NCBI GenBank assembly: GCA_947624305.1
Contig: CANQKC010000007.1
Coordinates: 1 to 64,000, forward strand
Direction: 5' to 3'
Source: an uncultured Monoglobus sp.
GTDB lineage: Bacteria; Bacillota; Clostridia; Monoglobales; Monoglobaceae
Length of the DNA stretch: 64,000 nt
Shown here: piece after piece, positions 1 through 64,000 of the stretch
Numbering within the stretch: the stretch's first letter is position 1
Layout of the letters: every line of letters starts with the position of its first letter
Notes under the pieces: generated by a model
Database searches by the model: none
What the model saw: only the letters and a program-made list of their open reading frames with translations
What the model was told of the DNA's origin: nothing
Program-made: the position numbers and the translations under genes

Positions 1-110
1 CGACGGTGTCGGAGGCTCAGGCGACGGTGTCGGAGGCTCAGGCGACGGTGTCGGAGGCTCGGGCGACGGTGTCGGAGGCTCAGGCGACGGTGTCGGAGGC
101 TCGGGTGTTG
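1..110 (-). repeat. 21-bp tandem repeat encoding Pro-Glu-Pro-Pro-Thr-Pro-Ser units
   Basis: About five in-frame copies of a 21-base unit sit at the left edge. On the minus strand they read PEPPTPS over and over, directly after an InlB-B repeat ending in YAVWAPEATP. The array forms a proline/threonine-rich spacer in the giant surface protein, and it probably continues past the window edge. Because the period is a multiple of three, copy-number change by slippage would alter spacer length without breaking the frame. Confidence 0.9.
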
Positions 111-3100
111 CCTCGGGTGCCCATACCGCGTACAATCTTGTCAAACCGTTTTCTTTATTAAATGTTTCATTGGGCTGATAGTCCGCTGTTGCGCTTCCGG
201 ACGTTTTTGCCCAGCCTTGGAAGGTATAACCCTCAAGCGTCGGATTATCACCGGCTGCGGGCAGGACTGTTACCGTATCCCCGGCTTTGTAAGATTTCTC
301 ATCCTTAGGAATTTTATCCGCCTTGGCGCTTACTCCCTCGGGCTCGTTGCCGAAGTATACTACCTGCAGATAGTCGGCGGTGTCATCGGGACCTTGCTTA
401 GTCTCGTCGGTATCGTTTGCGGGAGGATCATCATAATTAAAGTCATCCTCCGCCCAGAGCGCGTATACCGTCTTCGGGTCGGTTGTTGTCGCGGCTGATG
501 TGTCAACCGCTGTCACAAGCTTACCCGCGGCCTCGGCGTTTGTTCCGTCGGCCTTAATATCATTTTGCTTATCCTCCGTCCAGCCGAGGAATACATAGCC
601 GCTGCGAGTGGGCTTAATGCTTTCATCAAGGTTATAATCCGGCTGACGCGGAACCAAAGTCTCATGAGTGGTTTCTGTGTTATATGTACCGTTGTTCATA
701 TCATACACAAGCTTGGCCTCGTTGTAGTCGGGAATACCGTTTTCGTTCGTATCGGCAGCCCATACCGCAAAGAGCGTTCTGTCCTTGGTGCCCATAGCGA
801 GAACTTTACCGGCGGTGTCAACGGGATCTTTGCCATTGGGTGTCAGATCTATAAAGCTGTCGTCGAGATCGGGCGCCGTTTCAAAATCATTCGCTATTGT
901 GCCGGGAGCCGTCATATTGCCTTCCGAGTCAGCCTCAACAGGATACCAGCCGATAAATACCGCCTTATCTTTTGTGAGACCGGCTCCGCTTGCGATCGGA
1001 ACGCCATATGTCTCAACGAATACATTGGGTGCGCTCGTGCCGTCGTTTTCTGCGTGGTTGTCGTCCGCCACGGGAACCGAGCCGGTTCCGCCGTTCGCGT
1101 TATACAAATGCTGATGGAAAATGTTTATATAAACATTAAAATAATCTGTGATTCTGTCTGTAAGCCGTCCTCCGGTCGGTCTGTATACGGATTCGAATGT
1201 GGCGGTGCCGTTTCCGTAAATATTGTTCAGGTCAACCTGATAGGTTCGTTCTCCGATGTAGCCTGAAGTGTTGCCACTTTCCTCTTGTGTTTGTACGGTT
1301 TTAAGTCCGGCTCCCGCCGACCACCAATCCGTGTTTATATCTTTCTTTTCTCCGCCTTCGGGGGTATATGACGTGTTAGGCTTATACGCAACCGAATAAA
1401 TGAAGCTTGAGGGATCCTCCATAATTACGCCCAGATTGATAACAGCCTCGTTTATAACATTGCCGTCAGCATCTTTGGCGGGTTTTGCCGCGACCCCGAG
1501 TCTCGGTTTTGTGGCGTTAGCGGGCTCCAGTAAATAGTCGGAATATCTCGGCATTCCGTTGTCCATAAACTCTGTGACCAACTGGTCAAGGCCGGCGTCA
1601 GTCAACTCCTGAGGTACCTTGAAACCGAAAGGCGTGTATGACGAAACCGCTCCGGGCGAGTGGATATACTTATCGTCCGACTCGTTGTAGTAATACTGCT
1701 CGATCTTGACCTTGCCGACGCCCTCGGCGTTTTTAAACGCCGATGACGAGATGCTCTCCGCCTGTTTGGGGATCGTGAGAACGCCGACAGATACTTTTGT
1801 ATCGGGATCATTTGCGCTTGCTATTTCTTCCTTAGGCTGATTTTTAAATATGCGGCCCTCAAACGCAACATCCTCTATTGTCTTTAAAGACTCGGGAAGC
1901 GTAAGCGTATCCATATTAAATTGCTTGGTATATTCTACCTTGTCATTTGTTTCACTCTTAACGTCGCAGCCAAAGGCGCGGTAGCCGATTTTCTCAACAG
2001 TGGAATTCGCGCCGCCGAAATCAATCTCTCCGACATACAAGCCGTAGAACGCGGAATCGTTGATGTTCTTAATTCCCGAAGGAATAACAAGCTTGCCTAT
2101 GCCGTGTTCTTCCGAGGTCTCGGTTTTGTTAAGATGAGTGTTATAATCGGTACTCAATATGGGAGTGTTCTCCTCGGGCTGACCTATTCCCGTAATGGTT
2201 ATTTCTACAGGTGCATTTGTATCCGGATCGTTGTAAGTGAGGCTTGTGGGAATTTCAAGCGTCGCGTTTTTGCCGACATTTGTGCCCAGATAGTACACAA
2301 TGTCTCCGGTCACTCTGTTGAACTGCCAGTCTCCGGTCGTGTCAGTCACGGTGTAGGGCGTGTCTTTTTCGCCGTTCTTATAATTGATCGTGGCATAATA
2401 CGCACCGTACGGGTGAGATTTAACTTCTGTCTCGTCAATGACCGTGTCACCCGCTGTCACAACGCCGTAAACCGAGCCCATTTTGGTGCCTTTCATATTA
2501 ATTTCGGTAAGAGCGTTGCATCGCGAAAATCCGCCGCGGTCGATCGTCAGAGGAATATCGGTCTGATCGGTCTGAGAATGATCCACTCCGTCGGTTCCCT
2601 TAGTGTTGAATGTAACTGTTGTCATTCTGTCGCACTGACGGAACGCCCAATATTCAATTCTTCTCAAAGTCGAGGGCAGGGTCAGCGTCTTGAGGTTCTG
2701 GCACTGACGGAAAGCGTATTTTTCTATCGACACAATTCCCTCGGGCAAGGTGACGCTTGTCATCTCCTTCGCCTTCCAGAACGCGCTTGAGGGAACCTTA
2801 GTCATTTCGGTCATATCGCTAAAGTCAATCGTATTAAGAACGATATTCATCGGCTTTGAACCGAAGGCTCCGTCCGCTATGCCCTTTATGGTTATTGACT
2901 CGGTCGAGACGGACCCGTCATCACTAAGCTTGGGAACGCTTACCGGAACATCTATGTTCAGCGCGCCCGCTTTGTCTATATTATCCTTTTTATTGTCGTT
3001 AACGGTAATATAGCTATAGTCGCCCGCCGAAGCCGCTTCCGCCAGCGGAACGATCTCGGGCTCGGAGTTATCAGCCGCCAAAGGCTCAAGCGACAATGAT

Positions 3101-5144
3101 GATGCGGCAGTGCCGTAGTCAAGCAAAATACCATAAACATTTATAGTTCCGCTGCGACGTTGTAATTTATATGTAGTATTTGCCTTTATATCAAAAGAAG
3201 CTACACCATTAATTGGTTCTGGTCTTACATTAGAAGCAGTACCATTTTCATACATATCAAATTTGCCGGTATTGCAGAACAAAACTGCTTCTCCATCTGC
3301 ACTTGCTGTAAATGAAATTGTAATACCAGAATTACTTGTAATTTCTACATATTTAGTAAATGAATATGTCTTTCCATTATAAGTAGTTTGAACAGCGGGT
3401 TCTGCTTCTTTTATGCTGCTGTCACTCACATTTTCAAATGTAAATACTCCACTTGGATCGCCATTATTAAAGTTTGCAAAATCAAATGTCGGCTCACCTG
3501 TCTCGCCGCCGGGTGCGGGTGTGGGAGAAGGCTCCTCTGTGGGTGTGCTCGCTTCCGCTGTCGGCGAGGGAGAGGGCGTTTCAACGTCGCCGCCCGCCTC
3601 GGGTGTCTGCGTGGGAGTCGAAGGCTCAACGCTTCCGCCGTTGAATGTTATATCAATGGCAAGCAGCCTTGTTTCCCCGCTACGTCTTTGTATTTCATAT
3701 GACGAGCCCGCTTTTAAATCAAATACAACCTTTTTAACATTATTGTTTTTATCGTCGTTAGCTATGTTCTCATAGCTTTTATTAAGATCGGTCCCGCCTT
3801 CTTTTACATAAATTGTACTACCTTCCGTTGTGAATACAAGAACGCAGGTTCCATCCTTTGGCGGCGTTATATAAAGTAGGCCGTCTGAGTTCATCTTCAC
3901 ACCCTTTGTGAAAGAAGTACCATTATACATAGTGCCCGAAATATCTTCACTCGATGTATTTTTATCCGTAACAGATGCTTTCGCCCCAAATGATATAAAA
4001 CCTTCAATGCCTTGAAGCTCGCTCACACTGACATTATAGAACAGTGAATTCGCGTCCGGGTCAAAGGTCGGAGCCGGCGCGGTTGTAGTCGTGGGCTTAC
4101 TTGTGGGAGAAGTGCTGCTGCCGCCAAGCGACTTGTTCACATAATATCTGTAATCGTTTTTGTCGTTTGTGTAATCCTTATCGGTCACAAGTTTTCCGTT
4201 TTCATATGTAACGTTTGACTTAAGGCCGTGGATAAGACCGGTGTCGGGGTCTATAACAAACGGCGAGTCGTTTTTATAAAAATCGCTGTCGGGATTCCAC
4301 TTTACATAACCGTCAACATTTCCCCAAGGCGCGTCCGCGATCTGGTCGGGATCAAAAGCCGTACAGTCGATAAACAGATCCGCGGTGATGTTTGAAAACG
4401 CCTGTGTTCCGATCGTTTGAACACTTGCGGGGATCTTTATGTATCTTAAAGCGTCGCACTCATAAAACGCTCTCGCGCCGATCGAGGTGAACGCGGCGCT
4501 CGTGGGCAGTTTCACCGTTGACAGATTTTTGCAGTTATAAAAGCAGTTCTCGGGAATAGCCGGCAGATTTGCGGGAAGATTAACCGTCGTCAGAGCGGTG
4601 TCGTTTCCGCTAAAGCAGCCGAAGCCGAGCTCGGTTACCGACTCGGGCAGAGTGATCGTCGCAAAATCATTGGACGCAAAAGCTCTGGCGCCTATTTTTG
4701 TTATTTGGCAAGGGTCTGTTTCAGTGTTCGCGAATTCAACCGTTTTAAGCTCACAGCCCGAAAACGCGTCATCCGCGATTTCCTTAACGGGGTATTTTTT
4801 TACATTATCGCCTTCGCCTGTCTGCAAATATGACGGAAGAACGATCTCAACGGGAGAACCGTTCGCGCCCTGAACATAGTTATATCTGTTGATTATCGCG
4901 TACGTTCCCGTCGGGTCAAGCGACGCGGACAGATATGTATTGATGTCAATGGGGTCGCCGCCGGCAATTGGCGTTGCCGTGCCGTTGCTGCCGGTGAATA
5001 CCGCGTCGGTATCAGCCGCCGTCAGGGCTATGCCGTCATTAAGCTGACCCCCCCCGACGCAAAAATCGTCATTCCGGGAAGAGTGGTCGCCACAAGCATA
5101 AGCGCCAGCAACATGGACAAAAGCCGTCTTGTCTTTCTCTTCAT
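1..5144 (-). CDS. Giant BspA-like LRR / InlB-B repeat surface protein, out of frame at a poly-G tract, 3' end beyond window
   Basis: The start is ATG at 5144, eight bases after AGGAGA. It begins a signal peptide (MKRKTRRLLSMLLALMLV) with a Thr-Leu-Pro-Gly end like its neighbour's. In that frame translation stops at TAG 5030-5028, after 38 codons. Removing one G (or adding two) in the 8-G run at 5048-5055 joins the signal peptide to a frame open from 5031 to the window edge, about 1,670 codons. That body has BspA-type leucine-rich repeats (about 4900-4350), two beta-sandwich-like modules each holding a YxxQRRSG motif (about 4080-3120) with a Pro/Thr linker between them (3590-3500), a second LRR block (about 3000-1560) and at least three InlB-B repeats ending in Y-A-V/L-W. 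The architecture matches the 8785-aa neighbour, so the C-terminus probably carries more repeats and a wall anchor. The role is likely adhesion or surface structure. The frameshift may be phase variation, true inactivation or a base-call error. Confidence 0.8.
5048..5055 (-). repeat. G8 homopolymer at the signal-peptide/mature-protein junction
   Basis: Eight consecutive G on the minus strand (C8 on plus) follow codon 29 of the surface-protein gene. With 8 G the frame ends at TAG 5030-5028. With 7 or 10 G it reads on through the whole LRR/InlB-B body. Homopolymers of this length in the 5' part of surface-protein genes are a known substrate for slipped-strand phase variation, and also a common sequencing error. 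The sequence alone cannot separate these. Confidence 0.9.
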
Positions 5145-5320
5145 AAATCATCTCTCCTCATCTGAATTTTTATAATACATAGCATACCACTATGTTACAT
5201 AACTATTAATTAGTTTAGCACTATTATAATACAAATTCAAGTATTTTGTATAATTTAGATAATATTTTACCGATTTTGAGAATTAAAGCACAAAATATAT
5301 GTAATTTGATATTGCATTAA

Positions 5321-5353
5321 AAGAAAAAGGGGCGCTCCCGTTGGGGAGCGCCC
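5321..5353 (-). terminator. Intrinsic terminator of the 8785-aa gene
   Basis: A perfect 10-bp stem (5330-5339 with 5344-5353, GGGCGCTCCC/GGGAGCGCCC) with a 4-base loop lies 9 bases past the TAA stop of the giant gene. On the minus strand it is followed by TTTTTCTTTT. It should separate transcription of the two giant genes, so the downstream one needs its own promoter in the AT-rich 5145-5320 stretch. I could only find weak candidates there. Confidence 0.9.
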
Positions 5354-5362
5354 ACTTTTGAT

Positions 5363-8300
5363 TTATTGCGCGTATACCGAGCCTTGGACTCCGGCGCTGC
5401 GCGATGTGGACCATTCTTTTTCAAGCTGTGCCCAGTCGCGCGGCTGTCTGATCTCCGTCCATTTCTCGTTGGTTTCGCCTTCCGCTCTCTCGTAGAAGTG
5501 AGAGTTTGTCGCTTCCTGAACCGCTGTGTAGTACCACGCGCTCGGGTCGCTGTTGTCGGTAAATGTTATCATTCCCGCGAGCAGACCTTCGACGGTCACA
5601 TGTCTGTTCAGTATGTTGTTGACAAGCGTCATCGCTTCGGCTCTCGTGATGTATTGATCGGGTCTGAAGGTTCCGTCCTCATAGCCGTTTATCCAGCCTC
5701 TCGCCGCGGCTCTTCTGATATAGTCCTCGGCCCAGTGGCCCGATACGTCGCTGAACATGTCAACTCCGTCATACTCGCCGCTGTCGAACCTCGCCGCTAT
5801 CGCCGCGAACTCGGCTCTTGTGATGAACGCGTCCGGCATGAAGCTGCCGTCCGGATATCCGGTCAGAACTCCCGCGCTGCTCATGGTCGAAACCGCGTTG
5901 TTGGACCACAGATCCGCCGAAACGTCGCTGTAGCCGTTGGTCTGTGACCAATACGCTCTGCGCGACTCGTCGGTCAGCATTCTGAAGAATATCGTCGCAA
6001 CCTCGTCGCGGGCTATGTTGTTCTCGGGACGAACGTCGCCCTCGGGATAGCCAACGATGTAGGCGAAGTGATCCTCGTGGTTGAGCTGCGGCGTGTTGCC
6101 GCCTGTACCGCTTCCGCCGCCTCCGGTGCTCGGAGCGGGCGTCGGCTCGGGCGCCGCCGTCGGGGTGGCTGTCGGTGACGGATACCATCCGCCTCCGCCG
6201 CCTCCACCGCCGCTTCCGCCGCCGGTGGATACAGGCTTCCATATCGCGTAGAGCGTAACTCCGTCAGTCGGCATCAGGAAGGTGTCTCCCGCGGTGTATT
6301 CCGCGTCTGACGCCTTCGCGTTCTTGCTCCAGCCGAGGAAGTTGTAGCCGCTTCTTGTCAGCTTCTCGCTTGTTACCGTTACGGTCTCGCCCGCGTCGTA
6401 AACATTGCTGTCAACCGGGGCTTTGACGCCTGCGGCGCCGTTCACGTCATAGATGACCTGCTTGTAATCCGGAATTCCGTCGGGATATACCGCCGGGCCG
6501 GTCGTGGGCGTCGGCGCCGCGGTCGCGTCAGGGTCGGGTGTGACGCTCGGGTCAGCTGTGGCCGCCGGAGGAGGCGTTACCGCAGTTGTTCCGCCCTTGC
6601 TGTCTACGGCCCATACCGCGTATACCGTGATGTCGCTGTCACTGAATACGACCTCGTCAATTATCTCGGCGGCTGCCTGCTCGGTTCCGCTCGTGATAAG
6701 CTTATCGCTCTTTTTGAGGCTCCAGCCGAGGAATATCGCGCCGGTTCTTGTCACGCTGCCGTCCTTAAGAGCCGCAACGCTGCCGCTTCCGTAGTCAGTG
6801 TTGTCAACCGGTACCTCGCCGCCGTCTGCGCCGTTGCCGTCGTATGTCAGCTTAAGCGCGGGCACCTGCGTGGGCTGCGGCTCCGCCGTAGGTTCTTCCG
6901 TGGGCTCCGCCGTGGGTATCGGCTGATCCGTGGGTATCGGCTCATCCGTGGGTGTCGGCTCATCCGTGGGAGCCGGAGTCGCATCCGGCTCGGGCGTTGC
7001 ATCGGGTGAAGGCGCGGGTGTCGCCTCGACCGCGTCCCAAATAGCATACAGAACATCAAGTCCGTCACCCTTGGTGAAGAAGTCTCCAGCCTGATAGAGG
7101 CTGCCGTCGGGTTTGGTTCCGGAGCCGTTGTTATAGTTCAGGCTCCAGCCGAGGAACTCGTGGCCCTCGCGAACGGGGGTCTCGCTTGTTACCTCAACAT
7201 CGTCGCCCGGAACATACTCGCCCTTGTCAACGGGAACGTTTTCAACCGGCTCTCCGCCGCTGTTGCCGTCGTAGCGAACCTGCTTGTAATCGGGTATGCC
7301 GTCGGGATCGGTCACGCTCGGATCGGGGTCTCCGCCGTAGCTGTCAGCCGCCCATACCGCGTACACGTCAACGCTGCCGGTCAGCGGGTCAATGTCTGTT
7401 ATGATCTCGGGCATCGCTTCATGTCTTAAGAATACCGTTGTGTTCTGCGTCAGGCTCCAGCCCGCGAACGCCGCTCCGTCTCTGGTAAGCTTCAGCTTTC
7501 CGTCGGGATCAAGCGTTACCTTTTCACCGTATGTCCATGTGTTTCCGTAAACCGCGCTGTGCTCAACCGAGTCAACGGTGATCTCGCCGCCGTCGCCGTT
7601 ATAGGTGATCGCGCCCTCGTTGGCGTGATACGTCAGCGACAGCTCCGCGCCGCTCCACTGAGCCACAAGCACAAGGCCTGTGGGCGGAATGTCGGTGATC
7701 ACTTCGTCGGGCTGATACAGCTTGCTCGCGGGATCGTCCTTGATCTTCCAGCCCGTGAAGCTGTAGCCTCCCTCTCTGCTCGGAACCGCTCCGGCGACCG
7801 TTCCGACGCCGTCGGTTACAAGCGATGGATTGTGAGGCATGCCGGTTACAGTGCTTTCCTCTCCCGCGGGAACGCCCGGCTCATAGAGTATCTGCGCGTA
7901 ATCCGCGATACCGTCGCCGTTGCTGTCCTCAGCCCATACAGCGTACATCGTCATTATCATGCCTTCAGGATCGTCGAGCGTGAACGGAACCAGATCGCCA
8001 GTCTTTATCAGACCTGCGGGCGCCTGCGTTACATTGCCGTTCGCGTTCAGCAGATCGTCCGCGACCGCCTTGTTGGCCGTCCAGCCGACGAACGCCGCTC
8101 CGCTCTTTCTAAGTTCGCCCTCGTTGGAGGCGTTGATCTCATCGGTGAGCTCGTACGCCACGGGATCGACAGGCGCGCTGCCCTCGGTCGCCGTCGTGCC
8201 GTTATACACAACGTTGTAAACTCTGCTGTCGGGCTCCCAGATCGCGTAAAGCACATCGAGGCCGCCGGTCTTTGTGAAGGTCTCGCCCGGCTGATAGAGG

Positions 8301-11300
8301 CTGCCGTCCGTTTCGGCGGGGCTGTTCAGGCTCCAACCCTTGAAGTGATAGGTCATGCCCGTATCACCCGCGCGCGTCGGAGCGTTCAGAACATCTACCG
8401 AAGCGCCAAGCTCATACTTGCCGCCGTCGTTCGGGATGTTCGTGACCGTCGCGCCCGCGGCGATCTCCGCCTCGGTCAGGTTCGCGTCATACATTACCTG
8501 ATACATATCGGGTATGCCGTCGGGTTTGCCCGGCTTGCCCGGCGTGGGCGTCGGCTCTTCCGTTGCGTCGGGATCCGGCGTCGGCTTCTCAGTCGCGTCG
8601 GGATCCGGCGTCGGTTTCTCTGTCGCGTCGGGATCCGGCGTCGGTTTCTCTGTCGCGTCGGGATCCGGCGTTATGCTCGGATCATCCGTCGGCGACGGCT
8701 CGATCTCGCCCGTGCCGCCGATGTTGTCCTCGCCCCACAGAGCGTATACCGTCAGATTTCCGGTCGTCGGGTCTACGAAGTTCGCTATTGTTTCGTCGTC
8801 ATAAGTAACCGCGGTTACTGTCTTTCCGTTAATTTCATCAAGGCTTGCCACAACGCCGTTTGTTCCGACATTCTTGTCAAGTGTCCAGCCGACGAACGCG
8901 TATCCCTCTCTTGAAGCAAATCCGGGCTCTCTGCTGTCTATTGCCGAGATGTCGGCAAGCGTCGCCGTCTCGTTGTGCGAGAATATCAGCCTTGACAGAT
9001 AGTCGTTTGACTCTTCGCCGTTGTCGTTCTTGTTATATGTGAGTGTGTAATCGGTCGTCCAGATCGCGTACAGCGTGTCGGTGCCCTCGTTCTTCGCGAA
9101 GCTGTCGCCCGCAGCGTAGAGCTTGTCGTAATCCGCCTCTTCAACGTTCGGATCGTTCAGGCTCCAGCCGACGAAGTGGTATCCGTCATCACGGATGGGA
9201 ACCGAGCGGTCCGCCTCGAGTACTTCAATGTAAGCTCCCGCTCTGTACGGATTGTTGTCAGCGGGAATGTGCTGAACATTCGCCGCTGCCGCGTCAGCGC
9301 CGCCCAAATTCGGGTCGTATACGACTCTGCCCTCGAGGTAATCGGGTGTGCCGTCGCCGTTAACGTCAGCCGCCCATACCGCGTAGAGCGTCATTGTCAC
9401 GCTCGCGCCGCCGTCGGGAACCAGCTCAACCAACGTTCCGGCGCCGTGGATCTTAGTCTCATCGTCGGGCTGTTTATCGATCACGCTCTTGAAGTAATCA
9501 GCGTTCGCGTCATAATCGGCCTTCTTTACCCAGCCGATGAATACCGCGCCGTCCTTCTTGAGGTTGTCGCCCGCCGCCGTTGTGATCTGTTCATTCAAAG
9601 CGTACTTGAGCGGGTCGTTAGGCATATCGCTGCTCGGGTCAACCTTTACGCCGCCGTTCGCCTCGTAGACAACGCTGTAGATATTCTCCGCTGCCGTCCA
9701 CTGAGCCGTGAGGACATCAAGTCCGTCGGACTTCGTGAAGGTTTGACCGGGCTGATATATCTGCTCGTCAGCCGCGAGCTTCCAGCCGCTGAATACATAC
9801 GGAACGCCGTTGAGTTTGAGCGTGGTCGTCGGAACTCCGTTTTCGCCGGATTTTACCGTAACATCTTCATTCGCGCTGTAAGGCTTGTCGTCAACGGGAA
9901 TTCCCGTTACCGTCTCGCCCGCCGCGATCTGCTCGGGAGTCAAACCGCCAACGTAGCGCACCTGATAACGGTCGGGAATGTTGTCGGGCTCCGTTCCGGG
10001 CTCGCCTCCGCCGTTGTTGGTGCCGCTCTTATCCTCGGCCCATACCGCGTATACGTCGATGTCGGATGTTCCGAATGTCACATATTTGCTGAGCTCGGGC
10101 AGCTTTTCGCCGTCATTGTAGGTCTGCTTGTCGGGCTTTGTCGTGCTCCAGCCCGCGAACGCGTAGCCTGCGGGAGCCGCAAATCCGGTCTTGCCGTCGG
10201 CCCATGTGATGCTTTCGGCAAGCGCGACGCTCCTGTTGGAACCGTATGTCTCCTCGGACTCGTGAATATCCGTCTCGACGTTTTCGTCCGCTTTGGTGTT
10301 TGCGTGGTACTTGATCTTATACTCGCCGCTGCTCCATATCGCGTACAGAACGTCAAGTCCGTCGCTCTTGGTGAAGCTCTTGTCAACTGCCGTTGTTCCG
10401 TTGGGCTCGTTCAGGCTCCAGCCAATGAACTCATAGCCGTCTCTTACGGGTATGCCAGCCTGCAGGTCAACCGTGCTGCCCGGCGTATACTCGCCGTTGT
10501 CGGTGGGAACGCCGGTGACGGTGTCGCCGCTGCCGTTTCCGTCGTAGCGAACCTGCTTGTAGTCGGGTATAGTGTCACTGCCCGTCACGCTCGGATCGGG
10601 ATTGCCGTTATATGTATCCGCCGCCCATACCGCGTATACAACGACCGGCTGCGTCAGCTCGTCTATCTGAGTGATGATCGGAGGCATAGCCTCTTTTCTC
10701 GCGTACTTGACCGCGCTTCCGTCCGCATTTGCGGTGTCGGTGAGGCTCCAGCCCTCGAATACCGCGCCGTCAAGCCTCATTTGAACCTTAGGCGTATTCG
10801 CGGGATTATAGAGTTCTACAGTCTCGCCGTAAACAAGCGGAGTGTCGGGATAGATATGCGTGTGCGTTACCATATCATTGTCACCCGGAACGTCGTCGTG
10901 AATAATCGATCCACCCGCCGCTTCATAGTAGATCTCCAGATCAACCGGCGTCCACTGCGCGGTGAATACAACGCTGTGGTTCGGCATGTTGAACTGTGAC
11001 ATCTGTCTTGCCGTCCGGTCATATCCGTAGGTCTGTCCGTTTTCTTCGGCTGTGAGACTTTCTGTCTTCCAGCCCGCGAAGTTATATCCGACTCTCGCGG
11101 GGGTCTGACGCGCTACGAAGGTTTGCTCTCCTACAACACCGGTGTGGGGATCGGGCATGTTGTAAACCGGTTCGCCGCTCGCGCCTGCCTCGTAGAATAC
11201 CTGGCTGTAATCCGGTACGCCGTCACGGTCGGTGTCCGCCGCCCATATCGGATAGAGGTGCAGCGTCTTTGTGCCGTCAGCGGGCTCAGTGTCGATCATA

Positions 11301-14300
11301 TTTCCGATAAGAGTTTGATTGATAGTTACGAGAGTTCCAGCCTCTAAGAAGTTCTCTCCTGTCGGCAGTGTCGTAACGGCGTCGGTTCCAACGCTCGATC
11401 CAATGTTCCAACCCGCGAATACCGCGTCGGTTTTCGTCATGCTTCCGCTGCCCTGGATCACAGCCTCGTCGCCCTCGGCGTATGTTCTGAGTCCATGCGG
11501 CGCTTCACCCGTGGTCTTGCCGTCGTCGTGATATTTAATCCTGTAAATATCATTGGGCGTGTTCCATACCGCGTAGAGCGTGGTTCCGCTCAGCTCGGCG
11601 TTCATTTTCTCGATCGTTCCGGGCATATGGAAGTGGCTCTCGTCAATGCTGCCGTCATCGGTCTTTCTGTGCGCCCATCCGGCCAGGCTGTAACCTTCGG
11701 GTATCTTATCCTCACCGTCGACTATATGGTTTATGTCGAGGAAAGTGATCGAATCGCCGAAGCCGTAGAGATTGTTGTCCTCGGGCGCGATGACATCTTT
11801 CTTGACGTCGTCGGTCCAGTTGGGATCATCCTGCGGATAGTTGGCGTCATAGAATATCTGCATATAATCGGGCTTGTCGTCGGTTCCCGCAGAGCCGTCA
11901 GGACCCTTCTTTTCATCCTTCGCCCATACCGCGTAAACGTCGATCGTCTTGCCGCCATTCAATGTCGCGGCATCAAACGTCACGGTTCCGCTCTCGATGA
12001 TTTCGGCGTCCTTCTCGCTATTCTCGTCTGTAACGTCGGCGGGGTCTTTCTTAAAGCTCCAGCCCACAAACGCGTAACCCGCTTTTGTGAACATCGGCTG
12101 CTCGGGATTATCAAGACTCTTGTTTTTGCTGAGCTCAACAACGTTATTGTCATTGTACTGCTTGGAATCGGTAACAGTAACGTCCTCGGCGCCGTTGTTG
12201 CCGTGGTATACCAGGCTGTATGCCGTCGTCCACTGCGCGTACAGCGTGTCATAGCCGTCGGTCTTGATAAACGATCCGTCTATGTCGACCTGAGCGCCGT
12301 TTACCGGATCGTTCAGTCTCCAGCCGGTGAATGTCCATCCTTCGCGAACGGGGTTTCCACCCTCCGCCTTGTCGCCGCTGATATCTACCAACTCTAAGGG
12401 AGCGATATCCTGATTGTTCTTAAACTTAGGCGTGGGAATGTTTTCTACACTGTCGCTGCCCGCGTTCATATCATAGCCGTACTGGAAGTAGTCCTCGATC
12501 GTATCTTTGTTGCCGTCCTTCGCCCATACCGCGTAAACCGTGATATCGCCGCTCGCGAAGGTCACGGTGTCAGTCAGCTGCAGATCAGCCGCCGCTCCTT
12601 GGGTCATAATATCCTTATGCTTAATCATTGACCAGCCAAGGAACTTAAATCCGTCTCTCGCGGGCTCATTCTGCTGACCGGACGCGGTCTTGTAGCTTTC
12701 CGCAAGTGAGTCTACTTTTGATTCGCTGCGGTGAACCTCTTTGTCGGCAACTATCGGCAAGCTGTCATGGTTCAGATCAAACTTCAAAGTGTAGTCGCCT
12801 TCCCATACCGCATACAGTACGTCGAAACCGTCGGTCTTGGTGAATTTGTCGCCGCTCTTATAGAGCGTCTCACCATTCATTGTAGCGTCCGGATTGGGCT
12901 TATATCCCGTGCCGTCCGGTTTGTTAAGACTCCAGCCTTTGAATACATATTTTTCAAGCGTCGGAACCTCGCCGGCTATCGTGATCTGCTCGTCGACGTT
13001 GTGCTGCGCATAATCATTCGTCGGCATTGGCGAAGGCTCGCCGCTCGCCGCCGCGGGTTTGTTCGCATCGTATCTGTACTGACTGTAGTCGGGTATGTTG
13101 TCGCCTTTGTCTCCACTGCCGTAGCTGTCGTCCGCCCACAACGCGTAAACGGTTGTGGCGTTGCCCTCAAGCTGTATCATGCTTATCTTAAAGCCTGCCT
13201 CGGAGCTGAGAATAATCGGATCATGGCTCTGCTCGCTCCAGCCCAGGAAGATCGCGTTTGTCCTGGTCGGCCTCGCCTCGGTATCAAGAGTTACTATATC
13301 GTTTCTCTGATATGTGGCAGTCTTGGGGATTGGGTGTTCCGCGTTGTCCTCGCCGCCGTTTAAGTCATATGTGAGCGTAACATTGTCGTCCGCTCTCCAA
13401 ATGGCGTACAGCGTGTCAGCGGTCGCGCTCTTGCTAAATGTTCCGCCCGACTGATAAATATTGTCTTTATCGGGCAAAGACGCTCCCTTTTCGAGATCGG
13501 ATATCTGCTCGTTCAGGCTCCAGCCCATAAAGTGGTATCCGCTGCGAACAGGCGCTCCTTCCAAAACTACCACCGATCTGCCCGGTTCATATGTGCCCTG
13601 ATCATTCGGCAGGTTTGTAACTCCTTCGGCATTTCCGTCATAGAATACCTGCGTCTGATCCGGCTTGCCGTCGCCTTTGTTTCCGGGATCAGAAGGATCG
13701 CCCTTAGTATCCGCCGCCCATACCGCGTAGACATGGAGTTCTTCTCCCTCATGTATTGTGTCGGTCGTGGCTATATCGGGCAGAGCCTCGTTCGCGCCGT
13801 ACTTCTTGCCCGACGCGTCGGTCTTCTTTGTCCAGCCCGCGAATACGCAGCCTTCGGGAGCCTTCTTCTGCTCACTATCGAGCTTGCCGCTCGGGTCGAT
13901 CGCCTTGTCATACTCAACGGTCGCGTTGTTGGGATACGGCTCGGACTGATACGAAGCGCCCGTACCGTTGTTAACATGATATGTTACTCTGTTCTCGTTA
14001 AAGTCGGCAATTCCGTTGTTGTTGCTGTCATTTGCCCATACCGCGTAGAGCGTCATGGTTCTGGCCGTCTTGTCAAGATTTGCGTCGTCGCTGAGTATTG
14101 TTCCCGCTCCGGGTCTGATAAGTCCCTCGGGAGCCTCTGCAACGTTGGTATCCGGTGTCAGCTTATCTTTATCGGTTTTCTTTACCCAGCCGATAAGAAC
14201 AGAGTTCGCTTTTGTCAGCGGCGTTTCTCCTGTATTGCCCGCCGCTACAACTCTGTCGCCTATCGCGTATCTCACCGTGTCGGTCGGAACGGTTCCGCTC

Positions 14301-17300
14301 GCCGCGGAGTCGTTCTTGTCATATACAACCTTGTATATCTTAGTGTCAGCCGTCCACTGCGCTTTGAGCACATCAAGCTTGTCGGTCTTGTTGAAAGTCT
14401 CGCCCGGCTGATAAATTTTTTCAGTGCCGTCGTTAAGCGTCCAACCGGTGAAGGTATAGCCTACCTGATCGCCGGTCGCCGAAATGGTCGGCAGACCGCC
14501 GGTGCTGATAACGGTGACGTCGCTGCCCGCCGCGTAGGTGTTGTTGTCAACCGGAATGTTGCTTACCGTCTGACCTTCTGCCAAACCTTCGGGCAGATTT
14601 GCAAGATAGCGTACCTGCTGTCTGTCGGGCTTTTCGTCGGGAGTTCCGATCTCGTCACCCTTATTGTCATTGGTACCGCTCTTATCCTCGGCCCATACCG
14701 CGTATATGTCCTCATCGGCCGTGCCGAATGTTACGTATGTTTTAAGATCGGGCAGATCTTCGCTGTCAAGATACGTTTGCTTATTCGGGTTCGGCTTTGT
14801 CCATCCTGCGAACGCGTAGCCCGCGGGAGCGTTGAAATCGCGTCCGTCGGTTTTCATGGCATCCGTTACGCCTCTCTCGAGCGGAACGGACGAGTTATTG
14901 CCGTGTTTCGTGGGATCGGCGTATACCGATTCGCCTTCCTCCTTATTATTGGCGTGGTATCTGAGCTCGTAATTTCCGACCGCCCATACCGCGTACAGCA
15001 CGTCAAGTCCGTCGCCCTTGGTGAAGCTCTTTTCTTTAATCACATCACCCTCGGAAGCGTTGGGATCATTAAGAGCCCAGCCCTTAAATTCGTATCCCAC
15101 TCTGTTGGGCGTGCCTTCCTTCAGGTCAACCGTATCGCCCGGCGTGTACTCGCCGTTGTCGGTGGGAACGCCGGTGACGGTGTCGCCGCTGCCGTTTCCG
15201 TCGTAGCGAACCTGCTTGTAGTCGGGCTTGTTGTCGCTGCCCGTCACGCTCGGATCGGGGTTGCCGTTATATGTATCCGCCGCCCATACCGCGTAAACGT
15301 CCACAAATCCGGTCAAATTCTCAACCTCGATTATGATCGGTGGCATAGCCGTCTTTCTGGCGTATGTCACTGCCTTTCCGTCAGTCATTGTGTTGGTGTA
15401 GCTCCAGCCCGCGAATACCGCGCCGTCAAGCTTCATCTGTACTTTAGACTCGCTCAGTCCGTCAGGATAGAGTTTAACGGTCTTGTTGTATGAGTCATTA
15501 AGCGAATCATCGCCGTAAATATGCGTGTGGGTTATCGCCTCATCGCCTTCATCACCGTGCGCGCCGTCCTCATGGATCATCTTTCCGCCTGCGGAATGGT
15601 ATGTGATCTCCAGACTAACCGCAGTCCACTGCGCGGTAAACGTAACGCTGTGGTTCGGCATTTTGAAGCTGTTTGTCTGACTGTCTCCTCTGCCGTAAAC
15701 CGTGTCGGGTATTTCAAGATCATTGGTCTTCCAGCCCGTGAACCTGTAGCCGGTCCTTGTGGGTCTCTGGAACGCTACCTGAACGGTCTCACCATTTACG
15801 CCGGTATGGGTGTCGGGCATGTTATAAACCGTATCGCTTACACCCGATACATAGAATACCTGGCTGTAATCGGGAACACTGTCACGGTCGGTGTCCGCCG
15901 CCCATATCGGATAGAGGTGCAGCGTCTTTGTGCCGTCAGCGGGCTCAGTATCGATCATCTTTGCGATGAGAGCTTGGTTGATAGTTACGAGAGTTCCAGC
16001 CTCTAAGAAGTTCTCTCCTGTCGGCAGTGTCGTAACGGCGTCGGTTCCAGCACTCGATCCAATGTTCCAACCCGCGAATATCGCGTCGGTTTTCGTCATG
16101 CTTCCGCTGCCTTGGATCACCGCCTTGTCGCCCTCAGCGTATGTCCTGAGTCCCTGCGGAGCAGCGCCCGAGGTCTTTCCGTCCTCGTGATACTGAACTC
16201 TGTAAATGTCTGTCGGGTCGTTCCAGATCGCGTAGAGAGTCGCTCCGCTGAGATCTTCATTCATTTCCGTAACGGTTCCGGGATCGTGTATATGCCATGA
16301 TTTCACAACGGTTCCGCTATAGTCTTCCTCGCTCTTGGAGTGCGCCCATCCGGCCAGGCTGTAACCCTTTGGTATGTTTTCCTTGCCCTCTATATCGCGG
16401 AATGTGATCTGATCGCCGAAGCTGTAGAGATTGCTGTCAACCGGCGCAGTTACCGCCGCCTTGACGTCACTCGTCCAGTTGACGTCGCTCGGATAGTTAG
16501 CGTCATAGAACAACTGCTTGTAATCCGGCTTGCCGTCGCCTTTGTCGCTTCCGTCCGGCTCCTTGTCACCCTTAACGTCCTTCGCCCATACCGCGTAAAC
16601 GTCGATCGTCTTGCCGCCATTCAATGTCGCGGCGTCAAACGTCACGGTTCCGCTCTCGATGATCTCGGCGTCCTTCTCGCTCTTCTCGTCTGTAACGTCA
16701 GCGGGGTCTTTCTTAAAGCTCCAGCCCACAAATGCATAACCCGCTTTTGTGAACATCGGCTGCTCGGGATTATCAAGACTCTTGTTTTTGTTGAGCTCCG
16801 CAACGTTATTGTCGTTGTACTGCTTTGGATCGGTAACGTCCTCGGCGCCGTTGTTGCCGTGGTATACCAGGCTGTATGCCGTCGTCCACTGCGCGTACAG
16901 CGTGTCATAGCCGCCCGTCTTGATAAACGATCCGTCTTTCTCGACCCATGCGCCGTTTGCCGCGTTGTTCAGCCTCCAGCCGAGGAACGTCCAACCCGCG
17001 CGAACAGGATCGCCGCCGATTGCTTTGTCTTCCGCGATCTCAACCTTTTGATTCGGTGTGATATTATTTTTCTTAGGCGTGGGAATGTTTTCTACACTGT
17101 CGCTGCCCGCGTTCATATTATAACCGTACTGGAAGTAGTCCTCAATTCCGTCGCCGTCTTCGGGGCCTTCGCCGCCCTTGACGTCGGTTGCCCATACCGC
17201 GTAAACCGTGATATCGCTGCTTTCGAAGGTCACGATTCCGCTGCTGCGGTCGATTATATTGGGCTGCGCCGCCTGATAAGAACCGTAAGACTGAATGTCA

Positions 17301-20300
17301 TTAAACTTAGTCAGCGACCATCCGAGGAACTTATATCCTTCTCTTGTGGGATCGCCCGACTGTAACGTATTATAAATATCATACGGTTTAGCGGGGGTTT
17401 CGGTCTTATGAACCTCTTTGTCGGCAATTATCGGCAAGCCGTCATGGTTCAGGTCAAACATCAAGGTGTAGTCGCCTTCCCATACCGCATACAGCACGTC
17501 GAAGCCGTCGGTCTTGGTAAAGCTGCCATCCTTGGTATAGAGATCTGTTGAGCCCTCTTTATATCCCGTGCCGTCGGACTTGTTCAGGCTCCAGCCCTTG
17601 AATACGTAATTATCAAGCTTCGGCTCCTCAGTCGCGATCGGGATAGAATCGCCTTTGCTCTTCTCTTCGTAAACATTGGTCGGCATTCCGCTGACTTTGC
17701 CGCTCGCCGCGGCGGGTTTGTTCTCGTCGTACTTATACTGACTGTAGTCGGGTATGTTGTCGCCTTTATCTCCGCTGCCGTAGCTGTCGTCCGCCCACAA
17801 AGCGTAAACAGTTGTGACGTCATCGTTGCCCATAACCACATTGGTTACCAGATAGTCAAGTTCCGCCTTGGTGATAATAGGCTCGTGCTGCTGCAAGCTC
17901 CAGCCCAGGAATATCGCGTTTGCCCTTGTCGGCTTCTTTTCCGTGTCAAGCGCGACCGTGTCGCCCGCGAAGTGATCCGTCACATCAGCGGGAACATCTC
18001 CCGTACCGCCGTTTGCGTCATAATGCAGCGTTACAGATTTCTTTGCTTGCCACTGTGCCTCAAGAATGAGACCCTCAGGGGGAACGGTCACGTTTCTCTG
18101 ACCGCTGCTGTATGTCTGCGTATTATCCTTTACCGTCCAGTTCATGAAGTCACGCGCGTTCCTGTGAGGAACAACGTCAGACAAAGTGGCCGTGTTGCCC
18201 GTGACGGTCTGAGCGGGAGGCATGCCCTCCGCTTTGTCTTCGCCGTCGCCGTCATTCGGCAGATAGATGATTTGATTATAATCGGGTACTCCGTCGCCGT
18301 TTGAATCGGCTGCCCATACCGCGTACAGCTTCATCACTTGTCCCTGTGGTTGAACATAAGTGGTCGTGCCCGCTGTAAGAACACTGTCCAAATTCGCCCT
18401 TGTGGGTGTGATCTTCGCGTTGACCGACCAGCCCACAAACACACTCGCGCCATTTTTCTTGACATCGCTGTCCTTCACGGTTACCGACTTGCTTTCGGAA
18501 TTCAGATCGACCGCGTAATATGTCTTATCGTCGGTAGGAGTGTTGCCTTCCCCGCCGTTTAAATCATAAACGACCTTATATTCATCGGCATCCTTCTCCC
18601 ATACCGCGTAGAGCACATCGAGCTTTTTGCTCTTTGTGACTGTTTCTCCGGGGTGCAGCAGCGTTGAACCATTCGGATTTGTTATATTATATTTCTGATC
18701 CGTGCTCCATCCGACAAAGTGATATCCGCTTGTCTCGTCGCCGCCTATTGTTATCAGGGGCGTCTTGCCGCCCGCCGCGAGCATAACGGTGAAGTTCTGC
18801 TTGTCTCTGTAATCATTCGGGTCGATCGGAATATTCACCGCGGCGACATCTTTGCCGCTATTGGCCTCACTGACGGCGCTCGGGATATTGGCATCATACT
18901 TAACCTGATATACGTCGGGTATGGTATCCGTTCCGCCGCCCTCGGAATTTCCGTAGGTATCCGCCGACCATGCGGCATACACGTTCACATCTGTTGTTCC
19001 GAATGTCACGCTGTCAATAAATTTCTTGCCTTCCAAATCCTCCACAAGACCGTTGTTGATCTTATTAGCCTCATCCGTCCAGCCGACAAACGCGTAATTC
19101 AAAGCCGAGAAATTGAGTGAGGCATCGCTCGGCTCTCTCAAGCGGGTAACGGCTTTTTCGGGATATCTGTTGGATGACGCCACGGCGGCTCCCGTGCCGC
19201 TCGGCGGATAGTTCGGGTAATAATTGAGCGAGTATGTGGGCGCATCAGTCCAAACGGCATAGAGGGTTATACCGTTTGAGGTGTCTATATGCTTGTCGGA
19301 GCCGTATATATCTTTTTCAATATTGATTGAGCTTCCGACAGTATAAGGGGGTGTTCCTATTGCCGTTTGTTTTGTAAGGCTCCAGCCCACAAAGCTGTGC
19401 TGATCCCATTTTGCGGCCTCACTCGCATCAAGCTGCTGAACAATTATCGTGTTGCCAAGCTCATATGCGTTGGGGTCAGTGGGAACATTGATTTCGGGAA
19501 CCGCTATTCCCTTGTCATACTTAACCTGCTTATAATCGGGCGTTCCGTTGTTGTCGCTGTCCACAGCCCACAGGGCGTAAACATTAATATCATCTTCTGC
19601 GAATGTGACGCGCTCGATCATCGGATTATCTCTTTCGTCGGTATGGCTCTTAACGGGACCCTTTTTGTCCCGTGTCCAGCCGAGGAAGGTGTAGCCTTCG
19701 GCTGTAAGTTTTCCGGTATTGCCGACGAGATCCACAACGTCGCCGGTGACTTTTCCGCTCACCGGATCGGGAACAACGCCCGTGCCTGCTTCTCCAGGCC
19801 AATTCGCGTTATATGTCAGTTTCTTATAGGCGATTGGCTGCCACTGAGCGTAGAGCGTGTCAAGCTGAGCGCCCTTTGTGAAGTGGTCGCCGAATTGATA
19901 GAGTTTACCCGTCTCAGGATTTGTTTCCGAGACGTCATCCTTGTTGAGGCTCCAGCCAAGGAAGGTGTAGCCCTCAAGCGTGGGATCGGGTCCCGCCACA
20001 AACGCGTGCTGACCTATCGTGTGCTCTTCGTAATCGGAGGGCACTCCCTGCACCTCAACATCTAAAGCTTCTTCCGGCTTGTTGCCGTCATACTTTATCT
20101 GATAGATATCGGGAACCTTGTCGGGCGCGGGAGTAACATCCGGGCCGCCGGGTGCCGGCGTGGGTCCGAATGTGTCGGTCGACCATACGGCGTACACGTC
20201 TTTGTCCGCATCCATAATTATGGTGTCGCCCAGGATAGTGGGGAATTTTTCGCCGTCGCCAAGAACATCGCCGTATGCCGGTTTGAGTGTACCACCATTC

Positions 20301-23300
20301 GCCGTCGGCTTCTCGGTTGTCCAGCCGACAAATATGTGATTATCTTTATGGAAGTTGTTTATATATATTTTGTCCGCGTCCTCGATCTCGGCGCCGTTCT
20401 TTTCAAGCGGCACGATTCCGGGCTGTATTCCGGTAACCTTCTTCCACTCCGGTCTATCATCTTCGCTCTCGGTTTTTGAGTCAAGCACGCCGCCGTTCTC
20501 ATTATATGTAAGCGTATAGCTTCCGTCCTTCGCCCACACCGCGTACAGAGTGTCGGTATAGCCGTTTTTGGTGAATTTCTGGCCCGGCTGATACAGCGGT
20601 CTGCCGTCGTCGTCCTTGGCATTGTTGAGGCTCCAGCCTATGAATATGTAACCCTCAAGAGTCGGAACTTTATCTTCGGGAACTTGGAAGTCCTTGCCGA
20701 TTTGCTCCACGGGTACCGCGGTATTCTCGGGCTTGCCGCTTGCTTTCTCGTCCTCGACCTTCTTGGGACCATCTCCGTCATTTTGGTCGGGATAATAGCC
20801 GTAGTCATAGCGCACCTCACAGGCGTCGGGCATCTTGTCGGGCTCGTCGGTCGACGGGCTCGTCACGTCCTTCGCCCATACCGCATAAACCGTGACGGGT
20901 CCCTCAACATTAATTGCCTCATTTAGGATATTCACGCTGCCGAGCGGATGATCCACGGTGCCGTATTCCGCAATGCCGTTCGCGGCGTTATCCTCGGTCC
21001 AGCCGATGAGGATATAGTTGGCCTTTTCGGGCGCCTTTTCCAAATCGCCGTTTTTGCTGCCCGTGAAGTCAACGGTGTCATTTAACTTATGCTCAACCGT
21101 CTTATCTTTGGAAACATCGTCGATATTTCCGCCGTTTAACACATATTTTACCGCTATGGTATCATCCCACTGGGCGGTGAGAACCAATCCGCTTCCGGGA
21201 ATATCGCTGCGGGATATTGTTTTGACCTCTTTGCCGTATTTATTGGCATCATCCGCTTTGGAGCTCTTCCAATAGCTGAAAACATGGCGGCTGTCCCAAA
21301 CGGGAACGTCGGTTATAACGTCAACATTTCCATCCTCTGGTATCGCCGTTGCGTACGGGAATGTTTTTGCGGGTTCTCCGGTAAACTTTCCGTTATCGCC
21401 GGCCGCGCCCGAGCGATAGATGATCTGGTCATAATCGGGCGTTTCGTCGCCGTTGGTGTCTACTGCCCATACCGCGTAGAGGATCATAACGCCTGTGGTG
21501 TCGCCGGGTGTCATTTGTGTCGTACTACCCGGTTTGATCAGCTTTTTGCCGTCATCTTCGCCTTGAAGAGCTGTATAGTCATCGCTATCTTTCGCGCTTA
21601 TCGCGGGGTACCTCGTCTTGCTCCAGCCGAGGAAGGTATGGCCGTAGCGCACAAATTTATCATTGCCGTCAAGCTCCGGTCCTTTGTTGTCCTTGACCGT
21701 GACATCTTGTTCTTTGACATACGTCGTTTCGTCAATCGGGGCGTTGCCCACATTCGAGCCGTTTCCGTAGTACAGCACATGATACTCGGTGGGATTGCCT
21801 TCCCAGATCGCGTACAGAGTGTCGCAGCCCGCCGTTTTGGTGAACTTAGTCGGATCTGACTCGTAATTATATGTGCTGCCTTCGGGTTTTACGCTCGAGG
21901 GATAATAGAGCTTTGCGTCCCCTTCAACAGTGGGGGTGTTGAGGCTCCAGCCCATAAACGTGAAGCCATTGCGCGTGGGTATGCCGTTCTGAATCGTAAC
22001 GTTCGTGCCTTGGTCATATTTTCCTTCGTCGGTGGGTATACCCGATACCGCGCCGGCGGTGGCGTTGCCGTCGTATATAACCTGATAATAGTCGGGCACT
22101 CCGTCGCTTTTGTTTCCGCCGCCCTCGACACTTGAATCCTTTGCGTCAACCGCCCAGGCCGCGTAGAGGTTCATCACATTCTGGCCGTCGTCCGCCTTGA
22201 GAGGCACGGTACCGGCTTTAGCGGGATCGGTTATGCCGGAAGTCTGATTTCTGATATACAGTTCGCCGTCTGTCGCGAGCTTTTTCAGTTCTTCAATTGA
22301 TATTATTCTGGCGTGCGAGCTGTTGCGCGTCCAGCCGAGGAATACCGCGTAATCAAGGGTCGGCCAATAGGTCGGCTCTGCCGTCTCATCGTCGGGCAGG
22401 CCTTCAATTGTTTTGCTTGTGAAGGGCACATCGGCGCCCGCCGCGTATCTTGTGTTGTCAACGGGCTTTTGATCGCCCCAGGCGCCGCCGTTCTCGTGAT
22501 AGAGCACGCCGTACTTCACGGGCTCCCAAACGGCGTAAAGCTCAACCAGTCCGGCATTCTTTGTGAACTTGGTGTCGTCCGCTGCCACGGTGAATTCGCT
22601 GTAGTCGCCGTAAGGAGTGCTTCCTACCGCCATCTGCGCGGGCTGATAGGGGCTGTTTGCATGATCGGTTCCAAATATCGAGGCAAGATTGTTGTCTCTT
22701 TCAAACGCAGTCTTATACTCTTGAACTTTATATCCCGCCGCGTACCATCCGCGGAACTCATAGCCCTCAAGCTGCGGAAGTCTCTGTGAGGCGTCCGAAG
22801 GCATAACGGTCACCTCAGCGCCCGCGGCGTATCTGTTTGTGTCGGTTGGCAGGTAGCTCACGTTTCCCTCGGGACTTCCGGGAGCGTTTGTTTTGCCGTC
22901 GGTATAGATAACCTGCTCGTTGTCGGGTATGCCGTCGGAACTGTTTCTGTCGGTTCCGCCGCCGCGTTTATCCTCGGCCCATACCGCGTAAACATCGGTG
23001 CTCGGACTGCTCTTAGTGTTGACCGTGGTGATCGGGAAATCGGCTAAAGTATCACTCTCGTCAATATTCTCATTAAGCTTTCCGTCTGCCTTTATATAGT
23101 TACTGTCATTATATTTGCTATTCGTTGTCCAGCCCACGAAGGTAACCGCCGTGCCGTTTATAGGCGCATGCGTGGGCTTGACATCGGTATTCAGCGCATA
23201 GGACTCGTTGGGCTCAACGGTCTCGGTGAACGGCGTACTTTCATTATAATCTTTACCGTCTTTGTTCCATGTGCCGCCGCTCATATGATAGTTAACGGTG

Positions 23301-26300
23301 GGCATATTGTCCCACTGCGCGGTCAGTACGTCGAGCTGTCCGTTCTTATCGAATGTGTCGTCGCCGCTATAATATACGACACCTGTGCCGGGGTCGGGCA
23401 GTTCGCCGGATTTCGGTTTTCCGTTCAGCGTCCAACCAAGGAAATGTGCGCCGAATGTCGTCGGCTTCATCGACCTTACATAGACTTTCTCGCCAATCTT
23501 ATATTGCGCTCTGTCGTTGGGCAGATCGCTGACCTCGTCCGCGGTTCCCTTGACGTATCTTACCTGGAACGCGTCGGCAATGCCGTCTGTCTCGCCTTCC
23601 TTGTCGGTATTGGTGCTGTAATTATCCTGCGCCCAAACCGCGTAAACGTCCTTGTCGGCGCTTTCAAGCGTGACCTTGGTTACAAGCTTGGGCAGTTCTG
23701 TTTTATTGTCATAGGTGGACTGAACACCTGGATTATCCGCCCAGCCTACAAATACATATCCGGCCGGCGCTGTGTATTCAAGACTTTGATCGCCCCTTGA
23801 CTCGCCTATCTCCGCGTCAAGCGTCACATCGCTGCCATTCGAATAAGCGGGGGATTTATATGTCGGGCCTTTATTATCGTCACTTAAAGTGTTCACATGG
23901 TAATTCACATAATACGCCTTTTTCCATACGGCGTAGAGCGTGTCGAGCCGACCGCTCTTGGTAAATTGGTCACCCTCCTGATAGAGACTGCCGTCCGGCT
24001 TTTTACCATTACCGTCAGTTTTGTTCAAGCTCCAACCCTTGAACACATATCCCTCAAGCGTGGGATTGGGGCCGGCCACAACCGCGTGCTGGCCGATCGT
24101 GTGCGCTTCATAATCCTCGGGAACACCCTTGACATCAATGCCATCCGGCGCGTCTTCCGGCTTGTGGCCGTCATATTTGATCTGGTAAACATCGGGAATA
24201 TCATCCGGTCTTGGCGTCGCGCCGGGCTCCGGCGCACCGAAGTTATTCGTTGACCAGATCGCGTAAACGTCGATATTGCTGTTGGTGACAGTCACTCTGT
24301 CGGTTATGTTAACTCCTTCCGGTATGGCCGTCTCGCCGTATACTTGATTTGTCACTTGAACGGACGTTGTCCAGCCCACAAACAAATTGCCATCTTTGGT
24401 GAAGGTGTTGGTGTACTTGCCGACCGCGTCGGTGTCATCGCCTTCAAGCTCAAGCGCCTCGGTGGTTCCGGCAGTAATTCCGGAGATTGTGACTGTATCG
24501 GTCACATTATTCCAACCCTCTCTGGGCTGACCTTTCTTTTCGATGTCGGTCACGTCATCGGCGTATACGGAACTAAGCGTACCGCCGTTGGCGTGGTACG
24601 TCAGACTGTATGTCGCGTCTTTCTTCGCCCATATCGCGTAGAGCACGTCAAGCTTTCCGGACTTTTTAAACTGCTGACCCGCACGTTTAAGAGTATCAGC
24701 CTCGCCGGCGTGCTTCGGATCGTTAAGGCTCCAGCCCATAAAGATATAGCCCTCGAGAGTCGGATCGCCGTTGGCATGAAGCTTGATATTAACATCATCG
24801 CCTACCGCGTATTGAGTATCATCCACGGGGATATTTGCTGCGGTGGGTTTGGGCCCGTCAATGGAATCATATTCGGGCGCGTTTTCCACATTGTCTTCAT
24901 AGCGAACCTGATACGCGTCCGGAGTGTTGTCGGGCGCGGCGGTGCTTGAGCCGCCCTCGTCAACGATCCATACCGCATAGACGGTCTTGCCGGTATTCTC
25001 CTCCGGCATAGTTATTGTTGTGTCGATTAAGTCCTTCGGAAGCACGGCAAATTCGTCTTCTTCCTCTGTCTCTTTGCCGTAGATCTTGCCGTTTGCTTCT
25101 GCTTTATCCGTCCAGCCGGCGAAGATATAGCCCGACTCATGTGTCGGAGCCGCAACTCCGTCAGCCGTGCCGAGCGTCACGGTTGTGCCCGGCTCATGCT
25201 GCGTGGTTTTCTTGTCAATCGGATCCTCTGCCCACTTTCCGCCGTTGGCGTCATAGGTAAGCGTAGCCTTTTCGGTGTCCCACTTGGCCTCGAGTATAAG
25301 GCCCACGTCGGGTATATCGTCCTTAGCAATAATTGCTCCCGCAACGTATTCTTTTGTTTTTACGGTGCCTACTCCATCCGCGGGATTTACCACGGTCCAG
25401 CCCTCAAATGTGTATTTTTCAAGCTTGGGCGCGGGGTCATCGCCGACACCTGTGCCCTTGACGGTGTACTCGCCCTCGCCTATCGTGTCTGCGGTAGGCA
25501 GAGGCATACGACCGTCATCCGGAGCTTTAGGATAATCCGCGCTTCCGGGGAGATAGATAACCTGCTCATAATCGGGCGTTCCGTCGCCGATGGGATTGCC
25601 GTCATCATCCTTTCCGCCGTAAGCGTCCGCCGCCCATACCGCGTACAGCACCATAACGCCGCTTTCGGCATGCTTCATCGCGGTTTCTGCACCGGGAGTT
25701 ATAATGTCCGGCTTTTTACTTTTCTCGGTGACCGGTTCTTCCTTTTTGGCGCTCCAGCCGAGGAAGGTATAGCCGTCTCTCGCGAGATTGCCGTCTCCGT
25801 CGCCGTCTTTATTAGTCTTTGTTGTAAAATTATCATCCTCGGAATATTTTTCGGTGTCGGTGGGCTCGCTGCCGCTTGTCGCGCCGTTGCCGTTGTATAC
25901 AACGCCGTAAACCGGGGACAAGGGTTCCCATACCGCGTAGAGTATATCAACCCCGGCGGATTTGTTGAAGGTGTTACCTGCCGTATAAAGATCACTGCCA
26001 TTCTTTCCCGAACCGTCGGGTGCGTTAAGGCTCCAGCCCTTGAAAGTATAGCCGCTTCTGGTGAGTGCCGAGCCGTCCTGAACCGTGACGGAAGTAACTC
26101 CGCTGCCAAAGTTATATTTTGCTTCGTCCTTTGGCAATTTGCTTGTATCAACCTCGCCCGCTCCCGCGTTGGCGTCATAGATTACCTGATAATAGTCGGG
26201 TATGCCGTCGCCCTTGTGATTGCCGTTCGCTTCGCGTTCGCCGTAGCGGTCGACCGCCCACGCCGCATACAAATTCATGACCGTGCTGTATTCGCCGAGT

Positions 26301-29300
26301 TCCATTATCGCTTTCAGGCTTTGTTTATGCACATGCGAGTCAAGCGGATCGTTATACGCGAGATACAGCGGGTTTGTCTCATCATTTACTCTATCGTCAA
26401 GCTCCTTCTGCGTGGTTATGCTCTGGAACGGCTTGTTGCGCGTCCAGCCGAGGAACAGCGAGCCGTCATGCGTCGGCGCCGGAGTGTAGGACAGAAGAAC
26501 ATCCGCTCCAAGCGCATATGTTTTCTCATCCTCCGGAACCTCGCCGCTGCCGCCGTTCACGTTATATTTTACTCCATAAGTCACAGGCTCCCAAACCGCG
26601 TAAAGCGTGGTGAGGCCCGCCTTCTTGGTAAACCATGTCTGAGTGTCGCTTATGCCGTCGCGGCCTTTTAAAGCCTCGGGCTGATAGAGGACATTCACGT
26701 TGGTTTCCCATTTGTTCAAATCTGGAGATCCATCTTCCGGCTTATCTGCCGGCTTACCGCTTTCTTCTGCCGATGAAGTTTTGTAATCATAATCCGCGTT
26801 TGTGCTCCAGCCCTTGAATATATAGCCGGGCAGCTCGGGCAGCTTGACGGAATCGTCTGTCGGCATAACCGAAACGCCCTGCAAATCCGTTATGCTGGTA
26901 TAAGCGTGGCTGTCATACGGGATATACTTCGCATGAGTTTCTTTTGCGGTATCACCGGCCTCAGTATTCGCATCAAGAACGGCCTGCGGCAGGTTCTCCT
27001 TATATACAACCTGCATCGCGTCGGGAATACCGTCGCCGGGGTTATTGGTTCCCGGGTCAGGCTCGTTATCCTCCGCCCAGATCGCATACACGTCATACTG
27101 AAATTTTCCGCTATTCCCCGACTGCCAAGCATACTCGTTCGCTTTGCTTGTATCCAAAGTGTGAACGATATAATTAGCGGCATCTTCATAAGGTGTAAAA
27201 TCATCGTCACCCTTTTTCTGGAATTGTCCGTTACTGTCGGCATAGCCTTCAAATGCCTTTGTGGCCCAGCCCATCTGCGCGAAATGGATAGTTTTCATAC
27301 CTCCATCTACTTCGTATTGTTGAGCCGCTCTTGTGGGCTTTACCAAGTCCTCACTGAGGGAATAATTTTCCTCTCTTGTGGCGTTTTCGGTATAGAAAGT
27401 TGGGTCTTTATAGGTGGTGCCTCTATATGTCCACTCGCCCTTGTTCATATGGTAATTTACAATGGCGTCATCATAGTCGGGAATGCCGTTTCCGTTGACG
27501 TCAACAGCCCATACCGCGTAAAGCACCACATCTGACTCGCCCATGGTGTAGAAGTCAATAGAATTCTTCTGTTCCATTTCAAGGTCGGTATAGTCATAGA
27601 AATTGGGGTCAGCTGCTCCCAGTTCTCCGATCTCATTTTCTGACTCAATTTTTGTTGACAGCCAGTCGGGCTTAACAGCCTGACCGCTGTCGTTCTTTTC
27701 CACCGCGTACCAGCCGGCGAACGCCGATCTGGTTTTTACCACGTTATTCAAGAGGTCGCCGTTACCGTTGTTGCCCACGATCGGAACCTTGAAGCCCTCG
27801 ATAAATTCTTCCTTTTGGTCGTTTGGCGTTCCTGTTGCCACGGGACTGTAGCCGTCATTGTTGGCGTCATGAAGGTCGTTGGTCACAGGCACAGCCCCGT
27901 CGCCGCCGTTAACATCATACTGCACATGATGGAATATATTAATAGGTATAGAATGATAGTCGGTCTTATCAGTACCTACATCGCTAAAATCAATAGTAAA
28001 CGTAGCTCTGCCGTTGCCGTATATTTTCTCTAAATTAACATTATAAGGGCTGCCGGATTGATCACTGTTGTCACTCACCGTCTTGAAGCCGCTTAAATCA
28101 TGCCACCAATTTCTTTCCTTATTGTCAACAAGGTTTTTATTAGCTGTATGCTCTTCCTCCGTGAAGTTATCAACATATTTTACCTCCTTAATATACGAAG
28201 GCGAACCAACGTCAATCGCGCCGAGGTTTATAACAGCTTCATTTAATACTTTGCCATCCTGTTTCACCGCTTTTGCCTCGGGAGCAACACCATTGCCTTG
28301 CCGTGCCTGTTCAGAGGTTGAAAGAACATGGTCAAAGTATATAGGCGCACCGGAATCCATATACAAAACGGTTGTTGTATTTTTATTTAAACCGAATGGC
28401 GCGTTCGATGTAATATTTGTTGTCGCTTTTTTATAAAGATGATTAACATCGTCCCAAATCGGGTTGCCATCGTCATCTAAATCATCAGCGTTATACTGAT
28501 ACTGTTTTATAACAACCTTTTTAATGCCGGTTGCTTTATCATCAAAAGCATCACTTGCAATACTCTCAATGTTTCCCGGAACAACAAGAACGTATTGTCC
28601 CGTTAAATCACTGCCAAGGTTTGGATCGTTGTCAATCTGACTCGCAAAAGTATTACCGCGAAACGCGTACTGAAATATAGTCTTAATTGTTTCCGGTAAT
28701 GTCAAACTCGTCAACTCACAATCTTGAAACGCGCGATAATTAATATTCTCAACCTTATTAAGATTAAGAGGTTCGTCAATTTTATATTGATAAAACGCAG
28801 AGTGATTAATCGACTTAACCGAGTTTGGAAAAACAACGGCTTTAATTTCTTTAGCACCGCTTCGATCAGTTAGAGTGCCGTTTCTGTCACTGTCCTCTTT
28901 TGATAAAAGAGGTGTGTTCTCGTCAGGCTGCGCGACACCCGTAACAGTGATAGTATATTCCTGTCCGTCAATAGTTGCGGTAAGCGTTGAAGGGACATTA
29001 ATAACAACACTGCTGCCAATGGGACCGGTGTAAAATACCGCGTCGTTCGTTATACGATTGAACCACCAATAATCATTAGGCGCATCTGCCCGCAGCGTAT
29101 ATGCGGCCTCATTTTTATTTTTATAATGAACATTGGCATAAAACGCACCAAAGGGATGCGCCGGCACTTCCGGTGCAGCTGTATCCATAACTCCATTATC
29201 GCCGTTTTCCGGGTCGTAGACAACGCCTTCCATATATATCTCTCTAAGATTCAGACATTTGGAAAACGCGTTAATGTCAATATTCGCAAGAGGCGCAGAG

Positions 29301-31720
29301 CTATCTCCTTCTTTATAAGCATCATGATTGAATCTAACCGTTTTAAGATCGCGACATTCACGAAAAGCCCATAAGCCAATTTCCTTAATTTGAGACGGAA
29401 GCTCAATTGAAGTCAGCGCTCGGCAAAGTCTGAAAGCATAAGGCTCTATAATGGTAACTGTATCCGGAATGTTGTTTACATTCTTCATGCTGTCACAATA
29501 CCAGAAAGCGCCATATGGAATTTTGTCGATCTTATTTGTTACATCCGGATCAGTAAAGTAAAGAAAATCAACAGACTTTAAAATCTGAACTGCCGGTCTG
29601 CCTGAAAACGCGCCGTCAGCTATTCCCTTGATGTCTATTACTTCTTCTGTCCGACTCCCGTCTTTTGTTTTATAAACTTTGGTCGGAATTTTTACTTCAA
29701 CTTTACCTTTGAGATCATCCACTTTTGAAGCACCGGACTTCTTAGCACCATCTACCGTAAAATAAGGATATTGACCCTCATCCGCAGTCTGGTATTCAGG
29801 ACTTTCTTGACCGGGAGTTGAATAGCTTATTTTGATATTGTCAAATTTTATATAGTCAGGTTTACTGCCCGCAGTTGATGAACCAACAGAAGTCGGAACA
29901 ATTGAAATACTATCTGTTTTTGTTTTTAGATTATTAGCCGGTTTTAATATATCTTTCTCTGTTAATGTATAGCTGCTTCCACCTTTTTCTTTGTATGAAA
30001 ACTTTATCTTATGGTTTGATTGATTGTATTCAACCTTTAAAGTATACCATGTATTTTGTGAAATTTTACTGCCACTTGTAATGGCTTGCTTTTCATATGC
30101 TTTGCTATCGTCACTGCTAACAAGATAGTCGCTGTATAATAAATCTGTTTTACTACTACTGAATGAGCTCAATCTTATATCAATAAATCTGCCGTCACTA
30201 CTGTTATAACTAACCTTATCGGTTACATTATTACTATCATATAATCTGAGCAATATTGTATCACTTGCAGCCGTATCTTTTGTTATATAAAAATCCTCTT
30301 CAACAGTAAAACTGGTATATTCACTCGGAAAATACTTGTCAGAAGTAAATCTCCAGCCGTCTTGACCGCTGCCAGCATCCTGAAAAACAAGAGCGTTATC
30401 TCCGTTGCTTTCCTCTATAATCATCGGGGGCGTCGGACTCGGCAGTGTGCTTGTGCCGTAATTAATTGTGAGTGATTGTTTACTGTTATTTTCATATTTC
30501 TCATCGTTCGTAAACGTCTTTCCAACGCTATTCGAGTCATTAAAATCCCATTCCGTGGAAGTCACAATCGGCTCGGGTGTAGCCGGGCCATCACCCGTTG
30601 CAAGATAGTACCTGAAATCGTTTTTGTCTTTTGCAGCTTCGGTATCATGAGTGTCTAATTTATTTTCTGTGTTGTCATATGTATAATTGTTCTTAAGACC
30701 GACAATATATCCGTCATCGTTTATAATAAAAGGAGAATCGTTATCATAGCCGGAACCATCAGCCCACTTTATATATCCTGCCACATTTCCCCAAGGTGCG
30801 CCGGAAACAGAACCTGCAGGGTTATCAATCTTCAAAAAAAGGTTAACACTATTATTCACATTAAACGCACGGTCTTGAATTTCTGTAACTTGACTCGGAA
30901 CCTCAACATATGTCAAAGCATTACACGAATCAAAAGCCAACACGCCAATTTTTGTAACAGTAGCTCCAAATGTGATTTTAGTGAGTTTTTCGCATTTTGA
31001 AAAACAGTTTTCCGGCAGTTCTTTCAAAGAAGTAGCGCTTGTCAAGTCTATTTCTTGAATATCACACGAACTATAACACCCTTTGCCCATAGTGGTGACG
31101 GATGCCGGTATATTATTAAGAGAAGTAATTGAGTTTGAAGCAAAAGCATTCGCTCCAAATTTTGCGATTTTTGATTCTTCGGCAAAATTAATACTAGTCA
31201 ATTTACTGCTTGAAAAAGCATCATCAGCAATCTCGACTATATCATAAGTTTTTGAATTACCGTCAAGGCTGGTAGTGCCGGTAACATAAGAGGGTATTGT
31301 AATTTCAGTCGGCGAACCAACACCGCCCATACCGGCATCAATGAAATTATATTTTGTGATGACAGCCGTACCGTTTGCACCGTCGGTGGGCTCGGTGAGC
31401 TCTCGCACTACAATATACGTTGCAAGGTTTGTTGTATCTTTAGGTGCGCCGTTATGATCGGTTATATTAATAATCGGCAAATCATCATAGGCGCTCGCGA
31501 CCGCAATCCCGGGACCGGATATCGGCATGATCTCATTTTCGGAGTCTGCGCCTATTAATGCCTCCTCCTCGGAGGAGGTGGCGGACGCCAGTCCGTCGGA
31601 GGTGGGTCCCCCAATATTTGTGTCCGGCTCGGCGGCAAAAACCGCGATGCCCGGCAATGTGCCCAGCACCATTATCAAAGCCAGCATTAAAGCTAATACG
31701 CGATTAACCTTTTTTAACAT
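5363..31720 (-). CDS. Giant (8785 aa) SLH-anchored surface protein with BspA-like LRRs and about 90 InlB-B repeats
   Basis: The start is ATG 31720, preceded by AAGGAGAG. Residues 1-29 are a signal peptide. Then come a BspA-type LRR region (about 100-300), a jelly-roll/LamG-like module (about 390-640), a second LRR region (about 680-1150) and a long array (about 1260-8490) of 70-90-residue repeats of the InlB-B/Listeria-Bacteroides (Flg_new) type, with signatures such as GYxFxGWSLN and LDVLYAVW. These are joined by Asp-rich loops like DxNGDGxPDYxQ that resemble calcium-binding type-3 loops. Pro/Thr/Glu linkers (about 6850-7030, 8520-8700) and a Gly-rich hinge (about 6100-6230) lead to three SLH domains (about 8545-8710), expected to bind secondary cell-wall polymer. 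Its job is probably a very long fibrillar adhesin or S-layer-associated stalk. The first 1,200 codons are visibly more AT-rich than the repeat array, suggesting a mosaic origin. Predicted mass is near 950 kDa. The frame is intact throughout. Confidence 0.92.
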   Translation of the reverse strand: MLKKVNRVLALMLALIMVLGTLPGIAVFAAEPDTNIGGPTSDGLASATSSEEEALIGADSENEIMPISGPGIAVASAYDDLPIINITDHNGAPKDTTNLATYIVVRELTEPTDGANGTAVITKYNFIDAGMGGVGSPTEITIPSYVTGTTSLDGNSKTYDIVEIADDAFSSSKLTSINFAEESKIAKFGANAFASNSITSLNNIPASVTTMGKGCYSSCDIQEIDLTSATSLKELPENCFSKCEKLTKITFGATVTKIGVLAFDSCNALTYVEVPSQVTEIQDRAFNVNNSVNLFLKIDNPAGSVSGAPWGNVAGYIKWADGSGYDNDSPFIINDDGYIVGLKNNYTYDNTENKLDTHDTEAAKDKNDFRYYLATGDGPATPEPIVTSTEWDFNDSNSVGKTFTNDEKYENNSKQSLTINYGTSTLPSPTPPMIIEESNGDNALVFQDAGSGQDGWRFTSDKYFPSEYTSFTVEEDFYITKDTAASDTILLRLYDSNNVTDKVSYNSSDGRFIDIRLSSFSSSKTDLLYSDYLVSSDDSKAYEKQAITSGSKISQNTWYTLKVEYNQSNHKIKFSYKEKGGSSYTLTEKDILKPANNLKTKTDSISIVPTSVGSSTAGSKPDYIKFDNIKISYSTPGQESPEYQTADEGQYPYFTVDGAKKSGASKVDDLKGKVEVKIPTKVYKTKDGSRTEEVIDIKGIADGAFSGRPAVQILKSVDFLYFTDPDVTNKIDKIPYGAFWYCDSMKNVNNIPDTVTIIEPYAFRLCRALTSIELPSQIKEIGLWAFRECRDLKTVRFNHDAYKEGDSSAPLANIDINAFSKCLNLREIYMEGVVYDPENGDNGVMDTAAPEVPAHPFGAFYANVHYKNKNEAAYTLRADAPNDYWWFNRITNDAVFYTGPIGSSVVINVPSTLTATIDGQEYTITVTGVAQPDENTPLLSKEDSDRNGTLTDRSGAKEIKAVVFPNSVKSINHSAFYQYKIDEPLNLNKVENINYRAFQDCELTSLTLPETIKTIFQYAFRGNTFASQIDNDPNLGSDLTGQYVLVVPGNIESIASDAFDDKATGIKKVVIKQYQYNADDLDDDGNPIWDDVNHLYKKATTNITSNAPFGLNKNTTTVLYMDSGAPIYFDHVLSTSEQARQGNGVAPEAKAVKQDGKVLNEAVINLGAIDVGSPSYIKEVKYVDNFTEEEHTANKNLVDNKERNWWHDLSGFKTVSDNSDQSGSPYNVNLEKIYGNGRATFTIDFSDVGTDKTDYHSIPINIFHHVQYDVNGGDGAVPVTNDLHDANNDGYSPVATGTPNDQKEEFIEGFKVPIVGNNGNGDLLNNVVKTRSAFAGWYAVEKNDSGQAVKPDWLSTKIESENEIGELGAADPNFYDYTDLEMEQKNSIDFYTMGESDVVLYAVWAVDVNGNGIPDYDDAIVNYHMNKGEWTYRGTTYKDPTFYTENATREENYSLSEDLVKPTRAAQQYEVDGGMKTIHFAQMGWATKAFEGYADSNGQFQKKGDDDFTPYEDAANYIVHTLDTSKANEYAWQSGNSGKFQYDVYAIWAEDNEPDPGTNNPGDGIPDAMQVVYKENLPQAVLDANTEAGDTAKETHAKYIPYDSHAYTSITDLQGVSVMPTDDSVKLPELPGYIFKGWSTNADYDYKTSSAEESGKPADKPEDGSPDLNKWETNVNVLYQPEALKGRDGISDTQTWFTKKAGLTTLYAVWEPVTYGVKYNVNGGSGEVPEDEKTYALGADVLLSYTPAPTHDGSLFLGWTRNKPFQSITTQKELDDRVNDETNPLYLAYNDPLDSHVHKQSLKAIMELGEYSTVMNLYAAWAVDRYGEREANGNHKGDGIPDYYQVIYDANAGAGEVDTSKLPKDEAKYNFGSGVTSVTVQDGSALTRSGYTFKGWSLNAPDGSGKNGSDLYTAGNTFNKSAGVDILYAVWEPLSPVYGVVYNGNGATSGSEPTDTEKYSEDDNFTTKTNKDGDGDGNLARDGYTFLGWSAKKEEPVTEKSKKPDIITPGAETAMKHAESGVMVLYAVWAADAYGGKDDDGNPIGDGTPDYEQVIYLPGSADYPKAPDDGRMPLPTADTIGEGEYTVKGTGVGDDPAPKLEKYTFEGWTVVNPADGVGTVKTKEYVAGAIIAKDDIPDVGLILEAKWDTEKATLTYDANGGKWAEDPIDKKTTQHEPGTTVTLGTADGVAAPTHESGYIFAGWTDKAEANGKIYGKETEEEDEFAVLPKDLIDTTITMPEENTGKTVYAVWIVDEGGSSTAAPDNTPDAYQVRYEDNVENAPEYDSIDGPKPTAANIPVDDTQYAVGDDVNIKLHANGDPTLEGYIFMGWSLNDPKHAGEADTLKRAGQQFKKSGKLDVLYAIWAKKDATYSLTYHANGGTLSSVYADDVTDIEKKGQPREGWNNVTDTVTISGITAGTTEALELEGDDTDAVGKYTNTFTKDGNLFVGWTTSVQVTNQVYGETAIPEGVNITDRVTVTNSNIDVYAIWSTNNFGAPEPGATPRPDDIPDVYQIKYDGHKPEDAPDGIDVKGVPEDYEAHTIGQHAVVAGPNPTLEGYVFKGWSLNKTDGNGKKPDGSLYQEGDQFTKSGRLDTLYAVWKKAYYVNYHVNTLSDDNKGPTYKSPAYSNGSDVTLDAEIGESRGDQSLEYTAPAGYVFVGWADNPGVQSTYDNKTELPKLVTKVTLESADKDVYAVWAQDNYSTNTDKEGETDGIADAFQVRYVKGTADEVSDLPNDRAQYKIGEKVYVRSMKPTTFGAHFLGWTLNGKPKSGELPDPGTGVVYYSGDDTFDKNGQLDVLTAQWDNMPTVNYHMSGGTWNKDGKDYNESTPFTETVEPNESYALNTDVKPTHAPINGTAVTFVGWTTNSKYNDSNYIKADGKLNENIDESDTLADFPITTVNTKSSPSTDVYAVWAEDKRGGGTDRNSSDGIPDNEQVIYTDGKTNAPGSPEGNVSYLPTDTNRYAAGAEVTVMPSDASQRLPQLEGYEFRGWYAAGYKVQEYKTAFERDNNLASIFGTDHANSPYQPAQMAVGSTPYGDYSEFTVAADDTKFTKNAGLVELYAVWEPVKYGVLYHENGGAWGDQKPVDNTRYAAGADVPFTSKTIEGLPDDETAEPTYWPTLDYAVFLGWTRNSSHARIISIEELKKLATDGELYIRNQTSGITDPAKAGTVPLKADDGQNVMNLYAAWAVDAKDSSVEGGGNKSDGVPDYYQVIYDGNATAGAVSGIPTDEGKYDQGTNVTIQNGIPTRNGFTFMGWSLNTPTVEGDAKLYYPSSVKPEGSTYNYESDPTKFTKTAGCDTLYAIWEGNPTEYHVLYYGNGSNVGNAPIDETTYVKEQDVTVKDNKGPELDGNDKFVRYGHTFLGWSKTRYPAISAKDSDDYTALQGEDDGKKLIKPGSTTQMTPGDTTGVMILYAVWAVDTNGDETPDYDQIIYRSGAAGDNGKFTGEPAKTFPYATAIPEDGNVDVITDVPVWDSRHVFSYWKSSKADDANKYGKEVKTISRSDIPGSGLVLTAQWDDTIAVKYVLNGGNIDDVSKDKTVEHKLNDTVDFTGSKNGDLEKAPEKANYILIGWTEDNAANGIAEYGTVDHPLGSVNILNEAINVEGPVTVYAVWAKDVTSPSTDEPDKMPDACEVRYDYGYYPDQNDGDGPKKVEDEKASGKPENTAVPVEQIGKDFQVPEDKVPTLEGYIFIGWSLNNAKDDDGRPLYQPGQKFTKNGYTDTLYAVWAKDGSYTLTYNENGGVLDSKTESEDDRPEWKKVTGIQPGIVPLEKNGAEIEDADKIYINNFHKDNHIFVGWTTEKPTANGGTLKPAYGDVLGDGEKFPTILGDTIIMDADKDVYAVWSTDTFGPTPAPGGPDVTPAPDKVPDIYQIKYDGNKPEEALDVEVQGVPSDYEEHTIGQHAFVAGPDPTLEGYTFLGWSLNKDDVSETNPETGKLYQFGDHFTKGAQLDTLYAQWQPIAYKKLTYNANWPGEAGTGVVPDPVSGKVTGDVVDLVGNTGKLTAEGYTFLGWTRDKKGPVKSHTDERDNPMIERVTFAEDDINVYALWAVDSDNNGTPDYKQVKYDKGIAVPEINVPTDPNAYELGNTIIVQQLDASEAAKWDQHSFVGWSLTKQTAIGTPPYTVGSSINIEKDIYGSDKHIDTSNGITLYAVWTDAPTYSLNYYPNYPPSGTGAAVASSNRYPEKAVTRLREPSDASLNFSALNYAFVGWTDEANKINNGLVEDLEGKKFIDSVTFGTTDVNVYAAWSADTYGNSEGGGTDTIPDVYQVKYDANIPSAVSEANSGKDVAAVNIPIDPNDYRDKQNFTVMLAAGGKTPLITIGGDETSGYHFVGWSTDQKYNITNPNGSTLLHPGETVTKSKKLDVLYAVWEKDADEYKVVYDLNGGEGNTPTDDKTYYAVDLNSESKSVTVKDSDVKKNGASVFVGWSVNAKITPTRANLDSVLTAGTTTYVQPQGQVMKLYAVWAADSNGDGVPDYNQIIYLPNDGDGEDKAEGMPPAQTVTGNTATLSDVVPHRNARDFMNWTVKDNTQTYSSGQRNVTVPPEGLILEAQWQAKKSVTLHYDANGGTGDVPADVTDHFAGDTVALDTEKKPTRANAIFLGWSLQQHEPIITKAELDYLVTNVVMGNDDVTTVYALWADDSYGSGDKGDNIPDYSQYKYDENKPAAASGKVSGMPTNVYEEKSKGDSIPIATEEPKLDNYVFKGWSLNKSDGTGYKEGSTDLYTKDGSFTKTDGFDVLYAVWEGDYTLMFDLNHDGLPIIADKEVHKTETPAKPYDIYNTLQSGDPTREGYKFLGWSLTKFNDIQSYGSYQAAQPNIIDRSSGIVTFESSDITVYAVWATDVKGGEGPEDGDGIEDYFQYGYNMNAGSDSVENIPTPKKNNITPNQKVEIAEDKAIGGDPVRAGWTFLGWRLNNAANGAWVEKDGSFIKTGGYDTLYAQWTTAYSLVYHGNNGAEDVTDPKQYNDNNVAELNKNKSLDNPEQPMFTKAGYAFVGWSFKKDPADVTDEKSEKDAEIIESGTVTFDAATLNGGKTIDVYAVWAKDVKGDKEPDGSDKGDGKPDYKQLFYDANYPSDVNWTSDVKAAVTAPVDSNLYSFGDQITFRDIEGKENIPKGYSLAGWAHSKSEEDYSGTVVKSWHIHDPGTVTEMNEDLSGATLYAIWNDPTDIYRVQYHEDGKTSGAAPQGLRTYAEGDKAVIQGSGSMTKTDAIFAGWNIGSSAGTDAVTTLPTGENFLEAGTLVTINQALIAKMIDTEPADGTKTLHLYPIWAADTDRDSVPDYSQVFYVSGVSDTVYNMPDTHTGVNGETVQVAFQRPTRTGYRFTGWKTNDLEIPDTVYGRGDSQTNSFKMPNHSVTFTAQWTAVSLEITYHSAGGKMIHEDGAHGDEGDEAITHTHIYGDDSLNDSYNKTVKLYPDGLSESKVQMKLDGAVFAGWSYTNTMTDGKAVTYARKTAMPPIIIEVENLTGFVDVYAVWAADTYNGNPDPSVTGSDNKPDYKQVRYDGNGSGDTVTGVPTDNGEYTPGDTVDLKEGTPNRVGYEFKGWALNDPNASEGDVIKEKSFTKGDGLDVLYAVWAVGNYELRYHANNKEEGESVYADPTKHGNNSSVPLERGVTDAMKTDGRDFNAPAGYAFAGWTKPNPNKQTYLDSEDLPDLKTYVTFGTADEDIYAVWAEDKSGTNDNKGDEIGTPDEKPDRQQVRYLANLPEGLAEGQTVSNIPVDNNTYAAGSDVTVISTGGLPTISATGDQVGYTFTGWTLNDGTEKIYQPGETFNKTDKLDVLKAQWTADTKIYKVVYDKNDSAASGTVPTDTVRYAIGDRVVAAGNTGETPLTKANSVLIGWVKKTDKDKLTPDTNVAEAPEGLIRPGAGTILSDDANLDKTARTMTLYAVWANDSNNNGIADFNENRVTYHVNNGTGASYQSEPYPNNATVEYDKAIDPSGKLDSEQKKAPEGCVFAGWTKKTDASGKKYGANEALPDIATTDTIHEGEELHVYAVWAADTKGDPSDPGNKGDGKPDQTQVFYDGNAEGVTNLPNDQGTYEPGRSVVVLEGAPVRSGYHFMGWSLNEQISDLEKGASLPDKDNIYQSGGTFSKSATADTLYAIWRADDNVTLTYDLNGGEDNAEHPIPKTATYQRNDIVTLDTEARPTRTNAIFLGWSEQSHDPIILSSEAGFKISMIQLEGNATTVYALWADDSYGSGDKGDNIPDYSQYRYDANKPAAASGEPSPMPTNDYAQHNVDEQITIAGEVPTLEKYVFKGWSLNKPDGTGYKPNPDATMNGETLYKSGDKFTKTDGFDVLYAVWEGDYTLKFDLNHDSLPIVADKEVHRSESKVDSLAESYKTASGQQNEPARDGFKFLGWSMIKHKDIMTQGAAADLQLTDTVTFASGDITVYAVWAKDGNKDTIEDYFQYGYDMNAGSDSVENIPTPKFKNNQDIAPLELVDISGDKAEGGNPVREGWTFTGWRLNDPVNGAQVDIDGSFIKTDGYDTLYAQWTTAYSLVYHGNNGAEDVTVTDSKQYNDNNVVELSKNKSLDNPEQPMFTKAGYAFVGWSFKKDPADVTDENSEKDAEIIESGTVTFDAATLNGGKTIDVYAVWAKDEKKGPDGSAGTDDKPDYMQIFYDANYPQDDPNWTDDVKKDVIAPEDNNLYGFGDSITFLDINHIVDGEDKIPEGYSLAGWAHRKTDDGSIDESHFHMPGTIEKMNAELSGTTLYAVWNTPNDIYRIKYHDDGKTTGEAPHGLRTYAEGDEAVIQGSGSMTKTDAVFAGWNIGSSVGTDAVTTLPTGENFLEAGTLVTINQTLIGNMIDTEPADGTKTLHLYPIWAADTDRDGVPDYSQVFYEAGASGEPVYNMPDPHTGVVGEQTFVARQTPARVGYNFAGWKTESLTAEENGQTYGYDRTARQMSQFNMPNHSVVFTAQWTPVDLEIYYEAAGGSIIHDDVPGDNDMVTHTHIYPDTPLVYGETVELYNPANTPKVQMRLDGAVFEGWSLTDTANADGSAVKYARKEAMPPIITQIDELTQPVVVYAVWAADTYNGNPDPSVTGSDTIPDYKQVRYDGNGSGDTVTGVPTDNGEYTPGSTVDLQAGIPVRDGYEFIGWSLNEPNGTTAVDKSFTKSDGLDVLYAIWSSGEYKIKYHANTKADENVETDIHESEETYGSNRSVALAESITWADGKTGFAAPAGYAFAGWSTTKPDKQTYNDGEKLPELSKYVTFGTSDIDVYAVWAEDKSGTNNGGGEPGTEPDNIPDRYQVRYVGGLTPEQIAAGETVTGIPVDDKPYSANEDVTVKSGENGVPTTTLKLNGVPYVFSGWKLAADEQIYQPGQTFTKSDGLDVLTAQWTAAENIYSVVYEANGGVKVDPSSDMPNDPLKYALNEQITTAAGDNLKKDGAVFIGWVKKADYDANADYFKSVIDKQPDDETKIHGAGTLVELVPDGGASVTMTLYAVWAADVNGDGTPDYLEGRVVYDPNLGGADAAAANVQHIPADNNPYRAGAYIEVLEADRSVPIRDDGYHFVGWSLNDPNVEEADYDKLYAAGDSFAKNEGTDTLYAIWTTDYTLTYNKNDNGEESNDYLSRLIFSHNETATLADISAIDSREPGFASREGYAFVGWTLDKNVGTNGVVASLDEINGKTVTAVTYDDETIANFVDPTTGNLTVYALWGEDNIGGTGEIEPSPTDDPSITPDPDATEKPTPDPDATEKPTPDPDATEKPTPDPDATEEPTPTPGKPGKPDGIPDMYQVMYDANLTEAEIAAGATVTNIPNDGGKYELGASVDVLNAPTRAGDTGMTYHFKGWSLNSPAETDGSLYQPGETFTKTGGLDVLYAIWEPDSRVYNVVYNGTTATEGSAPVDPVAYELTDEINASNEGELRKSGAAFVGWTANKAVADDLLNANGNVTQAPAGLIKTGDLVPFTLDDPEGMIMTMYAVWAEDSNGDGIADYAQILYEPGVPAGEESTVTGMPHNPSLVTDGVGTVAGAVPSREGGYSFTGWKIKDDPASKLYQPDEVITDIPPTGLVLVAQWSGAELSLTYHANEGAITYNGDGGEITVDSVEHSAVYGNTWTYGEKVTLDPDGKLKLTRDGAAFAGWSLTQNTTVFLRHEAMPEIITDIDPLTGSVDVYAVWAADSYGGDPDPSVTDPDGIPDYKQVRYDGNSGGEPVENVPVDKGEYVPGDDVEVTSETPVREGHEFLGWSLNYNNGSGTKPDGSLYQAGDFFTKGDGLDVLYAIWDAVEATPAPSPDATPEPDATPAPTDEPTPTDEPIPTDQPIPTAEPTEEPTAEPQPTQVPALKLTYDGNGADGGEVPVDNTDYGSGSVAALKDGSVTRTGAIFLGWSLKKSDKLITSGTEQAAAEIIDEVVFSDSDITVYAVWAVDSKGGTTAVTPPPAATADPSVTPDPDATAAPTPTTGPAVYPDGIPDYKQVIYDVNGAAGVKAPVDSNVYDAGETVTVTSEKLTRSGYNFLGWSKNAKASDAEYTAGDTFLMPTDGVTLYAIWKPVSTGGGSGGGGGGGGWYPSPTATPTAAPEPTPAPSTGGGGSGTGGNTPQLNHEDHFAYIVGYPEGDVRPENNIARDEVATIFFRMLTDESRRAYWSQTNGYSDVSADLWSNNAVSTMSSAGVLTGYPDGSFMPDAFITRAEFAAIAARFDSGEYDGVDMFSDVSGHWAEDYIRRAAARGWINGYEDGTFRPDQYITRAEAMTLVNNILNRHVTVEGLLAGMITFTDNSDPSAWYYTAVQEATNSHFYERAEGETNEKWTEIRQPRDWAQLEKEWSTSRSAGVQGSVYAQ
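8551..8672 (-). repeat. 30-bp tandem repeat encoding TPDPDATEKP units
   Basis: Four near-identical 30-base units start at about 8565, 8595, 8625 and 8655. Each contains GGATCCGGCGTCGG on the plus strand and encodes the linker TPDPDATEKP on the minus strand. The last copies are almost base-identical, which points to recent expansion. Unit length is a multiple of three, so copy-number change keeps the giant reading frame. Confidence 0.9.
9320..13380 (-). repeat. Internal duplication of the giant gene, copy 2 (C-terminal side)
   Basis: This stretch matches 13980-18040 in the same order and frame, at a constant offset near 4,660 bases. Anchors seen in both are 10501/15160 (CGGTGGGAAC), 11231/15890, 11941/16603 and 13091/17750. 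Some stretches differ by only a few bases (around 11930-12250 against 16590-16920), while others have diverged. It corresponds to about residues 6110-7470. The edges are approximate. Confidence 0.8.
13980..18040 (-). repeat. Internal duplication of the giant gene, copy 1 (N-terminal side)
   Basis: This is the partner of 9320-13380, covering about residues 4560-5910. Both copies contain the same ordered set of about 17 InlB-B repeats, including shared phrases such as DYTLxFDLNHD, SGDTVTGVPTDNGEYTPG and DGTKTLHLYPIWAADTD. About 600 bases (13380-13980) lie between the copies. The origin is probably unequal recombination between repeats. Confidence 0.8.
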
Positions 31721-31776
31721 ATGTCATCTCTCCTTATATGTTTGATTTATTAATATACTATGTTATGAGCCCCACG

Positions 31777-31865
31777 GCAAAAGGTTTTTGCCTCTTTGTC
31801 GCCCCGCGGCTTGGCAGGGCGGAATATGGGCTTTGGGCAATCATTTCATTGCAAAAACCTTTTGC
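31777..31865. repeat. 15-bp perfect inverted repeat upstream of the giant gene
   Basis: GCAAAAGGTTTTTGC (31777-31791) and GCAAAAACCTTTTGC (31851-31865) are perfect reverse complements separated by 59 bases. The arms sit 57-145 bases upstream of the giant gene's ATG, so they lie in its promoter or 5' leader. They could form a long-loop hairpin, or they may be the ends of a small non-autonomous mobile element. No terminator-like T tract follows either arm. Confidence 0.75.
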
Positions 31866-31884
31866 AATTTCAGTCACCTTCGCC

Positions 31885-32080
31885 TTACGGGCGGTCGAGG
31901 TCGTCCGCCCCTACGACCGGGTTGGCGTCATCGCCTACACTTTGCGGGACGTCGAGGGCGCCGTCCCCTACGAATTGGGTAAGTGACTTTTACTCGGCGT
32001 AGGGCCGGATGCCCACATCCGGCCGCGGGCGGATAATATCCGCCCCTACATTGCGGGGCGGTCGACCGCCCATTAATGGT
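31885..32080. repeat. Array of REP-like palindromic elements
   Basis: At least four GC-rich palindromes lie close together in an otherwise AT-rich gap: 31889-31914 (GGGCGG...CCGCCC then CTAC), 31946-31971 (GGGAC...GTCCC then CTAC), 31999-32024 (GTA then GGCCGGAT...ATCCGGCC) and 32027-32049 (GGGCGGATAATATCCGCCC then CTAC). A fifth, partial unit at 32055-32070 ends in CATTAATGG. The shared GTAGGGG/CCCCTAC edge and variable stem centres are typical of REP/BIME-type elements mobilised by RAYT transposases. The 31946-31971 unit is repeated exactly at 36951-36976. Confidence 0.8.
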
Positions 32081-32096
32081 CAATTAAAACAAGTCA

Positions 32097-32105
32097 CCCC
32101 CCCCC
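32097..32105 (+). repeat. C9 homopolymer in the intergenic region
   Basis: Nine C in a row, followed by GATCGATTCTCGGGAGGG. It is non-coding and lies about 380 bases upstream of the giant gene. It is the second long G/C homopolymer associated with the giant surface genes. Length variation here would not shift a reading frame. Confidence 0.8.
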
Positions 32106-32328
32106 GATCGATTCTCGGGAGGGATGGGTGTTCGGCGCAGTATGCCCACTTTGACACACTACTACACATAGTATATTGTACCAAAAACATATCCGTTTTT
32201 CAACTGATTATTGTACAAAATTAACCTTAATTTTTTGTCAGAAATGACAATAAAATATTAATTTTTCCAATGTCAAGCACAATATATATGTAATTACAAG
32301 AAAAATTTACACTATCTTTATTTTACTA

Positions 32329-32357
32329 TTGACATTTTAATAACTTTTAAGTATAAT
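32329..32357 (+). promoter_or_regulatory. Sigma-A promoter of the toxin-antitoxin operon
   Basis: A perfect TTGACA (32329-32334), a 17-base spacer and a perfect TATAAT (32352-32357). The -10 box overlaps the ATG at 32356, so that codon is upstream of the likely transcription start (near 32364) and cannot be the translation start. This favours GTG 32386. Confidence 0.9.
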
Positions 32358-32385
32358 GTATAATGAAAGCGGGGGAAAATATAAC

Positions 32386-32748
32386 GTGTACAAAATTAAG
32401 TTTTACAAAGATAAAAACGGAAATGAGCCTATTAAGCAATATTTAATTAAACTCAGACTTAAAAACGATAAAGACAGCAGAATTAATCTGAACAAAATTA
32501 ATGACTGCATTGAGTCTTTACATTTGTACGGAACAAGGGTCGGAGAACCATATGTTAAACATCTTGACGGTAAAATATGGGAGCTTAGACCGCTTCGCAA
32601 CCGTATTTTGTTCTTTGGATTTGACGGGAACAGTTTTGTGCTGTTGTCGCATTTTATTAAGAAAACGCAAAAGACGCCGAAAAGAGAGATCGAAAAAGCC
32701 AAAAGACTTATGAAAGATTATATCGAAAGGAGCAAGAACAATGAGTGA
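32386..32748 (+). CDS. HigB/Gp49-like (RelE superfamily) toxin
   Basis: This is a protein of 120 residues starting MYKIKFYKDKNGNEPI, the typical N-terminus of phage-derived Gp49-like/HigB toxins, small ribosome-dependent mRNA interferases. The conserved core is visible: KHLDGKIWELRP, then RILFFGFDGNSFVLL and the basic tail FIKKTQKTPKREIEKAK. I chose GTG 32386 because the in-frame ATG at 32356 lies inside the -10 box, and because GGGGG sits 10 bases before the GTG. The last codons overlap the antitoxin start by 8 bases, which implies translational coupling. The toxin-first order is that of HigBA. It is followed by a dedicated terminator, so it is a self-contained two-gene unit. Such modules often sit in accessory regions, here beside a REP array and a giant adhesin gene. 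Confidence 0.85.
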   Translation: MYKIKFYKDKNGNEPIKQYLIKLRLKNDKDSRINLNKINDCIESLHLYGTRVGEPYVKHLDGKIWELRPLRNRILFFGFDGNSFVLLSHFIKKTQKTPKREIEKAKRLMKDYIERSKNNE

Positions 32749-33037
32749 TAATTATATTTCTCCCGAGGGAACCGATTGGGAAGACTTCAGAAAAGAATTT
32801 TTTACGCCCGAAGAAAATGCGGCGAGTGATTTGAGGGTCGCGGTTATCGGCGAGCTTATCAAGGCTCGGCGTGAAAAGGGCATAAGCCAGAAAAAGCTTG
32901 AGGAACTGAGCGGCGTTAAACAGCCGGTTATCGCAAGGATGGAAAAGGGCTCGACAAGTCCGCAGGTCAGCACCCTGCTCAAGGTTCTGGCGCCTTTGGG
33001 AAAGACCCTCGCGGTTGTTCCGCTTAAGCAGGACTAA
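32741..33037 (+). CDS. HigA-like XRE-family antitoxin
   Basis: A 98-residue protein with a helix-turn-helix of the HTH_3/Cro-CI type in its C-terminal half (about residues 35-90). It contains IGELIKARREKGISQKKLEE, then SGVKQPVIARMEKGSTSPQ and a short tail ending PLGKTLAVVPL. The N-terminal 30 residues (SPEGTDWEDFRKEFFTPEE) are acidic and would be the toxin-binding part. The ATG at 32741 overlaps the toxin's 3' end and has AAGGAGCAA just upstream. By family knowledge, the antitoxin neutralises the toxin by direct binding and represses the operon promoter. No obvious palindromic operator was identified at 32329-32385. Confidence 0.88.
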   Translation: MSDNYISPEGTDWEDFRKEFFTPEENAASDLRVAVIGELIKARREKGISQKKLEELSGVKQPVIARMEKGSTSPQVSTLLKVLAPLGKTLAVVPLKQD

Positions 33038-33040
33038 GCA

Positions 33041-33071
33041 AAAGCGCTTCCGAGGTTTTCGGAAGCGCTTT
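33041..33071. terminator. Bidirectional terminator between higA-like gene and aquaporin
   Basis: AAAGCGCTTCCG (33041-33052) pairs perfectly with CGGAAGCGCTTT (33060-33071) around a 7-base loop. T runs follow on both strands (TTTTT after the plus-strand stem, TTTTGC on minus). It lies between the two convergent genes and can serve both. Confidence 0.9.
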
Positions 33072-33083
33072 TTATATTCGCGT

Positions 33084-33791
33084 TTATTTTTCGTCGGCGA
33101 GGGCTTTGTAGACCACTGCGGCGAGGATCGCGCCTATTATCGGGGCGGCTATGAACAGCCACACCTGCGCGATCGGCGTCGACTCGCCCGCAAACAGCAT
33201 AACGAGCGCGGGGCCGAAGCTTCTGGCCGGGTTGACCGACGTGCCGGTGAAGGGTATACCCAAAATGTGGACCAAGGTCAGCGTCAGGCCGATAACGAGG
33301 CCCGTTACCGCGGTGTTTTCGGTCTTGCTTGTCACGCCGATTATCGCGATCACAAATACGAAGGTCAGCACGACCTCAACCAGAAACGCCTGTCCCATGT
33401 TTATTCCGAGGGCGCTCGCCTCGCCCCAGCCGTTCTGGCCGAGGCCGTTCTCGGCACCGCCGAGCATCAGCATAAGGATCAGCGCGCCGACTATGCCGCC
33501 CAGGAACTGGGCCACGAGATAGCCGATGTAGTCGTTGACCGTCATTTTGCCCGAGACGAGCATGCCGGTCGACACCGCCGGGTTGATGTGGCAGCCCGAG
33601 ATGTTGCCGATCGAGTATGCCATGGCGACGATGACAAGGCCGAAGGCGAACGCGATCAGAAGCGTCGTGAGCGCGAGCGCGCTCCCCGTGAGGCCGAGCT
33701 CGCCGACCAGCGTGTTGGCCGCGACCGCGCTGCCGCAGCCGAAGATCACAAGGACCGCGGTGCCTATAAATTCCGCAATGTACTTTTTCAT
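33084..33791 (-). CDS. aqpZ: Aquaporin Z-type water channel (MIP family)
   Basis: This is a protein of 235 residues with six hydrophobic helices and the two half-helix motifs HINPAVS (about residue 70) and SVNPARSFGP (about residue 190). The selectivity-filter region keeps the His of LTLVHIL and the Arg of NPAR, as in E. coli AqpZ, so water is a more likely substrate than glycerol. ATG 33791 is preferred over the GTG nine bases upstream, because that GTG is part of the ribosome binding site AGGAGTG. It is a single-gene unit with its own promoter (33840-33868) and a shared terminator. It should act in the cytoplasmic membrane in osmotic adjustment. Confidence 0.93.
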   Translation of the reverse strand: MKKYIAEFIGTAVLVIFGCGSAVAANTLVGELGLTGSALALTTLLIAFAFGLVIVAMAYSIGNISGCHINPAVSTGMLVSGKMTVNDYIGYLVAQFLGGIVGALILMLMLGGAENGLGQNGWGEASALGINMGQAFLVEVVLTFVFVIAIIGVTSKTENTAVTGLVIGLTLTLVHILGIPFTGTSVNPARSFGPALVMLFAGESTPIAQVWLFIAAPIIGAILAAVVYKALADEK

Positions 33792-33839
33792 TACTGTCAC
33801 TCCTTTGTTATTATTAAAAATTTAATATTATTTATGAAT

Positions 33840-33868
33840 ATTATATCATAATAATAACACAAAGGCAA
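33840..33868 (-). promoter_or_regulatory. Sigma-A promoter of the aquaporin gene
   Basis: On the minus strand: TTGCCT (33868-33863), a 17-base spacer, then TATAAT (33845-33840). This is about 50 bases upstream of the ATG. Confidence 0.8.
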
Positions 33869-33911
33869 TAAAACGGCGGCAAATCAAGATTACAAGTTTG
33901 TTACGGCGGTG

Positions 33912-34931
33912 TTAATTTTTTTCGGGATAGAGGAAAGCGCGCTCGCTTTCGTGCTTTTTCGCGCGGCCCATCAGATTTTTGAGCGCTTCCGCGGCGGGAT
34001 AGTTCTCAAACAGGACCTTATAGGCCTCGTTGACGATAGGCATCTCGACTCCGTATTTGTCGGCGAGCTCCTTGGCCGCGCTGCAGGTGCGCACACCCTC
34101 GACCACCATTTTTACCTCTTCCTTTGCCTCGTCGGCGGTTTTGCCCTGGCCGATCAAAATTCCGGCGCGGCGGTTGCGCGAGTGCATGCTGGTGCAGGTC
34201 ACGATCATATCGCCAAGGCCCGAAAGGCCGCTGAAGGTCTCGGTCTTCGCGCCCATAGCCTCGCCGAGGCGGGCCATTTCCACAAGGCCGCGGGTCATAA
34301 GCGCCGCCTTGGTGTTGTCGCCGAGGCCCATGCCGTCAAGAATGCCCGCGCACAGCGCGATCACGTTCTTGAGCGAGCCGCCGAGCTCGACGCCGAGCAC
34401 GTCGGGGTTGGTGTAGATACGGAAGTTAGGGTTCATGAACGCGTCCTGCACATATTCGGCCACGGTCATGTCCTCGCAGGCGACCACGTTGGTCGTCGGC
34501 ACCCCGCGCGAGACCTCCTCGGCGTGGCTCGGGCCCGACATGACGGCGACGACGCAGTTCGGGAGTTCTTCCTTTATCACCCGCGAAAGGGTAAGGCTTG
34601 TGCCTTCCTCGATGCCCTTTGAAATATTCACAACGATTTGGCCGTCCGCTATGTGCGAGGCCATTGCCCTCGCGGTGCTCCGCACCCCGTGTGACGGAGT
34701 CGCCATGACCGCGATGTCCGCGCCCGCGCAGCAGGCGATGTCGTCGGTGAAGCGCACGTTTTCGGGGAATTTTACGCCCGGCAGGAAGGGTTTGTTTTCA
34801 CGGTATTTTTTAAGGTTCTCACATTCCTCGGTGAGATACGACCAGAGCGTAACGTCGTGGCCGTTTTGCGCGAGCATTATCGCCATCGCGCTCCCCCAGC
34901 CGCCGCTCCCGATTATACTGATTTTTGACAT
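33912..34931 (-). CDS. gpsA: NAD(P)+-dependent glycerol-3-phosphate dehydrogenase
   Basis: This is a protein of 339 residues that reduces dihydroxyacetone phosphate to sn-glycerol 3-phosphate, the phospholipid backbone precursor. The N-terminal Rossmann fold has IGSGGWGSAMA (about residues 6-16). The substrate region reads MSGPSHAEEVSRGVPT, and the catalytic-lysine segment is GSLKNVIALCAGILDG, followed by NTKAALMTRGLVEM. Length is normal for the family. ATG 34931 is chosen because the upstream in-frame GTG belongs to the AGGTGG ribosome binding site. It is the last gene of the der-plsY-gpsA operon and makes the substrate for PlsY, encoded directly upstream. No clear terminator follows. Confidence 0.96.
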   Translation of the reverse strand: MSKISIIGSGGWGSAMAIMLAQNGHDVTLWSYLTEECENLKKYRENKPFLPGVKFPENVRFTDDIACCAGADIAVMATPSHGVRSTARAMASHIADGQIVVNISKGIEEGTSLTLSRVIKEELPNCVVAVMSGPSHAEEVSRGVPTTNVVACEDMTVAEYVQDAFMNPNFRIYTNPDVLGVELGGSLKNVIALCAGILDGMGLGDNTKAALMTRGLVEMARLGEAMGAKTETFSGLSGLGDMIVTCTSMHSRNRRAGILIGQGKTADEAKEEVKMVVEGVRTCSAAKELADKYGVEMPIVNEAYKVLFENYPAAEALKNLMGRAKKHESERAFLYPEKN

Positions 34932-34968
34932 ATTTTCCACCTCAATTTTCCGAATATAGTTTATCGTG

Positions 34969-35610
34969 TTATTTGCCGAGTTTGTTTTCGGTGCCGTTTA
35001 GCAGGCGTTTTATGTTGGCGCGGTGGCGGATTATCAAAAGCGCGCCCATGATTATCACGCATACCATGCCGACCGGCCTTACGTCATGAGTGACCGCGTC
35101 CTTTATGATCTTGACGATCACGAAAAGCGCTCCGCCGAGCACCGAGCCGAGCGAAACATAGCGCGTCGCGGCCATTACCGCCAGCGATATTATCATAACG
35201 ATGAGGCCGACCTTCCAGTCGAGCACCATAACCACGCCGAGCGACGTGGCGACGCCCTTGCCGCCGCGGAACCCGAAATAAACCGGGAAGTTGTGGCCCA
35301 GCACGGCGCAAAGGCCCGCGATGTACGGCAGGCACAAATTGTCAAGCGCGGCTTTGTATTCGCCGTTTACGCGGCTCACAAAGACCTCGGCCAGAACCAC
35401 GCAGACTATACCCTTTAGCACGTCAAGAACAAGCGTCAGCGCGGCGAGCTTCTTTCCGTGGGTGCGCAGCATATTTGTCGCGCCCGCGTTGCCCGAGCCG
35501 CTGTTTCTTATGTCCTCGCCCGATACTATTTTTGAAAGTATTATCGAAAAATTGACCGAGCCGATCAGATATGACAAAATTCCGGCGATAACCGCGGTTA
35601 AAACAGCCAT
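34969..35610 (-). CDS. plsY: Glycerol-3-phosphate acyltransferase (acyl-phosphate type)
   Basis: This is a 213-residue membrane protein that transfers an acyl group from acyl phosphate to glycerol 3-phosphate, the first step of phosphatidic acid synthesis. It has about five hydrophobic helices and the family motifs: SGNAGATNMLRTHGKK (about 37-52), the substrate-binding GHNFPVYFGFRGGKG (about 105-119) and SLGSVLGG near the third conserved loop. The ATG (35610-35608) directly abuts the der stop codon, so translation is probably coupled. Together with gpsA downstream it forms a small lipid-precursor unit. Confidence 0.95.
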   Translation of the reverse strand: MAVLTAVIAGILSYLIGSVNFSIILSKIVSGEDIRNSGSGNAGATNMLRTHGKKLAALTLVLDVLKGIVCVVLAEVFVSRVNGEYKAALDNLCLPYIAGLCAVLGHNFPVYFGFRGGKGVATSLGVVMVLDWKVGLIVMIISLAVMAATRYVSLGSVLGGALFVIVKIIKDAVTHDVRPVGMVCVIIMGALLIIRHRANIKRLLNGTENKLGK

Positions 35611-36933
35611 TTACTTCTTCTCCCCTTTTTCGCGAATTATAAATTTTATCGGCGTGCCCTCGAACCCGAAGCGGGCGCGGAACTGGTTCTCGATATACCT
35701 TATATATGAATAATGCGCCAGCTTCGTGCTGTTGACGAACAGCACGAAGGTCGGCGGCTTGACTCCCGCCTGCGTCGCGTAGTATATCTTGAGCCTGCGG
35801 CCCTTGTCGCTGGGCGGCTGCACCGCCGCGACTGCCTCGTTCAGCACATCGTTTAAAACGCCGGTCGAGATGCGCTTGGAGTTCTGCTCCACCGCCGCGT
35901 CCATAACGCCGAACAAATCGTCTACCCGAAGCCCGGTCTTGGCCGAGATAAACACCGACGGCGCGTACATCATGAAATTAAAGCCCTCTTTGACCTTGTT
36001 TTTGAAATTGCGCATGGTGTTGGTCTCTTTTTCGATCAGATCCCACTTGTTCACAACGATGACCGAGGCCTTGCCCGCCTCGTGGACGTAGCCCGCGATC
36101 TTGGTGTCCTGCTCGGTTATGCCTTCGGCCGCGTCGACCATGATAAGGCAGACGTCGGCGCGGTCGACCGCGTTCAGCGCGCGGGTCACGCTGTAACGCT
36201 CGACGTTTTCATTTATCTTGCCGCGCTTGCGCATACCCGCGGTGTCGATCAGCATATATTTTTTGCCGTCTCTCTCATAGAGCGTGTCTATCGCGTCGCG
36301 GGTTGTTCCCGCTATGTCGCTGACGATCACGCGCTCCTCGCCGAGTATCTTGTTCACCAGCGAGGATTTGCCCGCGTTGGGCTTGCCCACGATCGCCACA
36401 TGAATAATGTCGCTCTCGTCATCGGGCTCCGCGTCCTCGGGGAAATATTTCACTATCTCGTCAAGCAGATCGCCGACGCCGAGGCCGTGGACCGACGAGA
36501 TCGGCCACGGGTCGCCGAGGCCGAGGTTATAGAACTCGTAAAGCTCCATAGGCGGATCGCCGGGAGTGTCGACCTTGTTGGCGGCCAGAACCACGGGCTT
36601 TCCGCTCTTTTGCAGCATTGCCGCAACGTCGCTGTCCGCGGCGGTAACTCCGTCGCGCACGTTGACTATAAGCACGATGACGTCCGCCATGCCTATCGCG
36701 AGCTCGGCCTGGGAGCGCATCTGCGATAGGATCACGTCGTCGCTGCCCGGCTCGATACCGCCGGTGTCGATCATCGTGAAGTCGCGGCCGCACCATTCGG
36801 TGTCCACATAAATCCTGTCCCGGGTCACACCCGGGGTGTCCTCTATTATCGAAATCCGTTTTCCGGCGACCTTGTTGAAAAACGTGGATTTGCCCACGTT
36901 AGGCCGCCCCACAACGGCGACGATCGGTTTCAT
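35611..36933 (-). CDS. der: Ribosome assembly GTPase Der (EngA)
   Basis: A 440-residue double-GTPase needed for maturation of the 50S ribosomal subunit. G domain 1 shows GRPNVGKS, DTPGVTRDR and NKVD. G domain 2 shows GKPNAGKSS, GTTRDAID, DTAGMRKRG and NKWD. The C-terminal KH-like domain ends with ARFGFEGTPIKFIIREK. It is full length with standard domain order. The start is ATG 36933 with AGGAGG seven bases upstream. The upstream sequence is unusual: a truncated RAYT transposase remnant and a REP-like palindrome stand where a normal leader would be. The apparent promoter (37132-37160) lies beyond that remnant. Confidence 0.97.
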   Translation of the reverse strand: MKPIVAVVGRPNVGKSTFFNKVAGKRISIIEDTPGVTRDRIYVDTEWCGRDFTMIDTGGIEPGSDDVILSQMRSQAELAIGMADVIVLIVNVRDGVTAADSDVAAMLQKSGKPVVLAANKVDTPGDPPMELYEFYNLGLGDPWPISSVHGLGVGDLLDEIVKYFPEDAEPDDESDIIHVAIVGKPNAGKSSLVNKILGEERVIVSDIAGTTRDAIDTLYERDGKKYMLIDTAGMRKRGKINENVERYSVTRALNAVDRADVCLIMVDAAEGITEQDTKIAGYVHEAGKASVIVVNKWDLIEKETNTMRNFKNKVKEGFNFMMYAPSVFISAKTGLRVDDLFGVMDAAVEQNSKRISTGVLNDVLNEAVAAVQPPSDKGRRLKIYYATQAGVKPPTFVLFVNSTKLAHYSYIRYIENQFRARFGFEGTPIKFIIREKGEKK

Positions 36934-36950
36934 AAATTTTCCTCCTTTCA

Positions 36951-36976
36951 GGGACGTCGAGGGCGCCGTCCCCTAC
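36951..36976. repeat. REP-like palindrome identical to the unit at 31946-31971
   Basis: Twenty-six bases starting GGGACGTCGAGGGCGCC and ending CCCCTAC match the intergenic unit exactly. On the minus strand they encode the VGDGALDVP segment of the RAYT remnant, and the element ends three bases before der's AGGAGG. The transposase gene therefore carries a copy of its presumed target element inside its own coding sequence. Confidence 0.85.
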
Positions 36977-37102
36977 AACCACTTTGCCTAATACGCACCT
37001 TTTATCTTTGGTGCAAATTGTTATAAAATATACTCCGCTTTGAGAATAATTATAATGCTCAAGTCTGTTTCGCTTTCTTGATTTGTATTCCATAATATAC
37101 AC
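36951..37102 (-). pseudogene. 5' remnant of a REP-associated tyrosine transposase (RAYT, Y1_Tnp)
   Basis: Minus-strand translation gives MEYKSRKRNRLEHYNYSQ, then SGVYFITICTKDKR and KVVVGDGALDVP. This is the recognisable N-terminus of bacterial RAYT/TnpA_REP transposases, single-strand HUH-type nucleases that move REP palindromes. Everything after about 50 residues is missing, including the HxH and catalytic tyrosine region. The sequence runs straight into der's ribosome binding site. The frame continues 50 bases into der but no longer resembles the family. It is therefore a dead fragment. The likely start is ATG 37093 or 37102. Intact relatives are expected elsewhere in the genome. Confidence 0.75.
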
Positions 37103-37131
37103 TTACCCTAATTTAATCCCAACCAATACCA

Positions 37132-37160
37132 ATTTTATCATATATTCAATACAATTTCAA
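37132..37160 (-). promoter_or_regulatory. Probable promoter of the der operon (ahead of the RAYT remnant)
   Basis: On the minus strand: TTGAAA (37160-37155), 17 bases, TAAAAT (37137-37132), with an extended TG one base before the -10. It precedes the transposase remnant and is the best candidate to transcribe der-plsY-gpsA. It may originally have belonged to the transposase. Confidence 0.55.
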
Positions 37161-37175
37161 GTGCAAAACAAAAAA

Positions 37176-37193
37176 CGCCGCGAGATCGCGGCG
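37176..37193 (-). terminator. Intrinsic terminator after rpmF
   Basis: A CGCCGCGA/TCGCGGCG stem with a 2-base loop as written (a longer loop after fraying), followed by TTTTTTG on the minus strand. It starts about 14 bases past the rpmF stop. Confidence 0.85.
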
Positions 37194-37206
37194 CCGTTTA
37201 AAAATC

Positions 37207-37386
37207 TTAATCCTCGACAGCGATAACCTCTCTGCCTTTGTATGAACCGCAGGCTTTGCAGGCTCTGTGGGGGAGCTTAAGCTCGCCGCACTGAGGACAG
37301 GCCACCAGACCGGGAACCGCCAGCTTCCAGTTCGCTCTTCTCTTATCTCTTCTCGCTTTTGATGTTTTTCTCTTTGGAACTGCCAT
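37207..37386 (-). CDS. rpmF: 50S ribosomal protein L32
   Basis: This is a 59-residue protein starting [20 protein letters not shown], the standard L32 N-terminus. A zinc-ribbon follows with CPQC (about residues 29-32) and CKAC (about 42-45). The start is ATG 37386 with AGAGGTG upstream; the ATG nine bases further upstream adds a non-family MLL extension. It sits 58 bases downstream of the yceD-like gene, the usual bacterial pairing. It is a structural component of the large ribosomal subunit. Confidence 0.97.
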
Positions 37387-37444
37387 TAATAACACCTCTT
37401 TTCACAAATTATATGGAACAGCCTAAGGCTTTATTTTATACATA

Positions 37445-37954
37445 TTATTTATCCGGGACGTCGAGATCGTCCAATATGTCGAACCTCGGATCGGTCGGAC
37501 GGCTGTCGCAGCCGCAGGGGCCGTCGTTCAGGTTCGCCCCGCACTTCGGGCACAAACCGGCGCAGTCCTCTCTGCACAGGCGCTTGCCCGGCAGGCTGAC
37601 CACAAGGCCGCTGTAAACATGCTCGTCAAGGTTTATGCTGTCGCCCGAAAAATATATAATGTCCGGGTTCTCGTTTTCCTCGCTGAAGCGCTCGGTCTCC
37701 TTGAAGCTCTCGGTTATGTCAAACTCCGCGGTATAGTCAAACTCCTCGGCGCATCTGTCGCAAACCATTTTAAGCTCGGCCTCGCCCTTAGCGTCAAGCT
37801 CGATCGTGCCGCCGAAATTGCGGATCACACCCCTGACCTTCACCGGGGCGGCAAACTCAAAGTCATCGCCCGCGCGGCCCTCTATCTCAAGCGCGCAGTC
37901 AATAGGTATGCTCTTTCCCTCATAGTTCTTGATTGACGATATGTTAATATCCAT
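37445..37954 (-). CDS. YceD/DUF177 family protein (23S rRNA accumulation protein)
   Basis: A 169-residue protein of the YceD family, which precedes rpmF in most bacteria and has been linked to 23S rRNA accumulation or processing. It contains a paired-cysteine motif MVCDRCAEEF (about residue 70-78) and a C-terminal CREDCAGLCPKCGANLN with CGCD, which looks zinc-binding. The final residues RFDILDDL are typical of the family. It is transcribed from a strong promoter at 38016-38045 and forms an operon with rpmF. The molecular mechanism is not established. Confidence 0.9.
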   Translation of the reverse strand: MDINISSIKNYEGKSIPIDCALEIEGRAGDDFEFAAPVKVRGVIRNFGGTIELDAKGEAELKMVCDRCAEEFDYTAEFDITESFKETERFSEENENPDIIYFSGDSINLDEHVYSGLVVSLPGKRLCREDCAGLCPKCGANLNDGPCGCDSRPTDPRFDILDDLDVPDK

Positions 37955-38015
37955 TTCTGTCTCCGTTCATTCCGCGCGTGCGCGCAAAAATACCATACGA
38001 CCAAACAGACAGCGA

Positions 38016-38045
38016 TTATTATACCTCAACCGCGGTCTGTTTGTC
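38016..38045 (-). promoter_or_regulatory. Sigma-A promoter of yceD-rpmF
   Basis: On the minus strand: TTGACA (38045-38040), an 18-base spacer and TATAAT (38021-38016), a near-perfect housekeeping promoter about 60 bases upstream of the yceD ATG. The spacer contains ACCGCGGT, a perfect 8-bp palindrome. Confidence 0.88.
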
Positions 38046-38080
38046 AATATGTTTTTGTAAATTTCTCAAAAACTTTTAAA

Positions 38081-38293
38081 TTATGCCTCTTTTGACGCGA
38101 GATAACTGTTAATCTTGTCAACAAGCTCGTCACAGTTAACGCCGTGAACCGCGCAGGCCTGCTCAATGCTCTCGCCGCTCGATGAGGGGCAGCCGAGGCA
38201 GTGCATGCCAATCTGCATGAAAAATTCCGCCGTGCCCGGATCGAGCCTCAGCGCGTCCATGATTATCGTGTCTTTTGTTACCTGTTTTGCCAT
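38081..38293 (-). CDS. DUF1858 domain protein (hybrid-cluster-associated redox disulfide family)
   Basis: This is a small 70-residue protein beginning MAKQVTKDTIIMDALRLDPG and containing GMHCLGCPSSSGESIEQA, the conserved CxxC motif of the DUF1858/TIGR03980 family. The cysteines (about residues 33 and 36) suggest a redox or metal role. The family is common in anaerobes and often near hybrid-cluster proteins, but the function is unproven. AGGAGG precedes ATG 38293. It is a single-gene unit between the yceD promoter and its own promoter at 38326-38353. Confidence 0.88.
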   Translation of the reverse strand: MAKQVTKDTIIMDALRLDPGTAEFFMQIGMHCLGCPSSSGESIEQACAVHGVNCDELVDKINSYLASKEA

Positions 38294-38325
38294 AATATAT
38301 TCCTCCTATCTTTTGTCTATTAAAT

Positions 38326-38353
38326 ATTATAACCCATTCCCGCGAAAAATCAA
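38326..38353 (-). promoter_or_regulatory. Promoter of the DUF1858 gene
   Basis: On the minus strand: TTGATT (38353-38348), a 16-base spacer, TATAAT (38331-38326). It is about 33 bases upstream of the ATG. Confidence 0.75.
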
Positions 38354-38369
38354 GTGTTTTGCAAAAATT

Positions 38370-38942
38370 TTATTCCAAAACCTCAGCCGACGCCCTGTCC
38401 CACATGTCGTGAGCGATCTGATCGGCCTCGGCATACTCGCTCGCGAGCGAGGTGAGCTGCGAGAAATCCCCGCCCTCGGCGGCGGTCACTCTCGGCTCCA
38501 TGCCCTCCAGAATTTTGTATATCGTGCCCACCGCGACGGTCAGGTCCTTGTGCGCCTGAGCCTTGTCCTCGGGAACCAGCATCTCCGCACCGCCAAGCTC
38601 GTTGTACCAGTGCTCGCAGCGGTCGTAATATTGATCGTAAAGCGCCTTCCAGTCGGCGAAATTGTCGGCGTTCAAGTCGGCGACGCCGTTAAAAATTTTG
38701 TCCATGTCGCCGTTCACGAACGCTCCGAACTCGTCGGTGTATGACTTCGCGTAATTCGGGTATTTGCCGGTCAGCAGGCTTGAGGCCGCTCCGCTTTGGG
38801 TTTCCGCCGCCGAGCCGCCGTCGGGCGTCGGAGCCGCGGCCGATGTCTGATCCGAACCGTCGCTCCCGCCTCCGCACGCGGTAAGCACCGCGCACATCAA
38901 CGCCGCCGTCAAAGCCGCGGCCAATATTTTTGAATGCTTCAT
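38370..38942 (-). CDS. Putative lipoprotein of unknown function
   Basis: This is a protein of 190 residues. ATG 38942 gives MKHSKILAAALTAALM followed by the lipobox LTAC (Cys about residue 22), then a Gly/Ser/Thr/Pro-rich spacer of about 35 residues. It should be exported and lipid-anchored on the outer face of the membrane. The remaining 130 residues look mostly helical and acidic (YTDEFGAFVNGDMDKIFNG, WKALYDQYYDRCEHWYNE). I recognise no enzyme motif. It is the third gene of a thioesterase-acyltransferase-lipoprotein run, starting 26 bases past the acyltransferase stop. Upstream extension to 39038 is rejected, because it would destroy the signal peptide. Confidence 0.8.
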   Translation of the reverse strand: MKHSKILAAALTAALMCAVLTACGGGSDGSDQTSAAAPTPDGGSAAETQSGAASSLLTGKYPNYAKSYTDEFGAFVNGDMDKIFNGVADLNADNFADWKALYDQYYDRCEHWYNELGGAEMLVPEDKAQAHKDLTVAVGTIYKILEGMEPRVTAAEGGDFSQLTSLASEYAEADQIAHDMWDRASAEVLE

Positions 38943-38968
38943 TTTATCAAAACCTTTCTTTAATATTA

Positions 38969-40045
38969 TTATACGGCCTTCAGCCGTCTTTTGATCGATC
39001 CGCCGAGCTTTGACGCGCCGAGCTTTATCGCCCACCACAACAGCCAGAACACTATCGGAACAAGATACGCCGCCGCGGTGACGATCCGGAAGCGCCGCAC
39101 CGCGTCGCTCATTCCCGCCTCGGTTATCAGATAATCGTTAAGCCACAGCACCACCAGACAGTGGGACAAATATATGTTGTAGCACTCCTCGTCCAGCGCG
39201 CGGGTGAACCACGTTATCTTTTTTCTGCCGCCGGCGATGACCGACGTCAGCATAAAGAAAAACATGATCGCCGCCGAGCAGTACATAATGTGTATTTCCT
39301 CCATCCAGGGCGCCGTCATATTATACGTCCTGTACGCCAGAAATATATCAAGCGCGCCCGAAAGCAGGAACACCGCCGTGATCAGCGTCTTTTTCCCGAG
39401 CACCGCCTTTTTGAACGCCGAATAGTTCATGCCCACATAGCAGCCCAGCACCCAGTAGAACAGATATTTTGTGAAGATAACGTCGTTCCACTCAAACACA
39501 TAGTCCGGGAAGATAAGGCCGAGCATGTTGCTTAAGTTAAACCCGAACACTATCGACAGCATTATCGAAAACGCCAGCCCCGCCGCGGGCTTCAGGCGCC
39601 GCAGCGCGAACATCCAGATCGGCATCAGCAGATAAAACTGAACGATTATGATCACAAAATAGAAATGCCCCACAAGGTCGCCGTGGATCCATGACCTGAT
39701 GAGCTTGTCCCACGAAAAGTCGAAATAATGATGATTTACAAAAAATATCATATATATCGCAACCCAGAGCATATACGGGAGCACGACCCGCGTCACGCGG
39801 CTTTTGTAGAACCGGAAATAATTCATTCTGCGGTCGGTCAGGAAATACTTGACGCCGCTCATAAATATAAACGCGGGCACGACGAACGTGCTGAACCGCC
39901 ACGGCACAAACACAATGTTAAACGCCGCGTCCGCGGGCGTCAGCGCGCTTATCAGCACCGACGCGCAGTGAATGAATATAACGAGCATCGCGCAGATTAT
40001 ATTCATGTACGATAGTTCAATTTTCGGTGTTCGTCTCGCAATCAT
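38969..40045 (-). CDS. Acyltransferase family 3 (OafA/WecH-like) membrane protein
   Basis: This is a 358-residue integral membrane protein with about ten hydrophobic helices. It matches the acyltransferase-3 fold: an early LSYMNIICAMLVIFIHCAS, where the His of helix 1 is the presumed catalytic residue. FIFMSGVKYFL and SRVTRVVLPYMLW follow, then HFYFVIIIVQFYLLMPIW in the middle. The family O-acylates cell-surface sugars or glycopolymers with acetyl or other short acyl groups. ATG 40045 is preferred over TTG 40051 for codon and spacing reasons. It lies 24 bases downstream of the thioesterase stop. The substrate cannot be read from the sequence. Confidence 0.87.
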   Translation of the reverse strand: MIARRTPKIELSYMNIICAMLVIFIHCASVLISALTPADAAFNIVFVPWRFSTFVVPAFIFMSGVKYFLTDRRMNYFRFYKSRVTRVVLPYMLWVAIYMIFFVNHHYFDFSWDKLIRSWIHGDLVGHFYFVIIIVQFYLLMPIWMFALRRLKPAAGLAFSIMLSIVFGFNLSNMLGLIFPDYVFEWNDVIFTKYLFYWVLGCYVGMNYSAFKKAVLGKKTLITAVFLLSGALDIFLAYRTYNMTAPWMEEIHIMYCSAAIMFFFMLTSVIAGGRKKITWFTRALDEECYNIYLSHCLVVLWLNDYLITEAGMSDAVRRFRIVTAAAYLVPIVFWLLWWAIKLGASKLGGSIKRRLKAV

Positions 40046-40069
40046 CAGCAATCATCCCGCAATTATATT

Positions 40070-40558
40070 TTAGCCCGCGTTTATCCTGCGCCTCTCGTTT
40101 CGGAGCTGCTGGCGCCGCTCGCCGAGCTCCCACTCCATGCGCTGCTCCTCGTTTTCAAGGATAAGCCTCGGAACTCTCGCGGGCCTCTCGTTCCCGTCAA
40201 GCGCCACAAGCACCAGATACGCCTTGTTTATCGTGCGCTTTTCCCCGTCATAGTCCTCGACCATCGTGCGGACGCACACCTCCATCGAGGTGTTGCCGAC
40301 CCATGTGACCTGCCCCGCGAGAACGAGCGTGTCGTTCGGATAAGCCGGGGCGCGGAAGCAAAGAGTGTCAACCATGGCAGTGGTCACGTTGTGCCCGCTG
40401 TGGCGGCGCGCCACGATGCCCGCGACGACGTCGATCCACTCCATAAGCCGTCCGCCGAACAGTCTGCCGTAGCCGTTCAGGTCCTGAGAAGTTATCATCT
40501 GGACCTGCTCGGTGTACGAGTCCGAAACCTTCCGGGCCTTTTCGGTTGTGTTTTCCAA
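40070..40558 (-). CDS. Acyl-CoA thioesterase (hotdog fold, YciA/YkhA type)
   Basis: A 162-residue single hotdog domain with the family signature NGYGRLFGGRLMEWIDVVAG (about 28-47) containing the acidic catalytic residue. It is followed by the TLCFRAPAYPNDTL and MEVCVRTMVED strands. It would hydrolyse acyl-CoA to free acid and CoA in the cytosol. The start is a TTG at 40558, supported by AGGAGG exactly eight bases upstream. The nearest ATG (40575) lies upstream of this ribosome binding site. First gene of the three-gene operon. Confidence 0.9.
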   Translation of the reverse strand: MENTTEKARKVSDSYTEQVQMITSQDLNGYGRLFGGRLMEWIDVVAGIVARRHSGHNVTTAMVDTLCFRAPAYPNDTLVLAGQVTWVGNTSMEVCVRTMVEDYDGEKRTINKAYLVLVALDGNERPARVPRLILENEEQRMEWELGERRQQLRNERRRINAG

Positions 40559-40600
40559 AACAGCCGCCTCCTCCCATGTTTATCGTTTGTCTATCGAAAT

Positions 40601-40629
40601 ATTATAACACGCCCGACGGGATTTATCAA
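40601..40629 (-). promoter_or_regulatory. Promoter of the thioesterase operon
   Basis: On the minus strand: TTGATA (40629-40624), 17 bases, TATAAT (40606-40601). It is about 42 bases upstream of the TTG start. Confidence 0.8.
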
Positions 40630-40669
40630 TCCCTGTAATCCTTTTGTAAAAAACTTTTGAGCGTTTTAA

Positions 40670-40694
40670 AACCGCGGAAAACCGTTCCGCGGTT
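40670..40694 (-). terminator. Terminator after the HAD phosphatase gene
   Basis: A perfect 10-bp stem AACCGCGGAA/TTCCGCGGTT with a 5-base loop, followed on minus by TTTTAAAACG. It begins 9 bases past the stop. Confidence 0.75.
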
Positions 40695-40702
40695 CTGTGG
40701 CG

Positions 40703-41491
40703 CTATAAATCAAACCATTCGGATATTACCTTTATCACTCCGTTTTCGTCGTTTGACGGCGCGATATGCTTGGCGGCGCGCCTGAGCTGCTCGTGCGCGT
40801 TCGCCATGGCGAAGCTCTCCCCGCACTCGTGCAGCATCTCAAAGTCGTTCAAATAGTCCCCAAAGCACATGCACTCATCCTTGGCGTATCCGCAAATCTG
40901 CTGTATCTTCCTGACCGCGGAGCCCTTTGAAACGCCGTTTTTCATCACGTCGACCCAGTTAGCCCCCGAGACGATCACCTGCGCCTTTCCGGTGTATTCG
41001 GGGAGCTTTTTGAATATCTCTTCATAGGCGTCGCCGTAGGTGAATATGGCGATTTTAAGGATATTCTTGGTTTCGCAGTAGTCGATCAGATCGGAAACGG
41101 TGTCAAGCCTTTTATAATATTTTTTGACCTCGCTTATGCCCTGGCCGCCCCGCTCCACATACGCGCTGTCCTCGCAGCAAAGCACGGGATAGACGCCCGG
41201 CATCCGCCTCGCGCGTTTTATAACATCCCTCGCTGTTCCGCTGTCAAGGCAGTCGCGCACAATGACCCTGCCGTCCATCACGACGTAGGCCCCGTTTTCC
41301 GCTATGTACATAAAATTCATGCTTATCGGCTCAAACTGTTCCCTGACCTTAAAATACTGTCTGCCGCTCGCGGGCGCGAACACCACGCCCCTGCGATTAA
41401 GCCGGTCCACTGTCGTTTTCAGTCCGTCCGGCAGCTCTTTCCGCGAATTAAGCAGCGTACCGTCCAGATCGCAGGCAATAAACCTTATCAC
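40703..41491 (-). CDS. Cof-type HAD-superfamily phosphatase
   Basis: This is a protein of 262 residues with HAD motif I ACDLDGTLLNSRKE (nucleophile Asp about residue 7), a C2B-type cap domain and the acidic motif IV GDYLNDFEML near residue 214. That is the pattern of Cof/YidA sugar- or cofactor-phosphate phosphatases. The substrate is not predictable. GTG 41491 is chosen because GGAGTG lies ten bases upstream and because it places motif I where the family has it. Upstream ATG 41512 would precede the ribosome binding site. Single-gene unit with promoter and terminator. Confidence 0.9.
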   Translation of the reverse strand: MIRFIACDLDGTLLNSRKELPDGLKTTVDRLNRRGVVFAPASGRQYFKVREQFEPISMNFMYIAENGAYVVMDGRVIVRDCLDSGTARDVIKRARRMPGVYPVLCCEDSAYVERGGQGISEVKKYYKRLDTVSDLIDYCETKNILKIAIFTYGDAYEEIFKKLPEYTGKAQVIVSGANWVDVMKNGVSKGSAVRKIQQICGYAKDECMCFGDYLNDFEMLHECGESFAMANAHEQLRRAAKHIAPSNDENGVIKVISEWFDL

Positions 41492-41523
41492 AATAAAATC
41501 ACTCCAAAACAAATACTGCTTAA

Positions 41524-41553
41524 TTTATAACATACATTACCTATCAAAGTCAA
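41524..41553 (-). promoter_or_regulatory. Promoter of the HAD phosphatase gene
   Basis: On the minus strand: TTGACT (41553-41548), an 18-base spacer, TATAAA (41529-41524). It lies about 33 bases upstream of the GTG start. Confidence 0.7.
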
Positions 41554-41594
41554 GGTAATAACTGCTCAAAAAAACAGAAGAAAAAGCCTCGGTT

Positions 41595-42290
41595 TTAGTC
41601 TTTAATGCCCTCCCCGAGCTTTGAAACAGCTTTTTTTTCGATACGGGATATATATGACCGCGATATACCGAGCATAGCCGCGATCTCGCGCTGGGTGCGG
41701 CATTTTCCGTCGATCAGGCCGTAGCGCAGCACGATTATCTTCCGCTCCCTCGGCGTGAGCTTGGAGCTCAGGTTGGAATACAAGGTCCTGACGCTGCCCT
41801 TCATCTCTATTTTATCAAAAATGTCGCTGTCGTCGTTCTCGATAACGTCCATCAGCATTATCGCGTTGCCCTCCTTGTCGGTGCCTATCGGGTCGCTCAG
41901 AGACACGTCGTTGCGGCTCTTTTTTCGGCTGCGGAACATCATCAGTATCTCGTTCTCAACGCAGCGGGCGGCGTAAGTCGCGAGGCGGGTGCCCTTTGAC
42001 GGGTCAAAGCTCGATATGCCCTTGATAAGCCCGATCGTGCCTATCGACAGCAGGTCCTCGCTGTCGCTGCCGCAGTGGACGGCGGCGGAATATTTTTTCG
42101 CCACATGCGCCACGAGCCGCAGGTTGTGCTCTATCAGCTTGTTTTTCGCGTCCTCGTCGCCCTCCGCCATGCGGCGCAGATACTCCTCTTCCTCCGTGCG
42201 GCTCAGAGGCTTCGGGAACGACGCCTGATTTGAGATGTACGACACAAGCAAAATAAGCGAATGAATTAGCGAATTTAAAAACGCGAGCAT
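41595..42290 (-). CDS. sigK: RNA polymerase sporulation sigma factor SigK
   Basis: A 231-residue sigma-70 family factor for late mother-cell gene expression. The first 20 or so residues (MLAFLNSLIHSLILLVSYIS) form the hydrophobic pro-sequence removed by SpoIVFB in Bacillus. Region 2 is GSDSEDLLSIGTIGLIKGI then FDPSKGTRLATYAARCVENE, and region 4 has TQREIAAMLGISRSYISRIE. ATG 42290 with GGAGTGG upstream is chosen. The gene is continuous, with no skin-type prophage interruption. An AT-rich inverted repeat (GAATATA/TATATTC, about 42312-42333) lies just upstream. Its presence implies a spore-forming ancestry. Confidence 0.96.
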   Translation of the reverse strand: MLAFLNSLIHSLILLVSYISNQASFPKPLSRTEEEEYLRRMAEGDEDAKNKLIEHNLRLVAHVAKKYSAAVHCGSDSEDLLSIGTIGLIKGISSFDPSKGTRLATYAARCVENEILMMFRSRKKSRNDVSLSDPIGTDKEGNAIMLMDVIENDDSDIFDKIEMKGSVRTLYSNLSSKLTPRERKIIVLRYGLIDGKCRTQREIAAMLGISRSYISRIEKKAVSKLGEGIKD

Positions 42291-42491
42291 AAAACCACTC
42301 CAATACAAATTTGAATATACATATAAATATATTCAGCCGCGCCGCCAAACTTGCAATATTTAAAACATCCGCGCCGGGCGCGATAAAATATTAACAGTTT
42401 GTAAATTCCGAAAGCGGCCTTCCATTTCTTATTCAGTATGCGGATATAAAGTCTGTTCACGTCAAAAAAGGCATGTTTTATGCCAACTATA

Positions 42492-42520
42492 TTGACTGTA
42501 AATTTAAATTACAGTATAGT
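42492..42520 (+). promoter_or_regulatory. Promoter of the ABC transporter/ATP-grasp/GH3 operon
   Basis: TTGACT (42492-42497), a 17-base spacer, TATAGT (42515-42520). Transcription would start near 42527, about 40 bases before the ATG at 42568, which has GGAGGGG. No second clear promoter was seen before 51891, so the six genes may be one transcript. Confidence 0.8.
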
Positions 42521-42567
42521 ATTAAGGAAAATTTATTCTGCTGCTTCAAATATTCGGAGGGGATAAA

Positions 42568-44313
42568 ATGCTCAATTTTCTGAGAAAGTGTATGAGGCCT
42601 TATGCCTGGCTTATTTTATGCGTTCTTGTTTTTCAGATAGGTCAAACGCTGCTTTCTCTTTATCTGCCCAGGATCAACGCGGGAATTATCGACTACGGAG
42701 TCGCAAGCGGCGACATCGGATACATAATAAATAAAGGTGTAATTATGCTCGTTCTGTCGGTCATTCAATTAGCGTGCGCTGTCGGTGCGGGTATTCTGGG
42801 GGCGAAGGCGGCTTTGTCGGTAGGGCGCGATCTGCGCAAAAAAATATATACAAATATATTGTCCTACTCGCAAAAGGAGATCGCCGTTTTCGGCACGCCG
42901 ACACTTATCACGCGCGCGACCAACGACGTGGAGCAGGTCGTTCAGTTTCTCACGGTTATGCTGACCGTAATAGTCAGTGCCCCGGTAATGTTTATTATCG
43001 GAATTGTTATGGCGCTGGCACAAAGCGTTTCTCTTTCCGTTGTGGTACTTATAACCGTGCCTGCTCTTGTTGTTATCGCAGTTATATTATTGTTATATAT
43101 TATACCGTATTATACCAGACAGCAGGCGCGTATCGACGATACGAACGGAATTTTGAGAGATCAGATCACAGGCGTGCGTGTGGTGCGGGCTTTTGTTCAG
43201 GAAAATTTCGAGAAAAAGAGATTTGGCGAGGTCAATAATGACCTGTATAAAATCGGTCTGGTAACGGCTAAATTACACACGCTGATGGTTCCGCTGTTTA
43301 TGTTTGTCGTAAATGCTGCGACTGTCGCGGTTTTGTGGCACGGCGGTCATCTCGCGCAAAGCGGCAGCGTTCAGGTCGGCGAGATCATAGCCTTTATCAC
43401 ATATTTATCGTTTATATTAACAGCCACGCTCTCGGCGTCGATATTGTTTGTCATGCTGCCCAGAGCGAAGGTCTCCTCAAAACGCATCATCGAGCTGCTG
43501 GACGCCGAAAGTTCGGTCAGAGAATCCGAAAATCCCGTTTCGCTTGACAGTCCGCGGGGAGAGATAAAATTTGAAAACGTCAGTTATTCTTACGCGCCCG
43601 ATGATCCGGACGTCGAGCCCGTGCTAAAAAATATTTCGTTTACGGCGAAGCCCGGAACCAAAACCGCCATTATCGGCTCGACGGGCAGCGGCAAAACCAC
43701 CTTGCTCAATATTATCCCTCGTTTGACCGATGCCACGAGCGGCAGAATTTTGTTTGACGGCGTTGATATTAAAGATTTGAAAAAAGCCGAGCTTGACGCG
43801 GCTGTCGGCATGGTTCCCCAGAAGGCGTTTCTTTTCGCGGGCAGTCTTAAACAGAACATGCTTTATTCCAAAAGCGACGCCTCCGACGACGAGATATGGA
43901 ACGCGCTCCGCATTGCTCAAGCCGAAGAATTTATACGCGAAAAAGAGGACGGAATAAATATGCACGTGTCGGAGGGCGGCGCAAATTATTCGGGCGGTCA
44001 GCGCCAGAGACTGGCGATTGCAAGAGCGATCGTCCGCAGACCGAAGGTCTATCTTTTTGACGACTCGTTTTCGGCTCTGGATTACGCGACGGACAAAAAG
44101 CTGCGCGCCGCGCTTGATGAGATCAGCTCAGACGCGACCGTTATCGTTGTGGCCCAGCGCGTCGCCTCAATCAAGGATGCGGACAATATCATTGTCCTAA
44201 ACAACGGCGAAATTGAGGATATGGGAACGCACGACGAGCTTATTGGGCGCTGCGCCACTTATATCGAGATCGCCTCGACCCAGCCTGACAGCGAAACGGA
44301 GGCGAGCGCATGA
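42568..44313 (+). CDS. ABC exporter subunit 1 (TMD-NBD), degenerate ATP site
   Basis: A 581-residue half-transporter with six membrane helices (about 1-310) fused to an ATPase domain. The NBD has Walker A GSTGSGKTT (about residue 371), signature YSGGQRQRL (about 475) and Walker B YLFDDSFSALD. The usual catalytic Glu after Walker B is Asp, and the switch His is Gln (VVAQRVAS). This is the pattern of the degenerate-site subunit in heterodimeric exporters such as TM287/288 and LmrCD. It overlaps the next gene by four bases (ATGA), as expected for a heterodimer partner. Adjacent biosynthetic-type genes suggest it exports their product, but multidrug export is also possible. Confidence 0.92.
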   Translation: MLNFLRKCMRPYAWLILCVLVFQIGQTLLSLYLPRINAGIIDYGVASGDIGYIINKGVIMLVLSVIQLACAVGAGILGAKAALSVGRDLRKKIYTNILSYSQKEIAVFGTPTLITRATNDVEQVVQFLTVMLTVIVSAPVMFIIGIVMALAQSVSLSVVVLITVPALVVIAVILLLYIIPYYTRQQARIDDTNGILRDQITGVRVVRAFVQENFEKKRFGEVNNDLYKIGLVTAKLHTLMVPLFMFVVNAATVAVLWHGGHLAQSGSVQVGEIIAFITYLSFILTATLSASILFVMLPRAKVSSKRIIELLDAESSVRESENPVSLDSPRGEIKFENVSYSYAPDDPDVEPVLKNISFTAKPGTKTAIIGSTGSGKTTLLNIIPRLTDATSGRILFDGVDIKDLKKAELDAAVGMVPQKAFLFAGSLKQNMLYSKSDASDDEIWNALRIAQAEEFIREKEDGINMHVSEGGANYSGGQRQRLAIARAIVRRPKVYLFDDSFSALDYATDKKLRAALDEISSDATVIVVAQRVASIKDADNIIVLNNGEIEDMGTHDELIGRCATYIEIASTQPDSETEASA

Positions 44314-46121
44314 GCAGATCAAAAACACAGAAAAAATCAAAAAGCATGAGAAATCAGAAAAATCAGATAAACAAAGGCTCCGCGAAAAGGCTTATCGGTC
44401 TTTTTGCCGCCTATAGATCACGGTGCTCGCTGATGATCGCCGCGCTCATAGCTTCGAGCGTGTTCACCGCGATAGGGCCGCGCGTGCTGGGAGGCGCGAC
44501 CGACTCGATCGTGATAGGACTCGGCACAGGCGGCATAGAATGGAGAACATTCTTTTTCCAGGCGGGTCTTGCTATGCTCATATATTTCATGCAGTTTATC
44601 ACCAAATGGGCTGCCGGCCGCGCGTTGGCGTTTATAACGGCGCATATAGCGGCGGATCTGCGTGAAAAGGTCGAAAACAAGCTGTGGACCCTGCCGCTTA
44701 ACTCCTATGACAAAAGACAGCGCGGAGATATAATGAGCCGCGCGTCTAATGACGTTGACAATGTTGTCATGACGCTTAATCAAACCGGCGGAGACCTTAT
44801 ATATTGGCTGCTTATGCTTGTCGGCATGGTCGCCATGATGCTTACGCTTTCATGGCACCTGGCTCTTGTGACGATAGTTTTAATCCCTCTTACGGGCTTC
44901 GGCGTAAAGAAGCTGACCGCCCTTTCCGCTCCGGGCTTTAAGAAACAGTGGCAGTATATGGGAAAAATAAACTCAAACGTTGAGGAAAGCGTCGGGGGTC
45001 ACAATATAATAAAGGCGTATAACCGCGAAAATGAATTTGTCGAAGCCTTTGACGCTCAAAACGCGGAGCTGTACAAAGCGTCAATGCGCGCGTCCGTTGT
45101 CACTAATCTTATCCAGCCACTGTCGCGCTTTGTTACCAACATCAATTATATTGTTGTCGCGCTTGTCGGGGCGTTCAACATAATAAACGGAAGCATGAGC
45201 GTCGGAGAGGTGCAGGCGTTTATTCAGTACTCCAGACAGTTCCAGCAGCCATTCACATTGCTGTCGCAGATGATCAGTACCCTGCAGTCGGGGCTTGTAT
45301 CGCTGGACAGAATTTACGAGCTGCTTGAAAGTCCCGACGAGCCGGCGGACGCTGACGGTGCCTATGACGAATATGAGCTTAAGGGTCAAATAGAATTCAA
45401 GGATGTGTCGTTCAGCTACACGCCCGATAAAAAGCTTATCGAGCATATGAACCTCAAGGTTATGCCCGGTCAGACCGTTGCTATAGTGGGTACGACGGGC
45501 GCGGGAAAAACGACGCTGGTAAACCTGATCGAGCGGTTTTACGAGATCGACAGCGGCGAGATCATTCTTGACGGAAATATCAATATCCGCAAACTGAGCC
45601 GCGCGGCCCTCAGGCGCAATATCGGCATGGTGCTCCAGGACACGTGGCTGTATGACGCAACTATCGCCGAGAATATCATATACGGAGTTCCGAAGGATAG
45701 GAAAATATCCCGCGAGGAATTTCTTGACGCATGTAAAGCGACCTTTGTTGACCAATTTATAAAATCCCTGCCCCACGGCTACGCAACGATTGTAAATAAT
45801 GAGGAAACAGCGGTTTCCGCCGGTGAAAAGCAACTTATAACAATAGCCAGAGCGTTCTTGACAAAGCCGAATATTCTGATCCTCGACGAAGCCACAAGCT
45901 CTGTTGACACCAAAACCGAGGCTCAGATCCAGGAGGCTGTCAACAGGCTGCGCGAAGGCAGAACAAGCTTTATCATCGCCCACCGCCTGTCCACGATACG
46001 CGGTGCGGACATTATTTTGGTTATGAAAAACGGACATATTGTGGAGCAGGGTAATCACGAGGAGCTTATGAAGCTCGGCGGGGAGTACGCTGATCTTTAC
46101 AGGGCGCAGTTCGCGGGTTAA
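44310..46121 (+). CDS. ABC exporter subunit 2 (TMD-NBD), catalytic Glu present
   Basis: This is a 603-residue partner of the preceding subunit. A lysine/serine-rich cytosolic N-terminus of about 30 residues leads to six membrane helices and an NBD. The NBD has Walker A GTTGAGKTT (about residue 397), Walker B ILDEATSSVD with the catalytic Glu, and switch His in IIAHRLSTI. Its signature is the deviant VSAGEKQL. In the heterodimer, this Walker A/B would pair with subunit 1's canonical YSGGQ to make the active site, and its SAGEK would face subunit 1's degenerate Walker site. The arrangement is internally consistent with an asymmetric exporter. Confidence 0.92.
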   Translation: MSRSKTQKKSKSMRNQKNQINKGSAKRLIGLFAAYRSRCSLMIAALIASSVFTAIGPRVLGGATDSIVIGLGTGGIEWRTFFFQAGLAMLIYFMQFITKWAAGRALAFITAHIAADLREKVENKLWTLPLNSYDKRQRGDIMSRASNDVDNVVMTLNQTGGDLIYWLLMLVGMVAMMLTLSWHLALVTIVLIPLTGFGVKKLTALSAPGFKKQWQYMGKINSNVEESVGGHNIIKAYNRENEFVEAFDAQNAELYKASMRASVVTNLIQPLSRFVTNINYIVVALVGAFNIINGSMSVGEVQAFIQYSRQFQQPFTLLSQMISTLQSGLVSLDRIYELLESPDEPADADGAYDEYELKGQIEFKDVSFSYTPDKKLIEHMNLKVMPGQTVAIVGTTGAGKTTLVNLIERFYEIDSGEIILDGNINIRKLSRAALRRNIGMVLQDTWLYDATIAENIIYGVPKDRKISREEFLDACKATFVDQFIKSLPHGYATIVNNEETAVSAGEKQLITIARAFLTKPNILILDEATSSVDTKTEAQIQEAVNRLREGRTSFIIAHRLSTIRGADIILVMKNGHIVEQGNHEELMKLGGEYADLYRAQFAG

Positions 46122-46159
46122 AAAGTCAAACATTAAATAAAAAACAGGAGGTAAAAAAT

Positions 46160-47500
46160 ATGAAAATAGTATTTTACAACACATCTTCAAAGGACGTTAC
46201 GTCGCGTTCATCCGCGATGTTTTATCCCAAAAGAGCCGACTTATGGGACGATCTCGCGGAGCACTATCCGGAGCACGAGTTTTATTTTGTGACGTCAAAC
46301 GGCGGCGGTATTCTCGTGGATATTACAAACGGAGAAATTGCGGTTTATCCGAAAAAGGTTAAGTACGTCATTACCAACACGCGGGACAGTGCGGACACGA
46401 TTGCCGATATTATTATCAGTCTAGACCCAGACGCGGCGATAGAAATTTCGACGGCAACCACGCCTATTGACTGGAACTTTATCAAGGATTCCCTTGTAGC
46501 CGAAAAGCTCCGCGCGAAGGGTATACGCACCATATCGCAAACGCTGTTTTCGTCGCTGGCGTTTTATGACAAGTGGCGTTCGTCCATGGCGCTGCGCAAT
46601 TACGGATTTAACGTCGCCGAAAGCGTTTTCGTCCACAACGACCAGTATTGGGCGGAAAGAGAAATCAAAAACATGACGAACAACGTATATAAGGAGTATA
46701 TTTTATACAAAATCAGCCGTCTTAATTATCCCGTTATCATAAAGGGAACCATCGGCGCAGGCTCCACGGGAATCGAAATCGCCCAAAGTTTCGAGGAGGC
46801 GAAGGCGGTTCTTAATTCCGAAAACAACAATGCCGACCTCATAGTCGAGGAAATGATACAGGGCGAGAATATCGGCACCGATATTTTCGGAGCGGACGGA
46901 CAATACCACGTTCCCTCGGCGTACTTCAACTCCACTACAGACAAAAATATCTCCGATCCGTACCATCAGATCAAATTCGGTCCGGTAACGGCGGAAAGAT
47001 ATAATCTTAAGGAACTGCAGGAGTCGCTTATTAAGCTTGCAAACGATTTCAAGTTCGGCGCCGGAGCTAATGTCGATTTGATTTTTAAGGACGGTAAGTG
47101 GTACATAATCGAGGTCAACCCCAGATGGTCGGGAATGACTACTACGGCTGCAGCGGCGGAGGGCAGGAACCCGCTTGTCATATACGCGGAGTCGGTATTT
47201 GGCAGCTCTTCTAAGTATTCGGATGTTGAAAACCTCAAATATACGCTCAACTTCAAAATACCCGAAATTGATGAGGAAACCTTCAACAGGCTCAGCGAGT
47301 GCGACTGCGTTAAATCGATGCTTCACAGCATGACGCGCCTGCCGGACAGGATCATTCAATACTGCGAAATTATTATCGGCGGATTTGAAACGCCGGATGA
47401 TCTGATTGCCGGACTCAAAAAAATCAATGACGATTTCCCCGGCGTCGTATCCGAGGACGTAATGAAAACCGCCGCATATATGACGGAAAACAATAAATAA
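46160..47500 (+). CDS. ATP-grasp ligase (446 aa), substrate unknown
   Basis: The protein has an ATP-grasp fold. A Rossmann-like N-terminal part (about 1-110) precedes the nucleotide-binding segment YPVIIKGTIGAGSTGIEIA (about 190-208). The hinge LIVEEMIQGENIG follows, and the Mg-binding strand is IIEVNPRWSGMT (about 315-326). Such enzymes join a carboxylate, activated as acyl phosphate, to an amine or thiol. Close class members include amino-acid ligases of non-ribosomal small peptides. The start is ATG 46160 with AGGAGG. It follows the exporter genes by 38 bases and precedes a second, different ATP-grasp gene, so a two-step amide-forming pathway is plausible. I do not recognise a named function. 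Confidence 0.85.
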   Translation: MKIVFYNTSSKDVTSRSSAMFYPKRADLWDDLAEHYPEHEFYFVTSNGGGILVDITNGEIAVYPKKVKYVITNTRDSADTIADIIISLDPDAAIEISTATTPIDWNFIKDSLVAEKLRAKGIRTISQTLFSSLAFYDKWRSSMALRNYGFNVAESVFVHNDQYWAEREIKNMTNNVYKEYILYKISRLNYPVIIKGTIGAGSTGIEIAQSFEEAKAVLNSENNNADLIVEEMIQGENIGTDIFGADGQYHVPSAYFNSTTDKNISDPYHQIKFGPVTAERYNLKELQESLIKLANDFKFGAGANVDLIFKDGKWYIIEVNPRWSGMTTTAAAAEGRNPLVIYAESVFGSSSKYSDVENLKYTLNFKIPEIDEETFNRLSECDCVKSMLHSMTRLPDRIIQYCEIIIGGFETPDDLIAGLKKINDDFPGVVSEDVMKTAAYMTENNK

Positions 47501-47520
47501 TTATTTTCGGAGGGAGAAAG

Positions 47521-48393
47521 ATGAATAAAAAACCTTATACGTTATTTTCAAACGTGGACGATTTGCTGGAAAAATACGGCGATCATATTTTCGACAACGG
47601 CGACAAATTGTTTGACCCAATGGTTATTGACTTTCTTCATATGTCGATCGAATCCGGACAAAAGCTCAAGCTGCGCTACAGAGGAAAAGAGATCGACATT
47701 CCCGAATCTTTCTGGCCATCGGTTTCAAACACGGACGGACTTATAGTAGAGAGACTTCTGATCGCGGCGGGTTCAAAATGCCTGATAGACATCGACGAGG
47801 TCGCGGCGACAAGAAGCAAGATTATAACTTACGGAAGACTGGCGGCGAAGGGCATAAGAATCCCTAAAACCCTGGTTTTCTTCCACCACACCGACAGGGA
47901 ATATATTTTGGAAAATCTGCAGCCTCCGTTTATCGTAAAGCCTGACAACGGCTTCGGCGGCACCGGTGTGGAGCTTATCCATGACGAGAAGGAATTTGAC
48001 GAATTTCTGTCAAACGTAAAGCCGGGCATTGCTTATATAGCGCAGGAATATATTTCCACCTCATTCGGCAGAGACGTCCGCGTTGTTATGCTGAACGGAA
48101 AATATTTCTATTCGGCAATGCGAAACTCAAATAATCCCGACGAGTTCCGCTCCAATGTTCATCAAGGCGGAGAAATGACGGATTATCCGATTGATAAAGA
48201 AACCGAAGCGTTATGCGAAAAGGTCGCATCGCTGTTCAATTTACCGATTTTGGGCATTGATTTGCTGATAGGCGACAACGAGTATGTGGTTGTCGAGGTT
48301 AACGCGACTCCCGGCGGCTTGCCCGATGACAAGAATAAAGAGGCGTATTATTCGATTATAAAGAGCAACGGCATAGACCTGGGACTGGATTAA
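47521..48393 (+). CDS. ATP-grasp (RimK-like) ligase (290 aa)
   Basis: A shorter ATP-grasp protein unlike its neighbour. The nucleotide-binding strand and loop are FIVKPDNGFGGTGVELI (about 137-153). IAQEYISTSFGRDVRVVML corresponds to the hinge and the RDxRV motif seen in RimK-type glutamate/peptide ligases. VVVEVNATPGGLP (about 256-268) supplies the Glu and Asn that bind magnesium. It probably ligates an amino acid or similar to a carboxylate. The start is ATG 47521 with GGAGGGAG, 20 bases after the preceding stop. The position between another ATP-grasp gene and two GH3 genes suggests a dedicated assembly pathway. The substrate is unknown. Confidence 0.85.
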   Translation: MNKKPYTLFSNVDDLLEKYGDHIFDNGDKLFDPMVIDFLHMSIESGQKLKLRYRGKEIDIPESFWPSVSNTDGLIVERLLIAAGSKCLIDIDEVAATRSKIITYGRLAAKGIRIPKTLVFFHHTDREYILENLQPPFIVKPDNGFGGTGVELIHDEKEFDEFLSNVKPGIAYIAQEYISTSFGRDVRVVMLNGKYFYSAMRNSNNPDEFRSNVHQGGEMTDYPIDKETEALCEKVASLFNLPILGIDLLIGDNEYVVVEVNATPGGLPDDKNKEAYYSIIKSNGIDLGLD

Positions 48394-48416
48394 TTTTTAA
48401 AGCCGAAAATCAGGAG
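48391..48416 (+). repeat. Duplicated leader before the first GH3 gene
   Basis: TAATTTTTAAAGCCGAAAAT with the ribosome binding site is repeated almost exactly at 50155-50180 before the second GH3 gene. The GH3 tandem duplication therefore includes the 5' leader (unit about 1,762 bases). Confidence 0.8.
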
Positions 48417-48422
48417 GAGAAA

Positions 48423-50129
48423 ATGTTACATAGATTAGAAATCCCTGAGGATATAACACCGGAAAATCCGTTGTACGAGGAGTACAACAATTATAATGAG
48501 GCGGTTGACATGTGTATGAACGCCGGAGCGTACAGCCGCGATCTGCTGATGCGGATAGTGCGCGATAACGAGAATACGGAGTACGGCAAAAAGTACGGCT
48601 TCAGCGAGATCCGTTCCGTTGAGGACTATAAAAAGAAGGTTCCCTTCTCGGTATACGACGACTACGCGGAGGCGATCGAGCGCATGACTCGCGGCGAAAC
48701 GAACCTGATAACCGCCTACCCGATCGTCCATTACGCCGTGACTTCGGGAAGCGTGGACAATCCCAAAAACATTCCGGTATCGGACCGCACCATGGACGCA
48801 TACATGAAATACGCCTCAAGTATCGCCCAATGCGTATACGACCACGGCATACGCCAAATAAAGGGACGTCCGCCGAAATTCGGAAAACAGTTTATGACCG
48901 CGGTCGTAAAAACCGATTACGTGAAAGACGGAACGCTTAGGGGACCGATATCGTCGGCGGTATTCATTAAGAAAAAACCGTTTATGCACTATATTCTTCC
49001 GCTGCCCACAGAGGTTATGTACCCCGAGGGCAAAAAATTCAATCAAAAGTATCTGCGCGCGTTTTACGCGCTCAAGGAACGCAATATCGTATGCATGGTC
49101 GCGCCGTTTATGACAGCTCTTGTGGATACCATGTACTATATAGAATCCAATTGGCGCTCACTGATTCATGATATAGAAGTCGGAAGGCTCGACCCCGCCA
49201 TGGATATGGACGAGGATTTCCGCGCGGAGGCGAATAGTCAGCTGAGGCCCGATCCCGAAAGAGCGGCGGAGCTTAGAGCGGTTTTTGAAAAAGGTTTTGA
49301 CGAGCCCGTTATCCCGAAAATCTGGCAAAACTGTGATTACCTTTCGGCGATCGGAGGCGGCGGATTTGCCTCTTACACCCAAAAGATGAAGCGCTACTCG
49401 GGCGACATACCGATATATTTTAACAGCTACGGCGCGTCCGAGGGCCCGATTTCAACCAGTATGGAGATGGGAAAACCGGAGAGCACGGTAATTCCCGCAA
49501 ACGGCTTTTTCGAGTTCATTCCGGTGGATGACGAAAGCGGAGACTCGACAAAAACGCTTGACCTTGACGAACTTGAGATCGGACGCGAATACGAGATAGT
49601 TGTCACCAACCTCGCGGGCTTTTACCGCTACCGCCTTGGCGATGTTGTCGAGGTTGCGGGTTACGACGGCAAATCCCCGAGACTGTTGTTCAAGTACCGC
49701 AAGAACCAAATGGTCAACATTGCGGGCGAAAAGACAAACGAGGCTTGTGTCGCGTGGGTAGTGCGCGAGTTCGAGAAGATGATTGGCGAGCCGATTACCG
49801 ATTTCAGCATATATGCCGACACCGACGACCTTCCCGGACGCTATGTTATGTTTTTGGAGCCCGAGAAGCACCTTTCCAAAGAGAAACATGATTATTACCG
49901 CGATATATGCGATGAAAAGATGGGAATTGCCAACCCGTCATATGGCGCGAAGATAAAGGATAAGCTCCTGCTGCCGCTGAAGCTCTGCTTTTTGCAGCAG
50001 GAAACGTATTACTTGTACCGCGACATGATGATGCTGAAGGGCATTTCCGAGAACCAGATAAAGCCCGTGCGCGTGATCGACACGCCGAGAAAAGAAAAAT
50101 TCTTCTTCGGCCTTATCGACAGAGAATAA
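48423..50129 (+). CDS. GH3-family acyl-acid amido synthetase, copy 1
   Basis: A 568-residue adenylating enzyme of the GH3 family, known in plants for conjugating jasmonate, auxin or benzoates to amino acids. Family motifs are visible: the phosphate loop TSGSVDNPKNIPVSD (about 101-115), the ASSE-like YFNSYGASEGPIS (about 333-345) and LAGFYRYRLGDVVEVAGY (about 397-414) with the YRxGD adenylate-binding residues. The C-terminal lid domain follows from about 420. The chemistry should be acid + ATP to acyl-AMP, then amide formation with an amine. Bacterial GH3 enzymes are little characterised. AGGAGG precedes ATG 48423. It sits downstream of two ATP-grasp ligases and an exporter. Confidence 0.88.
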   Translation: MLHRLEIPEDITPENPLYEEYNNYNEAVDMCMNAGAYSRDLLMRIVRDNENTEYGKKYGFSEIRSVEDYKKKVPFSVYDDYAEAIERMTRGETNLITAYPIVHYAVTSGSVDNPKNIPVSDRTMDAYMKYASSIAQCVYDHGIRQIKGRPPKFGKQFMTAVVKTDYVKDGTLRGPISSAVFIKKKPFMHYILPLPTEVMYPEGKKFNQKYLRAFYALKERNIVCMVAPFMTALVDTMYYIESNWRSLIHDIEVGRLDPAMDMDEDFRAEANSQLRPDPERAAELRAVFEKGFDEPVIPKIWQNCDYLSAIGGGGFASYTQKMKRYSGDIPIYFNSYGASEGPISTSMEMGKPESTVIPANGFFEFIPVDDESGDSTKTLDLDELEIGREYEIVVTNLAGFYRYRLGDVVEVAGYDGKSPRLLFKYRKNQMVNIAGEKTNEACVAWVVREFEKMIGEPITDFSIYADTDDLPGRYVMFLEPEKHLSKEKHDYYRDICDEKMGIANPSYGAKIKDKLLLPLKLCFLQQETYYLYRDMMMLKGISENQIKPVRVIDTPRKEKFFFGLIDRE

Positions 50130-50184
50130 AAGCAAAATAGACCCGGGTTTGTATTAATTTTTAAACCGAAAATGGGGAGGAAAA

Positions 50185-51891
50185 ATGATAAATAGATTAG
50201 AAATTCCCGAAGATATAACGCCGGAAAATCCGTTGTACGAGGAGTACAACAGTTATAATGAGGTAATTGACATGTGCGTGAACGCCGGGGCGTACAGCCG
50301 CGATCTGCTGATGCGGATAGTGCGCGATAACGAGGACACCGAGTACGGCAAAAAGCACAGCTTCAGCGAGATCCGTTCCGTGGAGGACTATAAGAAGATG
50401 GTTCCCTTCTCGACATACGACGACTACGCGGAGGCGATCGAGCGGATGACGCGCGGTGAGGAAAATCTGATAACCGCCTACCCGATCATCCATTACGCCA
50501 AGACTTCCGGCAGCGTGGACAACCCCAAAAACATTCCGCTGTCTGACCGCACCATGAAAGCCTACATGAAATACTCCTCAAACATTGCACAGTGCGTATA
50601 TGACAACGGTATACGCAAAATAAAGGGGCGCCCGCCAAAGCGGGGAAAGCAGTTTATAACCTCGGTCGTACATATCGATCATGTAAAAAACGGCGCTTTA
50701 AAGAGCCCGATATCGTCGGCAGTATTCCTGCAGAAAAAGCCGCTTATGCGCCATGTCCTGCCGTTTCCCGCAGAAGTGATGTTCCCTGAGGAAAAAATCT
50801 TCGACCAAAAGTATCTGCACGCGTTTTACGCTCTCAGAGAGCGCAATATCGTATGTTTGGTAGCGCCGTTTATGACCGCCCTCATGGACAGCATGTACTA
50901 TATTGAGACGAACTGGCGCTCACTGGTTTATGATATAGAAATCGGAAGGCTCGACCCCGCCATGGATATGGACAAGGATTTCCGCGCGGAGGCGAATAAC
51001 CGGCTAAAACCCGATCCCGAAAGGGCTGCTGAGCTGAGAGCGATCTTTGAAAAGGGCTTTGACGAGCCCGTTATCCCGAAGATCTGGCCGAACTGTGATT
51101 ACCTTTCGGCGATAGGCGGCGGTGGATTTGCGTCCTACACCCAAAAGATAAAGCGCTACTCGGGCGGCATACCGATATATTTTAACAGCTACGCCGCGTC
51201 CGAGGGCCCTATATCAAGCTGTTTGGAGATGGGAAAAACAGAGAGCACGGTGATACCGGCGAACGGCTTTTTTGAGTTTATTCCGGTTGATGACGACAGC
51301 GGTGATCCGACCAAAACGCTTGACCTTGACGAGCTTGAGGTCGGACGCGAATATGAGATAATTGTCACCAATCTCGCGGGCCTTTACCGCTACCGTCTGG
51401 GTGATGTGGTCGAAGTCGCGGGCTACGAGGGCCAATCCCCGGAAATTGAGTTCAAATACCGCAAAAACCAGATAATCAACATCTCGGGCGAAAAGACAAA
51501 CGAGGCTGCAGCCGCGTGGGCTGTGCGTGAGTTTGAAAAAGCTACGGGAGAGGCGATCACGGATTTCAGTCTATACGCCGACACCGACGACCTGCCCGGA
51601 CGCTACGTGTTTTTCATGGAGCCCGAGAAGCACATTCCAAAAGAAAAGCACGCTCATTACCGAGATATATGTGAGGAAAAGCTGCGCATCGCCAATCCGA
51701 TATACGACGAGATGCTGGAGGGCAAGCATCAGCTGCCGATGAAGCTACACTTTTTGCAGCAGGAAACGTATTACTTGTACCGCGACCTGATGATGCTGAA
51801 GGGCATCTCCGAGAACCAGATAAAGCCCGTGCGCTTAATCGACACGCCGAGGAAGGAACGTTTCTTCTTCGGACTTATTGACAATGAATAA
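50185..51891 (+). CDS. GH3-family acyl-acid amido synthetase, copy 2
   Basis: This is exactly the same length (568 aa) as copy 1 and roughly four-fifths identical by eye, including the leader. Motifs are TSGSVDNPKNIPLSD, YFNSYAASEGPIS and LAGLYRYRLGDVVEVAGY. Differences cluster in the middle (for example FPAEVMFPEEKIFD against LPTEVMYPEGKKFN) and in the lid, which may reflect a different acid or amine substrate. Both copies keep all visible catalytic motifs, so neither looks decayed. It is the last gene of the operon. A weak inverted repeat follows at 51892-51930. Confidence 0.88.
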   Translation: MINRLEIPEDITPENPLYEEYNSYNEVIDMCVNAGAYSRDLLMRIVRDNEDTEYGKKHSFSEIRSVEDYKKMVPFSTYDDYAEAIERMTRGEENLITAYPIIHYAKTSGSVDNPKNIPLSDRTMKAYMKYSSNIAQCVYDNGIRKIKGRPPKRGKQFITSVVHIDHVKNGALKSPISSAVFLQKKPLMRHVLPFPAEVMFPEEKIFDQKYLHAFYALRERNIVCLVAPFMTALMDSMYYIETNWRSLVYDIEIGRLDPAMDMDKDFRAEANNRLKPDPERAAELRAIFEKGFDEPVIPKIWPNCDYLSAIGGGGFASYTQKIKRYSGGIPIYFNSYAASEGPISSCLEMGKTESTVIPANGFFEFIPVDDDSGDPTKTLDLDELEVGREYEIIVTNLAGLYRYRLGDVVEVAGYEGQSPEIEFKYRKNQIINISGEKTNEAAAAWAVREFEKATGEAITDFSLYADTDDLPGRYVFFMEPEKHIPKEKHAHYRDICEEKLRIANPIYDEMLEGKHQLPMKLHFLQQETYYLYRDLMMLKGISENQIKPVRLIDTPRKERFFFGLIDNE

Positions 51892-51930
51892 CGCGGTCCG
51901 CCGCCATGACAGGCTGACGCGAACCGCGCA
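51892..51930. terminator. Weak hairpin between convergent genes
   Basis: CGCGGTCCGC pairs with GCGAACCGCG (one mismatch) across a loop of about 17 bases, followed on plus by AAAAATTTT. No clean T run follows on either strand, so termination is only possible, not clear. Confidence 0.35.
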
Positions 51931-51936
51931 AAAATT

Positions 51937-52686
51937 TTACTCGTAATCCACAACGTTTATCCAGCTCTCGAGGAATTCCCTTTCACCGGGCTTGTTCTTC
52001 GCGAGCTGCGAGGCCGCGACGATCGGCAGCCACGACTGGACGTACTGCAGCGCAGTGTCCGATTTTTTGCAGAACAGCTTGATATATTTTTCGGCCAGCG
52101 CGTCCTTTTTCTCAAGCTTAAACAGCAAATATGTCCGCGCGACGTCCTCGGAGGCGTTGCCCTGCGTCGCGTGCGACCAGTCGAGGATATACGGCGTTCC
52201 GTCCTTTGTGATTATCACGTTCGACGGGTTATAATCGCCGTGCAGGACCTTGGTGTGCTTTTTCATACCGTTCAGGCGGGTGTGCAGCTCGTATCTCGTT
52301 GTTGCGTCGAGCGCGCTCTCCGAGATCTTTCTGTTCATCTTGTCGTGTATCTTGTTGAGCAGCGGGCAGGACTTGTTCTGTATCTCAAGCTGCGTGTCAA
52401 CGAACAGTTCAAGATACTCGTCCTCTTTGCCGGGGTCCTTTTCCATCAGCGAGGCCAGCGTCTCGCCCTCGATAAAATCAGTGATGATCGCCCACTTGCC
52501 GTCGATCTTGGTGACCTCGCGAATTTTCGGTATGTCTAATCCGGTTTCCTCAATGCGGGCGGTGTTGAGCGCTTCGTTCAACACGTCCGCTGTTTTGTAA
52601 CTTTCGGCAAACACCTTGATCGCCGCGTCTCCGTCGCGGTACACGGTTTTGTCGGGTCTTGCCGCGATAACATTATTCAGGTTCAT
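51937..52686 (-). CDS. APH/choline-kinase-like phosphotransferase
   Basis: A 249-residue protein kinase-like-fold phosphotransferase. The catalytic loop is VLHGDYNPSNVII (about 147-159, the HGDxxxxN signature) and the metal-binding DxD-like segment is PYILDWSHAT (about 167-176). The N-lobe has KWAIITDFIEGETLASL. It resembles the TIGR02172 uncharacterised family and fructosamine/choline-type small-molecule kinases more than true aminoglycoside kinases. ATG 52686 begins one base after the adhE stop, with AAAGGAG inside the end of adhE, so it is translationally coupled and shares Rex-type control. The substrate is unknown; resistance should not be assumed. Confidence 0.85.
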   Translation of the reverse strand: MNLNNVIAARPDKTVYRDGDAAIKVFAESYKTADVLNEALNTARIEETGLDIPKIREVTKIDGKWAIITDFIEGETLASLMEKDPGKEDEYLELFVDTQLEIQNKSCPLLNKIHDKMNRKISESALDATTRYELHTRLNGMKKHTKVLHGDYNPSNVIITKDGTPYILDWSHATQGNASEDVARTYLLFKLEKKDALAEKYIKLFCKKSDTALQYVQSWLPIVAASQLAKNKPGEREFLESWINVVDYE

Positions 52687-52687
52687 C

Positions 52688-55291
52688 TTAATACTCCTTT
52701 CCGTAATATGCGCCTTTATACAGTTCCTTGAGCTCGCTCATCAGCGGATAGCGCGGGTTCGCGCCGGTGCACTGATCGTCAAACGCCATTTCTGTCATCT
52801 CGTCGAGAGTTTCGAGGAATTTGTCCTCATCAACGCCGTAGTCGCGGATAGTTTTCTTTATGCCGACCGCCTCTTTAAGCTCCTCGATCTTCGCGATGAG
52901 CTTTTCAAGCTTCTCCTCGTCGGTCCTGCCGCCCAGGTGCAGGAAGTCGGCGATCTCGGCGTATCTCGCGAGAGCGTGAGGGTGGTCGTACTGCGGGAAG
53001 GTTCCCATCTTCTGCGGAGCCTCGGCCGCGTTGTATCTCATCACGTCGCAGATCAGCAGCGCGTTGGCGACGCCGTGCGGAATGTGGTGGTACGCGCCCA
53101 GCTTGTGCGCCAGAGAGTGGCACACGCCCAGGAACGCGTTGGCGAACGCCATTCCCGCCATGCAGGATGCGTGGGCCATTTTTTCTCTCGCCTTCGGGTC
53201 CGCCGCGCCGTCATTGTAAGCCGCGGGCAGATAATCGAATATCGTCTGTATCGCCTTTAACGCAATTCCGTCGGTGAACTCGGTCGCCATGACCGAAACA
53301 TACGCCTCAAGCGCGTGAGTCAGCGCGTCAATTCCCGAGGCGGATGTCAAACCTTTAGGCATGTTCATCATCAGATCGGCATCGACTATCGCCATGTCGG
53401 GCATAAGCTCATAATCGGCGAGTGGATATTTTATGCCTGTCTTTTCGTCGGTGATGACCGCGAACGGCGTTACCTCGGAGCCGGTTCCCGCCGAGGTGGG
53501 AACGGCGATAAAGTCGGCCTTCTCTCCCATGCGCGGGAAGGTGTAGACGCGCTTTCTGATGTCGATAAAGCGCATCGCCATATCCATAAAGTCCGCCTCG
53601 GGATGCTCATACAGCACCCACATTATCTTACCCGCGTCCATTGCGGAGCCGCCGCCCAGCGCGATTATCACGTCGGGCTCAAACGCGCGCATTGCCTCGG
53701 CGCCCTCCTTGGCGGACGCGAGAGACGGGTCGGGCGCAACGTTAAAGAACGTGGTGTGCGTTATGCCCATTTCGTCAAGCTTGTCGGTTATCGCTTTTGA
53801 ATAGCCGTTTTTGTAAAGGAACTCGTCTGTCACGATGAACGCCTTCTTTTTGTTCATAACGGTTTTAAGCTCCTCGAGCGCGACCGGCAGACAGCCTTTT
53901 TTGATATACACCTTTTCGGGCGTTCTGAACCACAGCATGTTTTCTCTCCTCTCAGCGACAGTCTTTATGTTGATAAGATGCTTCACGCCGACGTTTTCTG
54001 ACACCGAGTTGCCGCCCCATGAGCCGCAGCCCAAAGTCAGCGACGGATTGAGCTTGAAGTTGTAAAGGTCCCCGATGCCGCCGTGGGACGAGGGCGTGTT
54101 CACAAGTATACGGCAGGTTTTCATTCTCTCGCCGAATTTTTTAAGCTTTTCCTGCTCCGTCACCGTGTTGAGGTAAACCGAAGACGTGTGGCCGTAGCCG
54201 CCGTCGGCTATGAGCTGCTCGGCCTTGTCGAGCGCGTCGTCAAAATCCTTAGACTTGTACATAGCGAGCACAGGCGACAGCTTTTCATGCGCGAACTCTT
54301 CGGACAGGTCGACGCTCTCTACCTCGCCAATCATAACGCGGGTCGCCTCGGGGATCTCGACTCCCGCGAGCCGCGCGATAGTCACGGGCTTCTGACCCAC
54401 GATCTTCGCGTTGAGCGCGCCGTTAATGATTATCGTTTTGCGCACCTTGTCGATCTCGTCGGGCTTTAAAAAATAGCAGCCGCGGTACTCGAACTCTTTT
54501 TTGACCTTTTGGTATATTTTTCTGTCAACGATAACGCTCTGCTCCGAGGCGCATATCATTCCGTTGTCGAACGACTTTGAATGAATTATCGAGTTGACCG
54601 CGAGCAGAATGTCCGCGCTCTCGTCTATGATCGCGGGAGTGTTTCCCGCGCCCACGCCGATCGCGGGCTTTCCGGATGAATACGCCGCGCTGACCATTCC
54701 GGGGCCGCCCGTGGCCAGAATGCAGTCCGCCTCGCGCATGATGAGGTTCGTCATCTCAAGCGACGGAACGTCGATCCAGCCTATGATATTCTCGGGCGCT
54801 CCTGCCCTGACCGCCGCCTCAAGCACGATCCTCGCCGCCTCGATCGTTGACTTTTTCGCTCTCGGGTGAGGACTGATAACTATGCCGTTGCGCGTCTTTA
54901 AGGCGATAAGCGTCTTAAAAATTGCGGTGGAGGTGGGGTTTGTCGTGGGAATGACCGCCGCCAGAACTCCGATAGGCTCGGCTATTTTCTTTATTCCGAA
55001 CGCCTTGTCCTCCTCGATAACGCCGCATGTCTTTTCGTTTTTGTACTTGTTGTAGATGTACTCCGAGGCGTAGTTGTTCTTTATCACCTTGTCCTCAACA
55101 ACGCCCATTCCGGTTTCCTCGACAGCCATCTTCGCGAGCGGTATCCGCGCCATGTTCGCCGCGGTCGCCGCAGCCTTGAAGATTTTGTCGACCCGCTCCT
55201 GAGAGAACGACGCGAACTCGCGCTGCGCCGCCCTTACCTCGCGGAGCCGTTTTTCAAGCGTCTCAACGCTGTCAACCAAATACTCTTTCAT
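52688..55291 (-). CDS. adhE: Bifunctional acetaldehyde-CoA/alcohol dehydrogenase
   Basis: This is an 867-residue fusion enzyme that reduces acetyl-CoA to acetaldehyde and then ethanol, regenerating two NAD+. The N-terminal aldehyde dehydrogenase domain has NGMICASEQS with the catalytic Cys near residue 246. The C-terminal iron-dependent alcohol dehydrogenase has GGGSAMDAGKIMW (about 545) and the iron-binding CHSLAHKLGAYHHIPHG (about 722-738). ATG 55291 with AAAGGAAC is chosen; the ORF's upstream extension overlaps the operator. An 18-base Rex-like operator lies 28 bases upstream. AdhE forms spirosomes in other bacteria. It is the main fermentative ethanol enzyme and probably unrelated to the NRPS beside it. 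Confidence 0.97.
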   Translation of the reverse strand: MKEYLVDSVETLEKRLREVRAAQREFASFSQERVDKIFKAAATAANMARIPLAKMAVEETGMGVVEDKVIKNNYASEYIYNKYKNEKTCGVIEEDKAFGIKKIAEPIGVLAAVIPTTNPTSTAIFKTLIALKTRNGIVISPHPRAKKSTIEAARIVLEAAVRAGAPENIIGWIDVPSLEMTNLIMREADCILATGGPGMVSAAYSSGKPAIGVGAGNTPAIIDESADILLAVNSIIHSKSFDNGMICASEQSVIVDRKIYQKVKKEFEYRGCYFLKPDEIDKVRKTIIINGALNAKIVGQKPVTIARLAGVEIPEATRVMIGEVESVDLSEEFAHEKLSPVLAMYKSKDFDDALDKAEQLIADGGYGHTSSVYLNTVTEQEKLKKFGERMKTCRILVNTPSSHGGIGDLYNFKLNPSLTLGCGSWGGNSVSENVGVKHLINIKTVAERRENMLWFRTPEKVYIKKGCLPVALEELKTVMNKKKAFIVTDEFLYKNGYSKAITDKLDEMGITHTTFFNVAPDPSLASAKEGAEAMRAFEPDVIIALGGGSAMDAGKIMWVLYEHPEADFMDMAMRFIDIRKRVYTFPRMGEKADFIAVPTSAGTGSEVTPFAVITDEKTGIKYPLADYELMPDMAIVDADLMMNMPKGLTSASGIDALTHALEAYVSVMATEFTDGIALKAIQTIFDYLPAAYNDGAADPKAREKMAHASCMAGMAFANAFLGVCHSLAHKLGAYHHIPHGVANALLICDVMRYNAAEAPQKMGTFPQYDHPHALARYAEIADFLHLGGRTDEEKLEKLIAKIEELKEAVGIKKTIRDYGVDEDKFLETLDEMTEMAFDDQCTGANPRYPLMSELKELYKGAYYGKEY

Positions 55292-55318
55292 GCTATCAGT
55301 TCCTTTCTGTAATTTTGA

Positions 55319-55336
55319 TTGATAATTATTTAACAA
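55319..55336 (-). promoter_or_regulatory. Rex-type redox operator upstream of adhE
   Basis: The minus-strand sequence TTGTTAAATAATTATCAA matches the Rex consensus TTGTTAAnnnnTTAACAA at 13 of the 14 defined positions. Rex is an NADH-sensing repressor that controls adhE in many clostridia. Position, 28 bases before the start codon, fits repression. An overlapping inverted repeat TTTAACA-TAGAT-TGTTAAA lies immediately upstream. Confidence 0.8.
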
Positions 55337-55463
55337 TCTATGTTAAAATAATAACACACTATTAAAATATTTACAATATTAATATTTTACTAACTTGCGC
55401 CCGTTTGTATTCATGATTTTGTTAATTTTTTATCAAAGTCTGTCTGCCCGCTCCAAAAAGCCG

Positions 55464-55501
55464 AAAAAAACCGACGCGGAAAACATACTGTTCCGCGTCG
55501 G
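55464..55501 (-). terminator. Terminator of the NRPS operon
   Basis: CCGACGCGGAA/TTCCGCGTCGG, a perfect 11-bp stem (55471-55481 with 55491-55501) followed on minus by TTTTTTT (55470-55464). Confidence 0.9.
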
Positions 55502-55503
55502 GT

Positions 55504-55523
55504 AAGGCGGCAAAAGCCGCCTT
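55504..55523 (-). terminator. Second hairpin after the NRPS gene
   Basis: AAGGCGGC/GCCGCCTT with a four-base loop, placed between the NRPS stop codon and the main terminator. It lacks its own T run and is probably an RNA 3'-end stabiliser or part of a double terminator. Confidence 0.55.
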
Positions 55524-55548
55524 ATTGTGTTTCCAAAATAACACCCGC

Positions 55549-58500
55549 TTATTTTATTTCGGCGGCGTTGTCAAAAAAGCCGAGGGTAACAAGAGCGTTT
55601 ACCGCCCTGCTTATGTAATTCTCATCGGTAAGCGGCCATGAAAATCCCAGCTTGTAAAGCGCCTTCACGGTAAAGTTGTTGACGTTTTCGACCGCCCTGT
55701 GTTCAGCGTCATTTGTTCTGTAGGATATAAGGGCCGAAACCTCCATGTTTTTCTCGTCGCTTGACAATATCTCGTTGAACCGCTTTTCATATTCCTCGTC
55801 AGGCTCTTTTTTAATAATTATGCCGTTTTCGCGCATGCCGTCAATAACGTTGTCCATGTGGACAAAATGGGCGTTATACGCGTGGAACACCGTGAACCGC
55901 GAAGGCGTGCCCGCGAGCTTCAATACAGCCGCCGCCGTTGAGTCTATCGGTGAAAACTCGACCTCCCTGTCGAGCTCCGAGATCGGGAAGCAGCCGAGCA
56001 CCGCGTAAGCGCGCAGCGTGTTCATAAAGTTGTTGGTTCGGAAATTTGCCTGGAACTCTCCGTCCTTTTCGCGGCTCATCAAATTTCCGACGCGTATCAC
56101 CTTGCCTCTGAGGCCCTTGTCCCTGACCGCGGTGAGCACCGCCTTTTCCGCCCTGTGCTTGGTGTTCACATACTTGTTGTCAAGATCCTGTCCGAATTCA
56201 AGCATGCTCTCAGAAAGCTTCACATGCTTTGGAATACTGCCGCCCACGCTCTCGCCGCCAACGCTGACCGTTGAGATCTGAACCAGGCTCTTGTCAAGCT
56301 CAAGGCAGGCCGCTATCAGGTTTTCAACGCCCTCAACATTTACCTTTTCGAGTATGTCGCTGTTTGTGAAATGCTTTACGCAGGCCGCGCAGTTTATCAC
56401 GGTGTCAAAGTCGTATCCGCGCAGCTTATCGGTGAGCCCGCCCGAGGTAATGTCGCTGTCTATGACGGTGATGCAGCTTTCAAACAATTCGTCATAGGTG
56501 TCGTCAAAATAAAACATCAGCATCATTTTCACGCGCTCCTCGGCAGTCAGCTTGCCGTTGTTCCGCGCGAGGCAGAATATTTTTCCCGCGCCGCCGTCGA
56601 TGAGCTGCTTTAGCACATGCGCGCCCAGAAATCCCGTGGCGCCCGTCACCAGAACGTTTCCTATGTCCGTATAAGTTATTTCCCCGACATGCTGCGCCGT
56701 ATTGTATTTCAGAACGTCGCAAAGCGGCTCTTGTTCCTCGTCCGCCGCGGCTTCGGCCACGGTTTTTGTCTCCGTCGCTTCCGAAGCGTTCACAAGCGCC
56801 GCCAGCTTTGCCGGCGTTGTGTTGTCGAAAATATCCTTATAGACAATGGGAATATTTTGAGTCATGCAGCGCACGGCAATTTTTGTGGCCAGCAGCGACG
56901 TGCCTCCGAGCTCAAAGAAATCGTCGTCGGCGTATACCGTGTCAAGACCGAGCACGGCGGCGAACATATCGCAAAATGTCTTTTCCGTGTCGTTTGCGGC
57001 TTTTCTTCCGTCCGATCTTTTCCGCGCCGTCTGCGGTTCGGGCAGCGCTTTTTTGTCTATCTTGCCGTTTGCCGTGGAAGGCAGCTCGTCAAGCCGGTTA
57101 AACGACGCGGGGATCATATAATCCGTGAGCGTCTTTTTCATTTCAGATTTCAGATACTCAACGTCGGGATCTCCCTCGGCGGTGTAGTACGCGCATATTC
57201 CGTCCTCTTGACCGACCTTTCTGATCACAGCGACAGCCGAGCGTATTCCTTTTATGTTTGTCAGGCACTTTTCGATCTCGCCAAGTTCAATCCTCAGTCC
57301 GCGGAGCTTGACCTGATTATCCGTTCTGCCGAGGATCACAACGTCTCCGTCCTTTGTGTGACGCGCGTAATCGCCCGAGCGGTAGAAGCGTTCGCCATCA
57401 TATTCGATAAAAGCCTTTTCAGTCTGCTCGGGAAGCTTGTTATAGCCTAAGGCGACTCCCAATCCGCCTATAAGCAGCTCGCCTACAACGCCCGGCGGCA
57501 GCTTGTTTCCGTCCATATCCACAATGTACTCGCGGCAGTTCAGGAGCGGTCTGCCGACGGATATTTCATCGGCGTTTGTAAGATCCTTCGCGTTTGACGC
57601 CACAGTGATCTCCGTGGGACCGTAGGCGTTTATAAGTCGAGCGTTCGTCTTTTCGCGCAGGACACTAAGCAGCTTATCCGAATATTTTTCGCCGCCCGAT
57701 AAAATCACCTTGCAGTTTTTCATTGCGTCCGCGAATTCGTCAAGCTCCATATATACAAGAAGTCTCGACGGCGTGGCGATGAACGCGTCCACATTGTTTT
57801 CCTTGAAGAAAGCCGCGAGCGACAGAGGATCGTTTATCTGCCCGTCGTCCGCGAAAGCGAGCGTAAGACCGTTGCAGAGCGCGACAGCCGTCTCCTGCAG
57901 CGACATATCAAATGATACTGTTGTGATCGCGCCGTAGCATTTGCAGCACTCGGTTATGCAGCGAACCTGAATATTGCGCTCGTCATCGGTAACATAGCCC
58001 GCGATAGCGATATGCCTGAGCATAACGCCCTTAGGCTTTCCCGTGGAACCGGAGGTGTAAATAAGATAAGCCAAATCATCGGGTGAAATTGCGATATCCG
58101 GCTTTTTATCATCTCCGTCCGCTTCAAGCTCCGCTATATCAACCGTATTTTTGTACGCGTCAAGCAAATCGCCGAAGGTTATCACAAGCTCCGCGCCGCT
58201 GTCCTCTATAATGCTTTCTATTCTCTCTTTCGGATATTCGGGACAGGTCGGTATAAACGCGCCGCCCGCCTTTAATATACCGAGCATTGCAGCTAAGAAT
58301 TTTGAGGTTCTGTCCAAAAGTATAATCACGCGGCTGCCGTTTTTAATTCCGCGCTTTAACAGCGCGTTCGCGATCACATTCGCGCGTCTGTCCGTTTCGG
58401 CGTAAGTAAATTTGCCGTCGCAGGCGATGATCGCCGTCCGGTCGGGGTGGAGCTTTGCCTGATACTCGAATTTTTCGTGCAGAAGCTTTATCGGGGGCTC

Positions 58501-61500
58501 CGCGAAACCCGTGAATGAAAATTCGGCAATCTGTTTCTCGCCCGCCTTATCGAGCATAGATAATTGACGCGCCTTGCCGTCGGGATTTTCGATGATTTTC
58601 TCCGCGACTGTTTTGATCGCGTTCGCAAACGTGTTCATGAGATCGCGGCTGTAAACCGCGTCGTTGTATTGTACGTTTACGCACTCTTTGCCGTCGGTTT
58701 CTTCGATGAACACGCCCGTGTCGAATTTTACGCGCTCCTCGCCGATAAGCTCTCGTTCGATCAATTTGCCGTCTATACGAAGCTCGTCCACGACGCCGAG
58801 CTGGTACGCGTACATAATATGCGGCGCGTAGTCGAATTTGCGGCACACCTCTGCATACGGATAAGCCTCGTTCGCGACCGCGTTTATAAGCAGATCCTTC
58901 GCGCGCCCCACAAGCTCCGCTGCCGTTATATCGTCAATTTCAAGACCTATCGGCAGCGTTTTTACAAACATACCGAGACAGTTTGTGAGTTTCATATCCG
59001 AGCGTCCGCTGCTTATCGTGTTGATATACGCGCCGCGGCTGTTGGTATATCTCGACACGACGTAAAGTGTCGCCGCGAGGAACAGATGCGCGGGAGTCGC
59101 GCCGACGCTGCCGCAAAATTCCGTGACGCGCTCCATGTCGATCGGGGCGGAAGCCGTCGCGGTGGAGCCGTTTTCGGCAAGCCCGCCGCTATCCGGCGTG
59201 ATTTTAGCCGCGCTCTCGCAATGCGCGAGCATATCGGAAATGTATTTTTCCGACGCTTTGAACTCATCGCCGCCCATGAAGGCTCTGTCGTTCTTCACAT
59301 AGTCAAAGTAATCGTATGTTTCGCTCTGTATTTCGCCGCCCTCGAAAACCGTTTTTACCGATTTCAGGAACAGGTCGAACGACGCGCCGTCAAAAATAAT
59401 ATGGTGGAAATCGGCGAGAAAATGAACAGCCGCTTCCGTTTGGATCACCTCGATCCTGAACAGCCGCGAATTTATAAGCTTGAACGGCTTTACAAATCCC
59501 GCGCGGTACTTTTTAAGCTCATCCTCGCTCATGTTCTTCACGGGAACCGCATATCCGTCCGCGTCCATGCGCTGCTGAACAATATCGTCGTCTTTGACCG
59601 TGAGCCGCGTGAAGATATACGGATGCGCCGCGAGTACTGTATCTATCGCGTCAGCGAGCTTTTCCGCGCCGAAATCGGCGGGGAACCGGAGCATGAATGG
59701 GATATTATAGAACGTGTCGTCCGGGCGCTTCATACACTCCGAATACACTCCGTACTGCGTGTACGAAAGCGGCGCGAACTCCGCTTTTTCAGTTTTATTT
59801 TCCGTCAGCGCCTCGGCGGGCTTATCCTTCGCGGTAAGCAAATAGCCGACAATATCGTCCTCTATTGACATCACCGTGCAACCCTTCATAAGCGTCTTTA
59901 TGTCCGCTCCATAGCCGAACGTTTTGTTAAGCTCGACCGCGAGTTTTATAACAGAGAGCGACGTCATGCCGCAGCGCATAATGTCGGCTGAAACGTCGAT
60001 CTCGTCCGTGCCGATTATGCCCTTTATTATTTCAAGTATCTTTGTTTCAAGCGCCGTGAGTGAACGTTCGGTCTTTGCCGTCGGCTCCGCTGAGGCAAAA
60101 TCAATTTCAGGCAGACTTCTCTTGTCGACCTTGCCGTTTACCGTAAGCGGTACCGCGTCGATCCGCATGATTGCCTCGGGAACCATATACGGCGGCTTTC
60201 TCTCCGCGATAAATTCCTTAAGAGCCGCTATGTCAACCTCGCTGTCCGATACGATATATGCGGCGATATATTTTCCGCCCGACGCCTTATCCCTCGCCAC
60301 AACAGTCGCGTCCTTTATTCCCTCAAAATCGCGTATAACGGACTCGACCTCGGTAAGCTCGATGCGGTAGCCGCGTATTTTAACCATGCCGTCGCGTCTG
60401 CCGACGTATGACAGATTGCCGTCGTTCATGAATTTTACTATATCGCCCGTATGGTAAAGCACGTCGCGGTATTTGCCGCTTTCAAACGGGTTTTTAACGT
60501 ATACCTTTTCCGTCTGCTCCGGACGGTTCAAATATCCCTCGGACACGAGCGGGCCCGCAACGCACAGCTCGCCGACCGCGCCGAACGGCAGCATACGGAG
60601 CTGCTTGTCAACGATATAAAGCCGCGCGTTGTCGACGCCTATTCCGATTGGAACAGGGTCGTAATATTTATCCATCAGGAACGCCGTTATCAATATAGTG
60701 CACTCCGTCGGTCCGTAGCTGTTGTACTGTTTAACACCCGTTCTCGGCTCAAACGGCACAAGCTTTTCGCCGCCAATGTCCACAACCTTGAGAGCAATAT
60801 CGTCGATCGAGGTCAAAAACGCTCTGGCGACCTGCGTTGTCAAGGAAATATGGGTAATATCGTTTTGCGCGCAGTATTCGTTGATCCACATCAAATCGAG
60901 CCTGCGCTCCTCGGGGATCACGTACTCCGCCGCGCCCGCGCTCAGATACGGGTAAATGTCCAGCATATGCACGTCAAAGCTGTAGCTCGCGTGCGCCGCC
61001 GTCGAGCTTTTGTCCGTAATATCGTAAACTCTTTGGAACCAATGAATAAAATTGGTAAGATTATGATGCGTCAGCATACAGCCCTTCGGCGTGCCCGTCG
61101 AACCTGATGTATAGAGCAGCACAAACAAATCATCCGGGCCGGGCGAGGGGAGAGGCGCGCCGCCGCTGACGACGAGAGACGGAATATCCTCCGTTGTTAA
61201 TATTTCCCCTTCAAAATCGGGTATGAGCGAAAGCAGCTTGCCGTCCGCGATAAGCATTTCAGCCTCCGCGTCCTTCGTCATAAACCGCAGCCGCTCCGGC
61301 GGATGCGTCGGGTCGAGCGGCTCGTACGCCGCGCCCGATTTGAGTATGCCGATCGAGCAGATCGTCATATATTCGCTGCGCTCGACCATTGACGCTATAA
61401 CGTCGCCCCTGCCCAGACCTTTTGATCGGATATACCGCGCGATCTTGTCGGTTATCTCATCAAGCTCTTTATAAGTATAGCGGTTTTCCTTGAACACGAG

Positions 61501-62922
61501 AGCCGTTTTATCGGGCGTTTTCTTTACCTGCGCGCGGAACAAGTCCACAAATCCGACGCTCAGATCAACATCGGTTATAAGCGCGTCGTTTAAAGCGCGT
61601 ATTTTATTTACGCTGCGCTCGTCCGCGAGGCGAAGCTTTGAAAGCTCCGATTTTTTGAGCATTTCCGAAATTATTAGAATAACCGTGTCCGCAAACGAGC
61701 GTATTGTTTCGTACTCGTACAAATCGGTGCGGTATTCAAAATCCATTTCAAACGCGCCGCCGTACTTGAACACCATAATAGCTAAGGGCGATTGCGCGCT
61801 GTAAGACGGGACCCGCTCCATTTCAACAGTGCTTTCGCCGAGCGTGAATGTGTTGAACGAATCCGACTGATACGCGAAAAATATACCCGCATTTATTCCG
61901 TATTCGCCCGCGAGCTTGACAAACGGATAATTACCGATTTTTATCGCGCCGCGCTGCGCCGCGCGGACGTCCGCGAGATAATCGCCGACCGTGGCGGTCT
62001 CGTCGATTTTTATGTAAAGCGGCAGAGTGCGGATCATCATGCCGACGGTATTTTTCATGCGCGGGTCGGATCTGCCATGGTTGACGGTGCATATTACCGC
62101 GTCTTCCTGAGCGGTAAACTTCGCCGCCGCGTATGCGACAGCGCCGAGGAAAAGCGTGTTTTCGGTTATTCCGTTTTCCTTTATAAACGCGTCAACCTTT
62201 TCGACCGATATATCATCCGGCAAAACCAGCCTGAATTCACTGCATGGCTTGTCGGCGACAGAGTCGTCTTCGTTCATGTCCGCAACGAGCATTGAATTTG
62301 TTTCAAGCCCCGCGAATATGCTTTCATAATATTTACGCGCTTCCTCATACGCCGTGGTATTCACGAATTTTTCCTCGTATACCGACAAGCCGAACTGGCC
62401 TATTTCCTCCGGCTCGATCTCGCCGCCCGAGTAAAGCGTTGAGATCTCGCCGCACATAACGGAAAACGACGTGCCGTCAACCGCGATATGGTGGTAGTCC
62501 GTCAAAAAGCACATTTTCGTTTCCGTTTCGATAATTTCAAAGCGGAACAAATAATCGCGCTCCAAATCAAACGGCTTCACGAAGTCGTTTTTCAGCTTTT
62601 CAAGCTCGCCGTCCGAAGCGCTTATCACCGGAATGTCAACCGCAATCTCGCGCGGCTTCATAACCGGCTCTCCGCCTGAGGCGTCAATGTAATAGCGCAG
62701 TCCTTCATGATTTTTAACCGCTCTTTCCACAGCCGACTTCAGCGCGTCGATATCAACGGCTCCCTTATCAAACGTATAGCAGAGCGGCGAGTTATACATC
62801 AGTCCGCACGGATTATGCATACAAGCCAAATATACGCCCATCTGGCTCGGCGTGAGCGGATATTCCTTCATGCCCCGCGCTTCCGCGACCGACTCGGCTA
62901 TTAAATCTTTTTCGGTTTTCAT
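55549..62922 (-). CDS. Two-module nonribosomal peptide synthetase with reductase release domain (C-A-T-C-A-T-R)
   Basis: This is a 2457-residue assembly line. C1 has DYHHIAVDG (about 142-150). A1 has LYTSGSTGTPKGC (about 608-620) and SYGPTE. T1 has RCGMTSLSV (Ser about 987). C2 has DFHHIIFDG (about 1170-1178). A2 has IYTSGSTGKPKGV (about 1621-1633) and AYGPTE. T2 has ELGGTSLLA (Ser about 2007). The terminal thioester reductase has VTGATGFLGAHVL (about 2091) and the YxxxK pair in YVNTKHRAE (about 2250). A leading C domain suggests N-acylation of the first residue. Reductive release should give a dipeptide aldehyde, which could cyclise to a pyrazinone if the amine were free. Specificity residues read by eye are D-V-L-S-V-I-S-I-L (A1) and D-M-Q-I-I-S-A-V-A (A2), which I cannot assign. 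ATG 62922 follows GAGGTG, 12 bases after the MATE gene. No carrier-activating Sfp enzyme is in the window. Confidence 0.95.
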   Translation of the reverse strand: MKTEKDLIAESVAEARGMKEYPLTPSQMGVYLACMHNPCGLMYNSPLCYTFDKGAVDIDALKSAVERAVKNHEGLRYYIDASGGEPVMKPREIAVDIPVISASDGELEKLKNDFVKPFDLERDYLFRFEIIETETKMCFLTDYHHIAVDGTSFSVMCGEISTLYSGGEIEPEEIGQFGLSVYEEKFVNTTAYEEARKYYESIFAGLETNSMLVADMNEDDSVADKPCSEFRLVLPDDISVEKVDAFIKENGITENTLFLGAVAYAAAKFTAQEDAVICTVNHGRSDPRMKNTVGMMIRTLPLYIKIDETATVGDYLADVRAAQRGAIKIGNYPFVKLAGEYGINAGIFFAYQSDSFNTFTLGESTVEMERVPSYSAQSPLAIMVFKYGGAFEMDFEYRTDLYEYETIRSFADTVILIISEMLKKSELSKLRLADERSVNKIRALNDALITDVDLSVGFVDLFRAQVKKTPDKTALVFKENRYTYKELDEITDKIARYIRSKGLGRGDVIASMVERSEYMTICSIGILKSGAAYEPLDPTHPPERLRFMTKDAEAEMLIADGKLLSLIPDFEGEILTTEDIPSLVVSGGAPLPSPGPDDLFVLLYTSGSTGTPKGCMLTHHNLTNFIHWFQRVYDITDKSSTAAHASYSFDVHMLDIYPYLSAGAAEYVIPEERRLDLMWINEYCAQNDITHISLTTQVARAFLTSIDDIALKVVDIGGEKLVPFEPRTGVKQYNSYGPTECTILITAFLMDKYYDPVPIGIGVDNARLYIVDKQLRMLPFGAVGELCVAGPLVSEGYLNRPEQTEKVYVKNPFESGKYRDVLYHTGDIVKFMNDGNLSYVGRRDGMVKIRGYRIELTEVESVIRDFEGIKDATVVARDKASGGKYIAAYIVSDSEVDIAALKEFIAERKPPYMVPEAIMRIDAVPLTVNGKVDKRSLPEIDFASAEPTAKTERSLTALETKILEIIKGIIGTDEIDVSADIMRCGMTSLSVIKLAVELNKTFGYGADIKTLMKGCTVMSIEDDIVGYLLTAKDKPAEALTENKTEKAEFAPLSYTQYGVYSECMKRPDDTFYNIPFMLRFPADFGAEKLADAIDTVLAAHPYIFTRLTVKDDDIVQQRMDADGYAVPVKNMSEDELKKYRAGFVKPFKLINSRLFRIEVIQTEAAVHFLADFHHIIFDGASFDLFLKSVKTVFEGGEIQSETYDYFDYVKNDRAFMGGDEFKASEKYISDMLAHCESAAKITPDSGGLAENGSTATASAPIDMERVTEFCGSVGATPAHLFLAATLYVVSRYTNSRGAYINTISSGRSDMKLTNCLGMFVKTLPIGLEIDDITAAELVGRAKDLLINAVANEAYPYAEVCRKFDYAPHIMYAYQLGVVDELRIDGKLIERELIGEERVKFDTGVFIEETDGKECVNVQYNDAVYSRDLMNTFANAIKTVAEKIIENPDGKARQLSMLDKAGEKQIAEFSFTGFAEPPIKLLHEKFEYQAKLHPDRTAIIACDGKFTYAETDRRANVIANALLKRGIKNGSRVIILLDRTSKFLAAMLGILKAGGAFIPTCPEYPKERIESIIEDSGAELVITFGDLLDAYKNTVDIAELEADGDDKKPDIAISPDDLAYLIYTSGSTGKPKGVMLRHIAIAGYVTDDERNIQVRCITECCKCYGAITTVSFDMSLQETAVALCNGLTLAFADDGQINDPLSLAAFFKENNVDAFIATPSRLLVYMELDEFADAMKNCKVILSGGEKYSDKLLSVLREKTNARLINAYGPTEITVASNAKDLTNADEISVGRPLLNCREYIVDMDGNKLPPGVVGELLIGGLGVALGYNKLPEQTEKAFIEYDGERFYRSGDYARHTKDGDVVILGRTDNQVKLRGLRIELGEIEKCLTNIKGIRSAVAVIRKVGQEDGICAYYTAEGDPDVEYLKSEMKKTLTDYMIPASFNRLDELPSTANGKIDKKALPEPQTARKRSDGRKAANDTEKTFCDMFAAVLGLDTVYADDDFFELGGTSLLATKIAVRCMTQNIPIVYKDIFDNTTPAKLAALVNASEATETKTVAEAAADEEQEPLCDVLKYNTAQHVGEITYTDIGNVLVTGATGFLGAHVLKQLIDGGAGKIFCLARNNGKLTAEERVKMMLMFYFDDTYDELFESCITVIDSDITSGGLTDKLRGYDFDTVINCAACVKHFTNSDILEKVNVEGVENLIAACLELDKSLVQISTVSVGGESVGGSIPKHVKLSESMLEFGQDLDNKYVNTKHRAEKAVLTAVRDKGLRGKVIRVGNLMSREKDGEFQANFRTNNFMNTLRAYAVLGCFPISELDREVEFSPIDSTAAAVLKLAGTPSRFTVFHAYNAHFVHMDNVIDGMRENGIIIKKEPDEEYEKRFNEILSSDEKNMEVSALISYRTNDAEHRAVENVNNFTVKALYKLGFSWPLTDENYISRAVNALVTLGFFDNAAEIK

Positions 62923-62934
62923 ACTTTCACCTCA

Positions 62935-64000
62935 TTATATTATTTCTTTAATTTGATTCATACCTAACACAACGGAGTACTCAAAACTTTTATATTTGCC
63001 GCCGAATTTGCTTTCGTCAATTTCGGCCCCGTTGTTGCGGAGCATTATGACATACGCGCCGTCCTCACGCCCTATCCGTATATCGTTTTCGGCGCTTTTG
63101 TCATTGCCGCTCACAAACGCAAACAGCTCCGACACGGCTTCGGCAGCTTTGTTTCCGTCCGTGATCTTATCCGCGACAGCCGACTTTATTTCCGATACGT
63201 CAGCGTCGGATCTTACGGAGAACGAGAGCAGCTCGTTCGCCTCGTCAAGCAGGAACATATCCCTGTATCTGCCGTTTGATTTTGCTATTGTTATGATAAT
63301 CATAGCCGCTATAACAATACATGTTCCGTACTGAGCCGCGCATGACGTCACCCATAATCCCGTTATGCCGAAAAGGCGGCTGAGTATATACGCAAACGGT
63401 ATAGTGAGCACAATTCCGTTGACGATCGAAACCGTGACCGACATAGCTTTGCGCTGCGTCGCGGTAAAATAGTACATGAATAAAAACGACATCGACATTC
63501 CGATAAATGACAGCGCGCTTATGCGGAGCGCGGAGACGATCATCGCCATTTCCGCTGGAGTTTTCTCTCCGAAAAGCCGCGCGACCGGAGCGGGTATGAT
63601 CTCAATAACAAGCGTGATCGCTGCCGCCGCGATCAGAAGCAGCAAAGTCGCGCGCTTCATGGCGTATTTTATCCCGGCAGTGTCGCGCTCTCCGAAAAGC
63701 GCGCTCACTATCGGCGTCAGCGTCTGCGACGCTCCCGTTACGAACGCGGAAATAAATATCTGGCAGTTTGATACTACCGACATGGAAACCATGCCCTCCT
63801 GTCCACCCGCGTTTTGTACCGCGGTGTTCATATAAAGCGTCGTGACAATAATAAGCATCGCGCCAAGCGCGCCCGATATGCCCGTGGTAAAAAGTGAAAC
63901 GCATTCGCTTCGCAGCTTTTTCGGCGGTAACGCCGCGCTCAAATCAAAATGAAGCGTATTTTTCTTGTTTTTAAAATGCGTGAGCATAATGCAGAACGCG
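62935..64000 (-). CDS. MATE-family transporter, 5' end beyond window, with cytosolic C-terminal ATPase-like extension
   Basis: The visible part (about 355 residues, open to the right edge) contains the second half of a MATE-type Na+/H+-coupled multidrug exporter: about six hydrophobic helices with FTTGISGALGAMLIIVT, FVTGASQTLTPIVSALFGE and ISALSFIGMSMSFLFMYYF. After the last helix, an extension of about 100 residues (MFLLDEANELLSFSVRSDAD to the end) resembles a degenerate GHKL/anti-sigma-factor ATPase domain, with VIMLRNNGAEID in place of the G1 box. The frame continues upstream of ATG 63987 (AFCIMLTH), so that ATG is not the start. It lies 12 bases upstream of the NRPS gene in the same operon, so it is a candidate exporter of the peptide aldehyde. 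Confidence 0.85.
   Translation of the reverse strand, partial: AFCIMLTHFKNKKNTLHFDLSAALPPKKLRSECVSLFTTGISGALGAMLIIVTTLYMNTAVQNAGGQEGMVSMSVVSNCQIFISAFVTGASQTLTPIVSALFGERDTAGIKYAMKRATLLLLIAAAAITLVIEIIPAPVARLFGEKTPAEMAMIVSALRISALSFIGMSMSFLFMYYFTATQRKAMSVTVSIVNGIVLTIPFAYILSRLFGITGLWVTSCAAQYGTCIVIAAMIIITIAKSNGRYRDMFLLDEANELLSFSVRSDADVSEIKSAVADKITDGNKAAEAVSELFAFVSGNDKSAENDIRIGREDGAYVIMLRNNGAEIDESKFGGKYKSFEYSVVLGMNQIKEII

Follow-up and report, generated by a model that had tools for sequence, protein, structure and literature searches.

A run of eight G residues at the signal-peptide end of a giant surface-protein gene from an uncultured Monoglobus sp. is most readily understood as a slipped-strand contingency switch, a reading to which we assign a probability of about 0.9. 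Slippage during replication would add or remove G residues in the tract. Counts that are multiples of three would join the signal peptide to a giant protein composed of leucine-rich repeats, CBM77, Flg_new repeats and an S-layer anchor, and export would then be possible; other counts would end translation within about 40 codons, and the assembled G8 would represent the OFF state. The locus would be one of a genus-wide set, many members of which would be switched in the coding frame. The eighteen other tracts of at least eight G in the genome, together with the classic contingency-gene contexts, fit this reading. From this arrangement we infer slippage as the cause, switching in the population and export.

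Tract and reading frames

The DNA analysed (the window) comprises the initial 64,000 nucleotides of contig C7, and the gene lies on its minus strand. The start codon is the ATG at 5144–5142, preceded at a distance of 9 nt by an AGGAG ribosome-binding site (5158–5154). The start codon and the signal-peptide coding part (MKRKTRRLLSMLLALMLVATTLPGMTIFA) occupy 5144–5056, and the G8 tract, with C and T as its flanks, follows at 5055–5048, at codon 30, where the signal peptide (recognised by eye) ends. As assembled, the frame comprises 38 codons and closes at a TAG (5030–5028). The body frame (5049–1) continues without a stop for 1,683 codons, up to the contig edge that cuts it. In all of this the anatomy drawn in an earlier note on this DNA was right: it had placed eight G residues at the signal-peptide junction, the TAG at these same positions and some 1,670 undisrupted codons behind them.

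When the G count was varied by script, G6, G9 and G12 joined the signal peptide to the body, and G7, G8, G10 and G11 stopped at codons 34, 38, 35 and 39, respectively. The earlier note had named 7 or 10 G as the opening lengths, which is an arithmetic slip. A change in length alters the frame of an otherwise intact gene, one of the properties by which a contingency locus is recognised.

Gene body and contig edge

The body specifies BspA-type LRR_5, CBM77 and Flg_new repeats, to which the intact 2,308-residue ortholog of a related species (G010) adds SLH domains. Contig C7 begins inside a 21-bp repeat coding for PPTPSPE (1–102, minus strand), which breaks the assembly. This repeat is also found at the end of contig C26, along with an open 694-codon frame that matches residues 1762–2308 of the G010 ortholog (89%) and has its end within the SLH region; the C-terminus of the gene, with its SLH domains, very probably lies here. 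Since the two contigs share the repeat and the open frame matches, the further stops or frameshifts left of the window against which the earlier note had warned are very probably absent, the join of C7 to C26 not being a physical one. With a signal peptide (by eye), LRR_5 and SLH (from the G010 ortholog and the matching C26 end), the product has the features of an SLH-anchored BspA-type LRR surface protein.

Orthologs in the genus

A protein search of 12 genomes of the genus revealed seven orthologs in seven species, the alignments starting at the first residue behind the tract. In all seven a tract lies behind the signal peptide at the same site, its length being 8, 9, 8, 10, 9, 9 and 8 in G000 (the present genome), G010, G006, G003, G009, G002 and G004, respectively. 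The comparison with related genomes that the earlier note had proposed thus does reveal variation in length. The frame as assembled continues in the three G9 orthologs, among them the full-length G010 gene, and stops after 35–40 codons in the other four; the bodies are open in all seven. In the remaining five genomes the search gave just partial, repeat-type matches. Length also differs between species at other loci (G9 in L033 against G8 in L161 and L163; G9 in L048 against G8 in L162). With one genome per species, all of these differences are between species.

The differences between bodies peak at the third codon position in six of six pairs, in which six of the seven orthologs are represented. 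The body of the present gene differs from that of G010 at 405, 339 and 712 first, second and third positions over 1,646 codons. For G000 and G006, both of them out of frame, the corresponding values are 231, 198 and 376 over 828 codons, which upholds the earlier description of the body as undecayed. As for the reversible switch proposed there, both states, three joined and four broken, do occur over open bodies; reversibility within one population is our inference.

It is quite unlikely that the G8 form is nevertheless expressed, whether through a –1 shift of the ribosome on G GGG GGG, through slippage of RNA polymerase or from a start at ATG 5151. Translation from this last codon would follow the body frame with no signal peptide, but the codon stands just 2 nt from the ribosome-binding site. 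The sequence TCG GGG GGG is of the slippery type X XXY YYZ; just 3' of the tract, however, the predicted structure (–20.4, against –20.0 with a standard deviation of 3.0 for shuffled sequences) gives no sign of a frameshift stimulator, and the three G9 orthologs require no slippage. Leaky expression of G8 would in any case be compatible with a switch.

Less probable again is an indel from sequencing or assembly, in which case the tract would in truth be G9 and the gene always on. The tract is the sole G8 in a genome in which 17 of 19 tracts are G9, and G-tracts are hard to read: in Bifidobacterium their lengths differ from those of the annotated genome, according to the excerpted text of PMC9187656. 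Against this, independent assemblies give G8 at the same site in two other species and G10 in a third, and the contigs of one relative bear names of the NODE type, a short-read style; an A7 run within the 8,785-residue ORF of the window causes no frameshift. Lengths of 8–10 G in orthologs with open, constrained bodies argue against a lone assembly error and against a dead gene. The frame is indeed broken as assembled, but a pseudogene is hardly credible with 1,683 open codons in the body and 694 more on C26, a coding pattern of divergence that holds even for two species with the gene out of frame, and four such species, in each of which the gene would have to have died anew and independently at this one tract.

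Upstream giant ORF

Upstream of the gene lies a paralogous giant ORF of 8,785 residues (31720–5363, minus strand), the coding start of which is without a tract; no comparable coding tract was found in the seven giant paralogs examined, this one included. Its 5' leader contains a G9 tract (32105–32097, minus strand), 376 nt before the start, in the 3' arm of a hairpin (32095–32130), and a promoter-like TTGAAA-N17-TACAAT (32203–32175, minus strand) is found upstream of the tract. Matching hairpins precede the giant-protein starts in G006, G009, G004 and G002 (G7), and one is present at a contig end in G010. The energies of these leader hairpins shift with tract length, and no clear switch was seen in them. 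The ORF also contains an 18-bp tandem repeat (6910–6970).

G-tracts in the genome and the genus

The 2.68-Mb genome contains 19 G-tracts of at least eight residues, namely 17 G9, one G10 and one G8. G/C runs of 4, 5, 6 and 7 numbered 485, 73, 6 and 0, and those of 8, 9 and 10 numbered 1, 17 and 1, in a 199.5-kb sample made up of stretches chosen for holding tracts, its 19 tracts being all of those in the 2.68 Mb. The tracts are longer than composition predicts and are not due to chance. A single length in 17 of 19 tracts is tighter than free slippage might give, and this is a point against the switch. MutS (MutS_V) is present in all 12 genomes of the genus, so that slippage need not match the frequency seen in repair-poor bacteria; loss of mismatch repair as the cause of the tracts is rejected on this MutS result.

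Across the genus the tracts are located in genes for surface proteins, acyl- and cytidylyltransferases and DNA methylases, or in 5' leaders; glycosyltransferase-like proteins are also among the targets. Eighteen tract-bearing proteins, with an intact ortholog as a nineteenth, were compared with Pfam. The coding-tract matches were to MTTB, Acyl_transf_3 (three proteins), CTP_transf_3 (two), an amine-oxidoreductase-like protein, N6_N4 methylase, Methylase_S, N6 methylase together with Methylase_S, PMT_2, polysaccharide deacetylase, PemK-like and FctA; four of the 18 (L043, L082, L088 and L106) had no Pfam match. G9 lies inside a type III-like methylase (L104), a type I specificity subunit (L119) and a methylase-specificity fusion (L094), and DNA methylation may possibly be switched through these three tracts. 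A secreted-protein gene of the present genome (L044; C26, 1–6000) has an in-frame G9 and a second break about 100 codons further on, its G010 ortholog (L082) being intact. In a PemK/MazF-like toxin-antitoxin gene (L120; G002, contig C42) the G9 is near the 3' end.

The flanks of the tracts are strongly biased. C and T enclose 17 of the 19 tracts of the present genome; in a hand count over 60 genomes, the exact G9 had these flanks in 67 of 85 cases within the genus against 4 of 35 elsewhere. C-Gn-T tracts counted by hand in the genus numbered 5, 11, 67, 7, 6 and 1 for n of 7 to 12 (97 in total). After removal of look-alikes from 62 fetched tracts, C preceded 30 of 34 and T followed 29 of 34, most of these loci having been chosen as exact G9. 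C-G9-T was present in 32 of 391 Clostridia genomes, the strongest outside the genus being G390, with 12 copies against none of the reversed pattern. Within the genus just one genome, G008, is assembled as one contig (2,757,678 bases), and it lacks C-G9-T.

In G390, a member of another Clostridia family, most of the ten C-G9-T tracts fetched (L169–L178) lie, by eye, between promoter-like boxes; one example is TTGACA-AAC-G9-TGA-TATAAT, with a spacer of 15, and the arrangement resembles classic promoter phase variation. In three related genomes (G194, G375 and G236; L182, L183 and L187) C-G9-T stands two bases upstream of a TTGACT box. Two loci, L088 and L102, have a signal peptide with the reverse-complement motif (GTA-C9-GA, VPPPDT), and the element therefore occurs in both orientations relative to the gene.

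Unrelated coding frames, both gene strands, leaders and the –35/–10 spacers of another family all show these flanks and this length, and from this arises the more speculative notion that C-G9-T(A) is a recognised DNA motif, with a dedicated activity in Clostridia making or keeping nine G as a general switch cassette; we consider this unlikely. Shared flanks and a sharp mode at nine, in coding tracts and leaders alike, pose a testable question on the birth and upkeep of tracts.

Two other accounts of the tracts were considered. G9 as a fixed insert does not fit, as tract-free relatives differ in length: the acyltransferase relative (L202) is of equal length, the oxidoreductase relatives (five loci) are 6 nt shorter and the methylase relative (L216) is 27 nt shorter; the leaders L143 and L144 have peptides of equal length. 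Selection for the ON state is an unlikely cause of the mode at nine, G9 being in frame in most coding tracts and out of frame in 15 of 18 G9 leaders.

A leader family as candidate attenuator

In Streptococcus gallolyticus, a leader stop 39–49 bp before a terminator results in low expression of the Pil1/Pil3 pili, while leader peptides ending close to, within or beyond the terminator give high expression, as was demonstrated with variants and by removal of the start codon or the terminator (Danne 2014, PMC3894217, in excerpt). We think it probable that a family of leaders in Monoglobus is a poly-G version of this attenuator. Its secreted-protein genes would be switched one step before the coding frame, by a tract in the leader ORF. 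Depending on tract length, the ribosome would leave 23–81 nt before the terminator or reach a stop inside its stem, where it should block the hairpin and let transcription proceed to the gene. Such an effect of tract length on transcription is predicted here by analogy with Pil1.

A 351-base leader query matched 28 places in four of the 12 genomes of the genus. The leader ORF and the terminator are present in 26 of these hits (both are lost in L147 and L148), and 23 of the 26 leaders have a tract of 6–12 G, three being tract-free. The sequence elements of the Pil1 type are present, namely promoter, ribosome site, leader ORF with a repeat, terminator before a surface gene and a frame-dependent stop. 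The promoter, TTGACA-N17-TA(A/T)AAT, was present in 22 of 23 leaders examined, the exception (L137) being cut by a contig end. The intrinsic terminator has a 14-bp stem (–25.7 kcal/mol) followed by a T-run. In each of the 23 tract-bearing leaders, one frame ends at a stop in a constant position of the 5' stem arm (GGCATAG or GGCATAA); the motif used to find the terminator demands TAG or TAA, so that the presence of the stop is by construction and the openness of the frame back to the tract is not. The other frames stop 23–81 nt earlier. Which residue class of tract length leads to the stem varies between leader copies; as assembled, six of the 23 tract-bearing leaders reach it and 17 do not. 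Among the tract-free leaders, L139 and L143 reach the stem stop, and L132 reads through the hairpin.

Changes in the stem are compensated and keep the stop (CATAGGG/CCCTATG and CATAAGG/CCTTATG). Codons after the tract differ at 346, 398 and 378 first, second and third positions, with no third-position excess, which rules out a conserved leader peptide. The absence of stops after the tract, where 2.9 were expected (P about 0.06 by a simple substitution count), is suggestive only, and both points tell against too strong a claim for the leaders. Comparison of one leader (L040) with known RNA families gave no match near any gathering score. Big_2 domains were found in four of ten leader-controlled proteins, and no domain match in the other six.

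For this family only, the short ORF might be a separate gene for a small protein, closed by a terminator of its own, the secreted-protein gene having its own promoter. The terminator does lie 360–1,481 nt before the main gene in those 21 leaders, out of 23, for which a main start was found, and stop codons are often located near terminators. This explanation is nevertheless unlikely: the peptide is not conserved by codon position, promoter-like matches near the 21 main genes reach at most 9 of 12 letters as against 11–12 in 22 of 23 leaders, and the main gene of L132 begins just 52 nt past the T-run of a terminator that the leader ORF reads through.

Two further features of the leaders were noted. 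Folding of eight (L121–L128) revealed another terminator-like hairpin (GTATCAAA..CTTATCCGC..GCGGGTAG..TTTGGTAC, followed by a T-run) between the leader promoter and the leader ORF, as if each had two gates. Long shared intergenic repeats, for example GTAGGGGCGGATATTATCCGCCCG, separate leader terminators from main genes, as in L084 and L101, and are lacking in L132.

Comparison with known systems

If the genus-wide set is what it appears to be, a gut commensal lineage diversifies its surface in the manner of Campylobacter or Neisseria, which would bear on phage attack, on immune recognition and on the comparison of strains from consensus MAGs, in which OFF genes look broken. The sequence data suggest that the whole lineage shuffles its surface via G-tracts. 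In the open-licence PMC literature no paper combining Monoglobus with 'phase variation' was found.

The poly-G contingency genes of Campylobacter and Neisseria comprise, as in Monoglobus, a surface, sugar-modifying and DNA-methylating repertoire; Monoglobus differs in possessing MutS. Its flank bias towards C-G9-T is strong. The leader family also resembles the pyrBI attenuator of E. coli, in which the leader ORF overlaps the terminator and a ribosome close behind the polymerase keeps the hairpin from forming; the signal for pyrBI is nucleotide supply, whereas the leaders would respond to tract length. In Clostridia, the class to which Monoglobus belongs, the best-known route to phase variation is DNA inversion, and CwpV and other switches of Clostridioides difficile invert a DNA segment, in contrast to the slippage proposed here. 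CwpV is likewise a phase-variable surface protein in Clostridia (PMC2784873, in excerpt).

The sortase-dependent pili of Bifidobacterium breve provide a close parallel: in this gut commensal too, a coding G-tract in a surface-structure locus joins a first ORF to a second, and at one of the two loci studied nine G are what joins them, as at the present locus (PMC9187656, excerpted text). Relative to what is described there, Monoglobus belongs to a different phylum, has 19 tracts of at least eight G in its genome and carries the present tract at the signal-peptide end of an SLH-anchored giant protein. The leaders share with Pil1/Pil3 a repeat in the leader ORF and a frame class that sets the position of the stop relative to the terminator (PMC3894217, excerpted text). 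They differ in using poly-G in place of the GCAGA repeat, in having the stop codon at one fixed position in the stem and in forming a family of 9–10 loci in two genomes; if correct, the Pil1 principle would then apply to a homopolymer and at 9–10 loci in one genome. With a locus like the coding tract of B. breve and leaders like Pil1, the Monoglobus system would be a new variant of known mechanisms, on an unexpected scale.

Follow-up and report, generated by a model that had tools for sequence, protein, structure and literature searches.

Analysis of a 64,000-nucleotide stretch of DNA (hereafter the window) from a rabbit-gut Monoglobus MAG revealed, at positions 42568 to 51891, an operon encoding two ABC half-transporters, two ATP-grasp ligases and two GH3 acyl-acid amido synthetases, which is real, conserved and undescribed as far as the searched literature shows. 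The operon probably serves the biosynthesis and export of a small amide metabolite, with GH3 acting as the adenylating ligase. The observations underlying this reading are gene content, gene order, recurrence, intact motifs, purifying selection and the occurrence of the genes at different genomic sites. An earlier sequence-only reading, which had claimed this six-gene set and its interpretation, was partly supported, its core idea being right, and the set itself agrees with both the open reading frames and the Pfam domains. Bacterial GH3 proteins are almost unstudied, and in this operon they stand together with ATP-grasp ligases and an exporter of their own, which suggests that gut anaerobes and acetogens make small amides of a class not yet described.

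All six genes lie on the forward strand. The exporter half-transporter genes ABC1 (42568 to 44313) and ABC2 (44310 to 46121) overlap by 4 nt and are followed, with spacings of 38, 20, 29 and 55 bp, by GRASP1 (46160 to 47500; an orphan ATP-grasp carboxylate-amine ligase of 446 aa), GRASP2 (47521 to 48393; a RimK-type ATP-grasp ligase of 290 aa), GH3a (48423 to 50129) and GH3b (50185 to 51891). An AGGAGG-like site precedes each of the six starts, the operon leaves no room for an additional gene, and it is bordered by a divergent sigma-factor gene at the left and a convergent kinase-like gene at the right. A sigma-70-like promoter match 5' of ABC1 (TTGACT-17-TATAGT; 42492 to 42520, forward strand) is a weak candidate, because such matches occur in the region at near chance frequency (16 versus 13.6 expected); no Rfam elements were found in the window. 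Pairwise comparison of the Monoglobus copies gave omega values of 0.04–0.24 for the operon genes (0.20 for GH3b), and the six genes are under purifying selection.

Both transporter subunits match PF00664 and PF00005 (Pfam). ABC1 has a canonical signature (YSGGQ) and an Asp replacing the Walker-B Glu (LFDD), and ABC2 has a canonical Walker B (LILDE) and a degenerate signature (VSAGEK). The pair is thus predicted from its motifs to be a canonical heterodimer of the exporter fold with one degenerate ATPase site, in line with the heterodimeric exporter claimed before, and the ABC pairs of two other operon types described below, a sister operon and that of the Lachnospiraceae, have a motif pattern of the same kind. 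The best-scoring models for the subunits were MsbA-type. The direction of transport is predicted to be outward; exporter-fold ABC heterodimers can also import substrates or flip lipids, which counts against the export reading.

GRASP1 and GRASP2 each match ATP-grasp families (PF02655, PF07478 and PF13535 for GRASP1; PF08443, the RimK family, for GRASP2). The metal-binding ExN residues of GRASP1 (E318 and N320) are invariant in all ten relatives, and the catalytic motifs of GRASP2 align with both RimK-type ligases of Acetobacterium woodii; an AlphaFold model of GRASP1 built from 10 sequences was too poor for fold placement (pLDDT 53.9). Against the RimK alpha-L-glutamate ligase model TIGR00768 (cut-off 143.4), GRASP2 scored 123.5 bits and was not assigned to that family, and the A. 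woodii ligases GRASPb and GRASPa scored 148.9 and 135.5, respectively. A graspetide (ATP-grasp RiPP) pathway was considered and rejected, as there is no precursor gene, the gaps within the operon measure 20–55 bp and the upstream neighbours vary by site; the RimK-type ligases scored far under the cut-off of the MvdC model. A GRASP1 homologue (37%) in a Treponema (L082, 3947 to 5751) is followed by a GNAT-like gene and stands without GH3, so that the GRASP1 family exists outside the operon too.

The GH3a and GH3b proteins both exceeded the cut-offs of PF03321, PF23571 and PF23572 (E = 5 × 10−68 and 4 × 10−69), and both carry the complete nucleotide-binding motifs and C-terminal lysines (TSGSVDNPKNIP, Y(G/A)ASE, YRYRLGD, EKT and NQIK). 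The nearest solved structures, at low sequence identity, are plant enzymes for auxin, jasmonate and benzoates. Judged by their motifs, the GH3 and ATP-grasp enzymes look catalytically intact. The sole NCBIfam model matched by GH3a, GH3b and the Acetobacterium GH3s was that of OlsH (NF052613), with 76.5 and 84.1 bits for GH3a and GH3b and 72–105 bits across the window and Acetobacterium proteins; since the cut-off is 620, membership in OlsH was rejected. No OlsI-type O-acyltransferase (alpha/beta-hydrolase type) was present among the six operon genes and the immediate neighbours scanned.

A GH3 tree of 70 rows, built by a quick method with SH-aLRT as its only support, resolved two clades: GH3-I (98), which unites the window GH3s with the Lachnospiraceae type, with Acetobacterium GH3-I and with one GH3 of a sister operon that the window's genome also carries, and GH3-II (100), to which the second GH3 of Acetobacterium, a GH3 at locus L147 and the other GH3 of the sister operon belong. 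The two GH3 synthetases of the sequence-only reading are indeed two complete enzymes, but they do not represent two different steps: GH3b is a lineage-specific duplicate of GH3a (81% identical) that arose by recent tandem duplication and was seen in two Monoglobus genomes only (G000, which holds the window, and G012), and the ancestral operon unit has a single GH3. Elsewhere in the window's genome, as in Acetobacterium and in one further family, GH3s of clade I and clade II do form a true pair.

GH3 genes were detected in 8 of the 38 genomes of the window's family, all of them in its genus, and GRASP1 in 5 of the 391 genomes of a class sample, all Monoglobus. A scan of a species-genome collection with the single protein GRASP1 as the query, whose reach is limited to close relatives, returned Monoglobus MAGs and three Lachnospiraceae MAGs, all from rabbit gut, as well as the Treponema; one of the three Lachnospiraceae bears the label Marvinbryantia. 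The ABC-ABC-GRASP1-GRASP2-GH3 order is constant in Monoglobus wherever the contig is long enough, and these Lachnospiraceae share the five-gene order (GRASPs ~54%, GH3 75–76%, ABC2 75–86%). Within Monoglobus the operon occupies at least three different sites: it adjoins nth in six cases (G006, G008, G010, G011, G013 and L078), lies between the sigma-factor and kinase-like genes (sigma/APH site) in G000 and G012, and has a third site in L075. The flanking genes remain at these sites in genomes without the operon there, and the G011 copy is decayed, with GRASP1 lost and ABC2 truncated. We infer that the operon is accessory and moves horizontally; carriage on a plasmid was rejected, as only distant matches were found.

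Almost all genomes of the genus Acetobacterium carry a related operon with the order STAS-GH3(II)-GH3(I)-ABC-ABC-grasp-grasp. GH3-I was found in 17 of the 19 Acetobacterium genomes, nearly always with a second GH3, versus 0 of 42 other relatives; the order GH3II-GH3I-ABC-ABC-RimK-RimK was seen in all 16 loci read, and a STAS gene heads the operon in 15 of them. The Acetobacterium ATP-grasps are ~30% identical to GRASP2 and may have been recruited independently, hence the products possibly differ. The earlier reading had made its case depend on whether GH3 and ATP-grasp genes occur together in other genomes, and ordered co-occurrence was found in three families. The genome G124 is that of A. 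woodii: over 432 residues its RnfC matches PDB chain 9eri_C without a difference. That PDB entry is named in a publication about the Rnf complex of A. woodii (PMC11889175). Gene-deletion tools are published for A. woodii (PMC10472528), and because this genetically tractable organism has a copy of the operon, the function of a widespread and still unexplained enzyme family can be tested directly. In the literature searched, neither the A. woodii operon nor clusters of GH3 with ATP-grasps were described, and OlsH was the only bacterial GH3 with a functional description.

The genome of the window also harbours a sister operon, GH3I-GH3II-NRPS(A-T-C)-ABC-ABC (L016, 1318 to 11153, contig C1), which is found in G007 as well, seemingly adjoining NRPS-MATE genes. 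The earlier claim that no carrier protein is involved holds for the six genes, in which Pfam found no carrier (PP-binding) domain, so that they do not class as an NRPS system; it does not extend to the sister operon, where a GH3 of the same clade stands with an NRPS that has a carrier domain. At L147 (7058 to 16998), in the Lachnospiraceae-like genome G689, the order is GH3I-ABC-ABC-CapA-like-GH3II-STAS-SpoIIE; GH3I, GH3II and the ABC pair are kept and a CapA-like gene stands where the ATP-grasps would be, a lack of ATP-grasps that weakens the amide-export reading. Because the GH3 clades recur with NRPS or CapA-like partners, the kept core is GH3-I plus the ABC pair, with the amide-forming partner exchanged.

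The window contains an NRPS of its own (55549 to 62922, reverse strand; 2457 aa), with C, A and carrier domains, two of each, and at its end an NAD-binding domain resembling a reductase, which looks like a gut NRPS of the dipeptide-aldehyde type. It adjoins a MATE transporter gene (62935 to 63987, reverse strand), and the NRPS-MATE genes are kept in G012 and in part in G007. Another single reverse-strand ORF of 8785 aa (5363 to 31720), whose start resembles a signal peptide and which combines BspA-type leucine-rich and Listeria-Bacteroides repeats with SLH domains at the C terminus, is predicted to encode a giant surface protein.

GH3 genes were observed in several other settings. At seven loci (L069, L070, L161, L163, L168, L064 and L151) GH3 lies in a partner-switching cluster (STAS/SpoIIE/RsbW), and in most of these there is also a MATE transporter gene; L064, L151 and L168 add sugar-transfer-type ATP-grasps, and in L064 and L151 two domains are fused. 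At L068, L071 and L072, from three families, GH3 adjoins GNAT-like genes and one or two putative B12-binding radical SAM genes, labelled from their N-terminal sequence only, a set that is possibly another GH3 pathway. At L167, L169, L170 and L156 a GH3 domain is fused C-terminal to a family 2 glycosyltransferase domain (850–866 aa; Pfam check on L169 only), and most of these fusions adjoin ABC pairs and further glycosyltransferases.

To compare gene neighbourhoods, 38 GH3 loci outside HMM building were set against 40 control windows from the same genomes, using home-made HMMs from few sequences, so that the absolute rates are rough. Within 6 kb of GH3, exporter genes were found at 17 of the 38 loci versus 4 of the 40 controls (P=0.0005) and STAS/SpoIIE/RsbW genes at 9 of 38 versus 0 of 40 (P=0.0009). 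The ATP-grasp enrichment disappeared once the HMM-building loci were left out (1 of 38 versus 0 of 40), indicating that GH3 in general is untied to ATP-grasps and that the association belongs to particular lineages. A LytTR response regulator gene lies 3' of all three Lachnospiraceae operons of type A (ABC-ABC-grasp-grasp-GH3), joined in two of the three by a GHKL kinase gene, the contig of the third ending there; STAS and SpoIIE genes lie 3' of the operon at L081. The partner-switching genes near clostridial GH3 loci hint at a link to signalling or envelope control. It is conceivable, if rather doubtful, that the clostridial GH3 operons form a new class of exported-amide signalling systems, in which a diffusible amide, made by GH3 together with ATP-grasp or NRPS enzymes, would leave the cell and be read back via STAS/SpoIIE/RsbW or an agr-like LytTR/GHKL pair; this would be a bacterial counterpart to the hormone-conjugating role of plant GH3.

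In the route that we propose, whose substrates, step order and biological role are predictions, the ATP-grasp ligases would convert carboxylates to acyl phosphates in the cytosol and build a short peptide or pseudopeptide from amino acids or from an acid plus an amino acid. The acid that GH3 would adenylate and couple to an amine, with no carrier protein, could be a fatty acid, an aromatic acid or the peptide being extended, and the heterodimeric ABC transporter would carry the product out of the cell. The ligase module, either two ATP-grasps or an NRPS module, would be swappable around the core of GH3(I) and the ABC pair. This amide-export reading is supported by the tightly packed intact genes, the gene order kept across families, the several sites, the confinement of PF08443 proteins to the operon in three genomes, the Acetobacterium and sister operons and the exporter enrichment, together with the precedents of OlsH (PMC12493201) and of the E-64 and dapdiamide pathways, which pair an ATP-grasp ligase with an adenylating ligase (PMC12568646).

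A different product, an envelope aminolipid, would be formed if GH3 linked a fatty acid with either an amino acid or a peptide made by the ATP-grasps and the ABC pair flipped the lipid into the outer leaflet. We regard this as unlikely. In its favour, the only characterised bacterial GH3 that we found is an N-acyl-ornithine synthase (PMC12493201) and its model is the one NCBIfam match of the window and Acetobacterium proteins, MsbA-type models score best for the transporter, and glycosyltransferase 2 fusions of GH3 occur near ABC pairs elsewhere in Clostridia; the OlsH scores, however, fall far short of the cut-off, an O-acyltransferase or other lipid gene is absent from the operon, and a simple aminolipid would not require two ATP-grasps. 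Detoxification is less probable still: GH3 and the ATP-grasps would conjugate plant aromatic acids with amino acids for efflux, resembling auxin and benzoate conjugation in plants, and both the plant enzymes among the solved structures and the hosts (herbivore gut bacteria and Acetobacterium, of which A. woodii can use caffeate) fit this, but identity to plant GH3s is low, two extra peptide-type ligases would be superfluous, and partner-switching regulators are frequent in related operons.

The RimK-like character of GRASP2 would also suit a system that modifies a protein or cofactor with amino acids, the genes being neighbours through regulation only; this is very improbable given a TIGR00768 score below cut-off and a GH3–ABC linkage kept in three families at different sites. 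Chance juxtaposition of unrelated genes was rejected, its probability being negligible, as the order is conserved across three families and several sites. Moreover, all PF08443 proteins of G000, G010 and A. woodii lie within the operon and none elsewhere in those genomes, which makes chance linkage very unlikely.

The operon can be compared with several known systems. GRASP2 and both Acetobacterium ligases resemble the RimK/LysX/MptN-type alpha-L-glutamate ligases in being PF08443 proteins with the ExN motif; RimK proteins add a glutamate tail to ribosomal protein S6. GRASP2 differs in scoring under the RimK-family cut-off and in its linkage to GH3 and ABC genes. The transporter shares a Walker-B Asp in one subunit and a degenerate signature in the other with heterodimeric exporters having one degenerate site (LmrCD/BmrCD/TM287-288 type), but has a dedicated place in a ligase operon. 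The window GH3s share three domains with plant JAR1 and GH3.12, and their three nucleotide motifs and two C-terminal lysines align with those structures, although they are distant in sequence and set in a bacterial operon. OlsH of Singulisphaera is likewise a bacterial GH3 with conserved nucleotide motifs and carrier-free N-acylation, making N-acyl-ornithine without ACP or CoA (PMC12493201); the window operon differs in having no OlsI partner, in its added ATP-grasps and exporter, and in its low model scores. Finally, in the dapdiamide (DdaG and DdaF), E-64 (the ATP-grasp Cp1B and the amide bond synthetase Cp1D) and cystargolide (CysC/CysD) pathways, one adenylating and one ATP-grasp ligase assemble amides step by step from free acids, and the amide bonds need no NRPS carriers (PMC12568646). 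As in the dapdiamide/E-64 type, adenylating and ATP-grasp ligases share one cluster with no carrier domain in the window operon, which differs in using a GH3-family adenylating enzyme and two ATP-grasps and in lacking any gene for acid tailoring, of which the oxygenase of the E-64 pathway is an example.
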